Assembly: GCF_003856835.1 (NCBI RefSeq)
Contig: NZ_CP034145.1
Span: forward strand, 1,178,001 to 1,242,000
Direction of reading: 5' to 3'
DNA: 64,000 bases
Source of the DNA: Haloplanus aerogenes
GTDB lineage: Archaea; Halobacteriota; Halobacteria; Halobacteriales; Haloferacaceae
Made by a program: the position numbers and the translations under genes. A model generated the notes under the pieces. That model was not told the origin of the DNA, searched no databases, and saw only the letters and a list, made by a program, of their open reading frames with translations. Below, in pieces: positions 1 through 64,000 of the stretch (position 1 is its first letter; each line of letters begins with the position of its first letter).

Positions 1-1817
1 TGATCGGACAGGAACACGCCCGCGACGTCGTCATGAAGGCGGCCAAACAGCGCCGTCACGTCATGATGATCGGCTCGCCCGGGACGGGCAAGTCGATGCT
101 CGCGAAGGCGATGAGCGAACTCCTCCCGAAGGAGGAACTGCAGGACGTCCTCGTCTACCACAACCCCGACGACGGCAACGAACCGAAGGTTCGGACGGTG
201 CCCTCGGGGAAGGGCGATCAGATCGTCGAGGCCCACAAGGAGGAAGCCCGCAAGCGCAACCAGATGCGCTCGTTCCTCATGTGGATCATCATCGCCATCG
301 TGCTGGGCTACTCCCTCATCATCGCCGGGAACATCCTGCTCGGCATCCTCGCGGCGGGTATCATCTACCTCGCGTTCCGCTACGGCTCCCGTGGCTCCGA
401 CGCGATGATCCCGAACCTGATCGTGAACAACGCGGATCAGCAGACGGCGCCGTTCGAGGACGCGACGGGTGCCCACGCCGGCGCCCTGCTGGGCGACGTG
501 CGCCACGACCCGTTCCAGTCCGGTGGCATGGAGACGCCGTCCCACGACCGCGTGGAGCCGGGGGCCATCCACAAGGCAAACAAGGGCGTGCTGTTCGTCG
601 ACGAGATCAACACGCTCGACGTGCGTTCCCAGCAGCACCTGATGACGGCGATTCAGGAGGGCGAGTTCGGCATCACGGGCCAGTCCGAGCGCTCCTCGGG
701 CGCGATGGTCCAGACCGAACCCGTCCCCTGTGACTTCATCATGATCGCCGCGGGGAACCTCGACGCGATGGAGAACATGCACCCGGCACTCCGCTCGCGG
801 ATCAAGGGCTACGGCTACGAGGTGTACATGGACGACACCATCGAAGACACGCCCGAGATGCGCCGGAAGTACGCCCGGTTCATCGCGCAGGAAGTGGAGA
901 AGGACGGCCGCCTGCCCCACTTCACCGACGACGCCATCGAGGAAGTCATCCTCGAAGCGCGCCGTCGCGCGGGCCGGAAGGGTCACCTGACGCTCGAACT
1001 CCGTAACCTCGGCGGCCTCGTCCGCGTCGCGGGCGACATCGCTCGCGCCGACGACGCCGACTACACGACCCGCGACCACGTCCTGCAGGCGAAGGGTCGC
1101 TCCCGCAGCATCGAACAGCAGCTCGCGGACGACTTCATCCAGCGCCGCAAGGACTACGAACTGCAGGTCAGCGACGGCTTCGTCGTCGGCCGCGTCAACG
1201 GCCTGGCCGTCATGGGCGAGGACTCCGGTATCGTCCTCCCCGTCATGGCCGAGGTGACGCCCTCGCAGGGCCCCGGAGAGGTCATCGCCACGGGACAGCT
1301 GAAGGAGATGGCGCAGGAGGCAGTTTCGAACGTCTCCGCCATCATCAAGAAGTTCTCCGACGAGGACATCACCCAGAAGGACATCCACATCCAGTTCGTC
1401 CAGGCGGGTGAGGGCGGCGTCGACGGCGACTCCGCCTCCATCACTGTCGCGACGGCGGTCATCAGCGCCCTCGAAGGCGTCGGCGTCGACCAGTCGCTCG
1501 CCATGACCGGATCGCTCTCGGTCCGCGGCGACGTGCTCCCGGTCGGCGGCGTCACGCACAAAATCGAGGCCGCCGCCAAGACCGGCTGTACTCGGGTTAT
1601 CATCCCCGAGGCCAACATGCAGGACGTGATGATCGAGGACGAGTACGAGGAGATGATCGAAATCATCCCCGTCAGCCACATCAGCGAAGTCCTCGACGTG
1701 GCGCTCGAAGGCGAGCCCGAGAAGGACTCGCTGGTCGACCGCCTCAAGCAGATCACGGGCTCCGCGCTCGATCAGCAGAGCGTCAGCAAGGGCCCGAGCA
1801 GTCCCAGCCCGCAGTAA
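1..1817 (+). CDS. lonB: ATP-dependent protease LonB, archaeal membrane type (5' end outside window)
   Basis: Membrane-anchored AAA+ Ser-Lys protease that degrades misfolded and regulatory proteins at the cytoplasmic face of the membrane. The frame is open from the first bases, so the N-terminus lies upstream. Visible parts in order: Walker A GSPGTGKS (about nt 72-95), two adjacent transmembrane helices inserted in the AAA domain (nt 273-377), which mark archaeal LonB, Walker B LFVDEIN, and a C-terminal S16 protease domain. The catalytic serine is in GDSAS (codon at 1431) and the lysine in THKIEAA (codon at 1560). They are 43 residues apart, the spacing found in Lon. The next gene starts 2 bp after the stop, suggesting co-transcription with the CPBP protease. 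Confidence 0.97.
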
Positions 1818-1818
1818 G

Positions 1819-2592
1819 GTGCCCGAGTGGACGGCGTTCGCCGGCTTCGTCGGCGTCGTCCTCGCCGGACTCCTCTTTCTCGCACGCGCGTCGACGCAGG
1901 CCGTGACGGCACCGTCCGCATCGTCGGCCGAGACGCAGACCTCGGAGTTTCCACCGACCCTCACCGAGCGCGTCGTCGACGCGCCGGACCGTGACGCCCG
2001 ACCGGTCGACTCCGGCGACGGGGCGCTCCATCTTTCGACGACCGCCCTGCTGGTGAACGTCGTCGTCTCGCAGGGCCTCTTTGCCACCCTCCTCGTCGTC
2101 GGTATGTGGGTGGCCGCTGTCCCCGTCTCGTCGCTCGGGCTCACCGTCGACGCCCTGTCGCTCGGCGCCGGCGTCGGCCTCGGCGTCGTGCTCCACGCGA
2201 TCAACACGCTCGGCTCCCGTCTCAGCGAGCGGTTCGACCTCGGGGACGCGACGGCGCTCCGGGAGGCGATGGCGCCCGACTCGGCCGGAGGCTGGGCGGC
2301 ACTGCTTCTCGTGGTGCTTCCGCTCGTCGCCGGCTTCGAGGAACTCCTCTTTCGTGGCGTGCTGATCGGCACGTTCGCCACGGGATTCGGCGTCTCGCCG
2401 TGGCTGCTTGCCGCCGTCTCCTCCGTCGCCTTCGCTCTCGGTCACGGCGCGCAGGGGCGAGCCGGCATCGTCGTCACCGGGCTACTCGGGTTCGTCCTCG
2501 CGGCGGCGTTCGTTCTCACGGGGAGTCTGATCACCGTCGTCGTCGCCCACTACCTCGTGAACGCGCTGGAGTTCGTGGTGAACGAGCGGTAG
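1819..2592 (+). CDS. CPBP family intramembrane metalloprotease
   Basis: A 257-residue polytopic membrane protein of the CPBP (CAAX protease and bacteriocin-processing, Rce1-like) family. The motif EELLFRG (EExxxR, about nt 2338-2357) and later conserved histidine-containing segments (ALGHG, then HYLVNALEF near the C-terminus) form the putative metal and catalytic site within hydrophobic helices. The start is GTG, one base after the LonB stop, so translation is probably coupled. Members cleave near CAAX-like or membrane-buried sites; the substrate here is unknown. Pairing with LonB suggests a role in membrane proteostasis, which is inference. Confidence 0.9.
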   Translation: MPEWTAFAGFVGVVLAGLLFLARASTQAVTAPSASSAETQTSEFPPTLTERVVDAPDRDARPVDSGDGALHLSTTALLVNVVVSQGLFATLLVVGMWVAAVPVSSLGLTVDALSLGAGVGLGVVLHAINTLGSRLSERFDLGDATALREAMAPDSAGGWAALLLVVLPLVAGFEELLFRGVLIGTFATGFGVSPWLLAAVSSVAFALGHGAQGRAGIVVTGLLGFVLAAAFVLTGSLITVVVAHYLVNALEFVVNER

Positions 2593-2600
2593 TTCATAGA

Positions 2601-2669
2601 GATTATCGGAAGTCATCACAGATTCTCGCCGGGACGATCCGGCGAGAATCTATGACAGTTACGATAACC
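2601..2669. repeat. Palindromic repeat A, long hairpin between convergent genes
   Basis: A perfect 12-bp stem (2621-2632 with 2639-2650, 6-nt loop) is extended by imperfect outer arms that start TTATCG on the left and end CGATAA on the right. The right arm contains CAGTTAC. It lies exactly between the stops of the CPBP and MGMT-like genes, so it could act as a bidirectional terminator. Its core GTAACTGT is shared with two other palindromes in the window (near 8081 and 17802). Confidence 0.7.
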
Positions 2670-2673
2670 CCTA

Positions 2674-3117
2674 TCAGGATTCGAGGTCGCGCAGGCGTTC
2701 GGTCACCGCGGACGGCGTCGCGCCCGGCCCCGCGACCCGGTGGTCGGGGATGAAGAGGGGGGCGGGGTTGGCCCGCAGCGCCTCCCGGACGGTGTCGAGG
2801 TCCGCCTCGTCCTCGTCGTCGAGGCCGGCGAGTCGCGCCACCCGTGCCACGTCCACCGTCTCGCCGTAGGGGACGTTTCGAACGGCCTCCAGCACGGTTC
2901 GCTGGTCGGTCGGCACCGTGAGGCCGACGGTCACGTCGTCGAAGTGATCCTCGGCGCCGTCGAGGTAGTCGAAGACCCGGTCCAAGAGGGAATGCTCGGA
3001 CTCGGCGTCGGCCGGCGGCTCCTCGGGAAAGGAGACGCTGATGACGCGGTCGGCCACGACGCCGATCTGTACGGCCCGGCCGAGCGTCGGCGACTCGCGT
3101 GCGTAGATGCCTTCCAT
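2674..3117 (-). CDS. MGMT/Ada-fold protein lacking the alkyl-acceptor cysteine
   Basis: A 147-residue protein of the methylated-DNA-protein cysteine methyltransferase (COG0350) fold. The HTH-like stretch VPYGETVDVARVARLAG and the C-terminal active-site region are recognisable. However, the PCHRV motif that carries the alkyl-accepting cysteine reads IPDHRV (residues 123-128), with Asp125 in place of Cys. As written it cannot accept an alkyl group. It could act as an alkyltransferase-like (ATL) lesion-recognition protein. I chose the ATG at 3117 because family homology begins there; the longer frame to 3144 adds only junk-like residues. It is convergent with the CPBP gene. Confidence 0.85.
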   Translation of the reverse strand: MEGIYARESPTLGRAVQIGVVADRVISVSFPEEPPADAESEHSLLDRVFDYLDGAEDHFDDVTVGLTVPTDQRTVLEAVRNVPYGETVDVARVARLAGLDDEDEADLDTVREALRANPAPLFIPDHRVAGPGATPSAVTERLRDLES

Positions 3118-3159
3118 ACGTAAGCGGTGGCGCGGTCCACCCAAAAGTGGGACGCAAGG

Positions 3160-3168
3160 CTTATGTGC
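3160..3168 (+). promoter_or_regulatory. TATA box for trpCBA
   Basis: CTTATGTGC lies 22-30 bp upstream of the trpC ATG. This is the position of a haloarchaeal TATA element for a leaderless or nearly leaderless transcript. No attenuator or T-rich leader is seen. Confidence 0.6.
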
Positions 3169-3189
3169 AAATCAGTCCGTTAGTGTACA

Positions 3190-3948
3190 ATGATGGACGC
3201 TAATGGTGAAGAACTGGCGCCCGCGGTGCGCTCGATACTGGCGGCCGCCCGGGACCGGGCCGGTGGCGAGGAACGCCTGTCGGTCGACGCCCGGTCGTTC
3301 CCGGCCGCCGTCGCGGACGCGGAGGCGGAGGGGCGGGTGCCGGTGATCGCGGAGGTGAAGCCGACCAGCCCCACGACCGATGGGCGGCGCGACGACGAAC
3401 CGGTCGACCTCGCACGAGCGATGGTCGACGGCGGCGCGACGGCGATTTCGGTGTTGACCGAACCCGACCACTTTGGGGGGACGCCCGAGTCGCTGGCGCG
3501 GATCCGGGAGGCCGTCGACGTGCCCGTTCTGCGCAAGGACTTTATCGTACAGGAGTCCCAACTCGACCTCGTGGCGTCGGACCTGATCCTGTTGATCGCG
3601 CGGTTCGTGGACGACCTCGACGCTCTCGTCACCGCGGCCGAGGAGCGCGGCTTCCAGCCGCTCGTCGAGGTGCACACCCGCGAGGAACTCGACCGGGCGC
3701 TCGAGGCGGGGGCGGACCTGATCGGCGTCAACAACCGCGATCTGGCGCAACTCGAAGTCGACCTCGACACCTTCGAGACCATCGCGCCCCACGTCCCCGA
3801 CGACGTGACGCTGATCGCGGAGAGCGGGATCGGGTCGGCCGCGGACGTGCGGCGGATGCGCGAGGCGGGCGCCGACGCCCTCCTCATCGGCAGTGCGATC
3901 ATGGACGGTGACGTAACCGAGAACGTGCGGCGATTTACGACAGCATGA
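3190..3948 (+). CDS. trpC: Indole-3-glycerol-phosphate synthase
   Basis: A 252-residue TIM-barrel enzyme that converts carboxyphenylamino-deoxyribulose phosphate to indole-3-glycerol phosphate in tryptophan biosynthesis. Family signatures seen are [10 protein letters not shown] (phosphate and catalytic lysine region), LRKDF, GVNNRDL and the glycine-rich ESGIGS phosphate-binding loop. The start is ATG-ATG; either methionine could be first. The stop overlaps the trpB start (ATGA), showing an operon trpC-trpB-trpA. The other trp genes (trpD, trpE, trpG, trpF) are not in this window. Confidence 0.96.
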
Positions 3949-5195
3949 GCTCCGAAACAGGCAAATTCGGCGAGTACGGTGGACAGTACGTTCCCGAGGC
4001 GTTGATGCCCGCAATCGAGGAACTGGAGGACGCGTACGAGCGGTACGTCCTGAACAACGAGGACGGCTTCATGGACGACTTCCGTGAGCGGCTGGCGGAT
4101 TTCGGCGGGCGCCCGACGCCCCTCCAGCACGCCAAGCGGCTCTCGGATCGCTACGACTGTGACGTGTATCTCAAGCGCGAGGACCTGCTCCACGGCGGCG
4201 CACACAAGCTGAACAACGCGCTCGGGCAGGTCCTCCTGGCGAAGTATATGGGGAAAGAGCGCATCATCGCGGAGACGGGCGCCGGGCAGCACGGCACGGC
4301 GACAGCGATGGCGTGTGCCCACCTCGGCATGCCCTGCGAAGTGTACATGGGCCGGCGTGACATCAACCGCCAGCGCCCCAACGTGTTCCGGATGCGCCTC
4401 AACGGCGCCGAGGTGAACCCCGTGACCGTGGGCCGCGGCACGCTGAAGGAGGCCATCAGCGAGACGATGCGCGACTGGGCGACCAACGTCGAGGACACCC
4501 ACTACGTCATCGGCTCGGTCGTCGGCCCCCACCCGTTCCCGGCGATGGTGCGGGACTTCCAGCGAGTGATTTCGGAGGAGGCACGCGAACAGATCCGAGA
4601 GAAGGCGGGCCAACTTCCCGACTCCGTCGTCACCTGTGCCGGCGGCGGATCGAACACCATGGGCGTCTTCGCGGAGTTCGTCGACGACGAGGACGTGGGC
4701 CTCTACGCCGTCGAGGCCGGTGGCAGCAGTCTGGAGGTAAACGAGGAGGAAGGCGTCGCGCCCAACTCCGCGACGCTATCGACGGGGACGGAGGGCGTCC
4801 TCCACGGGTCGCGGACGCGTGTATTGCAGGACCGCGACGGGCAGATCATGGAGTCCCACAGCGTCTCCGCCGGCCTCGACTACGCCGGCGTCGGCCCCGA
4901 ACTCGCGGATCTGACCGACCGCGGGCGCGTCACGGCTGTCAACGTCGACGACGACCGGGCGCTGGAGGGGTTCCACCGTCTCTCCCAACTGGAGGGCGTG
5001 ATCCCTGCCCTCGAATCCGCACACGCCGTCGCCTACGTCGAGGCACACCACGACGAACTCGGTGACGTGGTCCTCCTCAACGTCTCCGGGCGCGGCGACA
5101 AGGACCTGGAGACGGTTCTGGAGGAGACCCACAACCGCGACATCGAGAACGCCCCCGACATCGACACCTTCGCGGCGACGGGGGGATTCCAGTGA
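3945..5195 (+). CDS. trpB: Tryptophan synthase beta chain
   Basis: A 416-residue PLP enzyme that condenses indole with serine to give tryptophan as the beta subunit of the alpha2-beta2 complex. The PLP-binding lysine is in GGAHKLNNA (Lys88), the phosphate-binding loop is GGGSNTMG, and the N-terminus [13 protein letters not shown] is typical of the TrpB1 class. It overlaps trpC by 4 bp and trpA by 4 bp, so the three are translationally coupled. Length matches the family. Confidence 0.97.
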
Positions 5196-6037
5196 GCCGT
5201 ATCTCGGCGGCGTTCGAAGACGGTCCGGCCTTCATCCCCTATCTCGCCGCCGGCGACCCCAACTACGAGGCGTCGCTGTCGTACGTGGAGGCGCTCGAAC
5301 GCGGCGGCGCGGACGTGATCGAACTCGGTCTGCCCTTCTCCGAACCTATCGCGGAGGGGCCGACCATCCAGAGCGCCATCGTCCGGTCGCTGGAGGGCGG
5401 CATGACGCCCACGCGCTTTTTCGAGTTCGTCGAGGACCTCGACGTGGACGTCCCGCTCGTCTGCATGACCTACTACAACCTCATCTACCAGTTCGGCGAC
5501 GACGAGGAACGGGGGCCGGAGGCGTTCGTCCGCCGCGCCGCGGAGGTGGGCATCGACGGCTTCGTCGTCCCCGACCTGCCGGCCGAGGAAGCCGACCCGT
5601 TGCGCGAGGCGTGCGATGCTCACGACTGCGAACTCATCTTCATCGTCGCGCCGACGACGAAAGGGGAGCGCCTGGAGCGCATCATGTCGCAGGTGTCGGG
5701 CTACGTCTACGTGCAGGCGCGACTCGGGACGACCGGCGCGCGGACCGACCTCTCGGATCAGACCGACGCGAGCCTCGAACGGATCGCCGAGTGGGACGTT
5801 CCCAAGGCGGTCGGCTTCGGCATCTCGTCGGGCGACCACGCCCAGCGAGTGATCGAGGCGGGCGCTGACGGTGTCATCGTCGGCTCCGCGCTGGTCGATA
5901 TCGTCGCGCAGGGCGTCGAACGCGGCGATCCGCCGGTGACGGTCGCCAATCGTCTGGAGTCGAAGGCCCGGGAACTCAAGGAGGGCGCACTCCGGGGGGC
6001 ACCGTCGGACGAACAGCCGCATCCGGAACGTACATAA
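5192..6037 (+). CDS. trpA: Tryptophan synthase alpha chain
   Basis: A 281-residue TIM-barrel subunit that cleaves indole-3-glycerol phosphate to indole, channelled to TrpB. The start is GTG overlapping the trpB stop (GTGA). The active-site Glu is in VIELGLPFS (Glu44). The second catalytic acid, Asp60 in the bacterial enzyme (ADGP), reads AEGP here (Glu55), a conservative Asp-to-Glu change at the expected spacing of 11. The phosphate site is [10 protein letters not shown] and the C-terminal [10 protein letters not shown]. The last ~100 bp carry the promoter of the next gene. Confidence 0.95.
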
Positions 6038-6038
6038 G
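6031..6038 (+). promoter_or_regulatory. TATA box for the ADH synthase gene
   Basis: TACATAAG at the very end of trpA lies 23-30 bp upstream of the next ATG. It suggests an independent leaderless promoter inside the trpA 3' end, in addition to any read-through. Confidence 0.5.
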
Positions 6039-6060
6039 CGCCACTGGTACAGGGTAACAC

Positions 6061-6852
6061 ATGAATACGGGAACACGCGCACGCCTTCAGCGCATCTCCA
6101 CGGACGACCGCTTCCTCATCGTCCCCATGGACCACGGCGTCACCATGGGGCCGGTGAAGGGGCTGGTCGACATCGAATCGACGATCGACGCCATCACCGA
6201 CGGCGGCGCGGACGCCGTCCTCACGCAGAAGGGCGTCGCGCCGCGCGTCCACGACAACAAGAACGGCGCGGGCTACATCGTCCACCTCAACGGCTCGACG
6301 AACATCGGTCCGGACGAGGACGACAAACGCCGGACCGGAACGGTCGAGGCCGCCCTCCGCGCCGGCGCCGACGCCGTCTCCTTCCACATCAACGTCGGCT
6401 CGGAGTACGAACCCGAGCAGATGACCGACCTCGCTCGCGTCACCGAACGCGCCGAGGAACTCGGCCTGCCGACGCTCGCGATGGCCTACGCCCGCGGCCC
6501 GGGCATCGACGAGGACGACCCCGAGGCCCTCGCTCACGCCGTCCGCCTCGCCGAGGAACTCGGCGCCGACGTGGTGAAGACGGGCTACAGCGGCGACGGC
6601 GAGAGCTTCACCCCCGTCTGTGAGGGGACTCGTCTGCCCGTCGTCATCGCCGGCGGGAGTCGCGGGACGGATCGGCAGACGGTGCGGATGGTCCGCGGCG
6701 CGATGGACGGCGGCGCCGCCGGCGTCTCCATGGGTCGCTCCATCTTCCAGCACGACGACCCCGGCGCCATCACGCGCGCCATCTCCGCGATCATCCACGA
6801 CGACGCGGGCGTCGACGAGGCGCTGCAGCGCGGCGGTCTGCTCGAAGCCTAA
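6061..6852 (+). CDS. 2-amino-3,7-dideoxy-D-threo-hept-6-ulosonate synthase (class I aldolase family)
   Basis: A 263-residue DeoC/FbaB-type aldolase. In many archaea this enzyme makes the first intermediate of the alternative route to 3-dehydroquinate from 6-deoxy-5-ketofructose phosphate and aspartate semialdehyde. Visible features are the N-terminal VPMDHGVTMGP motif, the Schiff-base lysine in VVKTGYSGDG, and the phosphate loop GGSRGTDRQT with a C-terminal GVSMGRSIF. It sits directly upstream of DHQ synthase II, its pathway partner, which distinguishes it from a glycolytic fructose-bisphosphate aldolase. Confidence 0.9.
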   Translation: MNTGTRARLQRISTDDRFLIVPMDHGVTMGPVKGLVDIESTIDAITDGGADAVLTQKGVAPRVHDNKNGAGYIVHLNGSTNIGPDEDDKRRTGTVEAALRAGADAVSFHINVGSEYEPEQMTDLARVTERAEELGLPTLAMAYARGPGIDEDDPEALAHAVRLAEELGADVVKTGYSGDGESFTPVCEGTRLPVVIAGGSRGTDRQTVRMVRGAMDGGAAGVSMGRSIFQHDDPGAITRAISAIIHDDAGVDEALQRGGLLEA

Positions 6853-6903
6853 CCCGACCCGCTATCCGCCACGTTGAAGCCACGGCGTCCCGAGTTCCCG
6901 GTA

Positions 6904-8079
6904 ATGACACGGAGCGTGTGGCTGAAGGCCGACGGGGACGTCGGCGACTGGGAGACGCGGAAGGAGCGTATCACGGCCGGCCTCGAAGCCGGTGTCGACT
7001 GGGTACTTGTCGACGAGGCCGACGTGGCACAGGTGCGCGAACTCGGTGACGTGAACGTGGCGGCGTTCCGGACGGACGCGGATCTCGTCGAGGACGCCGA
7101 ACCCGAGCGACCGGACGCCGACGCCTACATCGTCGGCAAAAATGGGGAAGGTGACGGCACGGTCGACCTCCCGCCCGACTTCTCCGGCTCTGCCGACCTC
7201 TCGACGCTCCGCCGCGACGACGACCGGGCGCAGGGCGCCTACGTTCGCATCTTCAGCGAGGATTACGAAGCCTTCGCCGAGGCGGCCGCGAAAGACGCCG
7301 AGTACACCATCGTCGTCGGCGAGGACTGGACGATCATCCCCCTCGAAAACCTCATCGCGCGCATCGGGGAGGAGACGGACCTGATCGCCGGCGTCACGAG
7401 CGCCGAAGAGGCCCAGACCGCCTTCGAGACGCTGGAACTCGGCGCCGACGGTGTCCTCCTCGATTCCGGCGACCCGGACGAGATTCGGTCGACCTGCGAG
7501 GTGCGCGACGCCGCCGAACGCGAACACCTCGACCTGCAGTACGCCGAGGTGACGAAAGTGGAGCGAACGGGCATGGCCGACCGGGTCTGTGTCGACACCG
7601 GATCGCTCATGGAACACGACGAGGGGATGCTCGTCGGGTCGATGTCACGCGGGCTCTTTTTCGTCCACGCCGAGACAGCGGAGTCGCCGTACGTCGCCTC
7701 CCGGCCCTTCCGGGTGAACGCCGGCGCCGTCCACGCCTACGCCCGGACGCCCGGCGGCGGGACGACGTACCTCTCGGAGCTCCAGAGCGGCGACGAGGTG
7801 CAGGTGGTCGACACCGACGGCAACACCCGCGAGACGGTCGTCGGCCGCGTCAAGATCGAGAAACGGCCCATGTTCCGCGTCCAGGCCGAAGTCGAGACGG
7901 AGGAGGGCGTCGACCGCATCGAAACGCTCCTCCAGAACGCCGAGACGATCAAGGTCCACACCCGCGAGGGCCGGACCGCCGTCACGGATCTGGAAGCCGG
8001 CGACGAGATGCTCGTCTACTACGAGGACGTGGCCCGGCACTTCGGCGAGGCGGTCGAGGAGAGTATCATCGAGAAGTGA
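6904..8079 (+). CDS. 3-dehydroquinate synthase II
   Basis: A 391-residue archaeal enzyme that oxidatively deaminates and cyclises the ADH synthase product to 3-dehydroquinate, replacing bacterial AroB. Homology starts at MTRSVWLKADG, so the ATG at 6904 is preferred over an upstream TTG at 6874. Signatures include the segment around DRVCVDTGSLM, GMLVGSMSRGLFFVHAE and FRVNAGAVHAY. It follows ADH synthase by 51 bp. Together with trpCBA this forms an aromatic amino acid cluster. A strong hairpin (repeat B) follows the stop. Confidence 0.95.
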   Translation: MTRSVWLKADGDVGDWETRKERITAGLEAGVDWVLVDEADVAQVRELGDVNVAAFRTDADLVEDAEPERPDADAYIVGKNGEGDGTVDLPPDFSGSADLSTLRRDDDRAQGAYVRIFSEDYEAFAEAAAKDAEYTIVVGEDWTIIPLENLIARIGEETDLIAGVTSAEEAQTAFETLELGADGVLLDSGDPDEIRSTCEVRDAAEREHLDLQYAEVTKVERTGMADRVCVDTGSLMEHDEGMLVGSMSRGLFFVHAETAESPYVASRPFRVNAGAVHAYARTPGGGTTYLSELQSGDEVQVVDTDGNTRETVVGRVKIEKRPMFRVQAEVETEEGVDRIETLLQNAETIKVHTREGRTAVTDLEAGDEMLVYYEDVARHFGEAVEESIIEK

Positions 8080-8080
8080 G

Positions 8081-8153
8081 GGCCGTTGTAACTGTTTCCC
8101 GCCGGTTCGCCGCCCCGTCCCGGCGAACCGGTGGAACTGACTTACAACGGGCC
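8081..8153. repeat. Palindromic repeat B, long hairpin in the gap before the MBL gene
   Basis: A perfect 11-bp stem (8102-8112 with 8121-8131, 8-nt loop) is nested in outer arms GTTGTAACTG on the left and CTTACAAC on the right, with flanking GGCC on both sides. It lies between two co-directional genes and ends 2 bp before the next ATG. It may terminate the aromatic operon or regulate the following leaderless gene. It shares the GTAACTG core with repeats A and C. Confidence 0.7.
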
Positions 8154-8155
8154 TC

Positions 8156-8914
8156 ATGACAGTGAAGCGGATTCCGGTCCCGACCGAGACGACCGCCGGC
8201 GGAGAGACCAACGCCTACCTCGCGGGCACGGTCCTGATCGACCCTGCCGCCCGCACCGACACCCTCGACGCCGCCGTTGCGGAGCGGAGAGTGGATCACA
8301 TCGCCATCACCCACGCCCACCCGGACCACGTCGCCGCCGTCGCTCACTACGCCGCCGAGACGGGGGCGACCGTCCACGCGCGCCGTGGCCGCGAAGCACG
8401 ATTCGAGGCCGCCACCGGCGTCGTCCCCGACCGCACCTTCGTCGAGGGTGAGCGAGTAGGTGATCTGACCGTCCTCGACACGCCCGGTCACGCGCCGGAC
8501 CACGTCGCGTTCGAGACGGCCGGGGGTATCGTCTCTGGTGACCTCGCTCGCGCGTCGGGGAGCGTCGCCGTCGCCGCACCGGAGGGTGACATGCGCGCGT
8601 ACCTCGTCGCCCTTCGTCGCCTCCTCGCTCGCGACCCACCGCGCCTGTTTCCGGGGCACGGCCCGACCATCGACGACCCGCGGGCAACCCTGCGTCGGCT
8701 CTACGATCACCGTCTCGACCGGGAGCGCCGGATCGAACGCGCGGTGCGGGCGGGCGCCGACTCCGTCGACGCCGTTCTCGACGCCGCGTACGATCAGGAT
8801 CTGACCGGCGTGCGTGACCTCGCGGCGGCGACGGTGCGCGCCCACCTCGACAAACTCGCCGCCGAGGGGCGGGTCCGGTTCGACCGGGAGACGGGACAGG
8901 TCGGAGTGGCGTAG
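8156..8914 (+). CDS. MBL-fold metallohydrolase with C-terminal winged-helix region
   Basis: A 252-residue metallo-beta-lactamase-fold hydrolase. The metal motif THAHPDH (HxHxDH) is followed by DTPGHAPDH, SGDL and FPGHGPTIDDP, the normal order of Zn ligands. The last ~70 residues look like a small winged helix, as in LACTB2-like proteins. That subgroup includes nucleases and thioester hydrolases; the substrate cannot be told from sequence. No RBS is evident and a hairpin abuts the start. Confidence 0.88.
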   Translation: MTVKRIPVPTETTAGGETNAYLAGTVLIDPAARTDTLDAAVAERRVDHIAITHAHPDHVAAVAHYAAETGATVHARRGREARFEAATGVVPDRTFVEGERVGDLTVLDTPGHAPDHVAFETAGGIVSGDLARASGSVAVAAPEGDMRAYLVALRRLLARDPPRLFPGHGPTIDDPRATLRRLYDHRLDRERRIERAVRAGADSVDAVLDAAYDQDLTGVRDLAAATVRAHLDKLAAEGRVRFDRETGQVGVA

Positions 8915-8958
8915 CCCCCCAGCGACGGTCTTTTGTCCGCTCTCCGTCCACGCCCGGT

Positions 8959-9615
8959 ATGGAGTCGCTCGAAGCCGAACTCGACCGGGCGCGGGAGTTG
9001 GAGGTGAGCGAGTTGGCCGACGCCATCGAGTCCATCGGCTTCGAGTGTACGCGATGCGGCGCGTGTTGCAAAAGCGAGGGAGACGATCCGCACACGGCCA
9101 CGGTGTTCCCCGACGAGGTGCGCGAGTTGCAGGCGGCGACGGACGACGATTACGACTGGCGTGACGTGGCCCGGCCCATGCCCTACGGCCTCTCCGAGGG
9201 ACCGGACGGCCTGGAGGGCGAGACGTTCGAGTGGGCGCTCCAGACGGACGCTTGCGGCGACTGCACGTTTTACGAAGAGTCGGAGGGCCAGGGGCGGTGT
9301 ACCGTCCACGAGGACCGGCCGCTGATCTGTGAGACCTACCCCTTCAGCGTCGCGCTCGGAGGGACGAGCCAGCCGATGGGCGAGGCGGTGGACGAGGCGG
9401 GGATGGTCCGCGCCCACGAATGTGAGGGTCTCGGCCGCGACATCGCCCGCGAGGATGCCGAGGAACTGGCCCGGGCGCTCAAAGAGCGAGCGATCAGGGA
9501 GCTAGAGGAAGCCATCGGCGTCCGCGATTCGTACCGGCCGGTCGAGCGCGAGGCGGGTGAGGTAGTCGTCTACGACTCCGAGGGACCGAAAACCCGCGAC
9601 GGAGCGCCGCATTGA
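8959..9615 (+). CDS. YkgJ family cysteine-cluster protein
   Basis: A 218-residue protein of the YkgJ/COG0727 family, predicted to chelate zinc or iron. It has an N-terminal helical stretch, then the Cys cluster CTRCGACCKSEG and a second group CGDC, GRCTVH and LICETYPF. The spacing fits the conserved eight-cysteine pattern of the family. The biochemical role is unknown. The gene is 44 bp downstream of the MBL gene and may be co-transcribed. Confidence 0.85.
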   Translation: MESLEAELDRARELEVSELADAIESIGFECTRCGACCKSEGDDPHTATVFPDEVRELQAATDDDYDWRDVARPMPYGLSEGPDGLEGETFEWALQTDACGDCTFYEESEGQGRCTVHEDRPLICETYPFSVALGGTSQPMGEAVDEAGMVRAHECEGLGRDIAREDAEELARALKERAIRELEEAIGVRDSYRPVEREAGEVVVYDSEGPKTRDGAPH

Positions 9616-9652
9616 CGGCGATACACCTTTAACCATCCCGACACAGGTTGGC

Positions 9653-10066
9653 ATGGAGGTTTACACTGTGGAGATCTCAGATAACCTGTTGTGTCTGTTC
9701 AGCGCGCGTGTGCGGTCGGAGGACGGATCGTACGTGATCGAGGTACCCCAGCGAGAGATCGAGACGGGGTCGGTCGATCCCGACGAAACGTACCGGGTCG
9801 CACTCATCTCCCGGGAGCGGGCGGAGACGGAGGAGACGGTCGAGTCCGAGACGCCCACGTCCGAGCCTCAGCCACCCGTCGAGGTCGGTGAGATTCGGTA
9901 CGTCGAGATCGAAGATATCGGCAAACAGGGCGACGGCATCGCCCGCGTCGAGCGCGGCTACGTCATCATCGTCCCCGGCGCCGAAATCGGCGAGCGCGTC
10001 AAAATCGAGATTACCGAAGTCAAATCCAACTTCGCGGTCGGTGAGATCATCGACGAAGACTTCTGA
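9653..10066 (+). CDS. TRAM-domain protein
   Basis: A 137-residue protein. The C-terminal ~65 residues are a TRAM domain (YVEIEDIGKQGDGIARVERG, then PGAEIGERVKIEI), a small beta-barrel that binds RNA. The N-terminal half is a separate short domain of unknown role. In archaea, stand-alone TRAM proteins act as RNA chaperones; that role here is inference. A TATA-like CCTTTAACC lies about 25 bp upstream of the ATG, giving it its own promoter. Confidence 0.88.
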   Translation: MEVYTVEISDNLLCLFSARVRSEDGSYVIEVPQREIETGSVDPDETYRVALISRERAETEETVESETPTSEPQPPVEVGEIRYVEIEDIGKQGDGIARVERGYVIIVPGAEIGERVKIEITEVKSNFAVGEIIDEDF

Positions 10067-10128
10067 CGACGCGTGCCGTTCCGTCCTCCCGCCCAAGACC
10101 TATGCCGACGGGTACGTGAACACCCGCT

Positions 10129-11058
10129 ATGCGCCGCCGTGCCCTCCTCTCCCTCGGCCTGACGGCCGCGACGGCTGGCTGTCTCGGCCCAGCGTTCGGA
10201 TTCGGTAGCGACTGCCCTCGTGGTGCCTCGCTCCGCTTGCGCCCCACGACCGACGCGGACACCGCCGAGGGTGCCAGTGATCGGATCGACACGCTCTCCC
10301 CGCCCGAACGCGAGGCTATCGCGGCCGCCCTCGACGGCGACGAACCGACGATGTGGCTGCCGGAGTCGGCCTCTGAGCCGTTCACCAGTTCGACGTACTT
10401 CGCCAGCGACGGGACGTACTACGCCGTCGAGACACCGCTCGTCACGACCGTCGATCGCATCGGCTATGGGGTCAAACTCGACGCCGGCCCCGACGTGGAC
10501 ACGAGCGGTCGTGCCGTCGCCTTCGACGACCTGCGGGAAATCGACCGTCTGGCGCTGTTCGCGCTCCTCGGCTACCCGAACAGTCGCGAGATGGAGAAGT
10601 TCGAACGCGCCCGCGCCATCAGCATCGGCGGCACGCTCGTCTTCCCCGACGACGAGACGCAGGCTCGCTCCGAACTCGCCCCGGACCCGGCCTACGACGT
10701 GATCCGGATCGGTGCACACGACTTCCGGTTCCAGCTCGTCGAGACGCGGGACGCGGTGGTCGAAACCCGTCGAGTCGACGTGGAGAGCGTCGCCACGTCC
10801 GCGAGCGAACTCGCCGCCATCGTCTACGACCGCTACGGGATCGACCTCGACGAGCGTGTCCTCTCCGCCGAGCAACGCGAGATCATCGAGACGGCCATCG
10901 ACGAGGGCTACGACGAGTGCGCGCCGTACACCGACGCCTACGCGGACCTGCAGTCGATGCTCGGGGGCACCGACTTCGACGACGACGGCGAACGCGTCGA
11001 CTACGCCAACTACCGGGACCGCTGGTACTTCGTCCAGCTCTCGGAGTACGTCGCCTAG
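10129..11058 (+). CDS. Putative Tat-exported lipoprotein, function unknown
   Basis: A 309-residue protein with an N-terminal MRRRALLSLGLTAATAGC. The twin arginines, hydrophobic stretch and lipobox-like TAGC indicate Tat export and lipid attachment at Cys18, as is common for haloarchaeal lipoproteins. The mature part is acidic with no recognised domain. Repeated tyrosines near the end (residues ~265-300) include YDECAPYTDAYADL. It is convergent with the radical SAM gene, overlapping by 4 bp at the stops. I do not recognise the family. Confidence 0.75.
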   Translation: MRRRALLSLGLTAATAGCLGPAFGFGSDCPRGASLRLRPTTDADTAEGASDRIDTLSPPEREAIAAALDGDEPTMWLPESASEPFTSSTYFASDGTYYAVETPLVTTVDRIGYGVKLDAGPDVDTSGRAVAFDDLREIDRLALFALLGYPNSREMEKFERARAISIGGTLVFPDDETQARSELAPDPAYDVIRIGAHDFRFQLVETRDAVVETRRVDVESVATSASELAAIVYDRYGIDLDERVLSAEQREIIETAIDEGYDECAPYTDAYADLQSMLGGTDFDDDGERVDYANYRDRWYFVQLSEYVA

Positions 11059-12776
11059 TCGGCCGACCCCATCGACTCGACCGCCGCGAACCGGGACAGA
11101 TCGGCGTCGACCTCCACCTCACCCAGTGAGGTGTAGGGCCGATTCACGACGATGTCGCCGGCCGTCGACCGGCCCACGCCCGGGAGCGTGGTGAGTTCGT
11201 CCATCGACGCCGCGTTCAGGTCGAGTGGGTGCGGGACGCCCGTCACCGAGCGATAGCCGTGATCGACGATCGCCACGTCCATCGTGGTTCCCAGTTCTCG
11301 TTTGCCGGGCACGGCGACCAGTAGGGGGTACGTTCCTAGCTGTCGGCCGAAGGTCTTCCCGCCCTCGTGGTACTCCAGATGCACGTTCGGTAGCACGGTC
11401 CCCGGCGGGGCGACCCGGCGGAGCATCGGCTGGTCGATTTCCTCGCGCACCTCGCGTTTGTACCGCTTGAACTGCTTCTTGTGGTCGCGGGCGATGTCGG
11501 CGCCGGTGTCGCTCATCTCCGTCCCCGCGAAGGCCATCACCTGCCGGATGTTGATCCGGCGGAGCATCAGCCCCTCGTCGTACACGCGCTGGAGGAAGCG
11601 CTTGTTGTGGTCGAACGTCTCCTCGCGCTCTCCGGCGAGGCCGTGGACGAGGTTGATGCCGGGGAGGAGTTTCGGGAGGCGGTTCGCGGCACCGTCGCCG
11701 GTCGTCGGGGCGTCGGCCGGATCGTCGCCCGGCCGCCACCCCGCCTCCTCGTTGACGACGCGCACCGCTTCCAGACACTCGTCGGCCGTGACGAGCAGGT
11801 TGTTCTCCTCCTGCACGACCGGGTCGGCGGATTCGAGGCCGAAGGCGGCGGTGTCGCCCGCCGTGTTGTGTTCGGCGATGATCCGGATGGCCTCGCGGGA
11901 TTTCTCCGGATAGTCGACGATGGTGACGGGGTTCATGTTGTCGAGGTGGAACGTCCCCAGATCGGGCGCCACCTCGCGGATGCCGCCGTACAGGCGGCGG
12001 AGGGCGTCCGGGTTGGGTGCCTCGCCGTCGCCGCCGAAGGCGAGGATGTCGGCCTGTCGGCCCAGCCGGAAGTGACGAACGCCCCGGTCGTAGAGTGCCT
12101 CGACTTCGCGGACGACCGACTCGGCCGAGCGGAAAGCCGGGTTGCCGTACAGCGGTTCGGTGCAGAACGAACACCGGTAGGCACAGCCCCGCGAGGTTTC
12201 GAGTTCGGCGATCAGGTAGTCGGGGTGGTTGGGGTGGTCCTCGACGATGAAGGCGCCTTTCGCGGCCCAGCGGTCGAGTTCCTCGTTGTCGCGCATGCGG
12301 TCGCCGAACCCCTCCAAGCCACTCGCTACGAGGTCGTGGGCCGCCGCCTCCACGTCCCCCTTGGCCACGAAGTCGTAATCGAGGTCCTTGCGCTCCATGT
12401 CCTGCGCGCCAGCGTTCTCCTCGCCGACGCCGAAGCGGACGGGGCCGCCCATGAGCGTCGTGCCGTCCGCGGTCCACGCCAACTCCCGCACCTCGTCGGG
12501 TTCGGCGGGCGTGCCGCCCACGTACTTTCCGGGGACGGTCATGCCGCCGAGGTAGATCAGGAGGTCGGGGTCGGCCACGTCGCCCCACTTCGACCGGTCG
12601 TCGCGGAGTTCGTCGATGGTGTGATACGCGATCCGCGACTCGGCAACGCCGGCGTCGACCAGTGCGCCGGCGGTGAAGCGAGGGTACGTCGAGACGTACG
12701 GCGGGACCCCGAAGTGTGCGGGTTCGTCGACGTAGCCGTCGACGATGGTAACCGTGAGATCGGCGGGGTCGTTCAT
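11055..12776 (-). CDS. Radical SAM protein with C-terminal helix-hairpin-helix (COG1031 type)
   Basis: A 573-residue protein. The N-terminal ~180 residues resemble a B12-binding-like region. The radical SAM cluster is CAYRCSFC (Cys198, Cys202, Cys205), which binds the [4Fe-4S] cluster that cleaves SAM. A TRAM/OB-like region follows, and the last ~70 residues hold a helix-hairpin-helix (DLNAASMDELTTLPGVG) typical of nucleic-acid binding. This order matches the archaeal COG1031 group, which has no settled function; a nucleic-acid modification role is inference. The upstream gap changes sharply to AT-rich DNA. Confidence 0.88.
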   Translation of the reverse strand: MNDPADLTVTIVDGYVDEPAHFGVPPYVSTYPRFTAGALVDAGVAESRIAYHTIDELRDDRSKWGDVADPDLLIYLGGMTVPGKYVGGTPAEPDEVRELAWTADGTTLMGGPVRFGVGEENAGAQDMERKDLDYDFVAKGDVEAAAHDLVASGLEGFGDRMRDNEELDRWAAKGAFIVEDHPNHPDYLIAELETSRGCAYRCSFCTEPLYGNPAFRSAESVVREVEALYDRGVRHFRLGRQADILAFGGDGEAPNPDALRRLYGGIREVAPDLGTFHLDNMNPVTIVDYPEKSREAIRIIAEHNTAGDTAAFGLESADPVVQEENNLLVTADECLEAVRVVNEEAGWRPGDDPADAPTTGDGAANRLPKLLPGINLVHGLAGEREETFDHNKRFLQRVYDEGLMLRRINIRQVMAFAGTEMSDTGADIARDHKKQFKRYKREVREEIDQPMLRRVAPPGTVLPNVHLEYHEGGKTFGRQLGTYPLLVAVPGKRELGTTMDVAIVDHGYRSVTGVPHPLDLNAASMDELTTLPGVGRSTAGDIVVNRPYTSLGEVEVDADLSRFAAVESMGSAD

Positions 12777-12943
12777 ACGCCTGCGTTCGCGGTCGACGCG
12801 TAAAACCGTGTCCGTACCCCAGCCAAAAAGAATTAAATATCAGCTTAGGAATACTGTATTCGATAATCCTCTCTCCCCTGACTGGCTTATGATTTTGAGA
12901 TGTGCGAGTTAAGATCTAATTAGTGTCAAATAAAGGTGATATG

Positions 12944-14539
12944 TCAGATGAATTTCGGCGCTTCTGAAGCAAATAAGGAAAAAAATTGTAATAGTGAAGA
13001 CAAATTGGCAGCATTATTTATTTCCCTGTCATATTTATCTAATATTCCACTAGAGGTACCTCCGAGTTCTTTCACCTTATCTAGGAAACCCACCGGTTCT
13101 TCTGACGAATTTTCAACTGCTTTGATTTTTCTCATCAATTCCTCCTTGTCTTCGTCGGGTAGTTCTGAGTCTTCAATTGAGTCGCGTAGAATTTGGACAT
13201 TATCCAAAATGACTGGCCTAATTTGGTTGACAAATTTAGCACTCGCCTTAGCCATTGAGGTTGCTTCAACTACGTTTTCTATTTCGATACTAGTCCCCTC
13301 TCCAATACCGAGCATCTCTTTTCGAAGTTTTTCGTGCTCATTTTTTAATTCGTTTAATTCTTCGTATTTTCTTTTTGATTCTTTAGCAGTTCTAATCAAT
13401 TCTGGAATCGTTTCACGGGCATAATTTCGCATCATATCGCCATAATCCGGGAACACCGAAATATCCGCTTCAGAAATATTATCCGCAGCATTTTCCAATT
13501 TTAGTTTAGCCTCTTCAAACTTGTCGATAGCTTTATTAAATTCATCGTTGCGCAGATGAATTTTGCCAGTAGAGACGATTTGCCTCGAATAGGCATAATT
13601 TTCTAAACTTCTAATAAGATTTTTATAAGATTTCTTAATATCTTGTCCAATAAGTTCTTTATCATCATTATCAAACATATGCTGCATGTTATCTTCTATC
13701 TTTTTCGCTCTCTCTATTGCTTTATCAAATTCGTCAACGGCAAGTGAATCATTCGTGTTCTTTGAATAATAGATTCCTTGCGCGAGATAATGGTAAAATT
13801 TTGCAAGTTCAAAAAAGAATTTGTCGTCGTAGCTGCCGATATCCCGATCTCCCTCAGGAAACATTGCATATGCCTTGCTAAAATGATTCGCAGCATCAGC
13901 TGCATCTCGTTTCTTTAAATTATCGATTCCCAATGCTATTTGTTTCCAACCCATCAACAAATTTTGCTCGTCGTCGTCGCAAAGTTGGGTCTGTTTTTCA
14001 CAAGAGTCTATTGCGTTCTCGATTTGCTTGACTGCTTGTTCAGTAGCTCCTCTGGCTAAACTAAGTTCTCCTTTTTGCATAAATTTTAATTTCTCCGATT
14101 CTAACGCAAATTCTTCCAATATATCTTTCTTTTCTTCAACAAAACCTTCTATATTATCTACGTCTTCTAATACTTGATTGATATGGAGATCTTTGTTAGA
14201 ATCTCCTGTTGATATTACATCAAGCAACTCATTAATGTGTGCTAGTGAGTCTCTATAGAATTCTTCCGCATCAGATAATGCTTCTGCTGCTTGGTTAGGT
14301 TCCAATTGTGCCGCTAATCTTGATCCAAGTGAAAGTAATAAATCTGCCTGCTTTTCCAGTGCTTTTGAACAAATAAGCATATCGTACGTGTTTCTCTCTC
14401 CAGAATCTGATAAAATATCTTCAACTTTCTGACCGTGTATTAGAACATATTTTTTTAATTCTTCTGGTGGGAGAGTCATATACTCCGACAGTTCCATACT
14501 AGTGATCTCACTCAAATTCGCAGGTAGCTCTTCGGTCAT
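12944..14539 (-). CDS. AT-rich orphan, large helical TPR-like protein
   Basis: A 531-residue protein that I do not recognise. Its DNA is strikingly AT-rich (many AAA, AAT, TTT codons) against a GC-rich genome, which indicates recent transfer. The ATG at 14539 is chosen because the 66 residues that could precede it run into a terminal-repeat element. The protein is almost all helical. At least four hairpins look like TPR units (about residues 156-183, 196-230, 248-284 and 314-351, for example ANHFSKAYAMFPEG and NKAIDKFEEAKLKLENA). A coiled-coil stretch follows (385-412) and the tail is hydrophobic (505-531). There is no signal peptide or enzymatic motif. It is a single gene, with no partner on either side. 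Confidence 0.8.
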   Translation of the reverse strand: MTEELPANLSEITSMELSEYMTLPPEELKKYVLIHGQKVEDILSDSGERNTYDMLICSKALEKQADLLLSLGSRLAAQLEPNQAAEALSDAEEFYRDSLAHINELLDVISTGDSNKDLHINQVLEDVDNIEGFVEEKKDILEEFALESEKLKFMQKGELSLARGATEQAVKQIENAIDSCEKQTQLCDDDEQNLLMGWKQIALGIDNLKKRDAADAANHFSKAYAMFPEGDRDIGSYDDKFFFELAKFYHYLAQGIYYSKNTNDSLAVDEFDKAIERAKKIEDNMQHMFDNDDKELIGQDIKKSYKNLIRSLENYAYSRQIVSTGKIHLRNDEFNKAIDKFEEAKLKLENAADNISEADISVFPDYGDMMRNYARETIPELIRTAKESKRKYEELNELKNEHEKLRKEMLGIGEGTSIEIENVVEATSMAKASAKFVNQIRPVILDNVQILRDSIEDSELPDEDKEELMRKIKAVENSSEEPVGFLDKVKELGGTSSGILDKYDREINNAANLSSLLQFFSLFASEAPKFI

Positions 14540-14589
14540 ATGACGTGATATGTGCCCTACACTAATGGTTTTTCTGTAGGTCAACACGG

Positions 14590-14812
14590 TAGTGTTTAGA
14601 CAAGCCAGCGAAACTGAGACCACCTTGAAAGCCCCGCCCGGCGGCGGCCGATTGGCCTGCCGAAGCGGGCAGGACTGAAAGGGGTCGGTGTCTCGGCGTG
14701 CCCGGACGTTCACGAGAGCTCCGCTCTCGTGAGCCAACCAGAAGCCTCCGGGGTCTGGGGACGCCGGGGGATTTCGAGGTGTTCTCAGTTTCGCTGGCTT
14801 CTCTGAACACTA
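14590..14812. mobile_element. 223-bp element with 41-bp terminal inverted repeats (MITE-like)
   Basis: The left end (14590-14630) and the reverse complement of the right end (14772-14812) match at 37 of 41 positions; the central CAGCGAAACTGAGA is identical. Inside are two hairpins: CCTGCC/GGCAGG (14656-14673) and a perfect 10-bp stem with a 3-nt loop (14710-14732). It encodes no transposase, so it is either a miniature inverted-repeat element or a structured RNA. A clear target duplication is not seen; CACG occurs near both edges but is offset by one base. It stands between the AT-rich orphan gene and core genes. Confidence 0.65.
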
Positions 14813-14863
14813 CACGTCACCGCCTCCACGCCACTTATGCCGGTCGCAGCACTATCCTCGACT

Positions 14864-15022
14864 ATGCCCGCGACGAAGGAGATCAAATGCACGAGCCCCG
14901 ACTGTGAACTCGACATGTTCGAGAACCACTACACGTACGATATCGCCGACGACCACACGGTCGGCGACCTCTCCTGTCCGCTCTGTGGCGGGACCGACTG
15001 TCTCGAAGAGATCGAACTATGA
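14864..15022 (+). CDS. Small zinc-binding protein
   Basis: A 52-residue protein with two metal-binding pairs: Cys in KCTSPDCEL near the N-terminus and CPLCGGTDC near the C-terminus. It is very acidic and belongs to the class of haloarchaeal zinc micro-proteins. The ATG at 14864 is preferred to an in-frame one at 14837, because the conserved-looking part starts at MPATKEIKC. The stop overlaps the Hsp20 start (ATGA), so the two are translationally coupled, which may link it to protein quality control. Confidence 0.8.
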   Translation: MPATKEIKCTSPDCELDMFENHYTYDIADDHTVGDLSCPLCGGTDCLEEIEL

Positions 15023-15471
15023 CCGACTTCAAGGAGTTCGGCAAGTCGGCGGCCAACGCGGTACTGGAGCGGGTCGGCCGCGGTGTCGGCAAGGTGCAGG
15101 AGCGCAAACCCCTCCCGTACGACGTACTCGAATCCGACGACGCGTATCTCGTCGTCTTCGACGCGCCGGGCGTCACCCGAAGCGACGTGCAGGTGCGCTA
15201 CGTCGAGGGCGAGGTGCAGGTGCGACTCGACCGCTTCCGCGACTTCCACGAGGGCTTCGAGATGCGGTTCCCGGGTCGCGGGCTCTCGCTCGACGGCCGC
15301 GCGCGCCTCCCGCCGGACGCCGACGTGGACGCTGGCGAGGCGTCGGCCACCCTGAGCGACAACGGGACGCTCCGAATCGAGGTGCCGAAGCGGGCGGGCG
15401 GAACGGACGTCGAGGTGCGCGAGGAAGAGCCGGCAGCCGAAACCGAGGACGAACCGGACGAGTCGGAGTAG
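15019..15471 (+). CDS. Hsp20/alpha-crystallin family small heat-shock protein
   Basis: A 150-residue protein with a central alpha-crystallin beta-sandwich: DAYLVVFDAPGVTRSDVQVR, the strand and loop region around FEMRFPGRG, RLPPDADVDAGEASATLSDNG, and a final LRIEVPKR. The tail is acidic (EEPAAETEDEPDESE). It would act as an ATP-independent chaperone in the cytoplasm. GvpH-type gas-vesicle proteins have similar folds, but no gas-vesicle genes are nearby. It is coupled to the upstream zinc protein by a 4-bp overlap. Confidence 0.85.
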   Translation: MTDFKEFGKSAANAVLERVGRGVGKVQERKPLPYDVLESDDAYLVVFDAPGVTRSDVQVRYVEGEVQVRLDRFRDFHEGFEMRFPGRGLSLDGRARLPPDADVDAGEASATLSDNGTLRIEVPKRAGGTDVEVREEEPAAETEDEPDESE

Positions 15472-15510
15472 TCGGACGGGCACGTCGTCCGGGAACGTAC
15501 TGAGCGACTA

Positions 15511-16116
15511 TTAAACAGGGAAATCGGCGTCCGGATCGACTACCCGATCCACTTCTGGCGGCATCTCCCAGTCGGTCGTGAGTTCGAGCAACTGGACGAG
15601 CATCCGCCCGGTCGCGCCCCAGACGGTGTAGCCGCCGACGCGGAAGAAGTGGAGTCTGATCTCGCCGTAGTAGTGGTGATCGCGGCGTTCGGATTCGTAG
15701 TTGTCGAGGTCGGTCAACTCCTCGACCGGGAGCATGGCTATTTCGGCCACCTCGCGCTCGTCGGGGACGTACTCGCGGTCGGGGACGCGCGAGACGAAGG
15801 GCCGGACGCTGTAGTCACTGACCGTCGGGATGTCGTCGAGGCGGCCGACGATGTCGATTTCCTCCGGTCGCAGCCCGATTTCCTCGTCGGCCTCGCGTCG
15901 TGCCGTCGCCTCCAGATCCCCGTCGCTGGGTTCGCGGCCGCCGCCCGGGAAACTCATCTGTCCCGGGTGCTGGCCGAGGTGGTCCGCGCGCTTCGTAAAG
16001 AGGAGGGCGTCGCCATCGCCACGGTCGACGACGGGCGCGACGACCGCCGCTTCGCGCTCGGCGTCGTCGATGCTCCGTGGCGTGTGGCGCGCGACCGCCG
16101 ACAGATCCATGCGCAT
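15511..16116 (-). CDS. NUDIX hydrolase, CoA pyrophosphatase-like
   Basis: A 201-residue Nudix protein. The Nudix box reads GGGREPSDGDLEATARREADEEIGL, and the segment just before it, GQHPGQMSFPGG, is typical of the CoA pyrophosphatase (NUDT7/UPF0035) subgroup. Such enzymes cleave CoA or related dinucleotide diphosphates; specificity is inferred from subgroup signature only. The start could be either Met1 or Met3. It lies downstream of the glycosyltransferase gene pair on the same strand, 61 bp away. Confidence 0.88.
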   Translation of the reverse strand: MRMDLSAVARHTPRSIDDAEREAAVVAPVVDRGDGDALLFTKRADHLGQHPGQMSFPGGGREPSDGDLEATARREADEEIGLRPEEIDIVGRLDDIPTVSDYSVRPFVSRVPDREYVPDEREVAEIAMLPVEELTDLDNYESERRDHHYYGEIRLHFFRVGGYTVWGATGRMLVQLLELTTDWEMPPEVDRVVDPDADFPV

Positions 16117-16177
16117 GTGTGATTGGGTGCCCCGATACGGGGCGGACGTTACCCCACCTACGAGCCGGGGGGTGGTT

Positions 16178-16660
16178 TCAGTTGCGGTTTTCGAGCGCGT
16201 CGTCGAGTCGTCCCCGAACGTCGCTCACGTCCGTCGCGCCCCACGTTTCGAGATCGTAGCTCACGTCGAGTAGGTGCTCGATCCGGTCGGTGTCGTCGGC
16301 GTCGACGGCCCGAGCGGCGTCGGCGCGCAGGCGACGCTCCGTCGCCTCGACGACACCCTCGTCGTCGACGTCGCGGTTCGGGGCGTCCATGATGTGCGGG
16401 AGGTCATCGGCGCCGTCGGGGAGGGTCGGGAACGCCACCGGGCCCGGCGCGAGGAGCGTCTCGTCGTCGCGCTCGACGGCGACGAGGTAGTAATCGTCGA
16501 TAGCGGCGTCGACGGCGGCGTCGATAGCGTCCTCGTCGACCTCCTCGCCACGTTTGAACGCGAGTTCGCCGAGCGCCGCTTCGAGTTCGGCGCGGGTCAG
16601 TGCGCCGAAGAGGTCGACGACGCCCGCGAGTTCGTCGCCGGTTGCGGTGGGGATGCTCAT
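16178..16660 (-). CDS. Conserved haloarchaeal hypothetical protein
   Basis: A 160-residue acidic protein that I do not recognise. The start MSIPTATGDELAG at 16660 overlaps the stop of the GT81-like gene (ATGA), so the two are coupled; an apparent longer frame upstream is an out-of-frame shadow of that gene. It is mostly helical, with LTRAELEAALGELAFKRGE near residues 21-39 resembling a small helix-turn-helix-like segment. No metal or catalytic motif is visible. Confidence 0.8.
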   Translation of the reverse strand: MSIPTATGDELAGVVDLFGALTRAELEAALGELAFKRGEEVDEDAIDAAVDAAIDDYYLVAVERDDETLLAPGPVAFPTLPDGADDLPHIMDAPNRDVDDEGVVEATERRLRADAARAVDADDTDRIEHLLDVSYDLETWGATDVSDVRGRLDDALENRN

Positions 16661-17748
16661 CGGGCCGCCTCCAGATCCTCGGCGGCGGCCGCCGCGATGC
16701 GCGCCGGCGAGAGCGGCGCGTCGGTCCACGGCGGCAGCCGTCGGTCCGTCCCCGGCGGTTCGATGGCGTCGACGTACGCCTCGATCTGGTCGAGTTCGTC
16801 CCCGCGGTCGTACGTGAGTCCGTTGAATCCGGCGTCGAGTTCGTAGCTCCGAACGAGCGAACGCGCCGCCGCCTGGTATCGGTCGGGAAGCGTGTCGTAG
16901 TCCGGGTCGACGCCACCCTCCTCGACGACCCGGAACAGCGCCGAGCCGACGTGCCGGCTCATATCGGAGAGGCCGGTCGGCCCGTTCACCGACCGGTGGT
17001 CGTGTTCGTACGTCCCCAGATCGACCTGTGCGCTCCCGTCGAAGCCGGCGTCGTCGAAGGCGTCGCCGAGGGTCCCGATCTCCAGTCCCCAGGAGCGTTG
17101 CGGGCGGAACTGCTCGGCTAGCGTCGTCGTCGCCGCGAACTCGCCGGCGAGCGCGTAGCGGAACGACTCCAGATAGCGGAGGATGGACGCGTCCCCCCGC
17201 TCGCTCAGTGCACGAACCAGCGGGACGAAAAACAGCCGGAACAGGCGACCGTAGAGACGGTCGTTTTCCACCCGGGCGTAGTACCCCTTCGAGAAGTCGT
17301 AGCCGTGGGCGAGGGGGTAGAGGAGACGCGGCACGTCGGCACGGGAGTAGGTCTTGGTGTCGGCGTCGTGGACGACGACGTACTCCCGGTCGAGTGCCTG
17401 CCCGAGGCCGAGCCACACGTCGCGGCCCTTCCCGAACTCGCCGTCGAGTCCGTGGTCGTCGAGGAGGGCCTCCAGGCGAGGCCCGTTACACCAGAGGACG
17501 GTCAATGAGAGATCGAAGTCGTCGAGCCAGTCGTAGAAGGGGCCGACGCGCTCGGGGGCGGCCCGGAGCGGGACGACGACCTCGCCCGGATCGACGCGTT
17601 CGAGTTCCGAGAGGACGCGATCCGGCGCCAGCCCGGCGTACTCCCGTTCGGTCATGGGGACGACGACCGCCGCCCGGTCGATCGGCGCCGTCGGCGTCGG
17701 ATCGGTCAGATCGTGGAGCGTCGTCACGCGTTCCTGGACGTACTCCAT
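16657..17748 (-). CDS. GT81-like glycosyltransferase (glucosyl/mannosyl-3-phosphoglycerate synthase family)
   Basis: A 363-residue GT-A-fold enzyme. The DxD metal motif is VVHDADTKTY, and the downstream SWGLEIGTL region is characteristic of glucosyl-3-phosphoglycerate synthases. These transfer a sugar from a nucleotide sugar to 3-phosphoglycerate in the synthesis of the compatible solute glucosyl- or mannosylglycerate. No cognate phosphatase gene is adjacent, so the product and physiological role are inferred. The ATG at 17748 is chosen; the codon before it is GTG. Confidence 0.8.
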   Translation of the reverse strand: MEYVQERVTTLHDLTDPTPTAPIDRAAVVVPMTEREYAGLAPDRVLSELERVDPGEVVVPLRAAPERVGPFYDWLDDFDLSLTVLWCNGPRLEALLDDHGLDGEFGKGRDVWLGLGQALDREYVVVHDADTKTYSRADVPRLLYPLAHGYDFSKGYYARVENDRLYGRLFRLFFVPLVRALSERGDASILRYLESFRYALAGEFAATTTLAEQFRPQRSWGLEIGTLGDAFDDAGFDGSAQVDLGTYEHDHRSVNGPTGLSDMSRHVGSALFRVVEEGGVDPDYDTLPDRYQAAARSLVRSYELDAGFNGLTYDRGDELDQIEAYVDAIEPPGTDRRLPPWTDAPLSPARIAAAAAEDLEAAR

Positions 17749-17801
17749 CACGTTTCCCTGTGTACGGGGAGGACAAAAGCCCGAGGATGCCGAGGTGGTC
17801 T

Positions 17802-17864
17802 ACGGATCGTCGTAACTGGGTACCGGTGGTCGGCGACTGCCGGAACTGACTTACGACGCTCCGT
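17802..17864. repeat. Palindromic repeat C, long hairpin between divergent genes
   Basis: Imperfect 25-bp arms (17802-17826 and 17840-17864) flank a 13-nt loop. The left arm contains CGTCGTAACTGG and the right arm GGAACTGACTTACGACG. The right arm nearly repeats that of element B (GGAACTGACTTACAACG). It lies between a minus-strand glycosyltransferase start and a plus-strand zinc-protein promoter, so here it is not a simple terminator. Confidence 0.65.
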
Positions 17865-17876
17865 ATCGGCCGGTCC

Positions 17877-17887
17877 GTTTTTTAAAC
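17877..17887 (+). promoter_or_regulatory. TATA box for the HVO_0758-type zinc protein gene
   Basis: GTTTTTTAAAC is centred about 27 bp upstream of the ATG at 17909, consistent with a leaderless transcript. It begins 12 bp after repeat C. Confidence 0.6.
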
Positions 17888-17908
17888 AGGGACGCCCAAG
17901 GTTGGGGT

Positions 17909-18079
17909 ATGAAATCGACGCGGAAGGGGCTCCGTGATGGCGAACTCGTCAAGGACACCTACGAGCGACTCACCTGCGCGGAGTGTGAGAAGGTGTTGAA
18001 AAAGCGGGACGACCCCGACGAAGTCTTCTCGCTTCGGATCTGTCCCGAGTGTGGCCGGGAGTGGAAGGACCTCAGGTAA
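17909..18079 (+). CDS. HVO_0758-type zinc finger protein
   Basis: A 56-residue protein with two CxxC pairs (TCAECEK and ICPECGR). The sequence MKSTRKGLRDGELVKDTYER and the ending EWKDL match, from memory, the haloarchaeal HVO_0758 zinc-finger family. It probably binds one zinc in the cytoplasm; its role is unknown. The stop overlaps the stop of the convergent aldo/keto reductase by 8 bp. Confidence 0.85.
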   Translation: MKSTRKGLRDGELVKDTYERLTCAECEKVLKKRDDPDEVFSLRICPECGREWKDLR

Positions 18080-19160
18080 AGACGGCGTCGAAGGCTCGGG
18101 CACCGAGCGGGTCGAACGTCCCCGCCGCAACGTCCTCCGCGACGTGGTCGGGATCACTCGCCCCGACCAGTGCGCACGTGACTGCCGGCGCGCTCCGTGC
18201 GAAGTTGATCGCTCGCTGGGCGGGGGTGTCTCCCGACAGCTCGGCGTCGACAGCCGCCGGCAGACCGGTTAGCAAGTCACCCTGTGCGAGGCTGGCGCTC
18301 GTGAACACGTCCAGATCGAGCGTCTGCGCGACCGACAGCGCCGACCGATACTCGCCCTCGAACTCGTGGACCTCCGCGGTGAACGCGTCGGCCATGTGGA
18401 CGTTGAACGGGAGTTGGATCGCCTCGAACCCCGTCTCCGCGCGGCCGACCGTCGCCGCCGCCGATCGCGCGCGTGCGGCGACTTCCGGGAGCGACAGGTG
18501 CGCGTCGGCTTCGGGTGGGACGCGAAACGCCTGCCACGTCGCCACGCCGTACCGGCCGATGTCGCCCGCGGCGACTCGCCGTTCCAGGCGCTCGAACGTC
18601 GCTTCGAGCTGGTCGTACACGTCTTCGCGCGACCGCGCCCGAAGCTGTGTCTCGGGGTTGTGGACGTAGTAGCAGTCGATCGTCTCTAGGCCGAGCGCGT
18701 CGAGCGAGCGGTCGAGCAGTGCCTCGATGGCGTCGGGCGCGATGCAGTGGTAGTCAGCGGCGAGGTCCGTCGGGTCGACGGGGCCGCCGTCGACGAACTG
18801 CTCGCGGATGTAGTCGGTGGGGTCGGCGGGGCGTTCGCCATCGAACGGCAGGAAGCCGCCCTTGGTGGCGACGACGACGGCCTCGCGGTCCACGTCCGCC
18901 CGCTCGATCGCTCGGCCGACGACCCGCTCGCTCCGCCCGCACCGGTAGTTGACCGCGGTGTCGACGACGTTACAGCCGCCTTCGAAGCCAGCGATCAGCG
19001 CGCGTTCGTAGTCGTCGTCGACGGCGTCGGTCGGGTCGCCGAGATAGGTTCCGAGGCCGATGCTGGAGACGACACCGGGGCCGAACCGCCGGAAGTAGGT
19101 ACGCCCGAAGCCGTCGCCGAAGCGGTCCCGGTACGCCCACGTGGCGCGAGTGGTCGCCAT
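18072..19160 (-). CDS. Aldo/keto reductase
   Basis: A 362-residue TIM-barrel NADPH-dependent oxidoreductase. The catalytic tetrad is visible: Asp and Tyr in VVDTAVNYRCGRSE, Lys in VVATKGGF, and His in YYVHNPETQ. The start ATG at 19160 follows a promoter gap of about 57 bp to the divergent region. The N-terminal ~30 residues before the barrel are slightly longer than usual. The physiological substrate is unknown. Confidence 0.9.
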   Translation of the reverse strand: MATTRATWAYRDRFGDGFGRTYFRRFGPGVVSSIGLGTYLGDPTDAVDDDYERALIAGFEGGCNVVDTAVNYRCGRSERVVGRAIERADVDREAVVVATKGGFLPFDGERPADPTDYIREQFVDGGPVDPTDLAADYHCIAPDAIEALLDRSLDALGLETIDCYYVHNPETQLRARSREDVYDQLEATFERLERRVAAGDIGRYGVATWQAFRVPPEADAHLSLPEVAARARSAAATVGRAETGFEAIQLPFNVHMADAFTAEVHEFEGEYRSALSVAQTLDLDVFTSASLAQGDLLTGLPAAVDAELSGDTPAQRAINFARSAPAVTCALVGASDPDHVAEDVAAGTFDPLGARAFDAVFT

Positions 19161-19217
19161 ACGTTGGCTACGCGGGTCGGCGGTATAGGACTTTGTCGGC
19201 GGTTCCCGTCGCGGCCG

Positions 19218-20375
19218 CTACAGGTCGCCTTCGAGCGCCCGCCAGAGTCGGTCGGTGAGGGAGGTCTGCCGTGCGGGCCAGACGAAGTCGTTGTCGTCGA
19301 GCGGGATCTGCCCGCCGCCCATGTGGGCGTGGCCGCCGCCGCTCGCGTCCGGCACGTCTTCCAGTGCGGATTCGATCGCGCGGCCCATGTGGACGCGGTC
19401 GTCGCGGGAGCGCCCGGAGAGGTAGAGCATCCCGTCACGGGTGCCGTAGACGACGGCGGCCGTGACGCCTTCGAGCAGGATGAGTTCGTCGACCGCCTGT
19501 GGAATCGCGTCCACGTTCGACACCTTGCCCACGTCGCTGATCGCGAACGCGCCTTCGATCTGTCGCTCGCGGATGGCCGTCGCTTTGATCTCCAGCGTCT
19601 CGGCGCTCACTTGCGGGTTGGCGATCCGGTCGAGCAGCCCCTCGTCGACACCTGGTGCGAGGTAGCCGCTCGCGGCGAAGTCCGCAGGATCGATCCCCAC
19701 CGTGAGTCGGTCCGTGTCGGTGAGAATGCCGAAAAAGAGTCCCGTCGCGACTTTCGAGGGGACGACGTACGTCGAATCGATCTCGCTCTCGTGGCTTTCC
19801 GGTGGGACCGGCGTGGCGTCGAGATCCTCGAAGTACTCCGCGATCATGCTCGAACAGGCGCCGTACTCGGTCCGTACGTCGGTGAACTCCTCGCCCCGAC
19901 CCTCTCCGGGGTGGTGGTCGACGACGGCGACCGGTCGGACGGTCTCGGACCCCGAGAACCCTCGTGGCTCGTTGTGATCGACCAGAATCACCTGCCGTGA
20001 TTTCAAATCCTCCGCCCGCTCTATCGGGTCGAGGTCGACTTCGAGGACGTTGCGGAACGCTCGATTCTCCTGATGGCGGATCTGCCCCGAGAACTGGATC
20101 GTCGCCGCCGTGTCTACCTGCTCGGCCAGCGAGGCGACGCCCATCGCGGCCGCCATCGCATCCGGATCGGGATTGGGATGGGTCAGGATCGATACGTGAT
20201 CGTGCTCGGCCAGTACCGACGCGAACCGGACACCTGTCGGACGTGCGAACTGGTGAAGGACGTACCCACCTCCGACCAGCACGACCAGACTGACGAGCAG
20301 CGCCGCCAGTAACTCCGGATGCGACTGGGCGAACGCCACCGCCCGCTGGACGAACTGCTCGGCGGCGACCGACAT
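19218..20375 (-). CDS. Membrane-anchored DHH/DHHA1 phosphoesterase
   Basis: A 385-residue protein. One transmembrane helix lies at residues ~20-43 (LLAALLVSLVVLVGGGYVL). Then come DHH-family motifs: THPNPDPDAMAAA, LVDHNEP and VVDHHPGEG, with a DHHA1 ending that includes GGGHAHMGGGQIPL. Relatives include pAp phosphatase, nanoRNases and GdpP-type cyclic-dinucleotide phosphodiesterases, so the likely substrate is a short oligo- or cyclic nucleotide. The ATG at 20375 was chosen because an in-frame extension further upstream is out-of-frame shadow of the next gene. Confidence 0.88.
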   Translation of the reverse strand: MSVAAEQFVQRAVAFAQSHPELLAALLVSLVVLVGGGYVLHQFARPTGVRFASVLAEHDHVSILTHPNPDPDAMAAAMGVASLAEQVDTAATIQFSGQIRHQENRAFRNVLEVDLDPIERAEDLKSRQVILVDHNEPRGFSGSETVRPVAVVDHHPGEGRGEEFTDVRTEYGACSSMIAEYFEDLDATPVPPESHESEIDSTYVVPSKVATGLFFGILTDTDRLTVGIDPADFAASGYLAPGVDEGLLDRIANPQVSAETLEIKATAIRERQIEGAFAISDVGKVSNVDAIPQAVDELILLEGVTAAVVYGTRDGMLYLSGRSRDDRVHMGRAIESALEDVPDASGGGHAHMGGGQIPLDDNDFVWPARQTSLTDRLWRALEGDL

Positions 20376-20449
20376 ACCCACCCCGACTCGGTCGAAGGAA
20401 AAGAGTATTCTCCTATTGTGTCGCTCGTAAAGCGACCGAATTTGCGGGT

Positions 20450-21319
20450 TCAGTTCGACCGAAACCCGTCGATAGCGGGCCGGTAGCCCTCCCACACGGT
20501 CGGAAAGCGGAAGTCGTAACCGAGGTCGTGGAGGTAGTCGTTCGCACACCGCTTGTTCGCGCGGACCCGTCGGCTCACGTCGCCGTCGGCTGCCCGCTCT
20601 TCGACCGTCTGCTTCGGCGGATGGGCGACCCCACACTCGTCGGCCAGCCAGTCCGCGAACGCCCACTTCGAGACGGGCTCGTCGTCGACGGCGAGGACGA
20701 CGTCGTCGCGCGCACGGTCGGTCTCCAGCAAGTACGCCACGACGCCGGCCGCGTCGTCGCGGTGGATCGAGTTGAGATACCCCTCCGTCACCGGCCTGTC
20801 GAGGTAGTACTCCAGTCGGTACCGGTCCGGACCGTAGAGGCCGCCGAACCGGACGACCGTCCCGTCGAGACTGCCTTCCTCCAGCGCGACCCGTTCCGCC
20901 TCCAGCAGGACGCGCTGACGGTCGGTTGCCGGATCTGGCGTCGTCGTCTCGTCGACCCAGTCGCCGTCGTGATCGCCGTAGACGCCGGTGCTCGACGTGT
21001 AGACGAGCCGATCGGGTGGTGATGACCGCGCGTTGAACGTTTCGACCGCGGTTCGCAGGCCGTCGACGTACGCCGCCCGCGCCGCGTCGACGCTACGGCC
21101 GCCAGCGCTCGCCGCGTACACGAGCCAGTCCACGTCGGGGACGGCTGCCAGCGAGTCGGCGTCAGTCGCGTCGGCGCGGACGGCGTCGAAGCCCGCGGCC
21201 TCGATGGCGTCGAGGCCCGCGTCCGATCGCCGGACGCCGATCACGTCGTGGCCGGCCGCGGTCAACTGTCGGCCGAGTTCGAGGCCCACGTAGCCACAGC
21301 CGAGGATGGCAACCCGCAC
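20450..21319 (-). CDS. NAD(P)-dependent epimerase/dehydratase-like SDR protein
   Basis: A 289-residue extended-SDR Rossmann protein. The cofactor loop is ILGCGYVGLELG at the N-terminus, and YTSSTGVYGD stands where the catalytic Ser/Thr region lies. The usual YxxxK is not obvious, so it may belong to the atypical SDR group or act as a reductase of unknown substrate. It resembles COG0451 members. Its start is 6 bp from the stop of the DUF5791-like gene upstream, so the two are probably co-transcribed. Confidence 0.85.
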   Translation of the reverse strand: MRVAILGCGYVGLELGRQLTAAGHDVIGVRRSDAGLDAIEAAGFDAVRADATDADSLAAVPDVDWLVYAASAGGRSVDAARAAYVDGLRTAVETFNARSSPPDRLVYTSSTGVYGDHDGDWVDETTTPDPATDRQRVLLEAERVALEEGSLDGTVVRFGGLYGPDRYRLEYYLDRPVTEGYLNSIHRDDAAGVVAYLLETDRARDDVVLAVDDEPVSKWAFADWLADECGVAHPPKQTVEERAADGDVSRRVRANKRCANDYLHDLGYDFRFPTVWEGYRPAIDGFRSN

Positions 21320-21325
21320 GATCGA

Positions 21326-21754
21326 TCAGCGGGCGTTCCGCCCGGCGACGTAGGTGTGGATGGCCGCGAGTTCCGCGAGCGTCATCCGAATACGGCCTTC
21401 GATAGCTTGCTGGACTTCCTGTCCCGAGAGGTCGAGGTCGACGTTCGAGGCGATGGTATCGACGTCGAGGACGCCCGTCGTCATCCCCATCAGCAGGTGA
21501 TCGCGTACTTCCTGTACGATCGTCTCGGCGTCGAGATTGGAGTCGACTGCGAGGATCGACGCCGCCTCCATCAGCGTCAGCGTCGGCGACTCCCCGTCGG
21601 CCAGCGCGTCGACCGTCTCGGTCGACAGTCCCGTCTCGTCCGCGACGGTCTCGGCCCCGTGAACGTCGATCACCGCTCGCAGTTCGGCTTCGTACGCGTC
21701 GTGGAGTTGTCGAGGTGAGAGCGTCGCCGGTTCGTCCGCAGCGTCGTAGAGCAT
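21326..21754 (-). CDS. Small helical hypothetical protein (DUF5791-like)
   Basis: A 142-residue acidic helical protein. I associate it from memory with the haloarchaeal DUF5791 family; function unknown. MLYDAADEPATLSPRQLHD begins at the ATG 21754, and longer in-frame sequence to 21949 reads as out-of-frame shadow. The middle (TVADETGLSTETVDALADGE) looks like a helix-turn-helix-type segment. It lies 31 bp downstream of the large secretion-locus protein and could be part of that transcript. Confidence 0.75.
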   Translation of the reverse strand: MLYDAADEPATLSPRQLHDAYEAELRAVIDVHGAETVADETGLSTETVDALADGESPTLTLMEAASILAVDSNLDAETIVQEVRDHLLMGMTTGVLDVDTIASNVDLDLSGQEVQQAIEGRIRMTLAELAAIHTYVAGRNAR

Positions 21755-21785
21755 ACGTTCGATGAACGCCCCGCCGACAAAAGTC

Positions 21786-24700
21786 TCACTCTCGACCCGA
21801 ATCGGGGCACGACTCCGCCTCCCACGACGTGCATCTCGGTCGCGGCCAGGTCCCCGAACGTTCGTCGGCGTTGCCGTCCACGTCACCGACGCCGCTCCGA
21901 TACGGCGGGACGGCGACCGCCACGACCGTTCGCGTCTCGAAGTCCACACGGTCGTCGCGGCCGAGTCGCTCCGGTGTCCCGTCGCCGTCCACGTCCAGCC
22001 GAACCGTCGATCCGTCCCGAACGTATCGGACCGACGCCCCCGGTGACGACGGCGGCGTGCCGCGCCTCGTCCGGAGCGTGAATCGGGCGTACGCGCCCCG
22101 AACCTGCACCTCCCAGACGTTCACCGTCGCGTACCAGTAGCCCGGCACCGGCGCGACGGGGAGCCCTGCCGGTATCGTGCCGAGTCGCTTCTTCACCCGA
22201 CTCCGATCGATCCGAGCTTTCGCCGTCGAGACGGCCCGGGCGACCGCTCGGTCCCGCACCCGCGTCAGTGCCTCCTGCACGAGTCCCTCTCCGACCGTCG
22301 CCGCTGGCGTCCGGCGCACGTCGACGATGGCCGCATCGAGCGCCGTCTCCAGTCGGTCGGTCCGTCCGGAATTTCCGTCGGACGCTCGTTCGTCCGCCGC
22401 GACCGCGATGGCTGCCGCGAGCGATCCGTTGCTGGCCGCGAGCGCCCGACGCCCCGGCCCCTCCCAGCGTGCGAACCCCTCGGCGACCGCGGCCTGCGCT
22501 TCGGACCGCGTCAACGTCGTCTCGTTTCGAACGACACGACGCGTGCGCGACCGGATCAAGTCGACCGATTCTGACACCGACTCCCGGAGGGGACGGCGCG
22601 CCGCTCGAACCGATGCGTTCGACATCGACTCCGAGGCGACCAGAATCTGCGCCGCCGTCCGAAGGCGGACGCCAGACGCGCCGTCGATTCCTGAACTCGT
22701 GACGGTGTCCGCCGCGTCGCCGTACGGGACCGCGAACAGGTTGACGTTCTTCGCCGATAGCGGGCGGTACGACCGCGAGGGCGGCACGCCCGGCGCGCGG
22801 TCGTGGCTCACCGACGCGACCGTGAGATACGCGGGCGAGCCGTCGGGCACGACGCCGACGGCGCCACCTGGGGGCGACCCGGGAAGCGTTGCCCGCTGCG
22901 ACGGCACCGGTGTCCCTCGCTGGTCGAGAATCTCGCGAAGCTGTCGCGACGAACCGAGCCCCACGTCTCCGAGCGCCGTGTCGAACGCCTCCCGCGTCGT
23001 GTTGTGACTCACTGCGCGCCGCTCTAGCCGCCGGATCGTCGCGTCGAGCAGGGCCGCTCGGGCACCGATCCGCGCTCGATCCGCGACGCCCCGGTATCGC
23101 GCCGGCGCGTCGATCAGGCTCGCCCGACGACGGCGGAGTTCGGTCGCCAGTTGCGCTGGCGGGTTCTCCGCGTACGTTGCGACCGCCCCCGCCGAAACCG
23201 AGACGTTGACCGTCTCGAGCCGCTTCCGGAACGCGGTCAGGTCGGTGTTCGTCCACGACCTAAGTTCGTCCGGACGGTCACCGTAGACGACGCGTTCGGA
23301 GACGCCGAGGGTGTCGTCGGCGACGGCGACGGCGACCGCTTCCCGACCGCCTTGCCGTTCGACGAGTTGTCGTTCGGCTTTCGCGGCGACATCGGCGAGA
23401 TTCGGGCCATCGAGCGGTCCGCCCCGCTCGAACCGCGGACGCGTCGGCCGGTCCGGTGCCGTCCCGTTCGGTGCGTACGTCCCGACTATCGTCACGCCGA
23501 CGCGGTAGCGCTCGGTCCACTCGCCGGTCGTGGTTCGCGTGTCGTTGCCGCGTTCCCACGTCCACGTCACCTCGCGTTCGAGCGCCACGTGTCTGGCGAA
23601 TCCGCCGAACCGGCGTTCCTCGGCGCCGACGCTCGGCGTCGATCCGACGCTCGGATCGACTTCGGCGTCCGTCGCCACGTCCGTCCGTCGGAGCGACCAC
23701 TCCTCGCCTGGCGCGTCGGGGTCCGGTCGGGGCTCGTCGTACGTCTGCTCCCGTGTCGTCCGAAGTTCGGTCTCGACCCGATAGGCCGCGCGGAGGACGC
23801 CGTCGAGCGAGCGATTCCGCCGGCCGGTGTCACGTCGGAGGCCGACCAGCGCTCGCCCGGAGAGTGTCCCCACGTCGACGGTTATCGACCGGTCCGGGGT
23901 CGCTCCATCCGTCCCACGGCGGCCGGGAAGTGGCACGCCGCCCGACGTGGTCGTGTTCCGATTGGGGCGCGGGAGGATACGCGTTGCCTGACTCCCGTCG
24001 ACGGGCGTCCCGGCAGCGAACTCGCGCACGGCGAACTCACGATACGCGCGCCGCATCGCCCGTCGACCGGCAGGGTCGCTCCGGCCGAACACCGCCCGTT
24101 GCGTCTCGAGGACGGCACCGTTCGTCGACGTTTCCACGTGTCGGTTCGCGACGACGTTGGCGATGGGGCCACCGTAATACTGCCCCCAGCCTCGTGCCCA
24201 CGCGACGGGGTAGAGCCGGGCGGTCAGCCGCCGACCCAGTCCCGGCCCCTCCAGCGGTCCGCGGTTCAGACGCGTCTCGAACGCCGTCGCGCGGTCGTGG
24301 AGCGCGAGTACCGGTGTCGAGACGGTCACCGTCCAGTCGCGTTGCTCGCTGGCGACGGCCCGTCCGTCCTCCCGTGCGGCCACGGTCACGTTCCGAACCG
24401 TCACCCGGAGTGCCGTCCCGTTCTCGACGCCTCGAATCTCGACTCGCTCCATCCCTCGCCGGAGTTCGGCCGGCGTCGTCCCTCCGGGGAGCGACGCGAC
24501 AGCCGTCACGTCCCCCCGGCGATACCGCGTCACCGACAGGCGCTCGCGGGCGGCCAGATAGATCCGCAGGCGCAACGCGTCCCGAAACGGCCGGTCGTCG
24601 CTCAACAACCGTCCGTACGGCGTCTCGGCCGGTGACGTGACCGGCTCTGCCGCCGCTTCTCGCGCGGCCTCGCCGACGGCCGACCGAAGGGCAGCAGTCG

Positions 24701-24863
24701 TCTCCGCGGACGCCCGCTCCATCGCTGTGTCCGCGTCGCGGTCGACCCGATCCGGCCCGCGCGTCGAGACGGCCGCGCCGAACGTCGACGCCCCGACCAG
24801 CAACAGGACGCCGACGAGGGCGAACGGCACCCGCGCTCGTCGATCTTCGGCGAACCGGGTCAT
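21786..24863 (-). CDS. Large membrane-anchored exported protein of the secretion locus (DUF7286-like)
   Basis: A 1025-residue protein. An N-terminal hydrophobic helix (FALVGVLLLVGASTFGAAV, residues ~12-30) anchors a long, Arg- and Ser/Thr-rich extracellular part with no enzymatic motif. From memory it fits DUF7286, the last gene of haloarchaeal Tad-like loci. The start ATG at 24863 overlaps the preceding stop (ATGA). It is the largest product of the locus and is a candidate minor pilin-like or surface tip component; that role is inference. Confidence 0.8.
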   Translation of the reverse strand: MTRFAEDRRARVPFALVGVLLLVGASTFGAAVSTRGPDRVDRDADTAMERASAETTAALRSAVGEAAREAAAEPVTSPAETPYGRLLSDDRPFRDALRLRIYLAARERLSVTRYRRGDVTAVASLPGGTTPAELRRGMERVEIRGVENGTALRVTVRNVTVAAREDGRAVASEQRDWTVTVSTPVLALHDRATAFETRLNRGPLEGPGLGRRLTARLYPVAWARGWGQYYGGPIANVVANRHVETSTNGAVLETQRAVFGRSDPAGRRAMRRAYREFAVREFAAGTPVDGSQATRILPRPNRNTTTSGGVPLPGRRGTDGATPDRSITVDVGTLSGRALVGLRRDTGRRNRSLDGVLRAAYRVETELRTTREQTYDEPRPDPDAPGEEWSLRRTDVATDAEVDPSVGSTPSVGAEERRFGGFARHVALEREVTWTWERGNDTRTTTGEWTERYRVGVTIVGTYAPNGTAPDRPTRPRFERGGPLDGPNLADVAAKAERQLVERQGGREAVAVAVADDTLGVSERVVYGDRPDELRSWTNTDLTAFRKRLETVNVSVSAGAVATYAENPPAQLATELRRRRASLIDAPARYRGVADRARIGARAALLDATIRRLERRAVSHNTTREAFDTALGDVGLGSSRQLREILDQRGTPVPSQRATLPGSPPGGAVGVVPDGSPAYLTVASVSHDRAPGVPPSRSYRPLSAKNVNLFAVPYGDAADTVTSSGIDGASGVRLRTAAQILVASESMSNASVRAARRPLRESVSESVDLIRSRTRRVVRNETTLTRSEAQAAVAEGFARWEGPGRRALAASNGSLAAAIAVAADERASDGNSGRTDRLETALDAAIVDVRRTPAATVGEGLVQEALTRVRDRAVARAVSTAKARIDRSRVKKRLGTIPAGLPVAPVPGYWYATVNVWEVQVRGAYARFTLRTRRGTPPSSPGASVRYVRDGSTVRLDVDGDGTPERLGRDDRVDFETRTVVAVAVPPYRSGVGDVDGNADERSGTWPRPRCTSWEAESCPDSGRE

Positions 24864-25717
24864 GGCCACGTCCTCACGACGATTCGGACGCGACCGAGAC
24901 GGACCGCGTTGGCGGCCGCCGTGGCCGACGTGTTCGTTTCGCGTAGATCACGCTGCACCCGTTCCGAAACCGCCGCTTCGAGGCGGTCGTTGGCGGCGTC
25001 GACGCCGCCATCCCCGAGTCTCGTCGGTGGCGCCGCTCCGAATCGGTTCGCGACACGGCGATACCGATGGCGGACCAGCGCCGCCGATGGCGACGCGCTA
25101 CTCGCCGCGATTCGGGTTCGAGTCGGCGGAAACAGCCCCGCCACGAGTCCGTCGGCGACGGCGTCCGCGACGCCATCGACACCACGGTCCCGCGCGGCAC
25201 GGCGGATCGACTGCTCCCGTGCCGGGAACCCGCTCGGCACGTCGACCGTCGCTGCGTGGACCGGCCGGTCGGGTGGGGGGCGACTCCCGATGACGAGACG
25301 ACCCGCAATCGACGACGCGGGATACGGTCGCCAGACGGCGGTGATCTGCGTGTGGTTCGCCCGAATGGCTCCTCTGACCGCTCGAACGACCGCCCGCCCG
25401 AACCCGTCCCGTGCGTGCGAGAGACGCTCGCCGTCGGCAGTGATTCGAGCGACGGTGGCGCGAGCGAGGAGTTCGGCCAGCGTCCCGTGGGCGGTCCGGT
25501 CGAAGGACCCGCCCGTACGCGGAACGTCGACACTCGTCGTCTCGAACCGCGGTGTGAGCGTGTAGTTCACTGCCGCCGTCGTCGTCGACAGCGTCGCCGC
25601 GACGTCGGGCGCGCGCCCCTCACCAGCCGGGTCCTGCGGCGTCGCGGTGGTGACGGTCACCACTGCAGCGCTGACAAGCAGGAGACAGAGCAGACCGTCG
25701 AGGACGGTGCTGGTCAC
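24860..25717 (-). CDS. Membrane-anchored accessory protein (DUF7284-like)
   Basis: A 285-residue protein starting at GTG 25717, overlapping the previous stop (GTGA). An N-terminal hydrophobic helix (LDGLLCLLLVSAAVVTVTT) precedes an exported domain rich in Ala, Arg and Asp. I associate it from memory with DUF7284. It probably sits in the membrane as a TadE-like or pseudopilin-like component. No cysteine or catalytic motif stands out. Confidence 0.75.
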   Translation of the reverse strand: MTSTVLDGLLCLLLVSAAVVTVTTATPQDPAGEGRAPDVAATLSTTTAAVNYTLTPRFETTSVDVPRTGGSFDRTAHGTLAELLARATVARITADGERLSHARDGFGRAVVRAVRGAIRANHTQITAVWRPYPASSIAGRLVIGSRPPPDRPVHAATVDVPSGFPAREQSIRRAARDRGVDGVADAVADGLVAGLFPPTRTRIAASSASPSAALVRHRYRRVANRFGAAPPTRLGDGGVDAANDRLEAAVSERVQRDLRETNTSATAAANAVRLGRVRIVVRTWP

Positions 25718-26109
25718 GACCACACCTCCACCCGGACGCGACCGGGGCGAACGCGCCCCGGCGCCAGTCGGACGCCGAGGGAGCGCGTCGCGGTGTCGGT
25801 ACCGGCCGTCGGCCCCGGGGTCGTCGGTCCCGCGTGCCAGCGTCGGCCCGCTGCCGCCAGCGTGACGTTGACCCGGTAGCCTCTGGGCCCCGCGCGCTGT
25901 GCCCGCCGCCGTCGCGTCGGATCGGCGACGCCGCCGACAGCGAGGCGGTCGACGACGCGGTCCAGCGTCGGTGTCGCGACGTTCCGCTCCGCCTCGTATC
26001 CGGCCCCGTTGAGGACCGTCGCGTACGTGGAGACGGCACCGCACACTGCCAGGAGGACGACGAGCGCGGCAGTCGGCTCGACCTGTCCCCTAGCCGACGA
26101 GCGTGACAT
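25714..26109 (-). CDS. Pilin-like membrane protein (DUF7285-like)
   Basis: A 131-residue protein with N-terminal MSRSSARGQVEPTAALVVLL. A basic RG junction followed by Q and a hydrophobic helix resembles class III signal peptides cut by the prepilin peptidase PibD. The ATG at 26109 is taken; a GTG directly before it (26112) is possible. From memory DUF7285. Its start overlaps the stop of the upstream gene and its stop overlaps the next start, so the whole run is translationally coupled. Confidence 0.75.
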   Translation of the reverse strand: MSRSSARGQVEPTAALVVLLAVCGAVSTYATVLNGAGYEAERNVATPTLDRVVDRLAVGGVADPTRRRRAQRAGPRGYRVNVTLAAAGRRWHAGPTTPGPTAGTDTATRSLGVRLAPGRVRPGRVRVEVWS

Positions 26110-26557
26110 CACATCCCTCCCAGACGACGTGGCGAGCGATCAGCGGGCCATCGACCGGTCGCCACCGCGGCGCTCGGTCGCGGGCGTCAGCGCTGGCGTC
26201 ACAGAGCGCCGATCCGGACTCGAACCGGGTTGCCGGCGGGGCGCCGCGGAGGACGGCCCGGAGCGCGCGCGACCCCGTCGCGGGCGTCACCGGTCCGAAC
26301 GCGAACGCCGCGTGTGTCGTTCCGGCGTCGTTCCGAAGTCCGAGCCGTCGCGGGCCGACCCGCACCGCCGTCGCGTCGAGCGGATGTTCGGCCGTCGCGG
26401 GGTGGGCCGTCGCCGCCGTCCGGTCGACGGTGTCGGCGGCGTCCGCGGCGGCCGGTGGCGGTGCCGTCGGCAGCGTCGCGCCGACACCTAGCAGTGCGAT
26501 ACTCGCGAGCGAAAGCCCGAGCCAGACGTACCACGCGTCGACTGGAACGCCGATCAT
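26090..26557 (-). CDS. Single-pass membrane protein (DUF7283-like)
   Basis: A 155-residue protein with the N-terminal segment VDAWYVWLGLSLASIALLGV forming one transmembrane helix, then an exported domain with one cysteine pair partner at CDASADA and a final GCDVTLVG. I recall this VDAWYVWLG start from DUF7283 proteins of haloarchaeal type II/IV secretion loci. The ATG at 26557 matches that start; a GTG further upstream at 26599 is less likely. Confidence 0.78.
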   Translation of the reverse strand: MIGVPVDAWYVWLGLSLASIALLGVGATLPTAPPPAAADAADTVDRTAATAHPATAEHPLDATAVRVGPRRLGLRNDAGTTHAAFAFGPVTPATGSRALRAVLRGAPPATRFESGSALCDASADARDRAPRWRPVDGPLIARHVVWEGCDVTLVG

Positions 26558-26600
26558 GGCGAGGGGTGGTCCCGTTACCGCACTTGAACCTCCGGGCACG

Positions 26601-28325
26601 TCACAGGAACAGCCCGGCGCCCACGTACGCCGCGAGATAGCAGACGGTAGCGAGACACAGCGCCACCCCGACGCGGTGGCCGACGAGCGTCCGGTCCAGT
26701 CCGCGGGTCAGCCCCGTCGAGAGAATCGTGAGTGCGGCCGAGAGCCAGAGGACGTACGCCCCGACCGCGAGGCCGAGTCCGGCCGTCGGGAGCGCGCCAC
26801 CGCCGAACTGGGCCGTCGTCCCGGTGCGAGCCACACGGGCCGACAGCGCGACCGTCGCCCCGCCGACGACCGGCCCGAACATCGCCGCCGTATTGGTCAG
26901 CGTGTCGGTGATTCTGGACAGTTCTCTGCGAGCTTCCCGCTCGACGCGCCGGAGTTCCTCGACGTGTTCGGCCGTTGCGACCAGCGCTTCGCCCGCCGGC
27001 CGCCCCTCGGTCGCCGCGAGGTCGAACAGGGTCGCCACTTCGCGGGCTCGACTGCTCGGCAGCGTCGCGAGCGTGCCGTGTTCGCCGTCGAAGGCCTCGC
27101 CGACCGTGACGCCGAGTCGGCGCTGCCGTCGCGCCGCGTCGTCGAGCATCGTCCCGGTCGCTCCCGCGACCCGATCCGCCGCGTCGGCGAGCGCTGTCTC
27201 GACCGCCTCGCCCGCCGCGACCCGTCGGCCGACGAGATAGCAGGCGTCGTGGAGGTCGGCCTCGACGGCGCCGACGCGGTCCTGCACCCGTTTCGCCGCG
27301 CGGGCGTCGACAACGAGTGCGGTTCCAACGCCCAGACCGACCGCGGCAATCGGCACCGCCCACGGTTCGACCAGTCGCGTCGCGCCCGCCGCGCCGACTG
27401 CCCCGCCGGCGATGCCCCCGACCACGACGTGTAGACGCCCGTCCGGCGTGTCGGGATGGTCACGCCCGACGTGTGGCGGCGGGAAAGCGACGGGTCGACG
27501 GGCGAGGAGCCACGCGCCCGCCGCCACGACGACGAGGGGAAGTACCACGTCGTACAGCACGACGATCACCGGCAGCGAGAGGCGGGCGCCGGCAGCGTTC
27601 GCCGCCGGAAGGACGCCGATCAGCGCGAGCGGCAGGAGGATGCCGAACGCGTAGAGGCCCGTGACCGCTCCCCTGATCTCGCTCGTAAAGGACGCCAGTT
27701 CCTCCTGTACGCCGTCGAGCGCTGCCTCGACCGCTCGGTCGAGGTGCTGGTCACGGTCGCTCGCCGGCGCCGACGCGGCAGCGTCCAGCCGAGCGACGGC
27801 ACGCGACAGCGCCGGGAATCGCTCGCCCCACTCCTGCGCGAACGCGGCGAACCCGTTCCGCGGCGTGCCAACCGCTCGCTCGACGTGTTCGCCGAGACTC
27901 CGGGCGAGGGAACCGGTCCCCGTCTCGCTCGCGAAGGCCGCCGCGCGTTCGACCGTCGGATCGACGCGAAGACGGAGCGCCGCCCGGCTGACGAGCGCTG
28001 CGGCCGACCCGAGCGCCCGCGTCCGCGCCAGCGTCGCCAGCCATCGTGGCCCGCGATCGGCGAGGATCGGTACGGCGACGCCGACGGCCGCGACGGCCGA
28101 CGCGACGGCGATGCCCGTGGTCGTCGACGTGACGGTCCCGAGTATCGCACCGATCCCGACCGCGCCGGCGACGACGACTGTGGCGACGACACGGGCCGCG
28201 CGTTCGAGGGCTTCGGCGTCGACGCCACTCCCGAGATACCCCAGCGCGCGGTCGAGTTCCGGGGCCGGATCGACGGGCCACGGCCACCACGTCCCCACTG
28301 TCTCGACGACCGTCCAAGCGTTCAT
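26601..28325 (-). CDS. Type II secretion system F-domain protein (TadC/PilC-like)
   Basis: A 574-residue polytopic inner-membrane scaffold that partners the ATPase encoded just upstream. It carries repeated GspF-type helical bundles (for example around residues 180-200 and the AVETALADAADR segment near 370) interleaved with clusters of hydrophobic helices at residues ~45-90, ~210-270, ~295-330 and at the C-terminus. In pilus and Tad systems this protein couples ATPase movement to pilin assembly. The start ATG at 28325 overlaps the ATPase stop. Confidence 0.85.
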   Translation of the reverse strand: MNAWTVVETVGTWWPWPVDPAPELDRALGYLGSGVDAEALERAARVVATVVVAGAVGIGAILGTVTSTTTGIAVASAVAAVGVAVPILADRGPRWLATLARTRALGSAAALVSRAALRLRVDPTVERAAAFASETGTGSLARSLGEHVERAVGTPRNGFAAFAQEWGERFPALSRAVARLDAAASAPASDRDQHLDRAVEAALDGVQEELASFTSEIRGAVTGLYAFGILLPLALIGVLPAANAAGARLSLPVIVVLYDVVLPLVVVAAGAWLLARRPVAFPPPHVGRDHPDTPDGRLHVVVGGIAGGAVGAAGATRLVEPWAVPIAAVGLGVGTALVVDARAAKRVQDRVGAVEADLHDACYLVGRRVAAGEAVETALADAADRVAGATGTMLDDAARRQRRLGVTVGEAFDGEHGTLATLPSSRAREVATLFDLAATEGRPAGEALVATAEHVEELRRVEREARRELSRITDTLTNTAAMFGPVVGGATVALSARVARTGTTAQFGGGALPTAGLGLAVGAYVLWLSAALTILSTGLTRGLDRTLVGHRVGVALCLATVCYLAAYVGAGLFL

Positions 28326-30262
28326 TCCATCACCCGTCGACGGTGGACCGCGTCGACTTCGTCGGGTGCCGTCCGTTCGGTCGACGCGAGGTCGGTCAGC
28401 AGCGTCTCGCGTTCGTCGAGTTCGGTCAGCACGTCCGCGTACGACTCTCCTGGGCGAGCGAGCGACGCCACGAGCCGACTGTTCCCGCGGTCGACGACAC
28501 CCGTCGGTTCGGCGCCGTCGGCGCCGGGTTCGAACAGCGACTCGAACGCCACCTCTCCGTCGACGTGGCGCACTTCCTCGATGGCGGCGACGCGGCGCTC
28601 GTCGCTGAGCGTGACGAGCAGGTCCGTCGCCGCGAACGACGACGCAGGGACACCGAGGTCGGTCACGACGCGTTCGAGGACCGACGCGGCGCCGTCGCCG
28701 TGGATCGTCCCGAGGACGGCGCTCGACGCTGCGCCGACTCGCATCGCCTCGTAGAGGGTCGACGCTTCCTCCCCCCGGACCTCGCCGACGACCAACGCGC
28801 CGTCACCGAGGCGGAGCGCGGTGCGGAGCGCCTCCGGCGCCGACAGCGACGGGCCGTCGTCGGCCGCGATGCGAACCGGCTGTACGTCGCGGCCGGCGTC
28901 ACGAAGCGCCGGCACGGGGAGTTCGGGCGTGTCCTCGACGGCGACGGTCCGGGTCGCCGGCGGGAGTTCCCACAGGAGCGCCGAGAGGAGCGTCGTCTTC
29001 CCCGCACCGCGCGGGCCGGCGATCAATCCCGCGGCGGCGCGTTCGACGGCGACCGAGCAGAGCGCCGCCGCGTCGGCCGGGAGCGTTCCGTTGGCGACGA
29101 GCGCCGGGAGCGTCCACGTCGTCCCGTCGTGGGCTCGGAAGACGAAGCCGTCGCCGTCGCTGACCGGGTCGGTGACGCCGGCGACGCGGACGCGGCCACC
29201 GAACGGACCTTCCGTCGTCGCGTCGAGCGTCGGGTTCGCGCGCGAGAACCCCCGACCGCTCTCCCGGCGGAACCGGGACGCGAGCGCCGCGACACCCGTC
29301 CGCGTCAGGTGGACGTTCGTCGGCAGACGCTCGCCGTCGATGGCGACTCGGACGGGGCCGTCGCTCACTGGGGCGGTGACGACCACCTCCGACACCTGCG
29401 GATCGGCGAGGAGATCGTCGAGGATGCCGTGCCCGCGAGTGTGTTTGCGGAGGACGCGTTCGACCGCCGCGACCGACGCGTCGTCGACACCGTCGACGGC
29501 GCGGACGGCGTGGCTGACGGCTCGCCCCGATCCCTCCTCGTCGCCTTCGACGCCCGCCGCCAGCCGCTCGTACGCGGCCGACAGCGCGCGCAGATCCGCG
29601 TCGTCGAGTCGCGAGTCCAGCGGCTCGAGCAGGTAGTAGTCGCCGCGGTCCGTGCGATACCGCCGGACCGTCGCGCCGGTGTCGAGGTCCCGTCGATCCA
29701 CCAACGTCGCCTCGTCCGGCGGCCGCGCGACCAGTCGCGCGTTCGACACCGTCGGACCGACCGTCGCGGTGAGTGCCTGTTCGTACCCGTCGTCGACGCG
29801 GTCGGCACCCGAGGCCAGTCCCGAGGTGGCTGCTAGCTTCGCGACCGGGCCGGCTCTCCCCGTCGCGGCGTGGGCGGCGCCCAGTGGGTCGTGACGCGCC
29901 CGCGCGGCCAGCGTCTCGTCGTGGACGGCGACCCGCGCGGCGAACCGCCCGGCGGCGACGAGCAGGCCGACGGCGCCGTCGTCGTAGACGCGTTCGCGCC
30001 CGTCACAGCGGACACGGACGGCGTCGGCGTCACGATCCGCGAGCGCGTCGATCACCGTCGCCCGACAGTTCGGCTCGGCCGCGAGGTTCCCCCCTCCGGG
30101 ACAGTCGGCGGCATCGACGACCAGCGCCGCGTCGCCGTCCGGATCGGTACGGGTCGGTGCGCGAAACGCCGTCTCACACCGGCACGGCATGTCGCCGCTA
30201 GCTCCCGCGTCCGTCGCACCGGTCGCTCGTTCGCCGCCCCACAGTCGATTCAGCAGTTCCAT
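28322..30262 (-). CDS. Type II/IV secretion system ATPase (TadA/VirB11/PilB-like)
   Basis: A 646-residue ATPase that would power pilin assembly or secretion. The Walker A motif is AGPRGAGKTTLLSAL, followed by the Asp box VAVEDTPELP, Walker B ALVVGEVRGEE and the His box GTIHGDGAASVLERV. The first ~60 residues carry several cysteines (CRC at 31-33, then DCPGG and PNC), a possible metal site. The ATG at 30262 gives MELLNRLWGG; a longer open frame upstream is shadow of neighbouring genes. It ends by overlapping the TadC-like gene. Confidence 0.92.
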   Translation of the reverse strand: MELLNRLWGGERATGATDAGASGDMPCRCETAFRAPTRTDPDGDAALVVDAADCPGGGNLAAEPNCRATVIDALADRDADAVRVRCDGRERVYDDGAVGLLVAAGRFAARVAVHDETLAARARHDPLGAAHAATGRAGPVAKLAATSGLASGADRVDDGYEQALTATVGPTVSNARLVARPPDEATLVDRRDLDTGATVRRYRTDRGDYYLLEPLDSRLDDADLRALSAAYERLAAGVEGDEEGSGRAVSHAVRAVDGVDDASVAAVERVLRKHTRGHGILDDLLADPQVSEVVVTAPVSDGPVRVAIDGERLPTNVHLTRTGVAALASRFRRESGRGFSRANPTLDATTEGPFGGRVRVAGVTDPVSDGDGFVFRAHDGTTWTLPALVANGTLPADAAALCSVAVERAAAGLIAGPRGAGKTTLLSALLWELPPATRTVAVEDTPELPVPALRDAGRDVQPVRIAADDGPSLSAPEALRTALRLGDGALVVGEVRGEEASTLYEAMRVGAASSAVLGTIHGDGAASVLERVVTDLGVPASSFAATDLLVTLSDERRVAAIEEVRHVDGEVAFESLFEPGADGAEPTGVVDRGNSRLVASLARPGESYADVLTELDERETLLTDLASTERTAPDEVDAVHRRRVME

Positions 30263-30294
30263 GGGTCGGGTGGCCGCGGCATCGCTTTTGAACC

Positions 30295-30729
30295 TCAGCC
30301 CCGGGTGATCGTGACCCCGACCCCGTCCGACCGGACGAGCGAGACGGCGAGCCGATACCGTGCCGACCGCTCGAAGACGACCGGTCCGTCCGGCGTCCGG
30401 AGGTCGAGGTCGCGGAGCGTCGTGCGGTGGGGACGGCCGCCGTCGAGGCGGTAGCCGATCAGGTTGCGGTCGCCGTCGATCCACAGGCGCGCGCCGACGG
30501 CCGTCCACGACCGGGCCGGGAGTCGGAAGCGGACGATCCGCCGCGCGCCGGCGACGCCCGGCCGCGTGGGGTCCTCGTGCGCCCGGAGCGACCGCGCCGC
30601 GCGCTCGATCCGGTCGGTGACGCGGTCGAGATGGATCGCGGTTCGCGCCGTTCGTCCCTCGTCGATGGCCGGTGTGACCGCTGCCAGCAGTGCGACCGTC
30701 AGGAGGACGGCGAGGACGACCCGGATCAC
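30295..30729 (-). CDS. Membrane-anchored small protein (DUF7311-like)
   Basis: A 144-residue protein starting at GTG 30729, overlapping the upstream stop (GTGA). One hydrophobic N-terminal helix (VVLAVLLTVALLAAVTPAI) is followed by an exported, beta-rich domain. I associate it from memory with DUF7311, found beside TadA-like ATPases in haloarchaea. Single-helix anchoring suggests a pseudopilin-like or pilot role. Confidence 0.75.
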   Translation of the reverse strand: MIRVVLAVLLTVALLAAVTPAIDEGRTARTAIHLDRVTDRIERAARSLRAHEDPTRPGVAGARRIVRFRLPARSWTAVGARLWIDGDRNLIGYRLDGGRPHRTTLRDLDLRTPDGPVVFERSARYRLAVSLVRSDGVGVTITRG

Positions 30730-31412
30730 AGCAGCCGACGGAGGCGGTCGGCGAGCGAGCGGTCCTCGCTCGACTCGTCGCTGGATCGAGTCTCGTTCGC
30801 GGCCACCTCCGCGAGTGCCGCATCGCTTCGATCCGTCACCGTCCCGCGCAGCGTCCCGTTGCGTCCGGAGCGTGTGTCGGCGTCGGCGGTGCCGTACTCG
30901 GCTGTATCTCGGTTGGTCGCTGGCGTATCGGGATCGGCGGAATCGAGGTGGGAGTCAGTGCCGGAATCGGTCACCGTCCCGCCGTCCGTCTGATCGACGC
31001 GCGTCTCGGTCTGTTCGTCCTCGGGTAGGTCGGGCGCAGTGCGGTGGCGCTCCGCTCTGCCGTCCCGACGGCCGGCCGCCGTCCTCCTGCCTGACTCTCC
31101 CGGCCCGTCGTTGGCAGCCGTCCCCGTTGTCTCTTGGAGTTCTGATTCGAGGCGCTCGACCCGTGCGATGGCGGCGTTCGCCCGGCGCTCGACCGACTCG
31201 TCGACCGCTCGGACGCCGCCGGCGAAGCCCCGGAGGGCCTGCACCGCCGCGTCCAGTTCCGCGAGTCGGTCGTCGAGATCCTCGACGGTCGCTTCGAGGT
31301 CGGCCACCCGGGCGTCCATCCGCGCGGCGTCGGGGAGGCCGTCGGCGGCGTGGCCGTCGGTGACTGCGCGTTCGAGTGCGTCGACGCGTTCTTCGAGTCG
31401 TCCGTCGTCCAT
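30726..31412 (-). CDS. Coiled-coil protein at head of secretion locus (DUF7310-like)
   Basis: A 228-residue protein. The first ~110 residues form a heptad-repeat coiled coil (RLEERVDALERAV, RVADLEATVEDLDDRLAELDAAV). The rest is a highly acidic Thr/Ser/Asp-rich linker, then DRSLADRLRRLL at the C-terminus. No signal peptide, so it is cytoplasmic. From memory it fits DUF7310. It is the first gene of the Tad-like operon and diverges from CetZ with an 86-bp shared promoter region. Confidence 0.8.
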   Translation of the reverse strand: MDDGRLEERVDALERAVTDGHAADGLPDAARMDARVADLEATVEDLDDRLAELDAAVQALRGFAGGVRAVDESVERRANAAIARVERLESELQETTGTAANDGPGESGRRTAAGRRDGRAERHRTAPDLPEDEQTETRVDQTDGGTVTDSGTDSHLDSADPDTPATNRDTAEYGTADADTRSGRNGTLRGTVTDRSDAALAEVAANETRSSDESSEDRSLADRLRRLL

Positions 31413-31498
31413 GCGCCGGGGTGGTCCCGGTATCGTACGTAAAATCTCGGTCACACTCAGCGGTGCGTTGAAGAGGCCGCACGACACACGTCTGACGT

Positions 31499-32578
31499 AT
31501 GAAATCCGTCCTGATTGGTGTCGGGCAGGCTGGTGGCAAGGTGACCGCCGCGCTGTCCGATTTCGACTCCCGAAACGGCTTCGGTGCTGTCGTCGGCTCC
31601 CTCGCCGTCAACAGCGCCCGCTCGGACCTCCAGTCCCTCCCACTCGACACCGTCCTCATCGGTGGGGTCGACGTGAGCGGCCACGGCGTCGGTGGCGACA
31701 ACGAACTCGGCGCACAGGTGATGCAGGAGGACATTCAGGAGGTACTGGGCGCCATCGACGGTCGGACGACCGCGGAGGCCGAGGCGATATTCGTCGTCGC
31801 GGGTCTCGGCGGCGGCACCGGCAGCGGCGGTGCGCCCTACCTCGTCCGCGAACTCCAGCAGATCTACGACATCCCCGTCTACGGCCTCGGCATCCTCCCC
31901 GGCCGCGACGAGGGCTCGCTCTATCAGGTGAACGCCGGACGGTCGCTGAAGACGCTGATCCGTGAGGCGGACGCGACCCTACTCGTCGACAACGACGCGT
32001 GGCGATCCTCCGGCGAGAGCCTCGAATCCGGCTACGAGGCGATCAACGAGCGCATCGCCCAGCGGGTCGGGCTCCTGTTGGCCGCCGGCGAAGCGGTAAA
32101 CGGCGTCGGCGAGTCCGTCGTCGACAGCTCCGAGGTGATCAATACGCTCCGCGGTGGCGGCGTGGCGACGCTCGGCTACGCCGCGGCCGAGGCGTCGTCC
32201 GACGCCGCGATGAACGTCAACGTCGTCACGAGTACGACCCGGCGGGCGGTGCGCTCGGGGATGAGCCTCCCCGACACGACGAGCGCGGAACGCGGCCTGC
32301 TCGTCGTCGCTGGCCGCCCCGACTCCATCTCGCGCAAGGGCGTCGAGCGCGCCCGCTCGTGGCTGGAGACGGAGATAGACACGATGGAGGTCCGTGGTGG
32401 CGACTTCCCGATGCGCGAGGACCGCCTCGCCGCACTCGTTCTCCTCGGCGGCGTGGCTCACTCCGACCGGCTGGAAGGCTTCCTCGAACGCGCGCGACAG
32501 GCCGCTCGCGAGGAGAAAGAGCGGGAACAGGAAGACGACCGATCGCTTACGGACGACCGGATCGACGGACTGCTGTGA
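31499..32578 (+). CDS. CetZ family tubulin/FtsZ-like GTPase
   Basis: A 359-residue cytoskeletal GTPase of the CetZ group, which in haloarchaea controls cell shape and motility-related rod formation rather than division. The tubulin signature GLGGGTGSGGAPYL is present (around residue 100). The ordered motifs GVGQAGGK, GHGVGGDNELGAQ, PGRDEGSLYQVNAGRS, FDNDAW-like LVDNDAW and VVDSSEVINTL match CetZ proteins. The C-terminal tail is short, acidic and lacks the conserved FtsZ FtsA-binding peptide. It is divergent from the secretion locus. Confidence 0.93.
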   Translation: MKSVLIGVGQAGGKVTAALSDFDSRNGFGAVVGSLAVNSARSDLQSLPLDTVLIGGVDVSGHGVGGDNELGAQVMQEDIQEVLGAIDGRTTAEAEAIFVVAGLGGGTGSGGAPYLVRELQQIYDIPVYGLGILPGRDEGSLYQVNAGRSLKTLIREADATLLVDNDAWRSSGESLESGYEAINERIAQRVGLLLAAGEAVNGVGESVVDSSEVINTLRGGGVATLGYAAAEASSDAAMNVNVVTSTTRRAVRSGMSLPDTTSAERGLLVVAGRPDSISRKGVERARSWLETEIDTMEVRGGDFPMREDRLAALVLLGGVAHSDRLEGFLERARQAAREEKEREQEDDRSLTDDRIDGLL

Positions 32579-32580
32579 CC

Positions 32581-32666
32581 GTAACGGCGACTCTCGACCG
32601 TCGTCGAACGCCCACGCCCGACGGGTTGGACGGCGACCGCTCGACTGGCCCGACAGTCGCCGTTAC
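32581..32666. repeat. Inverted repeat between convergent cetZ-like and phosphodiesterase genes
   Basis: A perfect 12-bp inverted repeat, GTAACGGCGACT and its complement, at 32581-32592 and 32655-32666, encloses 62 nt. It fills the convergent gap and overlaps the minus-strand gene stop. It begins GTAAC like the other palindromes but lacks their ACTG core. A bidirectional terminator is likely. Confidence 0.55.
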
Positions 32667-34015
32667 TTGGAGGTAACCAGACTGCCGCCGTCGAAGTCGG
32701 TGCGCCCGTAGTCGACCTCCATCAGGTCGAGGATGGTCGGCGCGATGTCGAACAGGTCCGCCTCGGTGATGGAGACGGCGGGGTCGTCGACGAACAGCGT
32801 CGCGTTGTCGAAGCTGTGCATGCCGTTGCGCGGCCCCACGTCGAACACGTCGTCGTGGCCCTTGAATCCCGATTTGAGGTCGAACCCGTGGTTCGGGATG
32901 GCGACGAGGTCCGGCGCGATGTCGGCGTGGGCTCCACGGAAGGCGTCCTCCTTCTCGACGACGCGTGCGCACACCTTCTTCCCGTCGGGACCTTCCAGCG
33001 CTTCGAGTTCCGCCTTCAGTTCCGCGCGGGTCTCCTCGTACTCCTCCTCGGAGACGGAGCCGCGCGGTTCGCGGCCTTCGAGGTTGATGTAGAAGCGGCC
33101 GGGGATGAGCGAGTAGGCGCGGGACTCCTCCGCGATGTCGGTCAGGTCGTCGTGGTCGTCGTCCTCGAAGGAGAGCCACCCCTCCTCTTCGAGCCACGCG
33201 TTGCAGTGGACCTCGTAGTCGAGCGAGGTGAAGCCGTGGTCGCTGGCGACGACGAGCGTCACGTCGTCGTCGAGCATCTCTCGAATCCGCCCGATGTAGT
33301 CGTCGACCGAGCGGTAGAAGTCCATGAACGCGTCCTTGTTCGGGCCGTCGCGCTCGTAGTCTTTGAACAGGAAGTGGTTGACCCGGTCGGTCGTCATGAA
33401 GACGCCGAAAAAGAGGTCCCAGTCGTCCTGCTGGAGGTAGTGGGAGAAGGCCTCGAAGCGGGTGTCGAGTGTCTCGTGAGCGTCCTCGACGAAGGCACTC
33501 TTGTCCTCCTTGTGCCCCAGTTTCGCGTTCACGTCGATGGCGTAGTCGATTGACTGCAGGTAATCACGGAGTTCGTCGGGGTGGGCGGCCTTGTCGACAC
33601 CGGGAGAGAGGAAGCCGGACACCATCCGCTGGACGTTGCGCTGGGGTGGGAACGTGACGGGGACGTTCATCACCGTCGAGGTTCGATCGGCTTCCTCCAA
33701 TCGGTCCCACAGGCGGGGTGCCTGCACGTCCTGCCCCATCGGGACGTAGGTGTCGTAGGAGCCGACTTCGCGGTCTTGGAACCCGTAGACCCCGGTTTCG
33801 CCGGGATTGACGCCGGTCGTCAGCGCCGGCCAGCAGGCGCTTGACTCCGGCGGAACGATGCTGTCGATGGCGCCCGCGCTCCCCTCCTCGGCGAGCGCCG
33901 CGAAGTTCGGAAACTCCTCGGGATGCTCCTCGAGGAGGCTGAACGGCACCCCGTCGATGCCGACGAACGCGACGCGCGGGTGGTCCTCTCCGCGCAGTCG
34001 ATCGAACAGACCCAT
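32663..34015 (-). CDS. Alkaline phosphatase superfamily, type I phosphodiesterase/nucleotide pyrophosphatase-like
   Basis: A 450-residue metal-dependent phosphodiesterase-like protein. The first metal Asp is in AFVGIDGVPF, the nucleophile region is ESSACWPALTTG (Ser/Thr), then VASDHGFTS carries the paired Asp-His ligands, and GMHSFDNA near the end a further His. No signal peptide, so it works in the cytoplasm, unlike secreted homologues. The ATG at 34015 (MGLFDRLRG) is chosen, with a TATA-like ATACTTATT about 30 bp upstream. Substrate unknown. Confidence 0.88.
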   Translation of the reverse strand: MGLFDRLRGEDHPRVAFVGIDGVPFSLLEEHPEEFPNFAALAEEGSAGAIDSIVPPESSACWPALTTGVNPGETGVYGFQDREVGSYDTYVPMGQDVQAPRLWDRLEEADRTSTVMNVPVTFPPQRNVQRMVSGFLSPGVDKAAHPDELRDYLQSIDYAIDVNAKLGHKEDKSAFVEDAHETLDTRFEAFSHYLQQDDWDLFFGVFMTTDRVNHFLFKDYERDGPNKDAFMDFYRSVDDYIGRIREMLDDDVTLVVASDHGFTSLDYEVHCNAWLEEEGWLSFEDDDHDDLTDIAEESRAYSLIPGRFYINLEGREPRGSVSEEEYEETRAELKAELEALEGPDGKKVCARVVEKEDAFRGAHADIAPDLVAIPNHGFDLKSGFKGHDDVFDVGPRNGMHSFDNATLFVDDPAVSITEADLFDIAPTILDLMEVDYGRTDFDGGSLVTSK

Positions 34016-34199
34016 GCCATTCCATACCCGGGACGTCAATAAGTATCTTCGTTTCCCGACGGATACGGACGCGAGCGACGACACGCGCGCTCTCGGTGTT
34101 AGGCGACCGTACCTCGCGACCCGGATTCGAGGGTCGTCTGCCGCTTCCGATCCGCAATAATCGCACGACAGCGGCGTGTTAACCGCACGTACCAAACCC

Positions 34200-34207
34200 C
34201 CTATTAC
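34200..34207 (+). promoter_or_regulatory. TATA-like box for the small HTH gene
   Basis: CCTATTAC lies about 26 bp upstream of the ATG at 34230. It fits a leaderless haloarchaeal promoter. Confidence 0.4.
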
Positions 34208-34229
34208 CGATTCGGTCTACCTTCTTACT

Positions 34230-34475
34230 ATGAGCACGACTGCCGCGGGCCCCGACCTCAACGAGAAACAGCGTCGCATCCTCGGATATCTGCGGGAACA
34301 CGCCACGACGAAGACGTATTTCAAATCCCGCCTCATCGCGCAGGAACTCGGTATGACCGCCAAAGAGGTAGGGGCAAACATGACCGCGATCCGTACAGGC
34401 GAGTTCGACGTCGACGTGGAGAAATGGGGCTACTCGTCGGGGACGACCTGGAAAGTCGACGTTCAGGGATCGTAG
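34230..34475 (+). CDS. Small winged-helix-like protein (DUF7123-like)
   Basis: An 81-residue protein. LNEKQRRILGYLREH followed by KSRLIAQELGMTAKEVGANM is a helix-turn-helix core, ending in VEKWGYSSGTTWKV, a wing-like beta hairpin. From memory this is DUF7123, a conserved haloarchaeal HTH protein of unknown role. The ATG at 34230 is preferred over 34176. It is convergent with the next gene, overlapping 13 bp at the stops. Confidence 0.82.
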   Translation: MSTTAAGPDLNEKQRRILGYLREHATTKTYFKSRLIAQELGMTAKEVGANMTAIRTGEFDVDVEKWGYSSGTTWKVDVQGS

Positions 34476-35137
34476 CTGACGAGCGACGCCGCGTCGGCCG
34501 CGAAGGCCTGCGTCTCGGCGTCGAAAGAGTCGGCGTACCGCACTAGGAGCGTGATGATCGTCTCCGGTCGGGCGACGGCGTAACCGTCCGTCCGGTCGAG
34601 CAGTCCCGCTTCCGCTAGCTGGGAAGCGTACGTACTCACCGTCGCCCGCGACACGTCGAGTGCGCTCGCGATGTCGCTCCCCGTCGCGTCCGGGTGGCGA
34701 AGGAGCGTCGTGAGCATTCCCCGTGGCGTCTCGCGGCGGAGGTAGCCGAGCGCCACCTGCTCGAACGTCGAGAACCGGTCGGCGACGAAGAAGCGACGGT
34801 AGTCGCCGTCGCGTCTGGAGACGAGCGCACTTCCGTCGGATCGGCGATCCGACGACGTCCCAGTCGTGTCACTCCCGGGATCGTCGTCGAGCAAGCGTCG
34901 GAGGTGGTGTTGAGTCTCGCCGGTGCCGAGTTTCAGGTCGTCACGGAGCTTCGAGAAGTGGGCGCCGGGCGTCGTGCTCACGTACCCGAGGATGGCGTCG
35001 CGGGCGTCGCTTCGGTCCGTCTCCGCTCGCGCTTCGCCGGTGCTCAGACCGGCGAGCGGCGTCGCCGCTCCCAGTGCGGCGAAGCGTCGTAGCGTCGCCC
35101 GCTTCTCGGCGTCGACCCCCCGGTCCCCGTCCGGCAT
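34463..35137 (-). CDS. Winged-helix transcriptional regulator with a Tat-like N-terminus
   Basis: A 224-residue protein. Two winged-helix-like regions are seen: residues ~47-85 (DAILGYVSTTPGAHFSKLRD) and ~140-185 (GSDIASALDVSRATVSTYASQL). Oddly, it starts with a Tat-like stretch (TLRRFAALGAATPLAGL, residues 15-31), a twin arginine followed by a moderately hydrophobic segment. A DNA-binding regulator should stay in the cytoplasm, so this may be a membrane tether or a decaying signal. It converges with the DUF7123-like gene. Confidence 0.75.
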   Translation of the reverse strand: MPDGDRGVDAEKRATLRRFAALGAATPLAGLSTGEARAETDRSDARDAILGYVSTTPGAHFSKLRDDLKLGTGETQHHLRRLLDDDPGSDTTGTSSDRRSDGSALVSRRDGDYRRFFVADRFSTFEQVALGYLRRETPRGMLTTLLRHPDATGSDIASALDVSRATVSTYASQLAEAGLLDRTDGYAVARPETIITLLVRYADSFDAETQAFAADAASLVSYDP

Positions 35138-35186
35138 CTACTCACACACTCGTCACCTGCCGACTAAAACGTGTCGCCCCCGTCGG

Positions 35187-36326
35187 CTACTCCGTTTCGG
35201 ATTCCGGTTCTTCGCCCGAGAAATCGGCGCCCTTGTCGGCCTCCTGAACGACCTCGTCGGCGCTTTTGATGTCCGTCCCCGCGCCCGACTTGATCGCCTC
35301 GGCCTCCTGTTCGAGTTCCTCGATGTCCATCTCGGCGGCTTCGTCTATCTGCCCGAGAATCTCCTCGATGTCGTCGAGGCCGATCAACTCGCGGGTCTCG
35401 TCGTCGAACCCCAGCGAGTCGAGTCCTTCCATGTCCTGTACGTCGCTCCCCGTCAACTGCTTGCCGTAGCGGCCGACGAGCGACGTGAGTTCCTGCGGGA
35501 GGACGAACGTCGTCGACTCGCCCTGCCCGATGCGTTCGAGCGTCTCCATCCCCTTGTCGATGATCGCACGTTCGCCCATCGACTCCGCCGATTTCGCGCG
35601 CAGGACCGTCGAGATGGCGTCACCCTGCGCTTCGAGGATCTGGCTCTGCTTTTCCCCTTGCGCGCGGATGATGTTGGACTGCTTCTCACCCTGTGCCTTC
35701 TCGACGGCGCTCCGGCGTTCACCCTGCGCTTCGAGGATCATCGCCCGGCGCCGGCGCTCCGCGGAGGTCTGTTGCTCCATCGCCTGCTGCACGTCTTGCG
35801 AGGGGTTGACTTCGCGCACCTCGACGCTCTCGACCCGGACGCCCCACTCGTCGGTCGGTTCGTCGAGTTCCTTCCGGATGCGGGCGTTGATCTCCTGCCG
35901 CTTGTTGAGGGTGTCGTCGAGTTCCATGTCGCCGAGGACGGCCCGCAGGGTGGTCTGGGCGAGGTTCGACACCGCCATCTTGTAGTTGTCCACTTCGAGG
36001 AACGCCTTCCGGGCGTCCATCACCTTGATGTAGACGACGGCGTCGGCGGTGACCGGGGAGTTGTCGCGCGTGATCGCCTCCTGACGCGGCACGTCGAGTG
36101 TCTGTGTCCGCATGTCGAAGGCGTACGTCCGCGAGACGAACGGTGGAATGAACGTGATGCCCGGTTCGAGCAGGCGGCGGTACTCTCCGAAGACCGTCAG
36201 CGCCTTCTTCTCGTAGGCGTCCACGATCTCGACCATCTGGTACACCGTGACGATGGCGAGGATGAGGACGAGGATGCCGACGATCAGCGGTCCGAGGCCG
36301 AGTCCGAGTTGGAGAACGGGGGCCAT
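35187..36326 (-). CDS. SPFH/Band 7 stomatin-like membrane protein
   Basis: A 379-residue protein. One N-terminal transmembrane helix (LIVGILVLILAIVTVY) precedes an SPFH domain that includes ALTVFGEYRRLLEPGITFIPPF and VPRQEAITRDNSPVTADAVVY. A coiled coil of tandem ~11-residue repeats with the motif AQGEKQS (residues ~200-235) follows, then an acidic tail. Such proteins form oligomeric rings in membrane microdomains and often regulate proteases or channels. No NfeD partner is adjacent, unlike many stomatin operons. Confidence 0.92.
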   Translation of the reverse strand: MAPVLQLGLGLGPLIVGILVLILAIVTVYQMVEIVDAYEKKALTVFGEYRRLLEPGITFIPPFVSRTYAFDMRTQTLDVPRQEAITRDNSPVTADAVVYIKVMDARKAFLEVDNYKMAVSNLAQTTLRAVLGDMELDDTLNKRQEINARIRKELDEPTDEWGVRVESVEVREVNPSQDVQQAMEQQTSAERRRRAMILEAQGERRSAVEKAQGEKQSNIIRAQGEKQSQILEAQGDAISTVLRAKSAESMGERAIIDKGMETLERIGQGESTTFVLPQELTSLVGRYGKQLTGSDVQDMEGLDSLGFDDETRELIGLDDIEEILGQIDEAAEMDIEELEQEAEAIKSGAGTDIKSADEVVQEADKGADFSGEEPESETE

Positions 36327-36380
36327 AGCGGAGGTTAGGGAGTAGTTGGCAAAAGGGTTCTCCCGCCGTCGAAGAATCCC

Positions 36381-36920
36381 TTACTCGTCGACTTCTTCGA
36401 CCCGCTTGCCCGTCGCCTGCGGAATGACCCGTCGATCCGCGTCTTCCCACTCTCGGTCGAGTTCCGTACCGTCGAACAGCCGATCCAGAAACACCGCCAG
36501 CGCCGCCACCTCGGAGTGGGGCTGGTTCGTCACGCCCACGTTCCAGTCGGCGCGGTCGTACACCTCGAAGTCGACCTTCCCGGCGCCGACGACGAGGAGG
36601 AGCGGCTGGGATCGGTGGTGCTCGCGGATCGTCGGCGTCACCTCCTCGACCGGTTCGCCGTACATCGTGAGGTGGACGACGGTGCCCGCCCAGTCGCGCA
36701 GAAGGGGACGGTAGGAGTCGGTGACGGTCACGTCGAACGGCCCGCCGAAGCGGTCGGTGATGTCGTCGACGGTCTCCTGGGCCTGCGTGGCCTCGCCGAC
36801 GAGAACCGCCCGGTCGGCACCGAGCGCCCGCGCCGTCAGGGCGACGTGTGTCGTCATGCGGTCGTCGCGGCCGGGGCGATGCCCGAGTCGCAACACGACG
36901 ACCTCCGGGGTGTCTTGCAT
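36381..36920 (-). CDS. tRNA (cytidine(56)-2'-O)-methyltransferase, aTrm56
   Basis: A 179-residue SPOUT-fold methyltransferase that makes Cm56 in the T-loop of archaeal tRNAs. Seen are VVLRLGHRPGRDDRMTTHV at the N-terminus, LVVGAGKV and the knot region DWNVGVTNQPHSEVAALAVFLDRL. Length fits the family. ATG 36920 is chosen; the longer frame above it runs into the divergent epimerase promoter. It is divergent from the sugar epimerase gene. Confidence 0.92.
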   Translation of the reverse strand: MQDTPEVVVLRLGHRPGRDDRMTTHVALTARALGADRAVLVGEATQAQETVDDITDRFGGPFDVTVTDSYRPLLRDWAGTVVHLTMYGEPVEEVTPTIREHHRSQPLLLVVGAGKVDFEVYDRADWNVGVTNQPHSEVAALAVFLDRLFDGTELDREWEDADRRVIPQATGKRVEEVDE

Positions 36921-37002
36921 GGGTGGGGAGAGACGGCCGAGGAGGTAACGGCTTTCGGAACCCGACCGGAAGGCACTTGCGCGGGCCAGCGGATGGATCG
37001 GT

Positions 37003-37932
37003 ATGAACCTCACCGACCGGCGAGTGGTGATCACCGGCGGCGCGGGCCTCGTCGGCTCCCACCTCGCGGCGTGCCTTGCCTCCGACAACGAGGTGGTCGT
37101 CGCCGACGACCTGTCGAAAGGCGAGACCGACCGCGTCCCCGACGGCGCGGACCTCGTCGTCACGGACGTGACCGATCCCGACGACGTGGCCGACGTGATC
37201 ACGCCCGACGTCGATCTCGTCTGCCACCTCGCCGCCTACACCGACACCAACTACGCCGATCCCCGGCAGTTGTTCGAGGAGAACACCGAGATGACCTACA
37301 ACCTCCTCGAACGCGCCGACGAGGTGGGGGTCGACGGGTTCGTCTTCACCTCCTCGTCGACCGTCTACGGCGAGGCACCGCGGCCGACGCCCGAAGATTA
37401 CGCCCCCCTCGAACCCATCAGCGAGTACGGCGCGAGCAAACTCGCCGACGAGGGACTGGTGTCCACCTACGCCCACTCCCACGGGTTGCAGGCGTGGACG
37501 TTCCGCTTCGCCAACATCGTCGGCCCCCACCAGCGCGGCAACGTCGTCCCCGACTTCATCGAGAAACTGTGCGACGACCCCGAGACGCTCACCATCCTCG
37601 GTGACGGTCGGCAGGAGAAGTCCTACCTCCACGTCGAGGACTGTGTCGACGCCATCTGCCACACCGTCGAGCACGCGGACGCGACGCTGAACACGTACAA
37701 CCTCGGGTCGCGGACGACCACCTCCGTCAACCGCATCGCCGACATCGTGAGCGAGGAGATGGGCCTCGATCCGACCTACGAGTACACGGGCGGCGACCGC
37801 GGGTGGACGGGCGACGTGCCGAAGATGCGCCTCTCCATCGAGAAGCTCTCGGCGCTGGGCTGGGAGCCGCCGGAATCGAGCGACGACGCCGTCCGTCGGG
37901 CGGCCCGGCAGTTGATCGACGAGATCGCATAG
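37003..37932 (+). CDS. NAD-dependent sugar epimerase (UDP-glucose 4-epimerase-like)
   Basis: A 309-residue extended SDR enzyme. The cofactor loop is GGAGLVGSH, and the catalytic SSSTVYGE and YGASK (Tyr-x3-Lys) motifs are intact. These enzymes epimerise nucleotide sugars, supplying N-glycan or surface polysaccharide precursors; two glycosyltransferases lie 1.6-3.8 kb downstream, though not in one operon. Exact specificity is unclear. Confidence 0.9.
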   Translation: MNLTDRRVVITGGAGLVGSHLAACLASDNEVVVADDLSKGETDRVPDGADLVVTDVTDPDDVADVITPDVDLVCHLAAYTDTNYADPRQLFEENTEMTYNLLERADEVGVDGFVFTSSSTVYGEAPRPTPEDYAPLEPISEYGASKLADEGLVSTYAHSHGLQAWTFRFANIVGPHQRGNVVPDFIEKLCDDPETLTILGDGRQEKSYLHVEDCVDAICHTVEHADATLNTYNLGSRTTTSVNRIADIVSEEMGLDPTYEYTGGDRGWTGDVPKMRLSIEKLSALGWEPPESSDDAVRRAARQLIDEIA

Positions 37933-37968
37933 ATACCCCTTTTACGCGTCGCGGACGAACGGCGGAGC

Positions 37969-38715
37969 GTGCAGATCGTCGGCTACGACGCGGGTGACAG
38001 CGGCCTCCTCGTGAGCGACGGCGCCGATGTCGAGTACGTCCCCCTCGATCCGGGGACGGACCTCTCCTACCGCCTCGACGACCGCCACTGCGCCGGCGTC
38101 CTGACCGACGACGGCCACCGCCCCTGTGACGCCGACGCCGCGCCGCACTGCGAGGCCCACACGTCGACGTGGGTCTGTGCCCGGTGTACGGGCACCTGTC
38201 TCAAAGACGAGATGGACTGCTTCGACGACCACGCCGTCTACCTCGCGACGTTCGCGCCGGATACGTTCAAAGTCGGGGTCACCAGGGAGTGGCGACTGGA
38301 GACGCGCCTCCGCGAACAGGGGGCGGACCGCGGCGCCCACGTCCGCACCGTCGAGAACGGGCGCATCGCCCGCGAAATCGAGGCCGAACTGGCGACGGCG
38401 ATTCCGGATCGGGTGCGCGTCCCCGAGAAACGGTCGGGGCTCGGCCGGGCGGTCGACGATTCGGCGTGGCAGGCACTCCTCGACGACTTCGACCCCATCG
38501 AGACGTTCGACTTCGACTACGGTCTCGACCTCTCGGAGCGGCCGGTGGCGGAGACGCTGGCGACGGGGACGGTCCGCGGGACGAAGGGTCGACTGCTCGT
38601 TCTCGATCACGCCGGAAGCACCTACGCCGTCGATATGCGTGATCTCGTGGGCTACGAGGTGATCGACGGGGGGACGGATCGCCGTCTCCAGTCGAGTCTC
38701 GGCGCGTTCGGGTGA
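37969..38715 (+). CDS. DUF2797 family protein
   Basis: A 248-residue protein starting at GTG 37969 (MQIVGYDAG). It has cysteine pairs that likely bind zinc: HRPCDADAAPHC, VCARCTGTC and DC. The following region AVYLATFAPDTFKVGVTRE resembles the GIY-YIG-like core I recall for DUF2797 proteins. The function is unknown. It lies 36 bp after the epimerase. Confidence 0.8.
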   Translation: MQIVGYDAGDSGLLVSDGADVEYVPLDPGTDLSYRLDDRHCAGVLTDDGHRPCDADAAPHCEAHTSTWVCARCTGTCLKDEMDCFDDHAVYLATFAPDTFKVGVTREWRLETRLREQGADRGAHVRTVENGRIAREIEAELATAIPDRVRVPEKRSGLGRAVDDSAWQALLDDFDPIETFDFDYGLDLSERPVAETLATGTVRGTKGRLLVLDHAGSTYAVDMRDLVGYEVIDGGTDRRLQSSLGAFG

Positions 38716-38731
38716 GAGGAGTTGCGGTGAG

Positions 38732-39046
38732 TCAGGCGGCCCGATTCCACGAGGGTGCGTCGTCGAGCGCGGGACGTACGTCGGGGAGATCCATCAGCGC
38801 CGCGCCGTAGAACCGCTCGCGGCCGATAGGCGTCCGGACGCGGATGACGACCGTCTCACCCGTCACCTGAAAGAGGGTGAGCGTCCGCGAGGAGTCCACG
38901 TGTACCCACCGGCCGAGCCGCGCCGATTCGTCGTCGTCGACGACGCGGGAGCCGAGTTCCCAGCTCAATCGGCTCAGCGGGGCGGAATCGAACGGCACGA
39001 CGCCGGGGAGGGTCGTCCCGCCGTTACAACGGTCACGGGTAGCCAT
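38732..39046 (-). CDS. Hypothetical protein
   Basis: A 104-residue protein with no recognised domain. Residues ~45-85 look beta-rich (WVHVDSSRTLTLFQVTGETVVIRV). It has a single cysteine and no signal peptide. It is divergent from the Gly/Met-rich gene, sharing a 95-bp promoter gap that contains an A-rich stretch. A real gene by frame and acidic composition. Confidence 0.65.
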   Translation of the reverse strand: MATRDRCNGGTTLPGVVPFDSAPLSRLSWELGSRVVDDDESARLGRWVHVDSSRTLTLFQVTGETVVIRVRTPIGRERFYGAALMDLPDVRPALDDAPSWNRAA

Positions 39047-39141
39047 ACCACACCTCGAAACTGTCCGTAAAAAACGTCTCCGATTCGGCGGTCACTCCGG
39101 AGACGACAACCCTTTTCGGCGTGGGTTGCGAACCGGATTCC

Positions 39142-39570
39142 ATGGCAGACGACGACACCGGCGACGACGCTCCGGCAGAGGGCGGCGAGGAAGCCGAATC
39201 CGAAGGCGAGAGCGGCGGCGAGGAGAAATCCTTCCGCGAGCGCGTGGAGGAAATCCGCGAGCGCCGTGCCGAGGAGCGCGAGGAGGGCGAGCGCCCCGAC
39301 CCCGAGGAGATGATGGGTGGCGAGGGCGGCAACCCCTTCGCGCAGATGATGAGCGGCATGATGGGCGGCGGCGGTCCCGGCGGCATGGGCGGCGGCCCGC
39401 CGGGGATGGGTGGCGGCCCACCGGGGATGGGTGGCGGTCCCGGCGGCCGCGGCGAGGAGGAGTCGGTCGGCAACGAGGAACTCGTCCGCGAAGTGCGACA
39501 GCTCCGTGACGAGGTGCGCGACGTGACCCGACAGCTGCAGCGGATCGCGCAGGCGCTCGAAGACGATTAA
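39142..39570 (+). CDS. Gly/Met-rich low-complexity protein with coiled-coil end
   Basis: A 142-residue protein in three parts: an acidic, charged N-terminus with RERVEEIRERRAEERE (helical), a central low-complexity run of tandem GMGGGPP units (residues ~77-105, encoded by near-identical 18-bp DNA repeats around 39384-39440), and a C-terminal coiled coil (ELVREVRQLRDEVRDVTRQL). Met/Gly-rich segments could bind metal or form a flexible linker; this is inference. The ATG at 39142 is used. It converges with the next gene, overlapping 4 bp. Confidence 0.75.
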   Translation: MADDDTGDDAPAEGGEEAESEGESGGEEKSFRERVEEIRERRAEEREEGERPDPEEMMGGEGGNPFAQMMSGMMGGGGPGGMGGGPPGMGGGPPGMGGGPGGRGEEESVGNEELVREVRQLRDEVRDVTRQLQRIAQALEDD

Positions 39571-40670
39571 CTGAGGCGCTCGTACACGTCCGTGAGCCGG
39601 TCGACCGCCCGGTCGACACCGTGTCGCTCCCGGCGGTCGAGACACGACCTTCTGAGCTCGTCGCGTTCGGCGAGCGTCCGCCGTATCGACTGCCGGAGTG
39701 ACGCGACGTCTCCGGTTTCGAAGTGATAGCCCGTGACGCCGTCCTCGACGGTGTCGGCGAGGGCGCCGTCGTTCGCGCCGACGACCGGCGTGCCGCAGGC
39801 GTTGGCTTCGAGGGCGACCAGCCCCTGCGTCTCGACCGGACTCGGGAAGACGAAGGCGTCGAGCGCGCTGTAGAAGGCGGGCAGTTCCTCGCGGTCGAGG
39901 AAGCCGAGAAAGCGGGCGTCGACGCCCCGCTCGACCGCTCGCTGCTCCAACTCCGAGCGGGCGGGGCCGTCGCCGCCGAAGACGACCGTCGCGTCGAGTT
40001 CCGCCGCGGCGTCGACGAGGTCACCGAGGCGTTTCTCGTAGCCGTGGCGGCCGGTGTAGCCGATCAGCGTGTCGGCGTCGTCGAGGCCGTGGCGGGCGCG
40101 GAAGGCTTCGGCGTCGACCGGCCGGAATCGTTCGGTGTCGATGCCGTTCGGAATGACGGTCACGGGCGTCTCGACGCCTACCTCGTCGGTGAGGTGGGCG
40201 GCGGTGGCGTCGCTCGGCGCGAGAATGGCGTCCGCGCGGTCGAGGAACCACCGCTCGTAGCGCTCGCTCCCGCGCTCGAGGAGGGTTTCGACGGCGTCGC
40301 CGGGGGCCACGTAGTCGGCGTACTCCGCGGTCGGCGTGTGGTAGGAAGCGACGAAGGGGCAGTCGCGCGTTCGCGCCAGCCGCAGTCCCGCGAGGCCGAC
40401 GGCGAAGGGCGTGTGGGCGTGGACGATATCCACGTCTCGGACGCGACGGGGAATCCAGGGGATACCGATCCGGAAGCCGGGGTAGAACGGGAAGGGGAGG
40501 CTCCGGACCGGATACTCGCCGACGCGGGCGGCGTAGCCGTCGGTGCGGGGGTAGACCACGTCCATCCGGCCGCCGCGGTCGGCCCAGCAGTCGCGCCACG
40601 CTTTGACGGTGTAGGTGACGCCGTTGACGGTGGGGAGATAGGTGTCGGTGAAGACGGCGACCGAACGCAT
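39567..40670 (-). CDS. GT4 family glycosyltransferase (MgtA-like)
   Basis: A 367-residue GT-B fold retaining glycosyltransferase. The N-terminus FTDTYLPTVNGVTYTVKAW matches diacylglycerol glucosyl- or mannosyltransferases of the MgtA/GtfA type. The C-terminal nucleotide-sugar site reads FPSPVETQGLVALEANACG, with the family E-x7-E pattern. The acceptor may be a membrane lipid or glycan. It lies 24 bp downstream of the second GT4 gene, so the two form an operon. Confidence 0.87.
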   Translation of the reverse strand: MRSVAVFTDTYLPTVNGVTYTVKAWRDCWADRGGRMDVVYPRTDGYAARVGEYPVRSLPFPFYPGFRIGIPWIPRRVRDVDIVHAHTPFAVGLAGLRLARTRDCPFVASYHTPTAEYADYVAPGDAVETLLERGSERYERWFLDRADAILAPSDATAAHLTDEVGVETPVTVIPNGIDTERFRPVDAEAFRARHGLDDADTLIGYTGRHGYEKRLGDLVDAAAELDATVVFGGDGPARSELEQRAVERGVDARFLGFLDREELPAFYSALDAFVFPSPVETQGLVALEANACGTPVVGANDGALADTVEDGVTGYHFETGDVASLRQSIRRTLAERDELRRSCLDRRERHGVDRAVDRLTDVYERLS

Positions 40671-40694
40671 TGCCGGCGATTCGACGAGGAGGGG

Positions 40695-41759
40695 TTAATG
40701 GCTTGTGACTTCGTTTCGGACGCGCCGATACGCGTCGACGAGTTTCTCGCCCACTCGCCCCAGCGAGTGTTCTCCCGCCGTCTCTTTCGCGTTCTCGCCG
40801 AGACGCTGGCGCAGGTCCGGATCGGCGGCCAGCCGATCCAGCGCCTCGCGGAACTCCGCCCGCGTCTCACACTTCAGACAGTCGTGACCGTGGGTGTAGA
40901 ACTCCTCGAAGACGGGGATATCGCGGAGGACGACGGGTTTCCCGCAGGCCATCGCCTCCAGCACCGCGATGCCCTGATTCTCCGCCTTGGTGGGGAAACA
41001 GTACACGTCGCCGGCGGCGAAGGCGCCGCGTTTGTCGTCGACCCAGCCGGTGAAGGTGACGTTCGCGGGCGGGTCCTGCGTCCAGCGACGCACCGTCTCG
41101 GAGGCCTGCGGCCCCGTGTCGTAGGGGCCGAACCACGCGAACTCGTAGTCGGTCTCCTCCGCGAGGCGGCAGAACGTGGTGAGGCCTTTGCGCTCGAACA
41201 CGTTGCCGACGGAGAACACGACGAGGCCGTCGAGATCGAACCGCTCGCGGTACTCTTCGCGCAGATCCTCGAACCCCGCCAGCGACGCGGTGTCGACGCC
41301 GTTGGTGATCGGCTGGATCGGCGCCTCGACGGGGTAGGATTCGAGCGTGCGCTTCGTGTACGCGCTCGGACAGAGGACGAGGTCGGCCTGCGAGTAGAAC
41401 CAGCGGAGATACCGACGGAGCGGCCCGGCGAGGTGGGTCGATCCGCGGAAACTCTCGGCGAAGTCCTCGGCCGTGACGTGGGCGTGGAGAACGAGCGGCG
41501 TGTCCGTCCGCTTGGCGTGGCGGGCCACCGCGAGGGTCCCCGGGCCGATCATGTTGCAGTGGGCGACGTCGTACTCGCGGAAGGCGCTCCGTCCGCGGAG
41601 GGCGTCGACGGCCGCCCAGTGCGGCTCGCCGCCCCGCCACGGCGACGTGAGCACGGATACGTCGGTCGTCGCCAGCGCGGCGCGCTGCTGGTCGGCGGCG
41701 GTGCCGATGCCGCTCCGATCGAGCCGACTCTCCAGTTCGAGGTAGTTCAACACCCGCAC
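40695..41759 (-). CDS. GT4 family glycosyltransferase
   Basis: A 354-residue GT-B glycosyltransferase. Start GTG at 41759 gives VRVLNYLELES, where homology begins; an open frame further up to 42194 is antisense shadow of RNase P component 4. The C-terminal donor-binding site is FPTKAENQGIAVLEAMACGKPVV, and NGVDTASL and VGNVFERKG mark the GT4 core. It and the next GT4 likely act on the same lipid or glycan. Divergent from the RNase P gene. Confidence 0.85.
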   Translation of the reverse strand: MRVLNYLELESRLDRSGIGTAADQQRAALATTDVSVLTSPWRGGEPHWAAVDALRGRSAFREYDVAHCNMIGPGTLAVARHAKRTDTPLVLHAHVTAEDFAESFRGSTHLAGPLRRYLRWFYSQADLVLCPSAYTKRTLESYPVEAPIQPITNGVDTASLAGFEDLREEYRERFDLDGLVVFSVGNVFERKGLTTFCRLAEETDYEFAWFGPYDTGPQASETVRRWTQDPPANVTFTGWVDDKRGAFAAGDVYCFPTKAENQGIAVLEAMACGKPVVLRDIPVFEEFYTHGHDCLKCETRAEFREALDRLAADPDLRQRLGENAKETAGEHSLGRVGEKLVDAYRRVRNEVTSH

Positions 41760-41876
41760 GGGCGGCGATTGACCGGTGACGCTCTTGACGCTACCGATAG
41801 CGTCTCCGTCCGGTCGCGGCACGCGCCACGACACGGTGTCGGAAGGCCTTTGCCACCCCGCGGCCCCGATTCGCGT

Positions 41877-42152
41877 ATGGGCATCGCCGCGGAGCGCATC
41901 GAGCGACTGGAAGCGCTCGCCCGCGACGCCGTCGACGAGGGGCACGAGGACCGCGCTCGGGAGTACGTCCGCCTCGCCCGCCGAATCGCCGAGCGAAATC
42001 GGCTCACGCTCCCCCGCACCTTCCGCCGGTTTACCTGCGACGCCTGTGACGCCTACCTGCGACCGGGACGGAACGCCCGCGTCCGACTGCAGGACGGCCA
42101 CGTCGTCGTCCGCTGTGACTGCGGCGAAATCGCCAGATATCCGTACGAGTGA
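41877..42152 (+). CDS. rnp4: Ribonuclease P protein component 4 (Rpp21/Rpr2)
   Basis: A 91-residue zinc protein of the archaeal RNase P holoenzyme, which removes 5' leaders of pre-tRNA. The helical N-terminus ends with LARRIAERNRLTLPR, then FTCDACDAYLRPGRNARVRL and VVRCDCG provide four cysteines that bind zinc. The fit to the family in length and order is good. It is followed by a YhbY-type RNA-binding gene, consistent with an RNA-processing neighbourhood. Confidence 0.9.
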   Translation: MGIAAERIERLEALARDAVDEGHEDRAREYVRLARRIAERNRLTLPRTFRRFTCDACDAYLRPGRNARVRLQDGHVVVRCDCGEIARYPYE

Positions 42153-42195
42153 CTGCCGGGGGACGCCTCGCGAACCGCTTCTCCGCTCCGCCACA

Positions 42196-42207
42196 CTTAT
42201 TATAAAC
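42196..42207 (+). promoter_or_regulatory. TATA box for the CRM/YhbY-MscS operon
   Basis: CTTATTATAAAC lies 31-42 bp upstream of the ATG at 42238. It implies a short leader of about 10 nt. Confidence 0.65.
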
Positions 42208-42237
42208 TTTCAAACCGATTCGGCGCAAGGAACATCT

Positions 42238-42486
42238 ATGGATACGCAAGCGCTTCGCAAGCGGGCCCACGACCTCGACGTGACGGTCTGGGTCGGCAAG
42301 AGCGGGGTGGACGCAGTCGTCGGCGAGTGTGACGACCAGTTGAAAGATCGCGAGCTGGTGAAGGTCAAGTTCCTGCGCTCGGCCCGCGGCGGAACGGACG
42401 TGGAGTCGCTGGCGGCTGATCTGGCCGAGCGGGTGGACGCGCAGGTGGTCGAGACTCGCGGCAATACGGGCGTTCTTTACCGATGA
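42238..42486 (+). CDS. YhbY/CRM-domain RNA-binding protein
   Basis: An 82-residue protein covering a complete CRM domain. The signature VWVGKSGVDAVVGE replaces the GxxG loop region of bacterial YhbY, followed by LVKVKFLRSARGG and VVETRGNTGVLYR. Family members associate with pre-ribosomal RNA; role in haloarchaea is unproven. The stop overlaps the MscS start (ATGA), so they are coupled. Confidence 0.88.
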   Translation: MDTQALRKRAHDLDVTVWVGKSGVDAVVGECDDQLKDRELVKVKFLRSARGGTDVESLAADLAERVDAQVVETRGNTGVLYR

Positions 42487-43406
42487 GTGGCATTCCGATC
42501 CAGACTGGCGGGACCGGGAGCGACGCCCAGGCCCAGAGCGGCGCCCTCGCGCAATTTCTCGCGAACAACGGCGTGCCGTACGCCGACGCCATCGGCTCGG
42601 CCATCTCCTTCTTCGTCGCCTTGCTGGCCGTCTACATCGTCGGCCGGGCGGTCATCATCCCACTCATCGACCGGGTGATGGACGCCCGTGGGCTGGAGGT
42701 TCACGCCCGGAATCCCCTGCGGAAACTCACGCTGGCTATCATCGTCTTCGTCGCCATCGCCGTCGCGTTCGGTTTCGCCGGCTACGGTAGCTTCCTGCAG
42801 TCGCTCGCCACCGTCGCCGCGGCGGCGACGCTCGCCATCGGGTTCGCCCTGCAGAACGTCATCGCCAACTTCGTCGCCGGCATCTTCATCTTCACCGACA
42901 AGCCGTTCAAGATCGGTGACTGGATCGAGTGGGACGGCAACTCGGGCATCGTCGAGGATATCAGCTTCCGCGTGACGCGGGTGCGCACCTTCGACAACGA
43001 ACTCCTGACCGTTCCCAACTCCGAACTCACCGACGGCGTGATCAAAAACCCCGTCGCGAAACAACAGCTCCGCCTGCAGGCCCCCTTCGGCATCGGCTAC
43101 GACGACGACATCGAGCGGGCGAACGAGATCATTCTGGAGGAGGCCCACGCCCACCCGGAGATTCTCGACGACCCCGCGCCGTCCGTCCGCCTGGCCGAAC
43201 TCGGTGACTCGTCGGTCGTGCTCAAATCCCGTGTCTGGATCGACGATCCGAGCCGCTCGGACTTCGTCAAGACGCGCGGGGAGTACGTCACCTCGGTGAA
43301 AGAACGGTTCGACGAGGAGGACATCAACATCCCCTATCCGAACCGCACGCTGGGCGGGTCGCTGGATATCAGCGGCGTCACGGCCGAAGACGTCGTCGAG
43401 GGCTAG
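42483..43406 (+). CDS. Small-conductance mechanosensitive channel, MscS family
   Basis: A 307-residue channel. Transmembrane helices lie at residues ~37-60 and ~78-95, with pore helix TM3 at ~100-130 (AAAATLAIGFALQNVIANFVAGIFI), followed by the cytoplasmic MscS beta domain (FKIGDWIEW, NSGIVEDISFRVTRVRTFDNE, PNSEL). It releases solutes at hypo-osmotic shock, important to a halophile. It converges with the HD gene, overlapping 4 bp. Confidence 0.92.
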   Translation: MSGIPIQTGGTGSDAQAQSGALAQFLANNGVPYADAIGSAISFFVALLAVYIVGRAVIIPLIDRVMDARGLEVHARNPLRKLTLAIIVFVAIAVAFGFAGYGSFLQSLATVAAAATLAIGFALQNVIANFVAGIFIFTDKPFKIGDWIEWDGNSGIVEDISFRVTRVRTFDNELLTVPNSELTDGVIKNPVAKQQLRLQAPFGIGYDDDIERANEIILEEAHAHPEILDDPAPSVRLAELGDSSVVLKSRVWIDDPSRSDFVKTRGEYVTSVKERFDEEDINIPYPNRTLGGSLDISGVTAEDVVEG

Positions 43407-44209
43407 AGTTCGATCCGTTCGACCAGCCCGCTCTCCTCTTTCGTGTTGACTGCGACGATGCGGACGTACTCTTCCAGCATCGAGTCCTGCAGTTTTGCCT
43501 TCAGCAGGTTGTCGACCTGGTAGACGCCGGCGGCGTTCACCATCTCGATTTCGACGAGGACGGGGGCGTCCCCGCCCTCCTCTAACGTGACGTTGCGGAT
43601 CGCCTGACTCGACAGGGTGTTGATGCCGCGACCCCCCTTCTCGTAGGGGATGCGCGAGCGCCCACGCTCCATATCGAGGGCGTCGGCGACGCGGATGACA
43701 CCCGCCTCGCGAGTCAGCGGGTCCTCCTCCGTGTGGTGACAGAGGATGGCGTGGAGCGTCTCGGCTTTCACCCGCACTGCCTCGGGCGTGTCGTACCACT
43801 CCGCGAGAAGGCGGTCGAGGATGTCCGACGCCAGCGGAATCGAGTAGTAGGCGTGTTGGTCGCGGTGGACGACGTGGCCCACATCGTGGAGGGTGGCTGC
43901 GAGGGCGACGATGACCGGTTCGTCCGCTTCGTCGAGGCCCTGGTCGGCGGCGCCGTTGAAGTCCACGTCGGCGCGTTTCAGCAGTTCGTACAGGCGGAGC
44001 GCGCGGTTGCGGACGATGCTGATGTGTTTCGGGCCGTGGTCGTTGTACCCCTTGCGCTTGACGGCGTTGACGTTCTGGGCGTCGAGATACGCCTGCACCT
44101 CGGGATCTTCGAGCAGCGCCGGCAACATCCGGTTCAGCTTCTCGTCGGGGAAGGTGTGGGGGGCATCGGGGTCGTACACCCGGCCGTCGGCGGGCTCGTC
44201 AGTGCTCAT
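43403..44209 (-). CDS. HD-domain metal-dependent phosphohydrolase
   Basis: A 268-residue protein. The HD motif is LAATLHDVGHVVH, with upstream HISIVRNRALRLYELL and downstream HAILCHHTEED and VADALDMERGRSRIP giving the other ligands (H...HD...H...D). It likely acts on a nucleotide or phospholipid phosphate; substrate unknown. The ATG at 44209 leaves a 54-bp gap to the peroxiredoxin stop. Convergent with MscS. Confidence 0.9.
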   Translation of the reverse strand: MSTDEPADGRVYDPDAPHTFPDEKLNRMLPALLEDPEVQAYLDAQNVNAVKRKGYNDHGPKHISIVRNRALRLYELLKRADVDFNGAADQGLDEADEPVIVALAATLHDVGHVVHRDQHAYYSIPLASDILDRLLAEWYDTPEAVRVKAETLHAILCHHTEEDPLTREAGVIRVADALDMERGRSRIPYEKGGRGINTLSSQAIRNVTLEEGGDAPVLVEIEMVNAAGVYQVDNLLKAKLQDSMLEEYVRIVAVNTKEESGLVERIEL

Positions 44210-44263
44210 ACGAGCCGTTGGCCGCCGACGGGAAAAAGCCCGCTGGCTCGGGGGCGGTTTCCC

Positions 44264-44740
44264 CTACGCGCTGGCGTCAGCCGCCGCCTCGCGCACCGCG
44301 TCGTAGTCCGGTTCCTGTTTCGGGTTGTCCGCGATCCAGCGGTAGGTGATACGCCCGTCGCCGTCGACGACGAACACGGCGCGTTTGGCGACGCGAATCT
44401 CCCGTGGTTCCCACGACTCGCCGACGCCGTAGGCGTCGATCAGGTCCCGTCGCTCGTCGCTGATGAGTCCGAAGTTCAAGTCGTTCTGCCGACGGAACTC
44501 GTTGAGCGTGTAGGGGAGGTCGACGCTGACGCCGTACACTGTCCCGCCGACGTCCTCGAACCGCGACAGGCGGTCGCGGAACGTACACATCTCGGTCGTG
44601 CAGGTGTTGGTGAACGCCGCCGGGAAGAACGCGAGGACGATGGGCGCCTCGTCGAGGTGGTCCGACAGCGTGAACGCTTCGACGTCGCCGTTCGCGAGCG
44701 GAGCGGTGAAGTCGGGTGCCTCGTCGCCGATGTCGACCAT
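44264..44740 (-). CDS. Peroxiredoxin, PrxQ/BCP-like
   Basis: A 158-residue thiol peroxidase. The catalytic segment FTNTCTTEMCTFRD has peroxidatic Cys47 and Cys52 spaced as in PrxQ/BCP enzymes, and the N-terminus GDEAPDFTAPLANGD is typical. It reduces hydrogen peroxide and organic peroxides in the cytoplasm. ATG 44740 is used. It is divergent from tatA. Confidence 0.92.
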   Translation of the reverse strand: MVDIGDEAPDFTAPLANGDVEAFTLSDHLDEAPIVLAFFPAAFTNTCTTEMCTFRDRLSRFEDVGGTVYGVSVDLPYTLNEFRRQNDLNFGLISDERRDLIDAYGVGESWEPREIRVAKRAVFVVDGDGRITYRWIADNPKQEPDYDAVREAAADASA

Positions 44741-44849
44741 ATCCGTCGTTCGGCCGACCGCGGTATACGCTTGTGGGTTCCGGTCGATCCGTCGACGGGT
44801 GTGGCTGGACGGGCCGTCGCCCCGACCAGTGGTCGCGAACAGCAAAAAG

Positions 44850-44858
44850 CCTATAATT
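44850..44858 (+). promoter_or_regulatory. TATA box for tatA
   Basis: CCTATAATT lies about 30 bp upstream of the tatA ATG. The leader before the start holds GGGAGGT, a good Shine-Dalgarno for an archaeal gene with a short leader. Confidence 0.6.
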
Positions 44859-44883
44859 GCGAACAGGCTAGCGGGAGGTAGTG

Positions 44884-45168
44884 ATGCAAAACGCAATCGT
44901 GCCACTGTTCCCCGGGCTGCCCGGCGGGCCGGAGTTGCTCATCGTGCTCTTCGTCCTCGTCCTGCTGTTCGGGGCGAACAAGATCCCCAAGCTGGCTCGC
45001 TCGACCGGCCAGGCCATGGGTGAGTTCAAACGCGGCCGCGAGGAAATCGAGGAGGAACTGAAGGAGGGTGCCGAGGAGTCGGGTTCGAGCACGGAGACGG
45101 CCGAGACGTCGACGAGCGAGACATCGACCACCGAGACGTCGACGACCGAACCCGAGAAATCGAGCTGA
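44884..45168 (+). CDS. tatA: Sec-independent translocase subunit TatA
   Basis: A 94-residue membrane protein. A short N-terminal segment precedes one transmembrane helix (ELLIVLFVLVLLFGANKIP), then the amphipathic helix with KLARSTGQAMGEFKRGREEIEEEL, then a Thr/Ser/Glu-rich tail with repeated TSTTE. It forms the Tat pore for folded proteins, the main export route in haloarchaea. A GTG directly before the ATG is an alternative start. No tatC is adjacent. Confidence 0.92.
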   Translation: MQNAIVPLFPGLPGGPELLIVLFVLVLLFGANKIPKLARSTGQAMGEFKRGREEIEEELKEGAEESGSSTETAETSTSETSTTETSTTEPEKSS

Positions 45169-45372
45169 ACGCGGCCGCTCCGCCGGCCGATCCTCTCTCC
45201 TCCCGCTTTTCCCCCCGGCGAGCGACAGCGACGCTCGCTCACCTCCTGTCCCGGTCCCGCACTGCGCTTCACCGGCGCCGTTCGACGACGAGGGTCACGT
45301 CCGTGCTCGCAGGCCGAGAATGACGCGCCGCTGCGGTGGCGTAGGGAGCCAGTAAAACGTGGTGCCGTCAGT

Positions 45373-45930
45373 TCACTGCGGCTCGCAGGGTAGCATATCC
45401 TGCGAGTAGTCCTGATCGCCAACCACAACGGCCGCACAGCCGCCGATGTGGCCGAAGTCGTAGTCACACTTGTACTCGTAGACGCCCGGTTCGGGGAAGT
45501 AGTGGGTCACCGGCTCGCCGCCGAGGTCCTCGTCCATCTCCCAGTCCGAGGCGATTTCCGGGTTCCACGCCTGCCTGCCGCTCTCGGAGGCCGAGGGATA
45601 CATCGACGTGACGCTGTGTGAACTGAGGCTCTCCGTGGTCCACTTGACGACGGTCCCCGGCTCCACCTCCGCGACCATCGGGATGAACGTCTTGTTCTCG
45701 TTGCTGACCGTGAACTCCGGCGCGTCCTCCGGCGGCCCGGAGGGTGTCGGCGTGGCCGTCGCCGTCGGCTCGGGCGTCGCCGTCGGGGTCTCCGTCGCCG
45801 TCTCGGTCGCCGTCGCCTCGCCGCCGTTACCGCCCTCGCTGCCGCCACCACCGGAGCCGCCCGCACAGCCCGCGAGTGTGCCAACGAGTCCAGCAGCGGC
45901 CGCGACAATCTTCCTGCGACTGAATGTCAT
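45373..45930 (-). CDS. Halocyanin-like cupredoxin lipoprotein with unusual copper ligands
   Basis: A 185-residue exported lipoprotein. N-terminal SRRKIVAAAAGLVGTLAGC carries twin arginines and a lipobox with Cys22; then a Thr/Glu/Pro linker and a ~115-residue cupredoxin domain (PEFTVSNENKTFIPMVAEVEPG, SLSSHSVTS). Possible copper ligands are His105, Cys155 and His161. Spacing differs from halocyanin: Cys-x5-His-x3-Cys instead of Cys-x2-His-x4-Met, so the axial Met is replaced by Cys165. Cys182 may pair with Cys165. It probably binds copper or is an inactive variant; electron transfer is inferred. Confidence 0.82.
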   Translation of the reverse strand: MTFSRRKIVAAAAGLVGTLAGCAGGSGGGGSEGGNGGEATATETATETPTATPEPTATATPTPSGPPEDAPEFTVSNENKTFIPMVAEVEPGTVVKWTTESLSSHSVTSMYPSASESGRQAWNPEIASDWEMDEDLGGEPVTHYFPEPGVYEYKCDYDFGHIGGCAAVVVGDQDYSQDMLPCEPQ

Positions 45931-46030
45931 GGTCGGGTGTGAAAGGCGGTTAGCGATACCCCTTCAAAAAACGTTCGAGATTGCCCCGGCACATTCGTCC
46001 AATTATCACCCGTCTAGATCGGCCAACAGA

Positions 46031-46039
46031 ATTTATATT
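46031..46039 (+). promoter_or_regulatory. TATA box for the second pilus-like operon
   Basis: ATTTATATT is centred 27 bp upstream of the pilB-like ATG at 46062, a strong haloarchaeal promoter for a leaderless transcript. Confidence 0.7.
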
Positions 46040-46061
46040 CGTGAACTCCCTGATCCGTGCA

Positions 46062-49049
46062 ATGGCTATCGACGACGCCGAGAGCTCCGATTCCGAGGGG
46101 TTCGACGGCGCGACCGCTCTCGGGCTAGATCACGACGCGGTCGGCCGTTCGGAGCTTCCCGCGTTGCTCGCGGCCGGGGAGGCGGCGGCGACGCGACTCG
46201 ACGCTGCCGTCACGCGAGTGCAGGACGGGGCAACACCCGTCGTCAAGGATCTCTGGACTTGGGAGGACTACAAGGAGGAGTTCTACTACGACGAGAGCGG
46301 CAACCCCCCGACCGACGGCGAGGGGGAGCCGGTTCCCTTCGATCCGAGCGATGCGCTCGGCTTCGACCCCGAGAAGACGGAGAACGTGCTCTCCTTTGCC
46401 GCCGATCTCGGCGCGGAACTCGACGACGTGGTCGACGAGCGAACGGTCGACGTCGACGACGGCCTCGACGAGGACGCCTTCTTTCGGACCGAATTCGGCA
46501 CCACCACAGTCACCAACCGCTACGACCTGGAGAAGACGGTGCCGCTGGAGAAGAAGACCCACTTCGAGGAGATCGACCGCTACTGGGTGAACAAACCCTA
46601 CGCCTACGTCGTCATCTTCCAGTCCCGGAAGGAAAACGAGAAGAAATACTACGTCGTCCAGCCCCACACGACACCCATCGAGGACGACCTGCTCGAATTT
46701 CTGCGGGCCAAACTCCAGAACGCGATCAAGTACGCGGACGTGGAGGTGGCGGGCGGCCTCGACGAGCGCGAGCGAGTGATCCAAGACGAGACGTACGCCC
46801 TGCTCGACCGGTACGACCTCTACTCGGAGACTTCCGGAAGCGGGTTGCTCGACACCATCGCCAGCAGCGTCGGCGTCGAGGACGCCGATGGGACCGTCGG
46901 ACGCCTCCTCTCCCGACTCGGCTGGCGGCCAGCACCGGATTTCGACGAGGATCTGTCCGGGCTCAGCGTCCGTCCAGAACCCATCTTGGTCGAGGAAGAC
47001 GCCGACCATCTGTCGGAGTACCAGGTCGAGAAGCTGCTCTACTACCTCAAACGCGACTTCATCGGCTACGAGCGCATCGACGGCATCAAACACGACATCA
47101 ACGTCGAGGACATCTCGTGTGACGGCTACCACTCGCCCGTCTTCGTCTACCACAGCGACCACGAGCAGATCATCTCCAACATCTACCACGGCGACGATGA
47201 ACTCGACGACTTCGTCGTCAAACTCGCCCAGCGGTCGGGGAAAGGCATCAGCAAGCGCCGACCGCAGGTCGACGCCACCCTCCCGGACGGGTCCCGCGCG
47301 CAACTCACGCTCGGCAAGGAGGTGTCCGACCACGGCACCAACTACACCATCCGTCAGTTCAAGGACGTGCCGTTCACGCCCGTCGACCTCATCAACTGGA
47401 AGACGTTCTCGCTGGAGGAGATGGCGTACCTGTGGCTCGCCATCGAGAACAACAAGTCGCTGATCTTCGCCGGCGGGACGGCCTCCGGGAAGACGACCAG
47501 CCTGAACGCCGTCTCCCTCTTCATCCCCTCGAACTCCAAGATCGTCTCCATCGAGGACACCCGCGAGGTCGAACTCCCCCAGCGCAACTGGGTGGCCTCC
47601 GTCACCCGGCCCTCGTTCTCCGACGACGAACAGGGCGAGGTCGACGAGTTCGACCTGCTGGAGGCCGCACTCCGCCAACGGCCGGAGTACATCGTCATGG
47701 GTGAGATCCGTGGCGAGGAGGGGCGCACCCTCTTTCAGGTCATGTCGACCGGGCACACCACGCTGACGACCTTCCACGCCGACTCCGTGGGCGAGGTGCT
47801 CAAGCGGTTCACGACGGAACCGATCAACGTCTCCAAGACGATGTTCTCGGCGCTCGATCTGGTATCGATTCAGACCCAGACCAGAGTGGGGGGACGGAAG
47901 GTCCGCCGGAACAAGAACCTCACCGAGATCAACTTCTACGACGCGGAGAACGACGAGATCAACGTGCAGGACGTCTACCAGTGGCAGGCGGAGACCGACG
48001 AGTTCCTCCGGATGAGCAACTCCAACACGCTCGAAGAGATCCGGTTCGACCGCGGGTGGACCCGCCAGACGCTGGAGGAGGAACTGTTCAAGCGGGAGGT
48101 CGTCCTCGCCTACCTCATCGAGAACGGCCTCAACACCTACACGCAGGTCGCCGCGACGGTGCAGGCGTTCATCAACGACGAGGAGACGATCCTCGCGCTG
48201 ATGGCCAACGATCAGCTCGAACGCAGTCTGGAGGACCTCCGCGAGATGGAGTCGGTCCTGATCGACATCGACCCGGAGAAGGAGGCGATGGTGCCCCGCC
48301 CCGATCCGAACGAGGAGGGGCTAGAGCTGTGTGCAGACCTCCTCGACCGGGCGGAGACGGAACTGTTCGAGGAGTACCGCGGGGAGTCGGTCCCGGGTAT
48401 CGACACGGCGCTCATGGACATCGACCCGGCCGCGGACGTGACTCCCGAGGCTGGGGACGCGATGGCCGACGCCGGAATCGATGCCACGGTCGACGTGCCG
48501 TCCGCGACGGACGACGATGTCGACCGCGACGCGACCGGTGAAGCGGTCGATCTCGACGACGGCTCGTTGTTCGCCGACGATGCCGACGACGACACCGACG
48601 ACGGCTCCCCGGTCGCGGACACCGACGACGAGTTCGGTATCACCTTCGACGACGGGCCGTCGGACGCGGCGACTGATCCGGGTGCGGGCGACTGGGGGGC
48701 GCCGGACGACGCCACGTCGGGCGAGTCGGCAGGTGAGGCGGATGCGGACGCCGACGCAGGATTCGATGTGGCCGACACCGACGCAGGATTCGATGCCGAC
48801 CCGAACGCGGATGGAGACGACGGCGCGGATGGCGATTCCGACACCGAATCCTCTCCCGTCCCGGACGCGGGTGCCGACGCGTCGGAGACGGACGACATCG
48901 AGGCCAACGCGGCCGAGACGGACACGGACGACACGGACGACACGGACGACGCCGAGACGGACACCGACGACGCGGACGACACCGAAGCCGACATGGACGA
49001 GTGGGGGTTCGGTGACGTGACCGACGCGAACGCGGACGAGGAGGACTAA
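46062..49049 (+). CDS. Type IV pilus assembly ATPase (PilB-like) with long acidic tail
   Basis: A 995-residue secretion ATPase. The catalytic part ends near residue ~770. It contains the Walker A FAGGTASGKTTSLNAV, the Asp box SIEDTREVELPQ, Walker B YIVMGEIRGEEGRTLF and the His box TGHTTLTTFHADSVGEV. The last ~200 residues are a low-complexity tail of Asp/Ala/Thr repeats (TDDTDD, ADADAG). The ATG at 46062 is preferred over 45981 because of the TATA box. The stop overlaps the PilC-like start by 1 bp (TAATG). It drives assembly of pilin-like proteins encoded downstream. Confidence 0.92.
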   Translation: MAIDDAESSDSEGFDGATALGLDHDAVGRSELPALLAAGEAAATRLDAAVTRVQDGATPVVKDLWTWEDYKEEFYYDESGNPPTDGEGEPVPFDPSDALGFDPEKTENVLSFAADLGAELDDVVDERTVDVDDGLDEDAFFRTEFGTTTVTNRYDLEKTVPLEKKTHFEEIDRYWVNKPYAYVVIFQSRKENEKKYYVVQPHTTPIEDDLLEFLRAKLQNAIKYADVEVAGGLDERERVIQDETYALLDRYDLYSETSGSGLLDTIASSVGVEDADGTVGRLLSRLGWRPAPDFDEDLSGLSVRPEPILVEEDADHLSEYQVEKLLYYLKRDFIGYERIDGIKHDINVEDISCDGYHSPVFVYHSDHEQIISNIYHGDDELDDFVVKLAQRSGKGISKRRPQVDATLPDGSRAQLTLGKEVSDHGTNYTIRQFKDVPFTPVDLINWKTFSLEEMAYLWLAIENNKSLIFAGGTASGKTTSLNAVSLFIPSNSKIVSIEDTREVELPQRNWVASVTRPSFSDDEQGEVDEFDLLEAALRQRPEYIVMGEIRGEEGRTLFQVMSTGHTTLTTFHADSVGEVLKRFTTEPINVSKTMFSALDLVSIQTQTRVGGRKVRRNKNLTEINFYDAENDEINVQDVYQWQAETDEFLRMSNSNTLEEIRFDRGWTRQTLEEELFKREVVLAYLIENGLNTYTQVAATVQAFINDEETILALMANDQLERSLEDLREMESVLIDIDPEKEAMVPRPDPNEEGLELCADLLDRAETELFEEYRGESVPGIDTALMDIDPAADVTPEAGDAMADAGIDATVDVPSATDDDVDRDATGEAVDLDDGSLFADDADDDTDDGSPVADTDDEFGITFDDGPSDAATDPGAGDWGAPDDATSGESAGEADADADAGFDVADTDAGFDADPNADGDDGADGDSDTESSPVPDAGADASETDDIEANAAETDTDDTDDTDDAETDTDDADDTEADMDEWGFGDVTDANADEED

Positions 49050-51073
49050 TGAGTCTGGACACGGGGAGTGGGCTGGATCGGAGCGTCGACAGCCTCGGCG
49101 ACCTGTTCTACCCGCTCTACCAGTGGCTCTTCGACGACGACGGCGACTTCGTGAGCGACGTGGAGACGAAACTGGTGCAGGCCCGGATGGCGACGACGGT
49201 CGAACTCTACCTCTCCCGAGCGCTCGCCGTCGGCGTCCTCCTCGGCGGCGTGCTGTGGGCGCTCGGGACGTTCGTCGGCTACAGCCTCTTCGCGTTCGGC
49301 ATCGTCTCGCCGGATCTGTTCGAGACGGGTGCGCGGATTCCCAACGAGACGGTCGTCGCCATCATTGAGGCGATCAAGATCCCCGCCGCCATCGCCATCA
49401 TCGGCCTCGTCATGGGGTCGTTCGGGCTGGTCACCGGGTTCGGGACGCTCGTCGCCATCCCGTACTCGCGGGCGTCGTCGCGGGAGCGCGAGATCAACAT
49501 GTTGCTCTCGGACTCCATCTCGTTCATGTACGCCCTGTCGGTCGGGGGGCTGAACCAGCTAGAGATTCTGGAGGCGATGGCGCGAGCCGAGGACACGTAC
49601 GGCGAGGTGGCCCGCGAGTTCCAGAGTATCGTTCAGGAGACGGAATACTTCGGCACCGACTACCGGAACGCCATCCAGGAACAGGCCATCGAGACGCCGA
49701 GTGACGACCTCTCGCAGTTCCTGACGGACATGCTCTCCATCGTCAACTCCGGCGGGAACATGCAGGCGTTCCTCTCGGACAAGAAGGACAAGCACATGCG
49801 GACGGCCAAACAGCAACAGGAGGTCACGCTTGACACGCTCGAACTGTTCGGCGAGATGTACATGACGCTCTCGCTCTTTCCCCTCCTGCTCATCATCATC
49901 CTCGTCATCATGAGCATGCTGGGCGAGGCGCAGACGATCATGCTCTACGCGACGGTGTACGCCCTCATCCCCCTGACCGGCGTGATGTTCATGGTGCTGG
50001 TGTCGACGGTGAAGCGGGACGAACCGGGCGACGGTTACCTCGACCCCGGTGGCGGCGACAGGGTGTCGCACACGGCCAACGAGGGTATGTTCCACCTCGG
50101 ATTGATCGAGCATTACGTCGGCGAGTTCGGCATCTTCGACCGCATCAAGTCCCGCGAGGGAACCTTCCAGACCAAACAGCTCCTCCGGAATCCGCATCAC
50201 TTCTTCCGGGACCACCCGGTGTTCACGCTGGCGCTAACCGCGCCGGCGGCACTGGTGCTGGTCGGCTTCGCGGCGGTCAGCGGCGCGGCGCCGACGACGT
50301 GGGGCGGCATGGTGCAGGCTCCCGTCTGGGGCACGTTCGTGTGGGTGTACGTTCCGCTCTACCTGGTTCTCATCCCCCTCGGGGTTTTCCACGAGTGGAA
50401 CGTCCGCTCGCGCGCGGCGATCACCGGCAAGTTGTCCGACAACCTCCGGAAACTGTCGAGCGCGAACGACACGGGCCAGACCCTCCTGGAGTCGGTCAAC
50501 ACCGTCGCCGAAACCTCCTCGGGCAAACTGGCCGACGAGTTCGACGTGATTTACGCGAAGGTGAACTACGGGATGAGTCTGCGGGAGGCGCTCGTCGAGT
50601 TCAACAACAAATATCACATCCCGCGGCTGGCGCGGACGGTCAAACTCATCAGCAAGGCCCAGGAGGCGTCGAGTCAGATCACGCAGGTGCTGACCACCGC
50701 GGCGCAGGCCAGCGAGAATCAGGACGACATCGAACGAGAGCGGCGATCACGCACCCGGATGCAGGTGGCGATCATCCTGATGACGTATCTCACGCTGCTC
50801 GGCGTGATGGCCATCCTGAAGACGCAGTTCCTCGACGTGATGGCGGGGCTCACTCAGCAGGCCAGTAGCGGCGGGGGCAGCGGTTCCTCACAGTTCGGCG
50901 GTGGCATCGACACGCAACTCCTCTCACTGCTGTTCTTCCACGCAGTGACGCTACAAGCGATCCTGTCGGGGATCATCAGCGGCTACATCCGGACAGCCAA
51001 GCTGATGGCCGGGGTCAAGTTCGTGGTGATTCTCCAGACCATCGCGCTCGCCGTGTGGCTGGTGGTTGGATGA
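49049..51073 (+). CDS. Type IV pilus platform protein (PilC/GspF-like)
   Basis: A 674-residue polytopic protein, the membrane platform for pilin polymerisation. It shows two GspF-type domains (about residues 145-260 and 450-590), each with a helical bundle motif such as NMLLSDSISFMYALSVGGLNQLE and TGKLSDNLRKLSSANDTGQTLLESV. Hydrophobic helices lie before and after each. It couples with the ATPase directly upstream (1-bp overlap) and its stop overlaps the next start by 4 bp. Confidence 0.9.
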   Translation: MSLDTGSGLDRSVDSLGDLFYPLYQWLFDDDGDFVSDVETKLVQARMATTVELYLSRALAVGVLLGGVLWALGTFVGYSLFAFGIVSPDLFETGARIPNETVVAIIEAIKIPAAIAIIGLVMGSFGLVTGFGTLVAIPYSRASSREREINMLLSDSISFMYALSVGGLNQLEILEAMARAEDTYGEVAREFQSIVQETEYFGTDYRNAIQEQAIETPSDDLSQFLTDMLSIVNSGGNMQAFLSDKKDKHMRTAKQQQEVTLDTLELFGEMYMTLSLFPLLLIIILVIMSMLGEAQTIMLYATVYALIPLTGVMFMVLVSTVKRDEPGDGYLDPGGGDRVSHTANEGMFHLGLIEHYVGEFGIFDRIKSREGTFQTKQLLRNPHHFFRDHPVFTLALTAPAALVLVGFAAVSGAAPTTWGGMVQAPVWGTFVWVYVPLYLVLIPLGVFHEWNVRSRAAITGKLSDNLRKLSSANDTGQTLLESVNTVAETSSGKLADEFDVIYAKVNYGMSLREALVEFNNKYHIPRLARTVKLISKAQEASSQITQVLTTAAQASENQDDIERERRSRTRMQVAIILMTYLTLLGVMAILKTQFLDVMAGLTQQASSGGGSGSSQFGGGIDTQLLSLLFFHAVTLQAILSGIISGYIRTAKLMAGVKFVVILQTIALAVWLVVG

Positions 51074-51603
51074 CCGATCGCGCCCAGACCACCATCGACT
51101 TCGCCATCGGGACGAGCGTCTTCCTCATCACGGTCGCCTTCGTCGTGGCGTTCGTCCCCGGCATCTTCCAGCCGTTTGCCGAGGGTCCACAGGAGGAACT
51201 CGCCGGTATCGACCGGATCGCGGACACGCTCGTCTACGACCTCCTCGGCGACGGGGACGACGGTGCGACGCTCGACCGGCAGTGTACGATCGCCTTCTTC
51301 GACGGTGACTCGTCAGATACGGGCTGTAACTTCGACGACAGCGAGTCGTTCGCGACACAGGTCGGTTTATCCGCGGGCCACCACGCGAACGTGACCCTCG
51401 TCGCTGGCGACCCCGACGGTGGCGAGCCGAACGCCGTCTGCTCCGACGGGACGCGCATCACGGTGAGCGACACCGACACGTGTCCGAGCGGGTTCGCGCT
51501 CGACGCAGGTGAACCGCTCCCCGACGACGGTGCGTCGGTGATCGGACGGCGGGTCGTCTACGTCGACGGGACGACGGCGACCGTGATCGTCAGGATGTGG
51601 TAA
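51070..51603 (+). CDS. Pilin-like protein (DUF7287-like)
   Basis: A 177-residue protein. MTDRAQTTIDFAIGTSVFLI begins with an Arg-Ala junction and then a hydrophobic helix, like class III signal peptides processed by PibD. The exported part has four cysteines (RQCTIAF, TGCNF, AVCSDG, TCPSG) that could form two disulfides. From memory DUF7287. ATG 51070 overlaps the PilC-like stop. It is likely a minor pilin or pseudopilin. Confidence 0.78.
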   Translation: MTDRAQTTIDFAIGTSVFLITVAFVVAFVPGIFQPFAEGPQEELAGIDRIADTLVYDLLGDGDDGATLDRQCTIAFFDGDSSDTGCNFDDSESFATQVGLSAGHHANVTLVAGDPDGGEPNAVCSDGTRITVSDTDTCPSGFALDAGEPLPDDGASVIGRRVVYVDGTTATVIVRMW

Positions 51604-51604
51604 C

Positions 51605-52198
51605 GTGCGCGCACAGGCTCACACACTGGAGGCAATCGCCGCGGGTATCGTCGTACTGGCGAGTGTCGTCTTCGCCCTGCAGGTGACGGCAGTCACCCCG
51701 CTGTCGGCGAGTACGGCCAGCCAGCACATCGAAAACCAGCAGCAGTCGTCGGCCGCGGGCGTCCTCGACGCCGCCCGGGAGAACGGCTCGCTCGACACAG
51801 CGGTCCGCTACTGGGACGAGACGAACGGGACGCTTCACGGCTCCTCCGGGGGAGGGTACACGACCGACGCCGAGGTCGAACGGACGACACTCGGCCGGAT
51901 GCTCCTCGACACCTTCGAAGCGCGCGGCGTCGCGTTCAACGTCTACTTCGCTTACACGACGGATACGGGGACGCTCGTCCGCGAGCGCTTCATCTACCGT
52001 GGCGAACCCAGTGACAACGCCGCCACGGCGACGACGGCCGTGGCCCTCTACGACGACGACCCGCTCTACGATGCGGACGGGATGCCGACGGACACGACGG
52101 TCAACGGGTCGAGTTCCTACGACACGCAGATCCCGCCGGACTCCTCGACCGGGCTGTACAACGTCGTCCGGGTGGAGGTGGTAGTATGGCGGATGTGA
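51605..52198 (+). CDS. Pilin-like protein (DUF7288-like)
   Basis: A 197-residue protein starting at GTG 51605, 1 bp after the previous stop. It begins MRAQAHTLEAIAAGIVVLASVV: an Arg-Ala junction, then a hydrophobic helix with Glu at position ~9, as in type IV pilins. The exported domain is Ser/Thr-rich. From memory DUF7288. Pseudopilin or minor pilin role is inferred from order and N-terminus. Confidence 0.76.
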   Translation: MRAQAHTLEAIAAGIVVLASVVFALQVTAVTPLSASTASQHIENQQQSSAAGVLDAARENGSLDTAVRYWDETNGTLHGSSGGGYTTDAEVERTTLGRMLLDTFEARGVAFNVYFAYTTDTGTLVRERFIYRGEPSDNAATATTAVALYDDDPLYDADGMPTDTTVNGSSSYDTQIPPDSSTGLYNVVRVEVVVWRM

Positions 52199-53388
52199 GT
52201 GACCGCAGTCGTGCCCAGTTGCTCCTCGTGGGTGCGCTCGCGCTCGCCGTGGTCTTTCTCTCCCTGAGTCTCCTCCTCAACTCCGTCATCTACACGGAGA
52301 ATCTGGCGACGCGACAGACACACGCGGACACGGAGAAGGCCACGACCTTCCGGACCGCCGTCGTCGACGGCCTCGGCGGGGCTATCGGCCACGCCAATCG
52401 GCGGAACACGACGAGTTTCGCCGACCGGCGCGACGCGTATCGGGCCGCGGTAGACGACCTGATACCGATACTGGCGAACCACTCCGCGACCGACGGGGTG
52501 GCGGCCGACGTGGACCGCCAGGGGGTTCAGGAGGGTACCCGCCTCGTCGACGACGACGCGACTTCGGGTATCGTCGACCAGGATGGCTCCGGTACGTGGA
52601 CGATGGCGACCGACTCGAAGGTCAGGGCGTTCCGGCTGAACGTCACCAGCGTCTCCGGCGACGTGACGATCACCTTCGACGACGGCACCGCACAGGACGT
52701 GGTCATCGCCGCCGCCGGTCCGTCGGTTCGCGTCGACGGCGAGTCGTGTGCGCTGGAGACGGGCCGCATCGACATCGGCGCCGGGACGGTCGACGGCGAG
52801 TACTGTGCGCCGCTGGCGGACGCTCGGCCGACCGGCAACGTGAACGTCACGGTCGAGAATGGAGGGTCGATCGAAACGACGTACTCGCTGGTCGTGGACC
52901 GCAACCAGGCGGGCTTCCGGACCGCCGTCGACACGGCGAACTATCCCACCCAGTGTACGCCGCCGTCATCGACGTACGCGTCGACTGACGCCGGCGACCC
53001 GTACACGACGCCGGCCGTCTACGCCGCCACGGCGCGGATCAGCGTCGCGACGCAGGACCTCGACTACGGACGGGATGTCCGCGCGGCCCCCGGTGAAGTC
53101 GGTTCGCCGGCGAGCGAACCGACCTTCACGGAGTTCAGCGTCACACAGTCGGGGAACGATTTCGACGTCAACTGGACCAGCACCGACCCGAACGGCGACA
53201 TCGACCACGTCGACGTTCGGATGTACTACGTGACCAACGGCACGCTCTACGGCGACACACTCGGTGCGCCCGCGGACGGGTCGACGACGTTCAAGGACGT
53301 GCCGAGTGGGTACCAGTACTACGTCAACGGGACGGTGGCGGACGACGCCACGTCGACACGGCGCGTGAGCGAGGTGGTGTGTTCGTGA
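52186..53388 (+). CDS. Pilin-like protein (DUF7261-like)
   Basis: A 400-residue protein overlapping the upstream gene by 13 bp. MADVSDRSRAQLLLVGALALAVVF has the Arg-Ala junction and hydrophobic helix of a class III signal. The long exported part ends with a fibronectin-III-like segment (EFSVTQSGNDFDVNWTSTDPNG, then DVRMYYVTNG). From memory DUF7261. It is the largest exported protein of the operon and may be the surface-facing component. A GTG at 52195 is an alternative start. Confidence 0.76.
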   Translation: MADVSDRSRAQLLLVGALALAVVFLSLSLLLNSVIYTENLATRQTHADTEKATTFRTAVVDGLGGAIGHANRRNTTSFADRRDAYRAAVDDLIPILANHSATDGVAADVDRQGVQEGTRLVDDDATSGIVDQDGSGTWTMATDSKVRAFRLNVTSVSGDVTITFDDGTAQDVVIAAAGPSVRVDGESCALETGRIDIGAGTVDGEYCAPLADARPTGNVNVTVENGGSIETTYSLVVDRNQAGFRTAVDTANYPTQCTPPSSTYASTDAGDPYTTPAVYAATARISVATQDLDYGRDVRAAPGEVGSPASEPTFTEFSVTQSGNDFDVNWTSTDPNGDIDHVDVRMYYVTNGTLYGDTLGAPADGSTTFKDVPSGYQYYVNGTVADDATSTRRVSEVVCS

Positions 53389-53843
53389 TCCGTCGTGACC
53401 GCCGGGCCACGTCGACGGCGCTCGGCTACGTCCTGTCGCTCGGCATTTCGGCCATCCTCATCTCCGGGCTGATCGTCGCCGGCGGCGGGTTGATGGAGAG
53501 CCAGCGCGACCAGTCCGCCCGGATCGAACTGCAGGTGATCGGCCAGACCGTCGCCGACGACCTGTCGAGCGCCGCTCGCCTCGCGGACTGTGACTCCTGT
53601 GAGGTTCGCCTGCGCATCGACGTGCCGTCTCGTGTCGCCGGCGAGTCGTACCTGATCCAGGTCGACGAGATAGATGGGTCTCCGCCCGCCTACCGCTACC
53701 GACTCACGCTATCGACCGGTCGGTCGAACGTGGCGGTCGACGTCTCCGTTCGGACGAGCGTGCCGGTCGCGGAGACGAGCGTCGCTGGCGGGACGATGAT
53801 CGTCGACTACGACGCGGGACAGTTGGAGGTGCGGAATGACTGA
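53385..53843 (+). CDS. Pilin-like protein (DUF7266-like)
   Basis: A 152-residue protein. The GTG at 53385 overlaps the upstream stop (GTGA) and is preferred to 53379. IRRDRRATSTALGYVLSLGISAILISGLIV shows a basic junction and hydrophobic helix. The rest is a beta-rich domain containing LADCDSCEVRLRIDV, with a close Cys pair. From memory DUF7266. Pseudopilin-like. Confidence 0.76.
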   Translation: MIRRDRRATSTALGYVLSLGISAILISGLIVAGGGLMESQRDQSARIELQVIGQTVADDLSSAARLADCDSCEVRLRIDVPSRVAGESYLIQVDEIDGSPPAYRYRLTLSTGRSNVAVDVSVRTSVPVAETSVAGGTMIVDYDAGQLEVRND

Positions 53844-54603
53844 CGACCGTGCCGTCAGCGACGTGTTGAGTTTCATCCTCGTGTTCTCGCTGATCACGGC
53901 GTCCGTCGGCATCGTGACTGTGGTCGGTCTCGGGAGTCTGCAGGACGCGCGCAACGCGGAGCGGATCGACAACGGCGAGCGTGCGTTCGAGGTGCTCGCG
54001 GACAACCATCGCGACATCGCCCACGGCGGCGCGCCGTCGCGAGCGACCGAAATCAAACTCGCGGAGACGACGCTGACGCTCGCGGACCCCTCGGACTCCA
54101 ACGTCACGCTGTCGGACGGGACGGCCGTGGGATCGACCGAGTCCAGATCGGTCACGTTCGGCACGGCAGGCGACGGCTCGGCGCTCTCCCGTGGCGTCGT
54201 CTACGAACTCGGTGCCGTCTTCCGCGTCGACCGCGGCGGGGCCGCGATGCGCCGGGCGCCCCCCTTCCAGTTCGACGAGAACCGGACCGTGCTCCACTAC
54301 GTGACGCTCGAATCGCGGACCGGCCAGATCCAGCGCCAGTCCGGGTCGACGACGGTGCTCGTCCGGAGCGTCCGCGGGACGACGACGCTCATATCCCACA
54401 CGGAGCCGACGAACGAGGTGACGATCACGGTCGAAACCGAGCCCCGGCGAGCCGAGGCCTGGAAGCGCTACTTCGAGACGCAGCTGGAGGGGATGGCGGG
54501 GTCGGGCTGTGATTCCCTCGACGGCTCCGGGACCGTCTCCTGCTCGTTCGAGACGGACGACCTCCGCGTGACGCGGACGACCATCAGGGTTCAGATCAGT
54601 TGA
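53836..54603 (+). CDS. Archaeal type IV pilin-like protein (DUF7289-like)
   Basis: A 255-residue protein. Its start MTDDRAVSDVLSFILVFSLI closely resembles haloarchaeal PilA proteins (RAVSPVIGVIL): an Arg-Ala junction, then a hydrophobic helix that would polymerise. The C-terminal exported part is beta-rich with two cysteines (SGCDSLDGSGTVSCSF) likely in a disulfide. It is the last plus-strand gene of the operon and overlaps the next gene's end by 8 bp. Candidate pilin. Confidence 0.8.
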   Translation: MTDDRAVSDVLSFILVFSLITASVGIVTVVGLGSLQDARNAERIDNGERAFEVLADNHRDIAHGGAPSRATEIKLAETTLTLADPSDSNVTLSDGTAVGSTESRSVTFGTAGDGSALSRGVVYELGAVFRVDRGGAAMRRAPPFQFDENRTVLHYVTLESRTGQIQRQSGSTTVLVRSVRGTTTLISHTEPTNEVTITVETEPRRAEAWKRYFETQLEGMAGSGCDSLDGSGTVSCSFETDDLRVTRTTIRVQIS

Positions 54604-56074
54604 CGCTGGCCGTCACGTTGTGTTTCGTGATGTGGAGATAGGTGACGACCTTCCCGCTCCCATCGTAGTAGATGTAGCCCGAGGAGCCGGATTCGCCGAT
54701 GCCCGCGTTGTTGCCGTCGGCGACGATGAGGTCGAACCCGGGGCCCACCTCCGCGAAGTAGTGCCGGGTAAGGAACGTCAGATCCTCCGGGTCGCCCGTG
54801 CTGTAGGGGTAGGGGCCGTGGCTCGAATCCGACGGGTGGTCGTCGAAGTTCGCGTCGCCCGCGAGCGTCTTCGACCCCGACTTGAAGTGCGTCATCTCGT
54901 TTTTCACCTTCTCGTAGTTCATGCTGGCCGTGCCGTTGGGCGGGGTGAGGTCCACGTCGACCCAGATTTCGTCGCCGTCTGCGGGTTTGCCGTTAATCTC
55001 GCCACACTCGGCAGTGAGGTAGTCGTCGCTGTACCACCCGTGATGGGTGTCGCCCCCGTCGTCGCTGTAGTAGAGGTACAGATCGACGTTTTCGCCGCAG
55101 GTGGTATCGCCGCCGTCTTCGACGTGAATCTCGAACTGTTGCTGTCCTTGCTGGGCGTACAGCGACCAGTCGAGATTCGAGAAGGAGGACTCCTCGCTGT
55201 CCTGCGGACGAATGGTAAAGGAGAAATCTTGGAGCGAGTGGCCGCTGTCCATGCCGCGGACGGTGATGCCCTGCGTCTCCGGCGGCATCTGGAAGTCACC
55301 AAGCGTCCCGATACTGATGAGTTCGACGGCGACGGTGTTCGAACTTGGGTGCGAGACGTTGCCGTCGGTGCGTGTCTCGAAGTACGATCCCCACGCTTCG
55401 GCGTACTCGCTCTGGATGATGACTTCGACCGTCCCGTTCTCGACGGGATTCGAGTAGTCGGTGCCGTCGGGGTACGTCTCCGTGTCCGGATACACCGGCA
55501 CGCCCTGTCCAGGTGATCGGGCGCTCACCGTTGTCTGTCCAGCGCCCCCACCGGAGCCCTGGATGCGGACGAGGGGGAAGGTGAGCGTCCCCCGCCGGTA
55601 GTGAAACTCCGGCGGCGACACCATCTGTGACGAGCCACCTTCGTACGAGCGCCAGACGCCCCCGCCCTGGTAGGCGATGGACTCCCCGTCGCTCCGGTAG
55701 ATGATCGCGCCGAGCGACGTGTTCGGGACGAGCGTCGCGTCGTTGGCGCCGTCGTAGTTCCGGTGGACGATCCGAATCGTCCCGGCGTCCTGATCGACGG
55801 TGTAGCTACCGCTCGTCGTGGGAAGGTCGACGCGCTGGCTCTCCGAGTCCCCGAGTGCGACCGTCGACAGCCGGGAGTCCAGAAGCGTCATCCCGTTCTC
55901 CGCCCGGTCGAGTTCGGATTTGGACTGTACGTCGTTGATCGCGGTCGATCCGAACGCGATGACGACCGTCGTCGAGACGATGACCAGTGCGAGGACGAGG
56001 ATCACGCCGATCGGTTCGGCCTGTGCGGTTCGGTCGCGGACGAACCGGTACAGGCGTGGGGCGCGTGACCGCAT
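54596..56074 (-). CDS. Large pilin-like protein on the opposite strand (DUF7289-like)
   Basis: A 492-residue protein. FVRDRTAQAEPIGVILVLALVIVSTTVVIAFG matches the pilin N-terminal pattern, with QAEPIGVIL close to PilA signatures. The exported part is beta-rich and ends in GSSGYIYYDGSGKVVTYLHITKHNVTASVN. It has one Cys pair (DTTCGENVDL, LTAECGEINGK). It is convergent with the operon, so it has its own promoter and could be a differently timed subunit or adhesin of the same pilus. Confidence 0.8.
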   Translation of the reverse strand: MRSRAPRLYRFVRDRTAQAEPIGVILVLALVIVSTTVVIAFGSTAINDVQSKSELDRAENGMTLLDSRLSTVALGDSESQRVDLPTTSGSYTVDQDAGTIRIVHRNYDGANDATLVPNTSLGAIIYRSDGESIAYQGGGVWRSYEGGSSQMVSPPEFHYRRGTLTFPLVRIQGSGGGAGQTTVSARSPGQGVPVYPDTETYPDGTDYSNPVENGTVEVIIQSEYAEAWGSYFETRTDGNVSHPSSNTVAVELISIGTLGDFQMPPETQGITVRGMDSGHSLQDFSFTIRPQDSEESSFSNLDWSLYAQQGQQQFEIHVEDGGDTTCGENVDLYLYYSDDGGDTHHGWYSDDYLTAECGEINGKPADGDEIWVDVDLTPPNGTASMNYEKVKNEMTHFKSGSKTLAGDANFDDHPSDSSHGPYPYSTGDPEDLTFLTRHYFAEVGPGFDLIVADGNNAGIGESGSSGYIYYDGSGKVVTYLHITKHNVTASVN

Positions 56075-56251
56075 TACCGTTCAGTCGGTGGCAGCGCATA
56101 AAAGCCGACTGGCCGATTCTCGAAGCTGAGATTCTGACCGTCCGTTCCCCTTGAACACGTCGTACGGCGCTGCGTCGCGTTCTCGTGTCCGATAGTGATC
56201 CGTCGCGTGTCGAGCAACAGGACTATACTCACGCCCCTGTTGAGTGGGAGT

Positions 56252-57646
56252 ATGCACCACGACACCGCGTTTCTCGACGATCTGGGTCTCGCTTCCGATC
56301 AGATGTCGGTCACCGACGCGGACCGGGAGCAGCGCTCGCACGACTGGGGCACTCCCCGCGAGGACGGCGTCCGACCGGACGTCGTCGTCTGGCCCGAATC
56401 GACGGAGGACGTCGCGTCGATCCTGCAGGCGGCGACCGAACACGGCGTCCCCGTCACACCCTACGCCGCGGGGACGAGTCTGGAGGGCAACGCGGTTCCC
56501 ATCGAAGGTGGAATCACCCTCGATATGACCCGGATGGACGCCGTCCTCGACGTACGACCTGACGACCTGCAGGTGGACGTCCAGCCCGGCATCTTCGGCG
56601 ACGACGTGAACGAGGCGGTGGCGAAACACGGGCTCTTTCTCCCCTCGCTCCCCTCCTCGGGTGCCATCTCGACCATCGGCGGGATGCTCGCCAACGACGC
56701 CAGCGGGATGAAGACCGTCAAGTACGGCGAGGTGAGCGACTGGGTCCTCGGCATGGAGGTCGTCCTCCCGACCGGCGAGGTGATCACGACCGGGAGTCGG
56801 GCGGTCAAGACCTCCAGCGGCTACAATCTCGGTGACCTGATCGTCGGGAGCGAGGGGACCTTGGGCGTCATCACTCGGGCGACGATCAAGTTGGCCGGTC
56901 GCCCCGCCCAGATCCGGGGTGGACGCGCCCACTTCGAGACGCTCGACGACGCCGCGGAGGCCGTCTTCGACGCCGTCCGCTCCGGCGTCGACGTGGCGAA
57001 GATCGAACTCATCGACCGGCTGAGCGCCGCCATCTCGAACGCCCACCTCGACACCGACCTCCCCGACGTGCCGATGGTGTTCGTCGAGTTCCACGCCAAC
57101 CACGGCATCGAGGAGGAGATCGACTTCTGTCGGTCGGTGTTCGAGGCCCACGACGTCACCAGCTTCGAGGTGGCCGAGAACGACCGCGGCATGGACGAAC
57201 TGTGGCAGGCACGGCGCGAACTCGCGGACGCGTTCGAGCCGTACGACGACGACCTCTCGCCGCTCACACCCGGCGACGTGACCGTCCCCATCAGCAAGTA
57301 TCCGGAGATCACCCGTTACGCGAAGCAGTTGGGCGAGGAGGAGGACTTCCTCGTCGCCTGCCTCGGTCACGCCGGCGACGGCAACCTCCACTACATCATC
57401 ATGGTCGACCCCGACGACCCCGAGGACGTGGCTCACGGCAAGGAAGTATCCCGAAAGATCGTCGAACGCGCCATCGAACTCGGGGGCACGTCGACGGGCG
57501 AGCACGGCATCGGCCTCGGCAAGCAGGACTACCTCGCCGCCGAACACGGCGAGGCGGCGGTGGACGCGATGCGGTCGATCAAGCGGGCGCTCGATCCGGC
57601 GGGGATCATGAACCCCGGAAAGGTGTTCGACGGGCCGGACGCCTGA
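56252..57646 (+). CDS. FAD-linked oxidase, GlcD/D-lactate dehydrogenase type
   Basis: A 464-residue FAD-binding PCMH-type oxidoreductase. The N-terminal FAD part contains VVVWPESTEDVASIL, PVTPYAAGTSLEGNAVP and GGMLANDASGMKTVKYGE; the C-terminal FAD-oxidase domain ends with GTSTGEHGIGLGK and MNPGKVF. It oxidises D-lactate or glycolate, passing electrons to the chain. No iron-sulfur partner (GlcF) or permease is adjacent. A TATA-like CTATACTC lies about 26 bp before ATG 56252. The stop abuts the convergent gene. Confidence 0.92.
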   Translation: MHHDTAFLDDLGLASDQMSVTDADREQRSHDWGTPREDGVRPDVVVWPESTEDVASILQAATEHGVPVTPYAAGTSLEGNAVPIEGGITLDMTRMDAVLDVRPDDLQVDVQPGIFGDDVNEAVAKHGLFLPSLPSSGAISTIGGMLANDASGMKTVKYGEVSDWVLGMEVVLPTGEVITTGSRAVKTSSGYNLGDLIVGSEGTLGVITRATIKLAGRPAQIRGGRAHFETLDDAAEAVFDAVRSGVDVAKIELIDRLSAAISNAHLDTDLPDVPMVFVEFHANHGIEEEIDFCRSVFEAHDVTSFEVAENDRGMDELWQARRELADAFEPYDDDLSPLTPGDVTVPISKYPEITRYAKQLGEEEDFLVACLGHAGDGNLHYIIMVDPDDPEDVAHGKEVSRKIVERAIELGGTSTGEHGIGLGKQDYLAAEHGEAAVDAMRSIKRALDPAGIMNPGKVFDGPDA

Positions 57647-58054
57647 TCACTCGGCCGCCGTGTACAGATACGCGCTGACGGCGACGATCAGCACTTCGGC
57701 CGCCTTGGCGACGACGGCCATCATGTTGAGTTCGCCGCCGCGGTAAAACGGCGAGACGAAGCCCTCGAACCCACCGAAAAAGAAGAAGGCGAGGAACGTG
57801 ACGAGAGCGTAGCCGGCGGCGACGAGAAAGAGTTCGCGCCGCCAGTAATGAGTCAGGTAGAGGATGATACCGCCCATGAACCCGAGACCGTTGAGGATGA
57901 AGAGGATGCCGAGCGTCTGGCTGAAGCCCATCACGCGCGGACCCAACAGCAGGTGGATCACACCCGTCACGATCGCCAGTAGAATCGCCAGATAGCCGAC
58001 GGGGTTCTCCGGGAGGCTCACGAACGACTCGCTGGACTGCGTGCTCACGCTCAT
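57647..58054 (-). CDS. Four-helix membrane protein, unknown function
   Basis: A 135-residue integral membrane protein with four predicted helices (about residues 19-40, 44-67, 76-95 and 108-130). The third is followed by FGGFEGFVSPFYRGGE, a possible loop. I recall a similar haloarchaeal family (DUF7475) but cannot confirm it. No functional residues stand out. Its stop directly abuts the stop of the FAD oxidase gene. Confidence 0.75.
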   Translation of the reverse strand: MSVSTQSSESFVSLPENPVGYLAILLAIVTGVIHLLLGPRVMGFSQTLGILFILNGLGFMGGIILYLTHYWRRELFLVAAGYALVTFLAFFFFGGFEGFVSPFYRGGELNMMAVVAKAAEVLIVAVSAYLYTAAE

Positions 58055-58239
58055 CGGTCTCCCCCCTGACGCCGGTTCGTCGGCGTGATCACGTCTCGGT
58101 CGGGGACTAGCGACGGGGCAGTCGCGTTGGAATAGGCTCGTGCCATGGATAGCTTGTCAACGCCGCGAAACAAATGCCGATTGGTGCGATCCTCGAAAGA
58201 TCGACGTCGAGTCGGCCGACTGCGGCGCCGCTCTCCCGT

Positions 58240-58815
58240 TCACAGGTCGACGCGGTCGAAGTCGTAGAAGACGGCTTCGAAATCCTCCTCGTTCATCCCC
58301 GATTCGAGTTGCTCCACCCGGTCGCGCGTCCGCTTCAGTTTCTCCCGGAGTTGCTGGTACTTCTCGTTCTCTGCCAGTTCGTCCGCCTCCTTGTGTGATT
58401 CGAGTGCGGCGAGTGTCGACGCCGTCGCAAAGAGTTCGGAGAGCTGTCGGTCGTAGGCGTTGCGTTCGAGGAGTCCCCTGACGAGTCGCTGGATGTCCTT
58501 CCGGAAGAGAGGCTTGACGACGTAGTCGTCGAACCCCATATCGAGCACGTCGAAGTCGGGTTCGACCGCAGTCACCATCGCCACGCGACAGTTGTAGTCA
58601 CGCTCGCGAATCCTCTCGAGCACCTCGTCCCCCGAGAGTCCGGGCATCAGTCGGTCGAGTAATACGATGTCCGTGTCGTCGTCGACCAGTTCGAGCGCTT
58701 CCTCCCCGTTGGTCGCGACATCCACGTCGTACTCCTCGGAGAGCCACTCGGCGAACAGTTCGGCCAGTTCAGTCTCATCCTCGACGACGAGGACGTGGGG
58801 TGGTGACGAGGTCAT
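58240..58815 (-). CDS. Response regulator with HalX domain
   Basis: A 191-residue protein. The receiver domain has HVLVVEDETELAELF, phospho-acceptor Asp54 in IVLLDRLMPG, Thr82 in AMVTAV and Lys101 in YVVKPLF. The C-terminal ~80 residues form the HalX helical domain (YDRQLSELFATASTLAALE, then EKYQQLREKLKRTRDRVEQL). HalX proteins are haloarchaeal response regulators without a known DNA-binding motif. No histidine kinase lies nearby. Confidence 0.93.
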   Translation of the reverse strand: MTSSPPHVLVVEDETELAELFAEWLSEEYDVDVATNGEEALELVDDDTDIVLLDRLMPGLSGDEVLERIRERDYNCRVAMVTAVEPDFDVLDMGFDDYVVKPLFRKDIQRLVRGLLERNAYDRQLSELFATASTLAALESHKEADELAENEKYQQLREKLKRTRDRVEQLESGMNEEDFEAVFYDFDRVDL

Positions 58816-58920
58816 GTCAGCGCCGAGCCGCTCCGGCTACAGGACGTTACGGCGGCAGGGTAATGATATTTCTGCCGATTTACTGACAATTCATCGCCGC
58901 TCTCGTGGCGTCGGGGCGTC

Positions 58921-59082
58921 TTACGAGTCCACCATCGAGCGCCGCTCGAGTGTGAGCGTTCCACAGACGGGACAGAGATAGTGGTCGTCGTCGAACGTCG
59001 AGTCACAGTTAGAACAGACGTACTCCGATCCGTTCTCCGGGCCTAGGGGGAGCATCCCATCGTAACTGTACGGTGCAGTCAC
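58921..59082 (-). CDS. Small zinc-finger protein
   Basis: A 53-residue protein with two CxxC pairs (YVCSNCDS and LCPVCGT). It is too short to stand out in a simple ORF scan. The GTG start at 59082 gives a 53-residue product; the ATG at 59055 gives 44. A palindrome-like GTAACTG...CAGTCAC (59062-59082) lies over this start region, which favours the ATG if that element is regulatory. It is a haloarchaeal zinc micro-protein of unknown function. Confidence 0.65.
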   Translation of the reverse strand: MTAPYSYDGMLPLGPENGSEYVCSNCDSTFDDDHYLCPVCGTLTLERRSMVDS

Positions 59083-59261
59083 AGGTTTCCCACCCCTTCG
59101 TGTTGGCCGCGTACACCACCGTGCATGGTATCTATCGGTACTGGGGCCTACTGCTCCATAGTACCAAAAGCTACCGGTCGTGGATCTGTCGGTGTCGCGA
59201 TTCGATGCCGGAGCCCGTCAGCGTACGCAGGGCTTACCTGTCTCCGCATCTAGCCCCGACC

Positions 59262-59483
59262 ATGACGAACCGCGTCGTGCAGGGACGGATGGTGACCGCC
59301 GAGCGTCTGGCCGAACTGATCGAGGGCGAACCGCCCATGGAGGCCGACGCCATCGAAGATGCCGACCGCCAGTGTCCCGAGTGCGACGGCGATGTCCTCA
59401 CCGTCGCCTACATGCCCTCCGTAACCGAGTTGATCACGGGGTACAAGTGCCAGGAGTGCGACTGGGCCGACACCGACCGATAA
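59262..59483 (+). CDS. DUF5795-like small zinc protein
   Basis: A 73-residue protein. Its N-terminus NRVVQGRMVTAERLAELIEGE matches, from memory, the haloarchaeal DUF5795 family. It ends with two CxxC pairs (RQCPECDGD, YKCQECDWAD) that should bind one zinc. ATG 59262 is preferred over 59073. The next feature is the tRNA-Trp promoter, 40 bp further. Confidence 0.82.
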   Translation: MTNRVVQGRMVTAERLAELIEGEPPMEADAIEDADRQCPECDGDVLTVAYMPSVTELITGYKCQECDWADTDR

Positions 59484-59485
59484 CC

Positions 59486-59500
59486 GAAATCCCTTTACCG
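59486..59500 (+). promoter_or_regulatory. Promoter of tRNA-Trp
   Basis: GAAATCCCTTTACC (BRE-like GAAA plus TATA-like TTTA) is centred about 30 bp upstream of the tRNA 5' end, as expected for archaeal transcription. Confidence 0.5.
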
Positions 59501-59523
59501 TCCTTCGGATAACGGAGTATCGA

Positions 59524-59700
59524 GGGGTCGTGGCCAAGCCCGGCATGGCGACTGACTCCAGAGGCTCCGCCCGGTGACGACACTCCAGACTGATATTCCG
59601 AGCGCGCGACTGATCATCGCCGCGCGACGACGACCCTCTGGAGTACCGAGGCGCAACCGGAGATATCAGTCGATCGGGGGTTCAAATCCCTCCGACCCCA
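59524..59700 (+). tRNA. tRNA-Trp (CCA anticodon) with 103-nt intron
   Basis: The acceptor arms GGGGTCG (59524-59530) and CGACCCC (59693-59699) pair, with A59700 as discriminator; CCA is not encoded. The T arm GGGGGTTCAAATCCC is present. The anticodon loop CTCCAGA carries anticodon CCA. It forms only after removing an intron: exon 1 ends at G59561 and exon 2 begins at A59665, and the loop closes on stem ACTGA/TCAGT. Intron position 37/38 and length 103 nt match the known Haloferax volcanii tRNA-Trp intron. Confidence 0.95.
59562..59664 (+). ncRNA. tRNA-Trp intron acting as box C/D guide RNA
   Basis: The intron contains a box C-like GTGACGA (59574-59580) and two CCGA boxes (D' at 59598, D at 59646) in place of CTGA. 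The 5-nt rule holds at both: the fifth base upstream of D (G59641, in CTCTGGAGTA) pairs with C34 of ACTCCAG, and the fifth base upstream of D' (A59593, in GACTGATATT) pairs with U39 in ATATCAGTC. In H. volcanii this intron guides 2'-O-methylation of C34 and U39. The CTCCG/CGGAG stem at its ends supports the bulge-helix-bulge splice site. Confidence 0.85.
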
Positions 59701-59827
59701 CTCTGAAATAAACTCTTACGGTGGGTTTTATCGACCATTAGCGGCGCTCCACTAACGAAATGTGAACGCGAGCGGCGGCTATTCTCTGAGCGTGGCTGTT
59801 CGTCTCGTCGGCCTGCTGTAGTCCGGA

Positions 59828-60064
59828 TCATTCTGTTACCTCGTCGAAGTCGGTCGGATCGCTGTGCTCGCAGATGTCGATGTCGTCGAACTGCTGGAGG
59901 TTTGCGGGGACGGTGCTGGCCGGCGCTCGAAGTTCATCAGTCTCCAAGCCCGGCTCCAGACGTTCGAAGGAGGAGTATCCGTCAGATCTCAGCGGCGTCT
60001 GTGGAGAGTTCTGGGCAAAATCAGTCTTGAATATCGATACTTCGTTGAAAGAATCCGAATCCAA
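59828..60064 (-). CDS. Possible small protein at the end of the island operon
   Basis: A 78-residue acidic frame starting at TTG 60064, overlapping the end of the peptidase-like gene by 44 bp. It has no recognised domain (ends with DICEHSDPTDFDEVTE). It could be a real third gene, a frameshifted extension of its neighbour, or a chance frame in AT-richer DNA. Weak support. Confidence 0.25.
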   Translation of the reverse strand: MDSDSFNEVSIFKTDFAQNSPQTPLRSDGYSSFERLEPGLETDELRAPASTVPANLQQFDDIDICEHSDPTDFDEVTE

Positions 60065-61583
60065 GTTCGGACTGAAAACGGCTTGCCAGTTCGAGAATCT
60101 GTTGGGTCGCTCCTGCAGCGATCAGTTCGTCAACAATTCTACTGGTCTGTTCGTACAGGACTCGCACTTCGCCATCTTCAACAAACTCATCGATAGCTGG
60201 TTCGACATCCGCCATCACGTTTTGATGCTGGAGGATGCTCTCGATCGCGCTCCATCGGATAACTGTGAGCCCAGCATTGACTTTCAGCAGATAAATCTCC
60301 GTTTCATCGAATCGCGTTGCAATCGTCGGTGACGGTTCTATACCCCGATCGGTAAATGACACCAGGGAAGGGAGAGGGGAGTTGGCCACCGCATCCAAAT
60401 TCTCGCTCATCGCCTCGAAGAGTTCGAACAGGGGATTCGACGGATCAACCTTCTTCAACTCGTGAAACATCTGCTCAGCATCGTTTAATGCGTCGAGATG
60501 TGCGTCTTCTGTATCGATAGAATACAGATCGATCGGAAATTGACGGTTGATCAACCAATACAGAACGAAATCGGGGATTAGCCACCAAACTACCTTTTGG
60601 AGCCACCGCAGTATTCGATCAGAAAAATCGTCTGACTGTTTTCGGGCCAGAACCACCTCGATTTGTTCGAGCAGTCTCAAAAAAATGGATGATGGATTGC
60701 CTTGCTCGGACAGATTCGACGAAAGCTGAATGAATTCTGGAATCGCTCTAATGTGTTCCTCGCCGTACCTGTCGAGAATATCAAGAATACGGTAGAGCAC
60801 GTATCGTTGGTATTCTTGGCCGTACGAGTGCCATTCTGCTCTGAACATCTCCAAAATGGATTCCATGTCGTCCTCGTATCCCTCCATGAACTCCTCGACA
60901 GACGGACGAGCAGGAGGATCATTCTCCGCGGAGTTTGAAGAGAGGCGAGCGTAGTGATCTGCTAGTACATTCCGCGTTTCATCGGGAGCCGTAATCGCCT
61001 CTGCAATCCGGGCGCTCACCTCCTGCAATGGTTCCCACATCGAGAGACTTATCATCATATGACAATGAACACCCACCTGAAGACCGAAATGGAATAATTG
61101 GACGAGTGAACTGATGTCGAAGTGACTGTACTCATTTTCGTACCGCTCAAATTCGTCCAGTTCGACGTCGAGACTTGTGAGGACGAAACGTATCATTCCG
61201 GTATGTTGATCGCGCTCGATCGTTCGCTTCGAGCTCGCCGTGAATATTTTGAGCAGATTTAGATAGACGATGTTCGCAAGTAAATTAGGGAAGTACAGTC
61301 GAACCCAAGCGGGGCTACCCCTGTTCTGATACGTGTGTTCCAGTTCGTGGCTGATGATCTCTTTTGTAATCTTGCCCAATTCGTCCTCCACCCCGTCGGC
61401 CGCAATCTCCGTACGTAATTCCTCCAATGTCTCGACAGGTGCTGGAAACTGGAATTGACAGTAGTCGATCGTCGGGAAGTACATTCCAGGGGGTGTATGG
61501 GCTTGAGTCACCCCTCCAGTGAGCGGATAATGATACCCGAACACCGGTGAGTACTCAAACGATTGGAACCATTCGGAGGTCAT
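60021..61583 (-). CDS. Putative zinc metallopeptidase-like protein (HELEH) of the tRNA-linked island
   Basis: A 520-residue protein that I do not recognise as a named family. HELEH (residues 79-83, in EIISHELEHTYQNRG) fits the HExxH zinc motif; candidate third ligands are His173/His175 in GVHCHMM or Glu184/Glu188 in WEPLQEVSARIAEA, about 100 residues on, which would suggest a gluzincin-like arrangement. A hydrophobic patch (RWLQKVVWWLIPDFVLYWLI, residues ~330-350) could contact membrane. The base composition is lower GC than the genome. It follows its partner by 1 bp, forming an operon. Peptidase activity is inference from the motif alone. Confidence 0.6.
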   Translation of the reverse strand: MTSEWFQSFEYSPVFGYHYPLTGGVTQAHTPPGMYFPTIDYCQFQFPAPVETLEELRTEIAADGVEDELGKITKEIISHELEHTYQNRGSPAWVRLYFPNLLANIVYLNLLKIFTASSKRTIERDQHTGMIRFVLTSLDVELDEFERYENEYSHFDISSLVQLFHFGLQVGVHCHMMISLSMWEPLQEVSARIAEAITAPDETRNVLADHYARLSSNSAENDPPARPSVEEFMEGYEDDMESILEMFRAEWHSYGQEYQRYVLYRILDILDRYGEEHIRAIPEFIQLSSNLSEQGNPSSIFLRLLEQIEVVLARKQSDDFSDRILRWLQKVVWWLIPDFVLYWLINRQFPIDLYSIDTEDAHLDALNDAEQMFHELKKVDPSNPLFELFEAMSENLDAVANSPLPSLVSFTDRGIEPSPTIATRFDETEIYLLKVNAGLTVIRWSAIESILQHQNVMADVEPAIDEFVEDGEVRVLYEQTSRIVDELIAAGATQQILELASRFQSELGFGFFQRSIDIQD

Positions 61584-61584
61584 C

Positions 61585-62310
61585 TTAGGCGGTCGGGTGG
61601 AGGCCGGTCTCGATTACGGTCCGAACAGCATTTCGCGTGATGATTACTGTGCTAATAGCATCGTCCTCGTCCATCGATTCGTTACGCTCGTTGATTTGTC
61701 TGCTCTTTTGCTTGATAAATTCCAACTTACTGAATAGATTGGCGGTGTGATCGGGTGTCATCTGTGCCTGCACTAACTCTATGCCATCTTTCCAAACGTC
61801 GTCGGGGATCTCAGAGCAATACGCTTCACAAAAATACGCTATCAGATGTTCGATTGCGAAGGCGCTGTGTAGTATCACACCCGTTTCTGACCCCTCATGG
61901 AGTGCATCGTACGATTTCTGCAGATCGTCTTTCGTCTCCGTCGGCAGCTGCGTCCAGACATCAGTCCCTACCCACTCGGCGGGATCTGTGGCAATTGATT
62001 TCGAGTTGATAGTGATCAAGTCACCGTCAAGCCGCTCCCGCAGTTTTCGAGCGAGACGCTCGTTCCCGCCCGTTAGTTCTCCGATTTGATAGCCCACGAT
62101 GAGGAGTTCGATTATCGGGAGGATTTCGATCCAATTGAAAGCAAAGCCTGTGTCGCTCTCGTCACCCTTCATCTCCTGCGTTGGGTCGAACGATTCGAAC
62201 CATACACTTGGAGAACTCCTACGTGAGTCTGTCAGCTCGTCCTGAATCTGTTGCAGATCATCCTCAGTGAGTTCTGTCGCTGGCGAAAGCACGAGGTACT
62301 CGTCTCTCAT
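61585..62310 (-). CDS. Membrane-associated, possibly HEPN-like partner of the island operon
   Basis: A 241-residue protein, not recognised. One hydrophobic segment lies near residues 58-78 (NWIEILPIIELLIVGYQIGE). The C-terminal helices (VILHSAFAIEHLIAYFCEAY, LFSKLEFIKQKSRQI, IITRNAVRTVIETG) resemble a HEPN-like four-helix bundle, with RN at 226-227 like the HEPN RN motif, but the following His is not in place. It is the first gene of the operon, with a TATA-like GATATAAC about 30 bp upstream of ATG 62310. Its role is unknown. Confidence 0.55.
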   Translation of the reverse strand: MRDEYLVLSPATELTEDDLQQIQDELTDSRRSSPSVWFESFDPTQEMKGDESDTGFAFNWIEILPIIELLIVGYQIGELTGGNERLARKLRERLDGDLITINSKSIATDPAEWVGTDVWTQLPTETKDDLQKSYDALHEGSETGVILHSAFAIEHLIAYFCEAYCSEIPDDVWKDGIELVQAQMTPDHTANLFSKLEFIKQKSRQINERNESMDEDDAISTVIITRNAVRTVIETGLHPTA

Positions 62311-62655
62311 ATCGATCTAGTTGCCAGTGTGTCATGTTATATCTTCTCGTGGAAATCGGTAGCAAACATACGATAGAAGATAACCCCAATGAGATCCGAC
62401 TATGTGGCCCTCGATGATCCTCAGTCAAGAGTTTGAAATTGGGTGTTTCGAATGGATCCCTCGCACAGCGACGGTACTTCACTGTGACCGGCAGGGGGAT
62501 AGAGTCCGTTTTCGGCGGGTTCGGACTCTCCAGAGGCGTCTTTGCTCTCTCTCACCTCACTTCGTTCGGTGAAACTGCACTGTGAGCGGCTACTGCACCA
62601 GTTTTCCTCCGACCGGACACGACGGACGACCGAGCCGGCCGCGGTCGTCACCTGC
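62311..62655. other. Intergenic gap between the island operon and the surface glycoprotein gene
   Basis: The left 40 bp hold the island promoter; the rest has no credible gene. A hairpin GAGTCCG/CGGACTC occurs at 62502-62528. A 9-bp run CCTCCGACC at 62606-62614 repeats part of the tRNA-Trp 3' end (59689-59697). Otherwise nothing is recognised. Confidence 0.5.
62502..62528 (-). terminator. Hairpin downstream of the surface glycoprotein gene
   Basis: A 7-bp perfect stem with a 13-nt loop, 128 bp past the stop of the minus-strand surface gene. No U-run follows, so the terminator call is weak. Confidence 0.3.
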
Positions 62656-64000
62656 TCAGGCGTCTCGCCGAGCGGCCAGTAGTGCAGCCGCGACGAGCGC
62701 GATAACCGCGACGACGGCCCCGAAGCCGGCACCACCCCCTTCGGTGGGCGTCGGTGTGGGCGTCGCAGTCGGCTCGGGCGTGGGTTCGGGTGTCGGCTCC
62801 GGCGTGGCTGTCGCAGTCGGCGTGGGTTCGGGCGTCGCCGTCTCCGTCGGCGTCGGCCGCTCGGTCGGTGTCGGCTCGGGCGTCGCCGTCTGTCGGGTTT
62901 CGACGATCTCTACCTCGACCGTGTCGGTGTTGTAGGAGTCGTCCACTTCGAGCGTGTACGTGCCCGGCTCCACCTCCACGTCGTCGAGGTCGAGCGCGAT
63001 CCGGTACCTGCCGTCGTAGCCCCACTCGTCGGTCGTCGTGAGGGCGACGGAATCGCCGTCGTCGGTCAGTAACTCGACGGTGATCGAGTTGTCGCCCGGC
63101 CGCAGGTTGGTCGTCCCCTCGATGATCATCGTGTCGTCGATGGCGATCGGATTGACGCCTGTGGCCGGTGCCCCCTGCGGGTAGACGTTTCCGATCGTGG
63201 ATCGGGAGTCCGCGAGCCGGAAGGTCGTCGTCACCATCCGGTCGTCGCTCGCGGTCGCTTCGGTCGTCGCATCCAGGAGGCGCGCGCGGACCTGAGCACC
63301 CGTCAGCGACTGCTGATCGAGGTTGGTCGCGAACTGCTGGAGATCCGAGTACGCGTCCCCGCTCGTGAGCGCACGCAGGCCGCCGTTCCCGAACTGGCCG
63401 TCGCGTCCGGCGGTGAGTGCCATGGCGATGACCGGCCCTTCCTCGAGATCCTCGCCGATGTTCAGGTCGTCTTCCTCGAACGTGTTGTCGGAGTCGATCC
63501 GTACGTCCGTGTACTGGACGTTGCCGCGTTCGTCGACGAACAGGAAGGCGACGGTCTGCGAGCCGAGCGACGTGCCGGACACGCCGATCACGCGGTCGTC
63601 GACGGACACCTGTCCGCCGACCGACTGGAAGGTGGCGCTCAGTTCCGTGTCGGTCACGCGGAGCGACCGCTGGAAGCTCGTCCCGGTCGTGAACTCGGAG
63701 ACGCTGAGACTCCGCGCGATGTTCCCGCGCCCGCCGGCGTCGGCCGCGTCGATCACCCCGAGGCGGTACGTGCCGGGCAGGGAGAGGAGGTCGTTACCGT
63801 CCTCGTTCCCTTCCGAGAGGACGATCTCCTCCTCCTCGAACGTGCCGTCGGCGTCGACGGAGAGCGTCGCCTGCGTGCCACCGGAGGCCGAACTGTCGAG
63901 ATCCAGAAGCTGGTAATCACCCTGTCGGCGCACGTAGAAGGCGACGTCGTCGACCCCGCTCGACGCCGTCCCGTTCAGGGTAATCTCGCTGCCGATGGCG
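62656..64000 (-). CDS. Surface glycoprotein with PGF-CTERM-like anchor (5' end outside window)
   Basis: The last 447 residues of a cell-surface protein; the frame stays open to the window edge. It is made of beta-rich domains of the BGTF/S-layer type (GTYRLGVIDAADAGGRGN, VSGTSLGSQTVAFLFVDERGNV), ending in a Thr/Pro/Glu repeat linker (TPEPTPTAT and variants) and a C-terminal GAGFGAVVAVIALVAAALLAARR, the tripartite sorting signal recognised by archaeosortase. Mature protein would be O-glycosylated on the linker and lipid-anchored. Confidence 0.88.
   Translation of the reverse strand, partial: AIGSEITLNGTASSGVDDVAFYVRRQGDYQLLDLDSSASGGTQATLSVDADGTFEEEEIVLSEGNEDGNDLLSLPGTYRLGVIDAADAGGRGNIARSLSVSEFTTGTSFQRSLRVTDTELSATFQSVGGQVSVDDRVIGVSGTSLGSQTVAFLFVDERGNVQYTDVRIDSDNTFEEDDLNIGEDLEEGPVIAMALTAGRDGQFGNGGLRALTSGDAYSDLQQFATNLDQQSLTGAQVRARLLDATTEATASDDRMVTTTFRLADSRSTIGNVYPQGAPATGVNPIAIDDTMIIEGTTNLRPGDNSITVELLTDDGDSVALTTTDEWGYDGRYRIALDLDDVEVEPGTYTLEVDDSYNTDTVEVEIVETRQTATPEPTPTERPTPTETATPEPTPTATATPEPTPEPTPEPTATPTPTPTEGGGAGFGAVVAVIALVAAALLAARRDA

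Follow-up and report, generated by a model that had tools for sequence, protein, structure and literature searches.

A HELEH protein in a foreign-looking insert at a haloarchaeal tRNA hotspot as a candidate divergent Glu-zincin-type metallopeptidase

In the stretch of the Haloplanus aerogenes genome analysed here (64,000 nucleotides, hereafter the window), an orphan protein carrying an HELEH motif is, on balance, probably a divergent cytosolic metallopeptidase of the Glu-zincin type, or a metallopeptidase-like protein, with E188 as its putative third zinc ligand. The motif probably, though not certainly, marks a candidate zinc-dependent protein-cutting site, in which zinc would be bound by H79 and H83, with E80 as general base. 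The coordination would be completed by E188, which lies on a helix 105 residues past H83. This reading draws on the collinear order of three short motifs shared with a bacterial family carried on mobile DNA. The gene and its neighbour occupy a two-gene insert that looks foreign by composition and sits at a tRNA insertion hotspot. The features discussed below are as follows.

59524..59700 (+): intron-bearing tRNA bordering the insert (Rfam RF00005, 45.6 bits, 107-nt insertion)
59750..62500 (no strand): low-GC insert (48-54%, flanks 59-68% GC), missing from 10/10 same-genus loci fetched
60021..61583 (-): ORF of the HELEH protein, 520 aa, ATG start, orphan
60999..61022 (-): EVSARIAE, residues 188-195, candidate helix for the third ligand (E188), aligning with E[SY]MAxxxE in the bacterial family
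61326..61349 (-): HELEHTYQ, residues 79-86, candidate zinc-binding helix judged from sequence, aligning with HEYxHFLQ of the bacterial family
61473..61487 (-): GMYFP, residues 33-37, matching [FY]YxP of the bacterial family
61585..62310 (-): partner gene, 241 aa, upstream of the HELEH gene, with a degenerate DUF4145/HEPN-like C-terminal region (~100-234)

Results and discussion

An orphan protein

The ORF first singled out in a sequence-only reading of the window is real, its motif, which has the HExxH form of clan MA(E) Glu-zincins, falls at residues 79-83, and the residue numbers assigned there to H173, H175, E184 and E188 are correct. The protein has a pI of 4.5 and contains cysteine only at positions 42 and 174; because no 19-residue hydropathy mean exceeds 1.31, its highest value, we read it as cytosolic. 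Scans against Pfam, NCBIfam, PADLOC and PHROGs returned no convincing family score or match at cut-off, a sequence search of the PDB gave no result and a literature search yielded nothing on this protein.

Genome searches likewise identified no believable relative in any of the collections covered, and the protein is an orphan. Among genomes of its own family, the only match was its own copy (1/170). In the class sample, 39/391 genomes matched at E <=0.01, own copy included, of which 37 gave weak matches at about query residues 217-330, mostly in genes with a length typical of PrkA; these were rejected as relatives, L002 being PrkA by Pfam and the remaining ones being judged from the same query range, as was L023, by eye an unrelated HTH-like protein. 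None of the matches was believable in genomes of other families (4/125 at E 0.1; 3/61 and 7/26 at E 0.01). With residues 1-215 as the query, 42/392 genomes of the phylum matched at E <=1, own copy included, and no ORF listed for the loci fetched for these matches (L081-L109) holds an HExxH. Plasmids, phages, viral contigs and genome contigs, searched by tblastn and pattern scans, contained no relative either; weak tblastn matches in plasmids and phages were rejected as a fabD gene, a TetR-like ORF (by eye) and a match antisense to a phage CDS. The proposal of a new metallopeptidase family is therefore too strong for what is a single orphan sequence.

The HExxH motif and chance

By itself, HExxH occurs at chance level in this genome and is no evidence for a zincin. 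The window together with 20 further stretches of its genome (400 kb) yielded 335 ORFs of 100 aa or more, in which 8 occurrences were observed against 8.9 expected, and the motif arises in 4% of shuffles of the HELEH protein itself. Three of the other seven HExxH occurrences look like true zincins by eye (one in L149 and two in L151), and the longer HExxHxxQ pattern, which HELEHTYQ fits, is found in two of the eight, the HELEH protein and one evident zincin in L151. Locus L151, in the window's own genome, encodes at 17170-18681 (-) a 503-aa protein of zincin-like look that contains HEYVHTRQ and has a C-terminus rich in Cys and resembling a zinc ribbon.

These frequencies are what would be expected under the main rival explanation, in which this orphan helical protein, encoded on a mobile-DNA insert, would carry HELEH by chance, lack a zinc site and have a structural or binding role. 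We regard this as possible, though less probable than a zincin-like protein. It is further favoured by the lack of homologues in our searches and by a profile comparison with the bacterial family that is not significant (below), but the hydrophobic stretch that precedes HExxHxxQ and the collinearity of three motifs speak against it.

Collinear motifs shared with a bacterial mobile-DNA family

The comparison family was chosen through a motif that occurs in hypothetical proteins of bacteria; converted to a DNA pattern, this motif matched 16 viral contigs. One of these, the IMG/VR contig L130, encoded a protein of the wanted architecture, and tblastn with that protein found plasmid relatives in Hymenobacter (E 2e-27) and Aliarcobacter (E 1e-7). 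The family, which we refer to by its HEYIHFLQD motif, comprises only three full members in this analysis, 411-440 aa as compared:

L130, IMG/VR contig, 9923-11245 (-)
L137, Hymenobacter swuensis pHsw1, 5001-6302 (+)
L138, Aliarcobacter cryaerophilus pCNAC48, 4980-6215 (+)

None of the three reaches the cut-off of any Pfam, NCBIfam or PADLOC model, and their alignment shows YxP, HEYxHFLQD and E[SY]MAxxxE in that order. An integrase-like ORF (by eye) lies near the L130 gene, while the Hymenobacter gene starts 14 nt after a gene matching the PADLOC candidate PDC-S68 and has SNF2, methyltransferase and helicase genes nearby.

The HELEH protein resembles this family in the collinear order of YxP, HExxHxxQ and ExxAxxxE, in its N-terminal HExxH, in its carriage on mobile DNA and in the similar spacing from the first motif histidine to the glutamate (109 residues, against 110, 112 and 125). 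It differs in that the C-terminal Cys cluster is absent, as are the letters HEYxHFLQD, and in a YxP-to-H spacing of 45 residues rather than 29-32. Profile similarity by hhalign was not significant in a first comparison (probability 0.2%, E 0.26) or in a local rerun on the trimmed region (E 0.16), and the global mode gave an unusable alignment (E 0.75 over 6 columns, with 213/300 shuffles equal or better). Only after that mode had proved unusable was an end-to-end dynamic-programming alignment adopted, with one gap-penalty set, of residues 21-215 against the trimmed three-protein profile.

This alignment sets Y35/P37, H79/E80/H83/Q86 and E188/A191/E195 on family-invariant columns. Its score of -23.3 compares with a mean of -45.0 (sd 6.5) for shuffles in which the HELEH helix was kept fixed, 2/300 of which reached it, as did 1/200 full shuffles, 0/239 random windows from native ORFs and 0/6 other HExxH windows of testable length (the best, at -33.0, being the evident zincin in L151). 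Five zincin-like control windows scored above the HELEH protein: L127, a truncated HEYIHFLQD member, and the unrelated L120, L123, L129 and L139, which share the letters HE[YF]xH[YF]xQ with the profile's strongest motif; a high score alone therefore does not prove membership. In a motif-only test, p was 0.038 for YxP, 0.082 for ExxAxxxE and 0.010 for the two jointly. In our view the three-motif collinearity moderately supports a zincin-like core whose third ligand is E188, homology to the bacterial family being unproven. It is this collinear match that sustains the original metallopeptidase idea, which the hhalign comparison did not bear out.

The third ligand and the predicted structure

Four residues, His173, His175, Glu184 and Glu188, had been put forward as candidate ligands. 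The alignment to the HEYIHFLQD family favours E188 and gives no support to H173 or H175, which we rejected; E184 is an alternative candidate. According to PMC3356374, thermolysin-like gluzincins place the third-ligand glutamate in an ExxxD motif 20-60 residues after the second histidine. Residues 103-143 of the HELEH protein, which contain E123 and E141, hold no ExxxD and thus depart from the thermolysin-like rule, and the best candidate, E188, lies 105 residues past H83. Also unlike thermolysin-like peptidases, E188 is followed by A191/R192 and not by ExxxD; E184xxxE188, the sole ExxxD/E within residues 84-220, is loosely similar. Other clan MA(E) families follow a looser third-ligand rule, as described in PMC3890501, on which the definition of zincins used here is based.

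AlphaFold models from the single sequence are of low confidence, with a pLDDT of 36.8 for the full-length protein and 44.1 for residues 1-225 and zero residues at pLDDT >=70 in either. Both agree with the earlier claim that the motif sits in a helix (68-88 in the full-length model, 68-85 in that of residues 1-225) and have E188 near the beginning of a later helix, which at such confidence amounts to weak support; the full-length model consists largely of helices. The predicted placement of HExxH in a helix is a likeness to clan MA(E), including thermolysin-like members and the L3 loop of BlaR1/MecR, as is that of the downstream candidate glutamate on another predicted helix. When PDB folds were searched with the model of residues 1-225, the best match, at E 0.07, was not a zincin and there was none among the 50 matches listed, but the low confidence of the model makes this result uninterpretable.

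The partner gene

The HELEH gene starts 1 nt past the stop of the 241-aa partner gene on the same strand; the two are therefore probably co-transcribed and form a probable operon. The partner has no Pfam match at cut-off. Its residues ~97-234 are similar to the C-terminal parts of haloarchaeal proteins in 11/391 class genomes at E 0.01, own genome included, the best non-self match in the class sample reaching E 1.6e-8, and some of these relatives have weak DUF4145 or HEPN matches. The likeness to DUF4145/HEPN-like domains lies in this alignment of the partner's C-terminal ~135 residues; unlike its relatives, the partner reads SRQINER in place of the RNEVNHP-type motif, the RNxxxH-type motif having been lost. 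None of eight partner relatives whose neighbourhoods were inspected stands beside an evident relative of the HELEH protein. Two HExxH ORFs adjoin partner relatives, one in L047 (HEIDH, no Pfam match) and one in L048 (HEDVH, aconitase-like by eye).

The insert and its tRNA

The bordering tRNA, which we take to be tRNA-Trp, was missed by ARAGORN. Third-position GC is 0.56 and 0.60 in the gene pair against 0.80 to 0.89 in three native genes. Eleven other genomes have the tRNA; in 10/10 same-genus loci fetched from them, with G077 omitted as fragmented, similarity to the window stops at the tRNA or at most ~200 bases past it. The insert has a copy number of 1 in the genome; a search for further genomic copies found none, and its far side shows no direct repeat matching the end of the tRNA.

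Cargo after the same tRNA varies among the relatives L076, L077, L078 and L070, and includes an AbrB-like ORF accompanied by a small one (by eye), DUF433, an Mrr endonuclease together with a HerA-like ATPase, and a Fer2 protein. To the right of the insert, 62656-64000 (-) of the window encodes an S-layer glycoprotein of the HVO_2072 type with PGF-CTERM. Separately, locus L079 encodes at 11460-13046 (-) a protein that combines a camelysin-like N-terminus (Peptidase_M73) with a Laminin_G_3 domain.

Possible role of the gene pair

Because of this setting and the neighbourhood of the Hymenobacter gene, we infer that the HELEH protein and its degenerate HEPN-like partner may form an accessory conflict-type module carried at the tRNA hotspot, in which the HELEH protein would be a conflict-related peptidase. 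The main text of a conflict-system paper (PMC7159879) contains neither 'haloarchaea' nor 'DUF4145'. A more specific version, in which the HELEH protein would be an archaeal offshoot of a mobile-DNA zincin family extending from Bacteroidota to Campylobacterota and would act as proteolytic effector, with the partner as a catalytically dead HEPN-like sensor, strikes us as doubtful. Least probable is a protein of zincin fold whose role has been lost or is non-proteolytic, as a zinc-binding scaffold or pseudo-peptidase forming a sensor or inhibitor module with the HEPN-like partner, a reading that would fit the partner's departure from the RNxxxH-type motif of its relatives but sits poorly with the intact E80 and both histidines of HELEH.

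Conclusion

The preferred reading, a divergent Glu-zincin-type protein, is plausible and partly supported, and its newness is modest: it would add one divergent, unproven member to a known kind of enzyme. Should the chance explanation hold instead, the case would warn that, in this proteome, an HExxH carries no information by itself. If the zincin reading is correct, an orphan archaeal gene pair would be tied to an unnamed zincin family of mobile elements that matches no Pfam, NCBIfam or PADLOC model at cut-off, and would offer a testable module of peptidase and HEPN-like protein.
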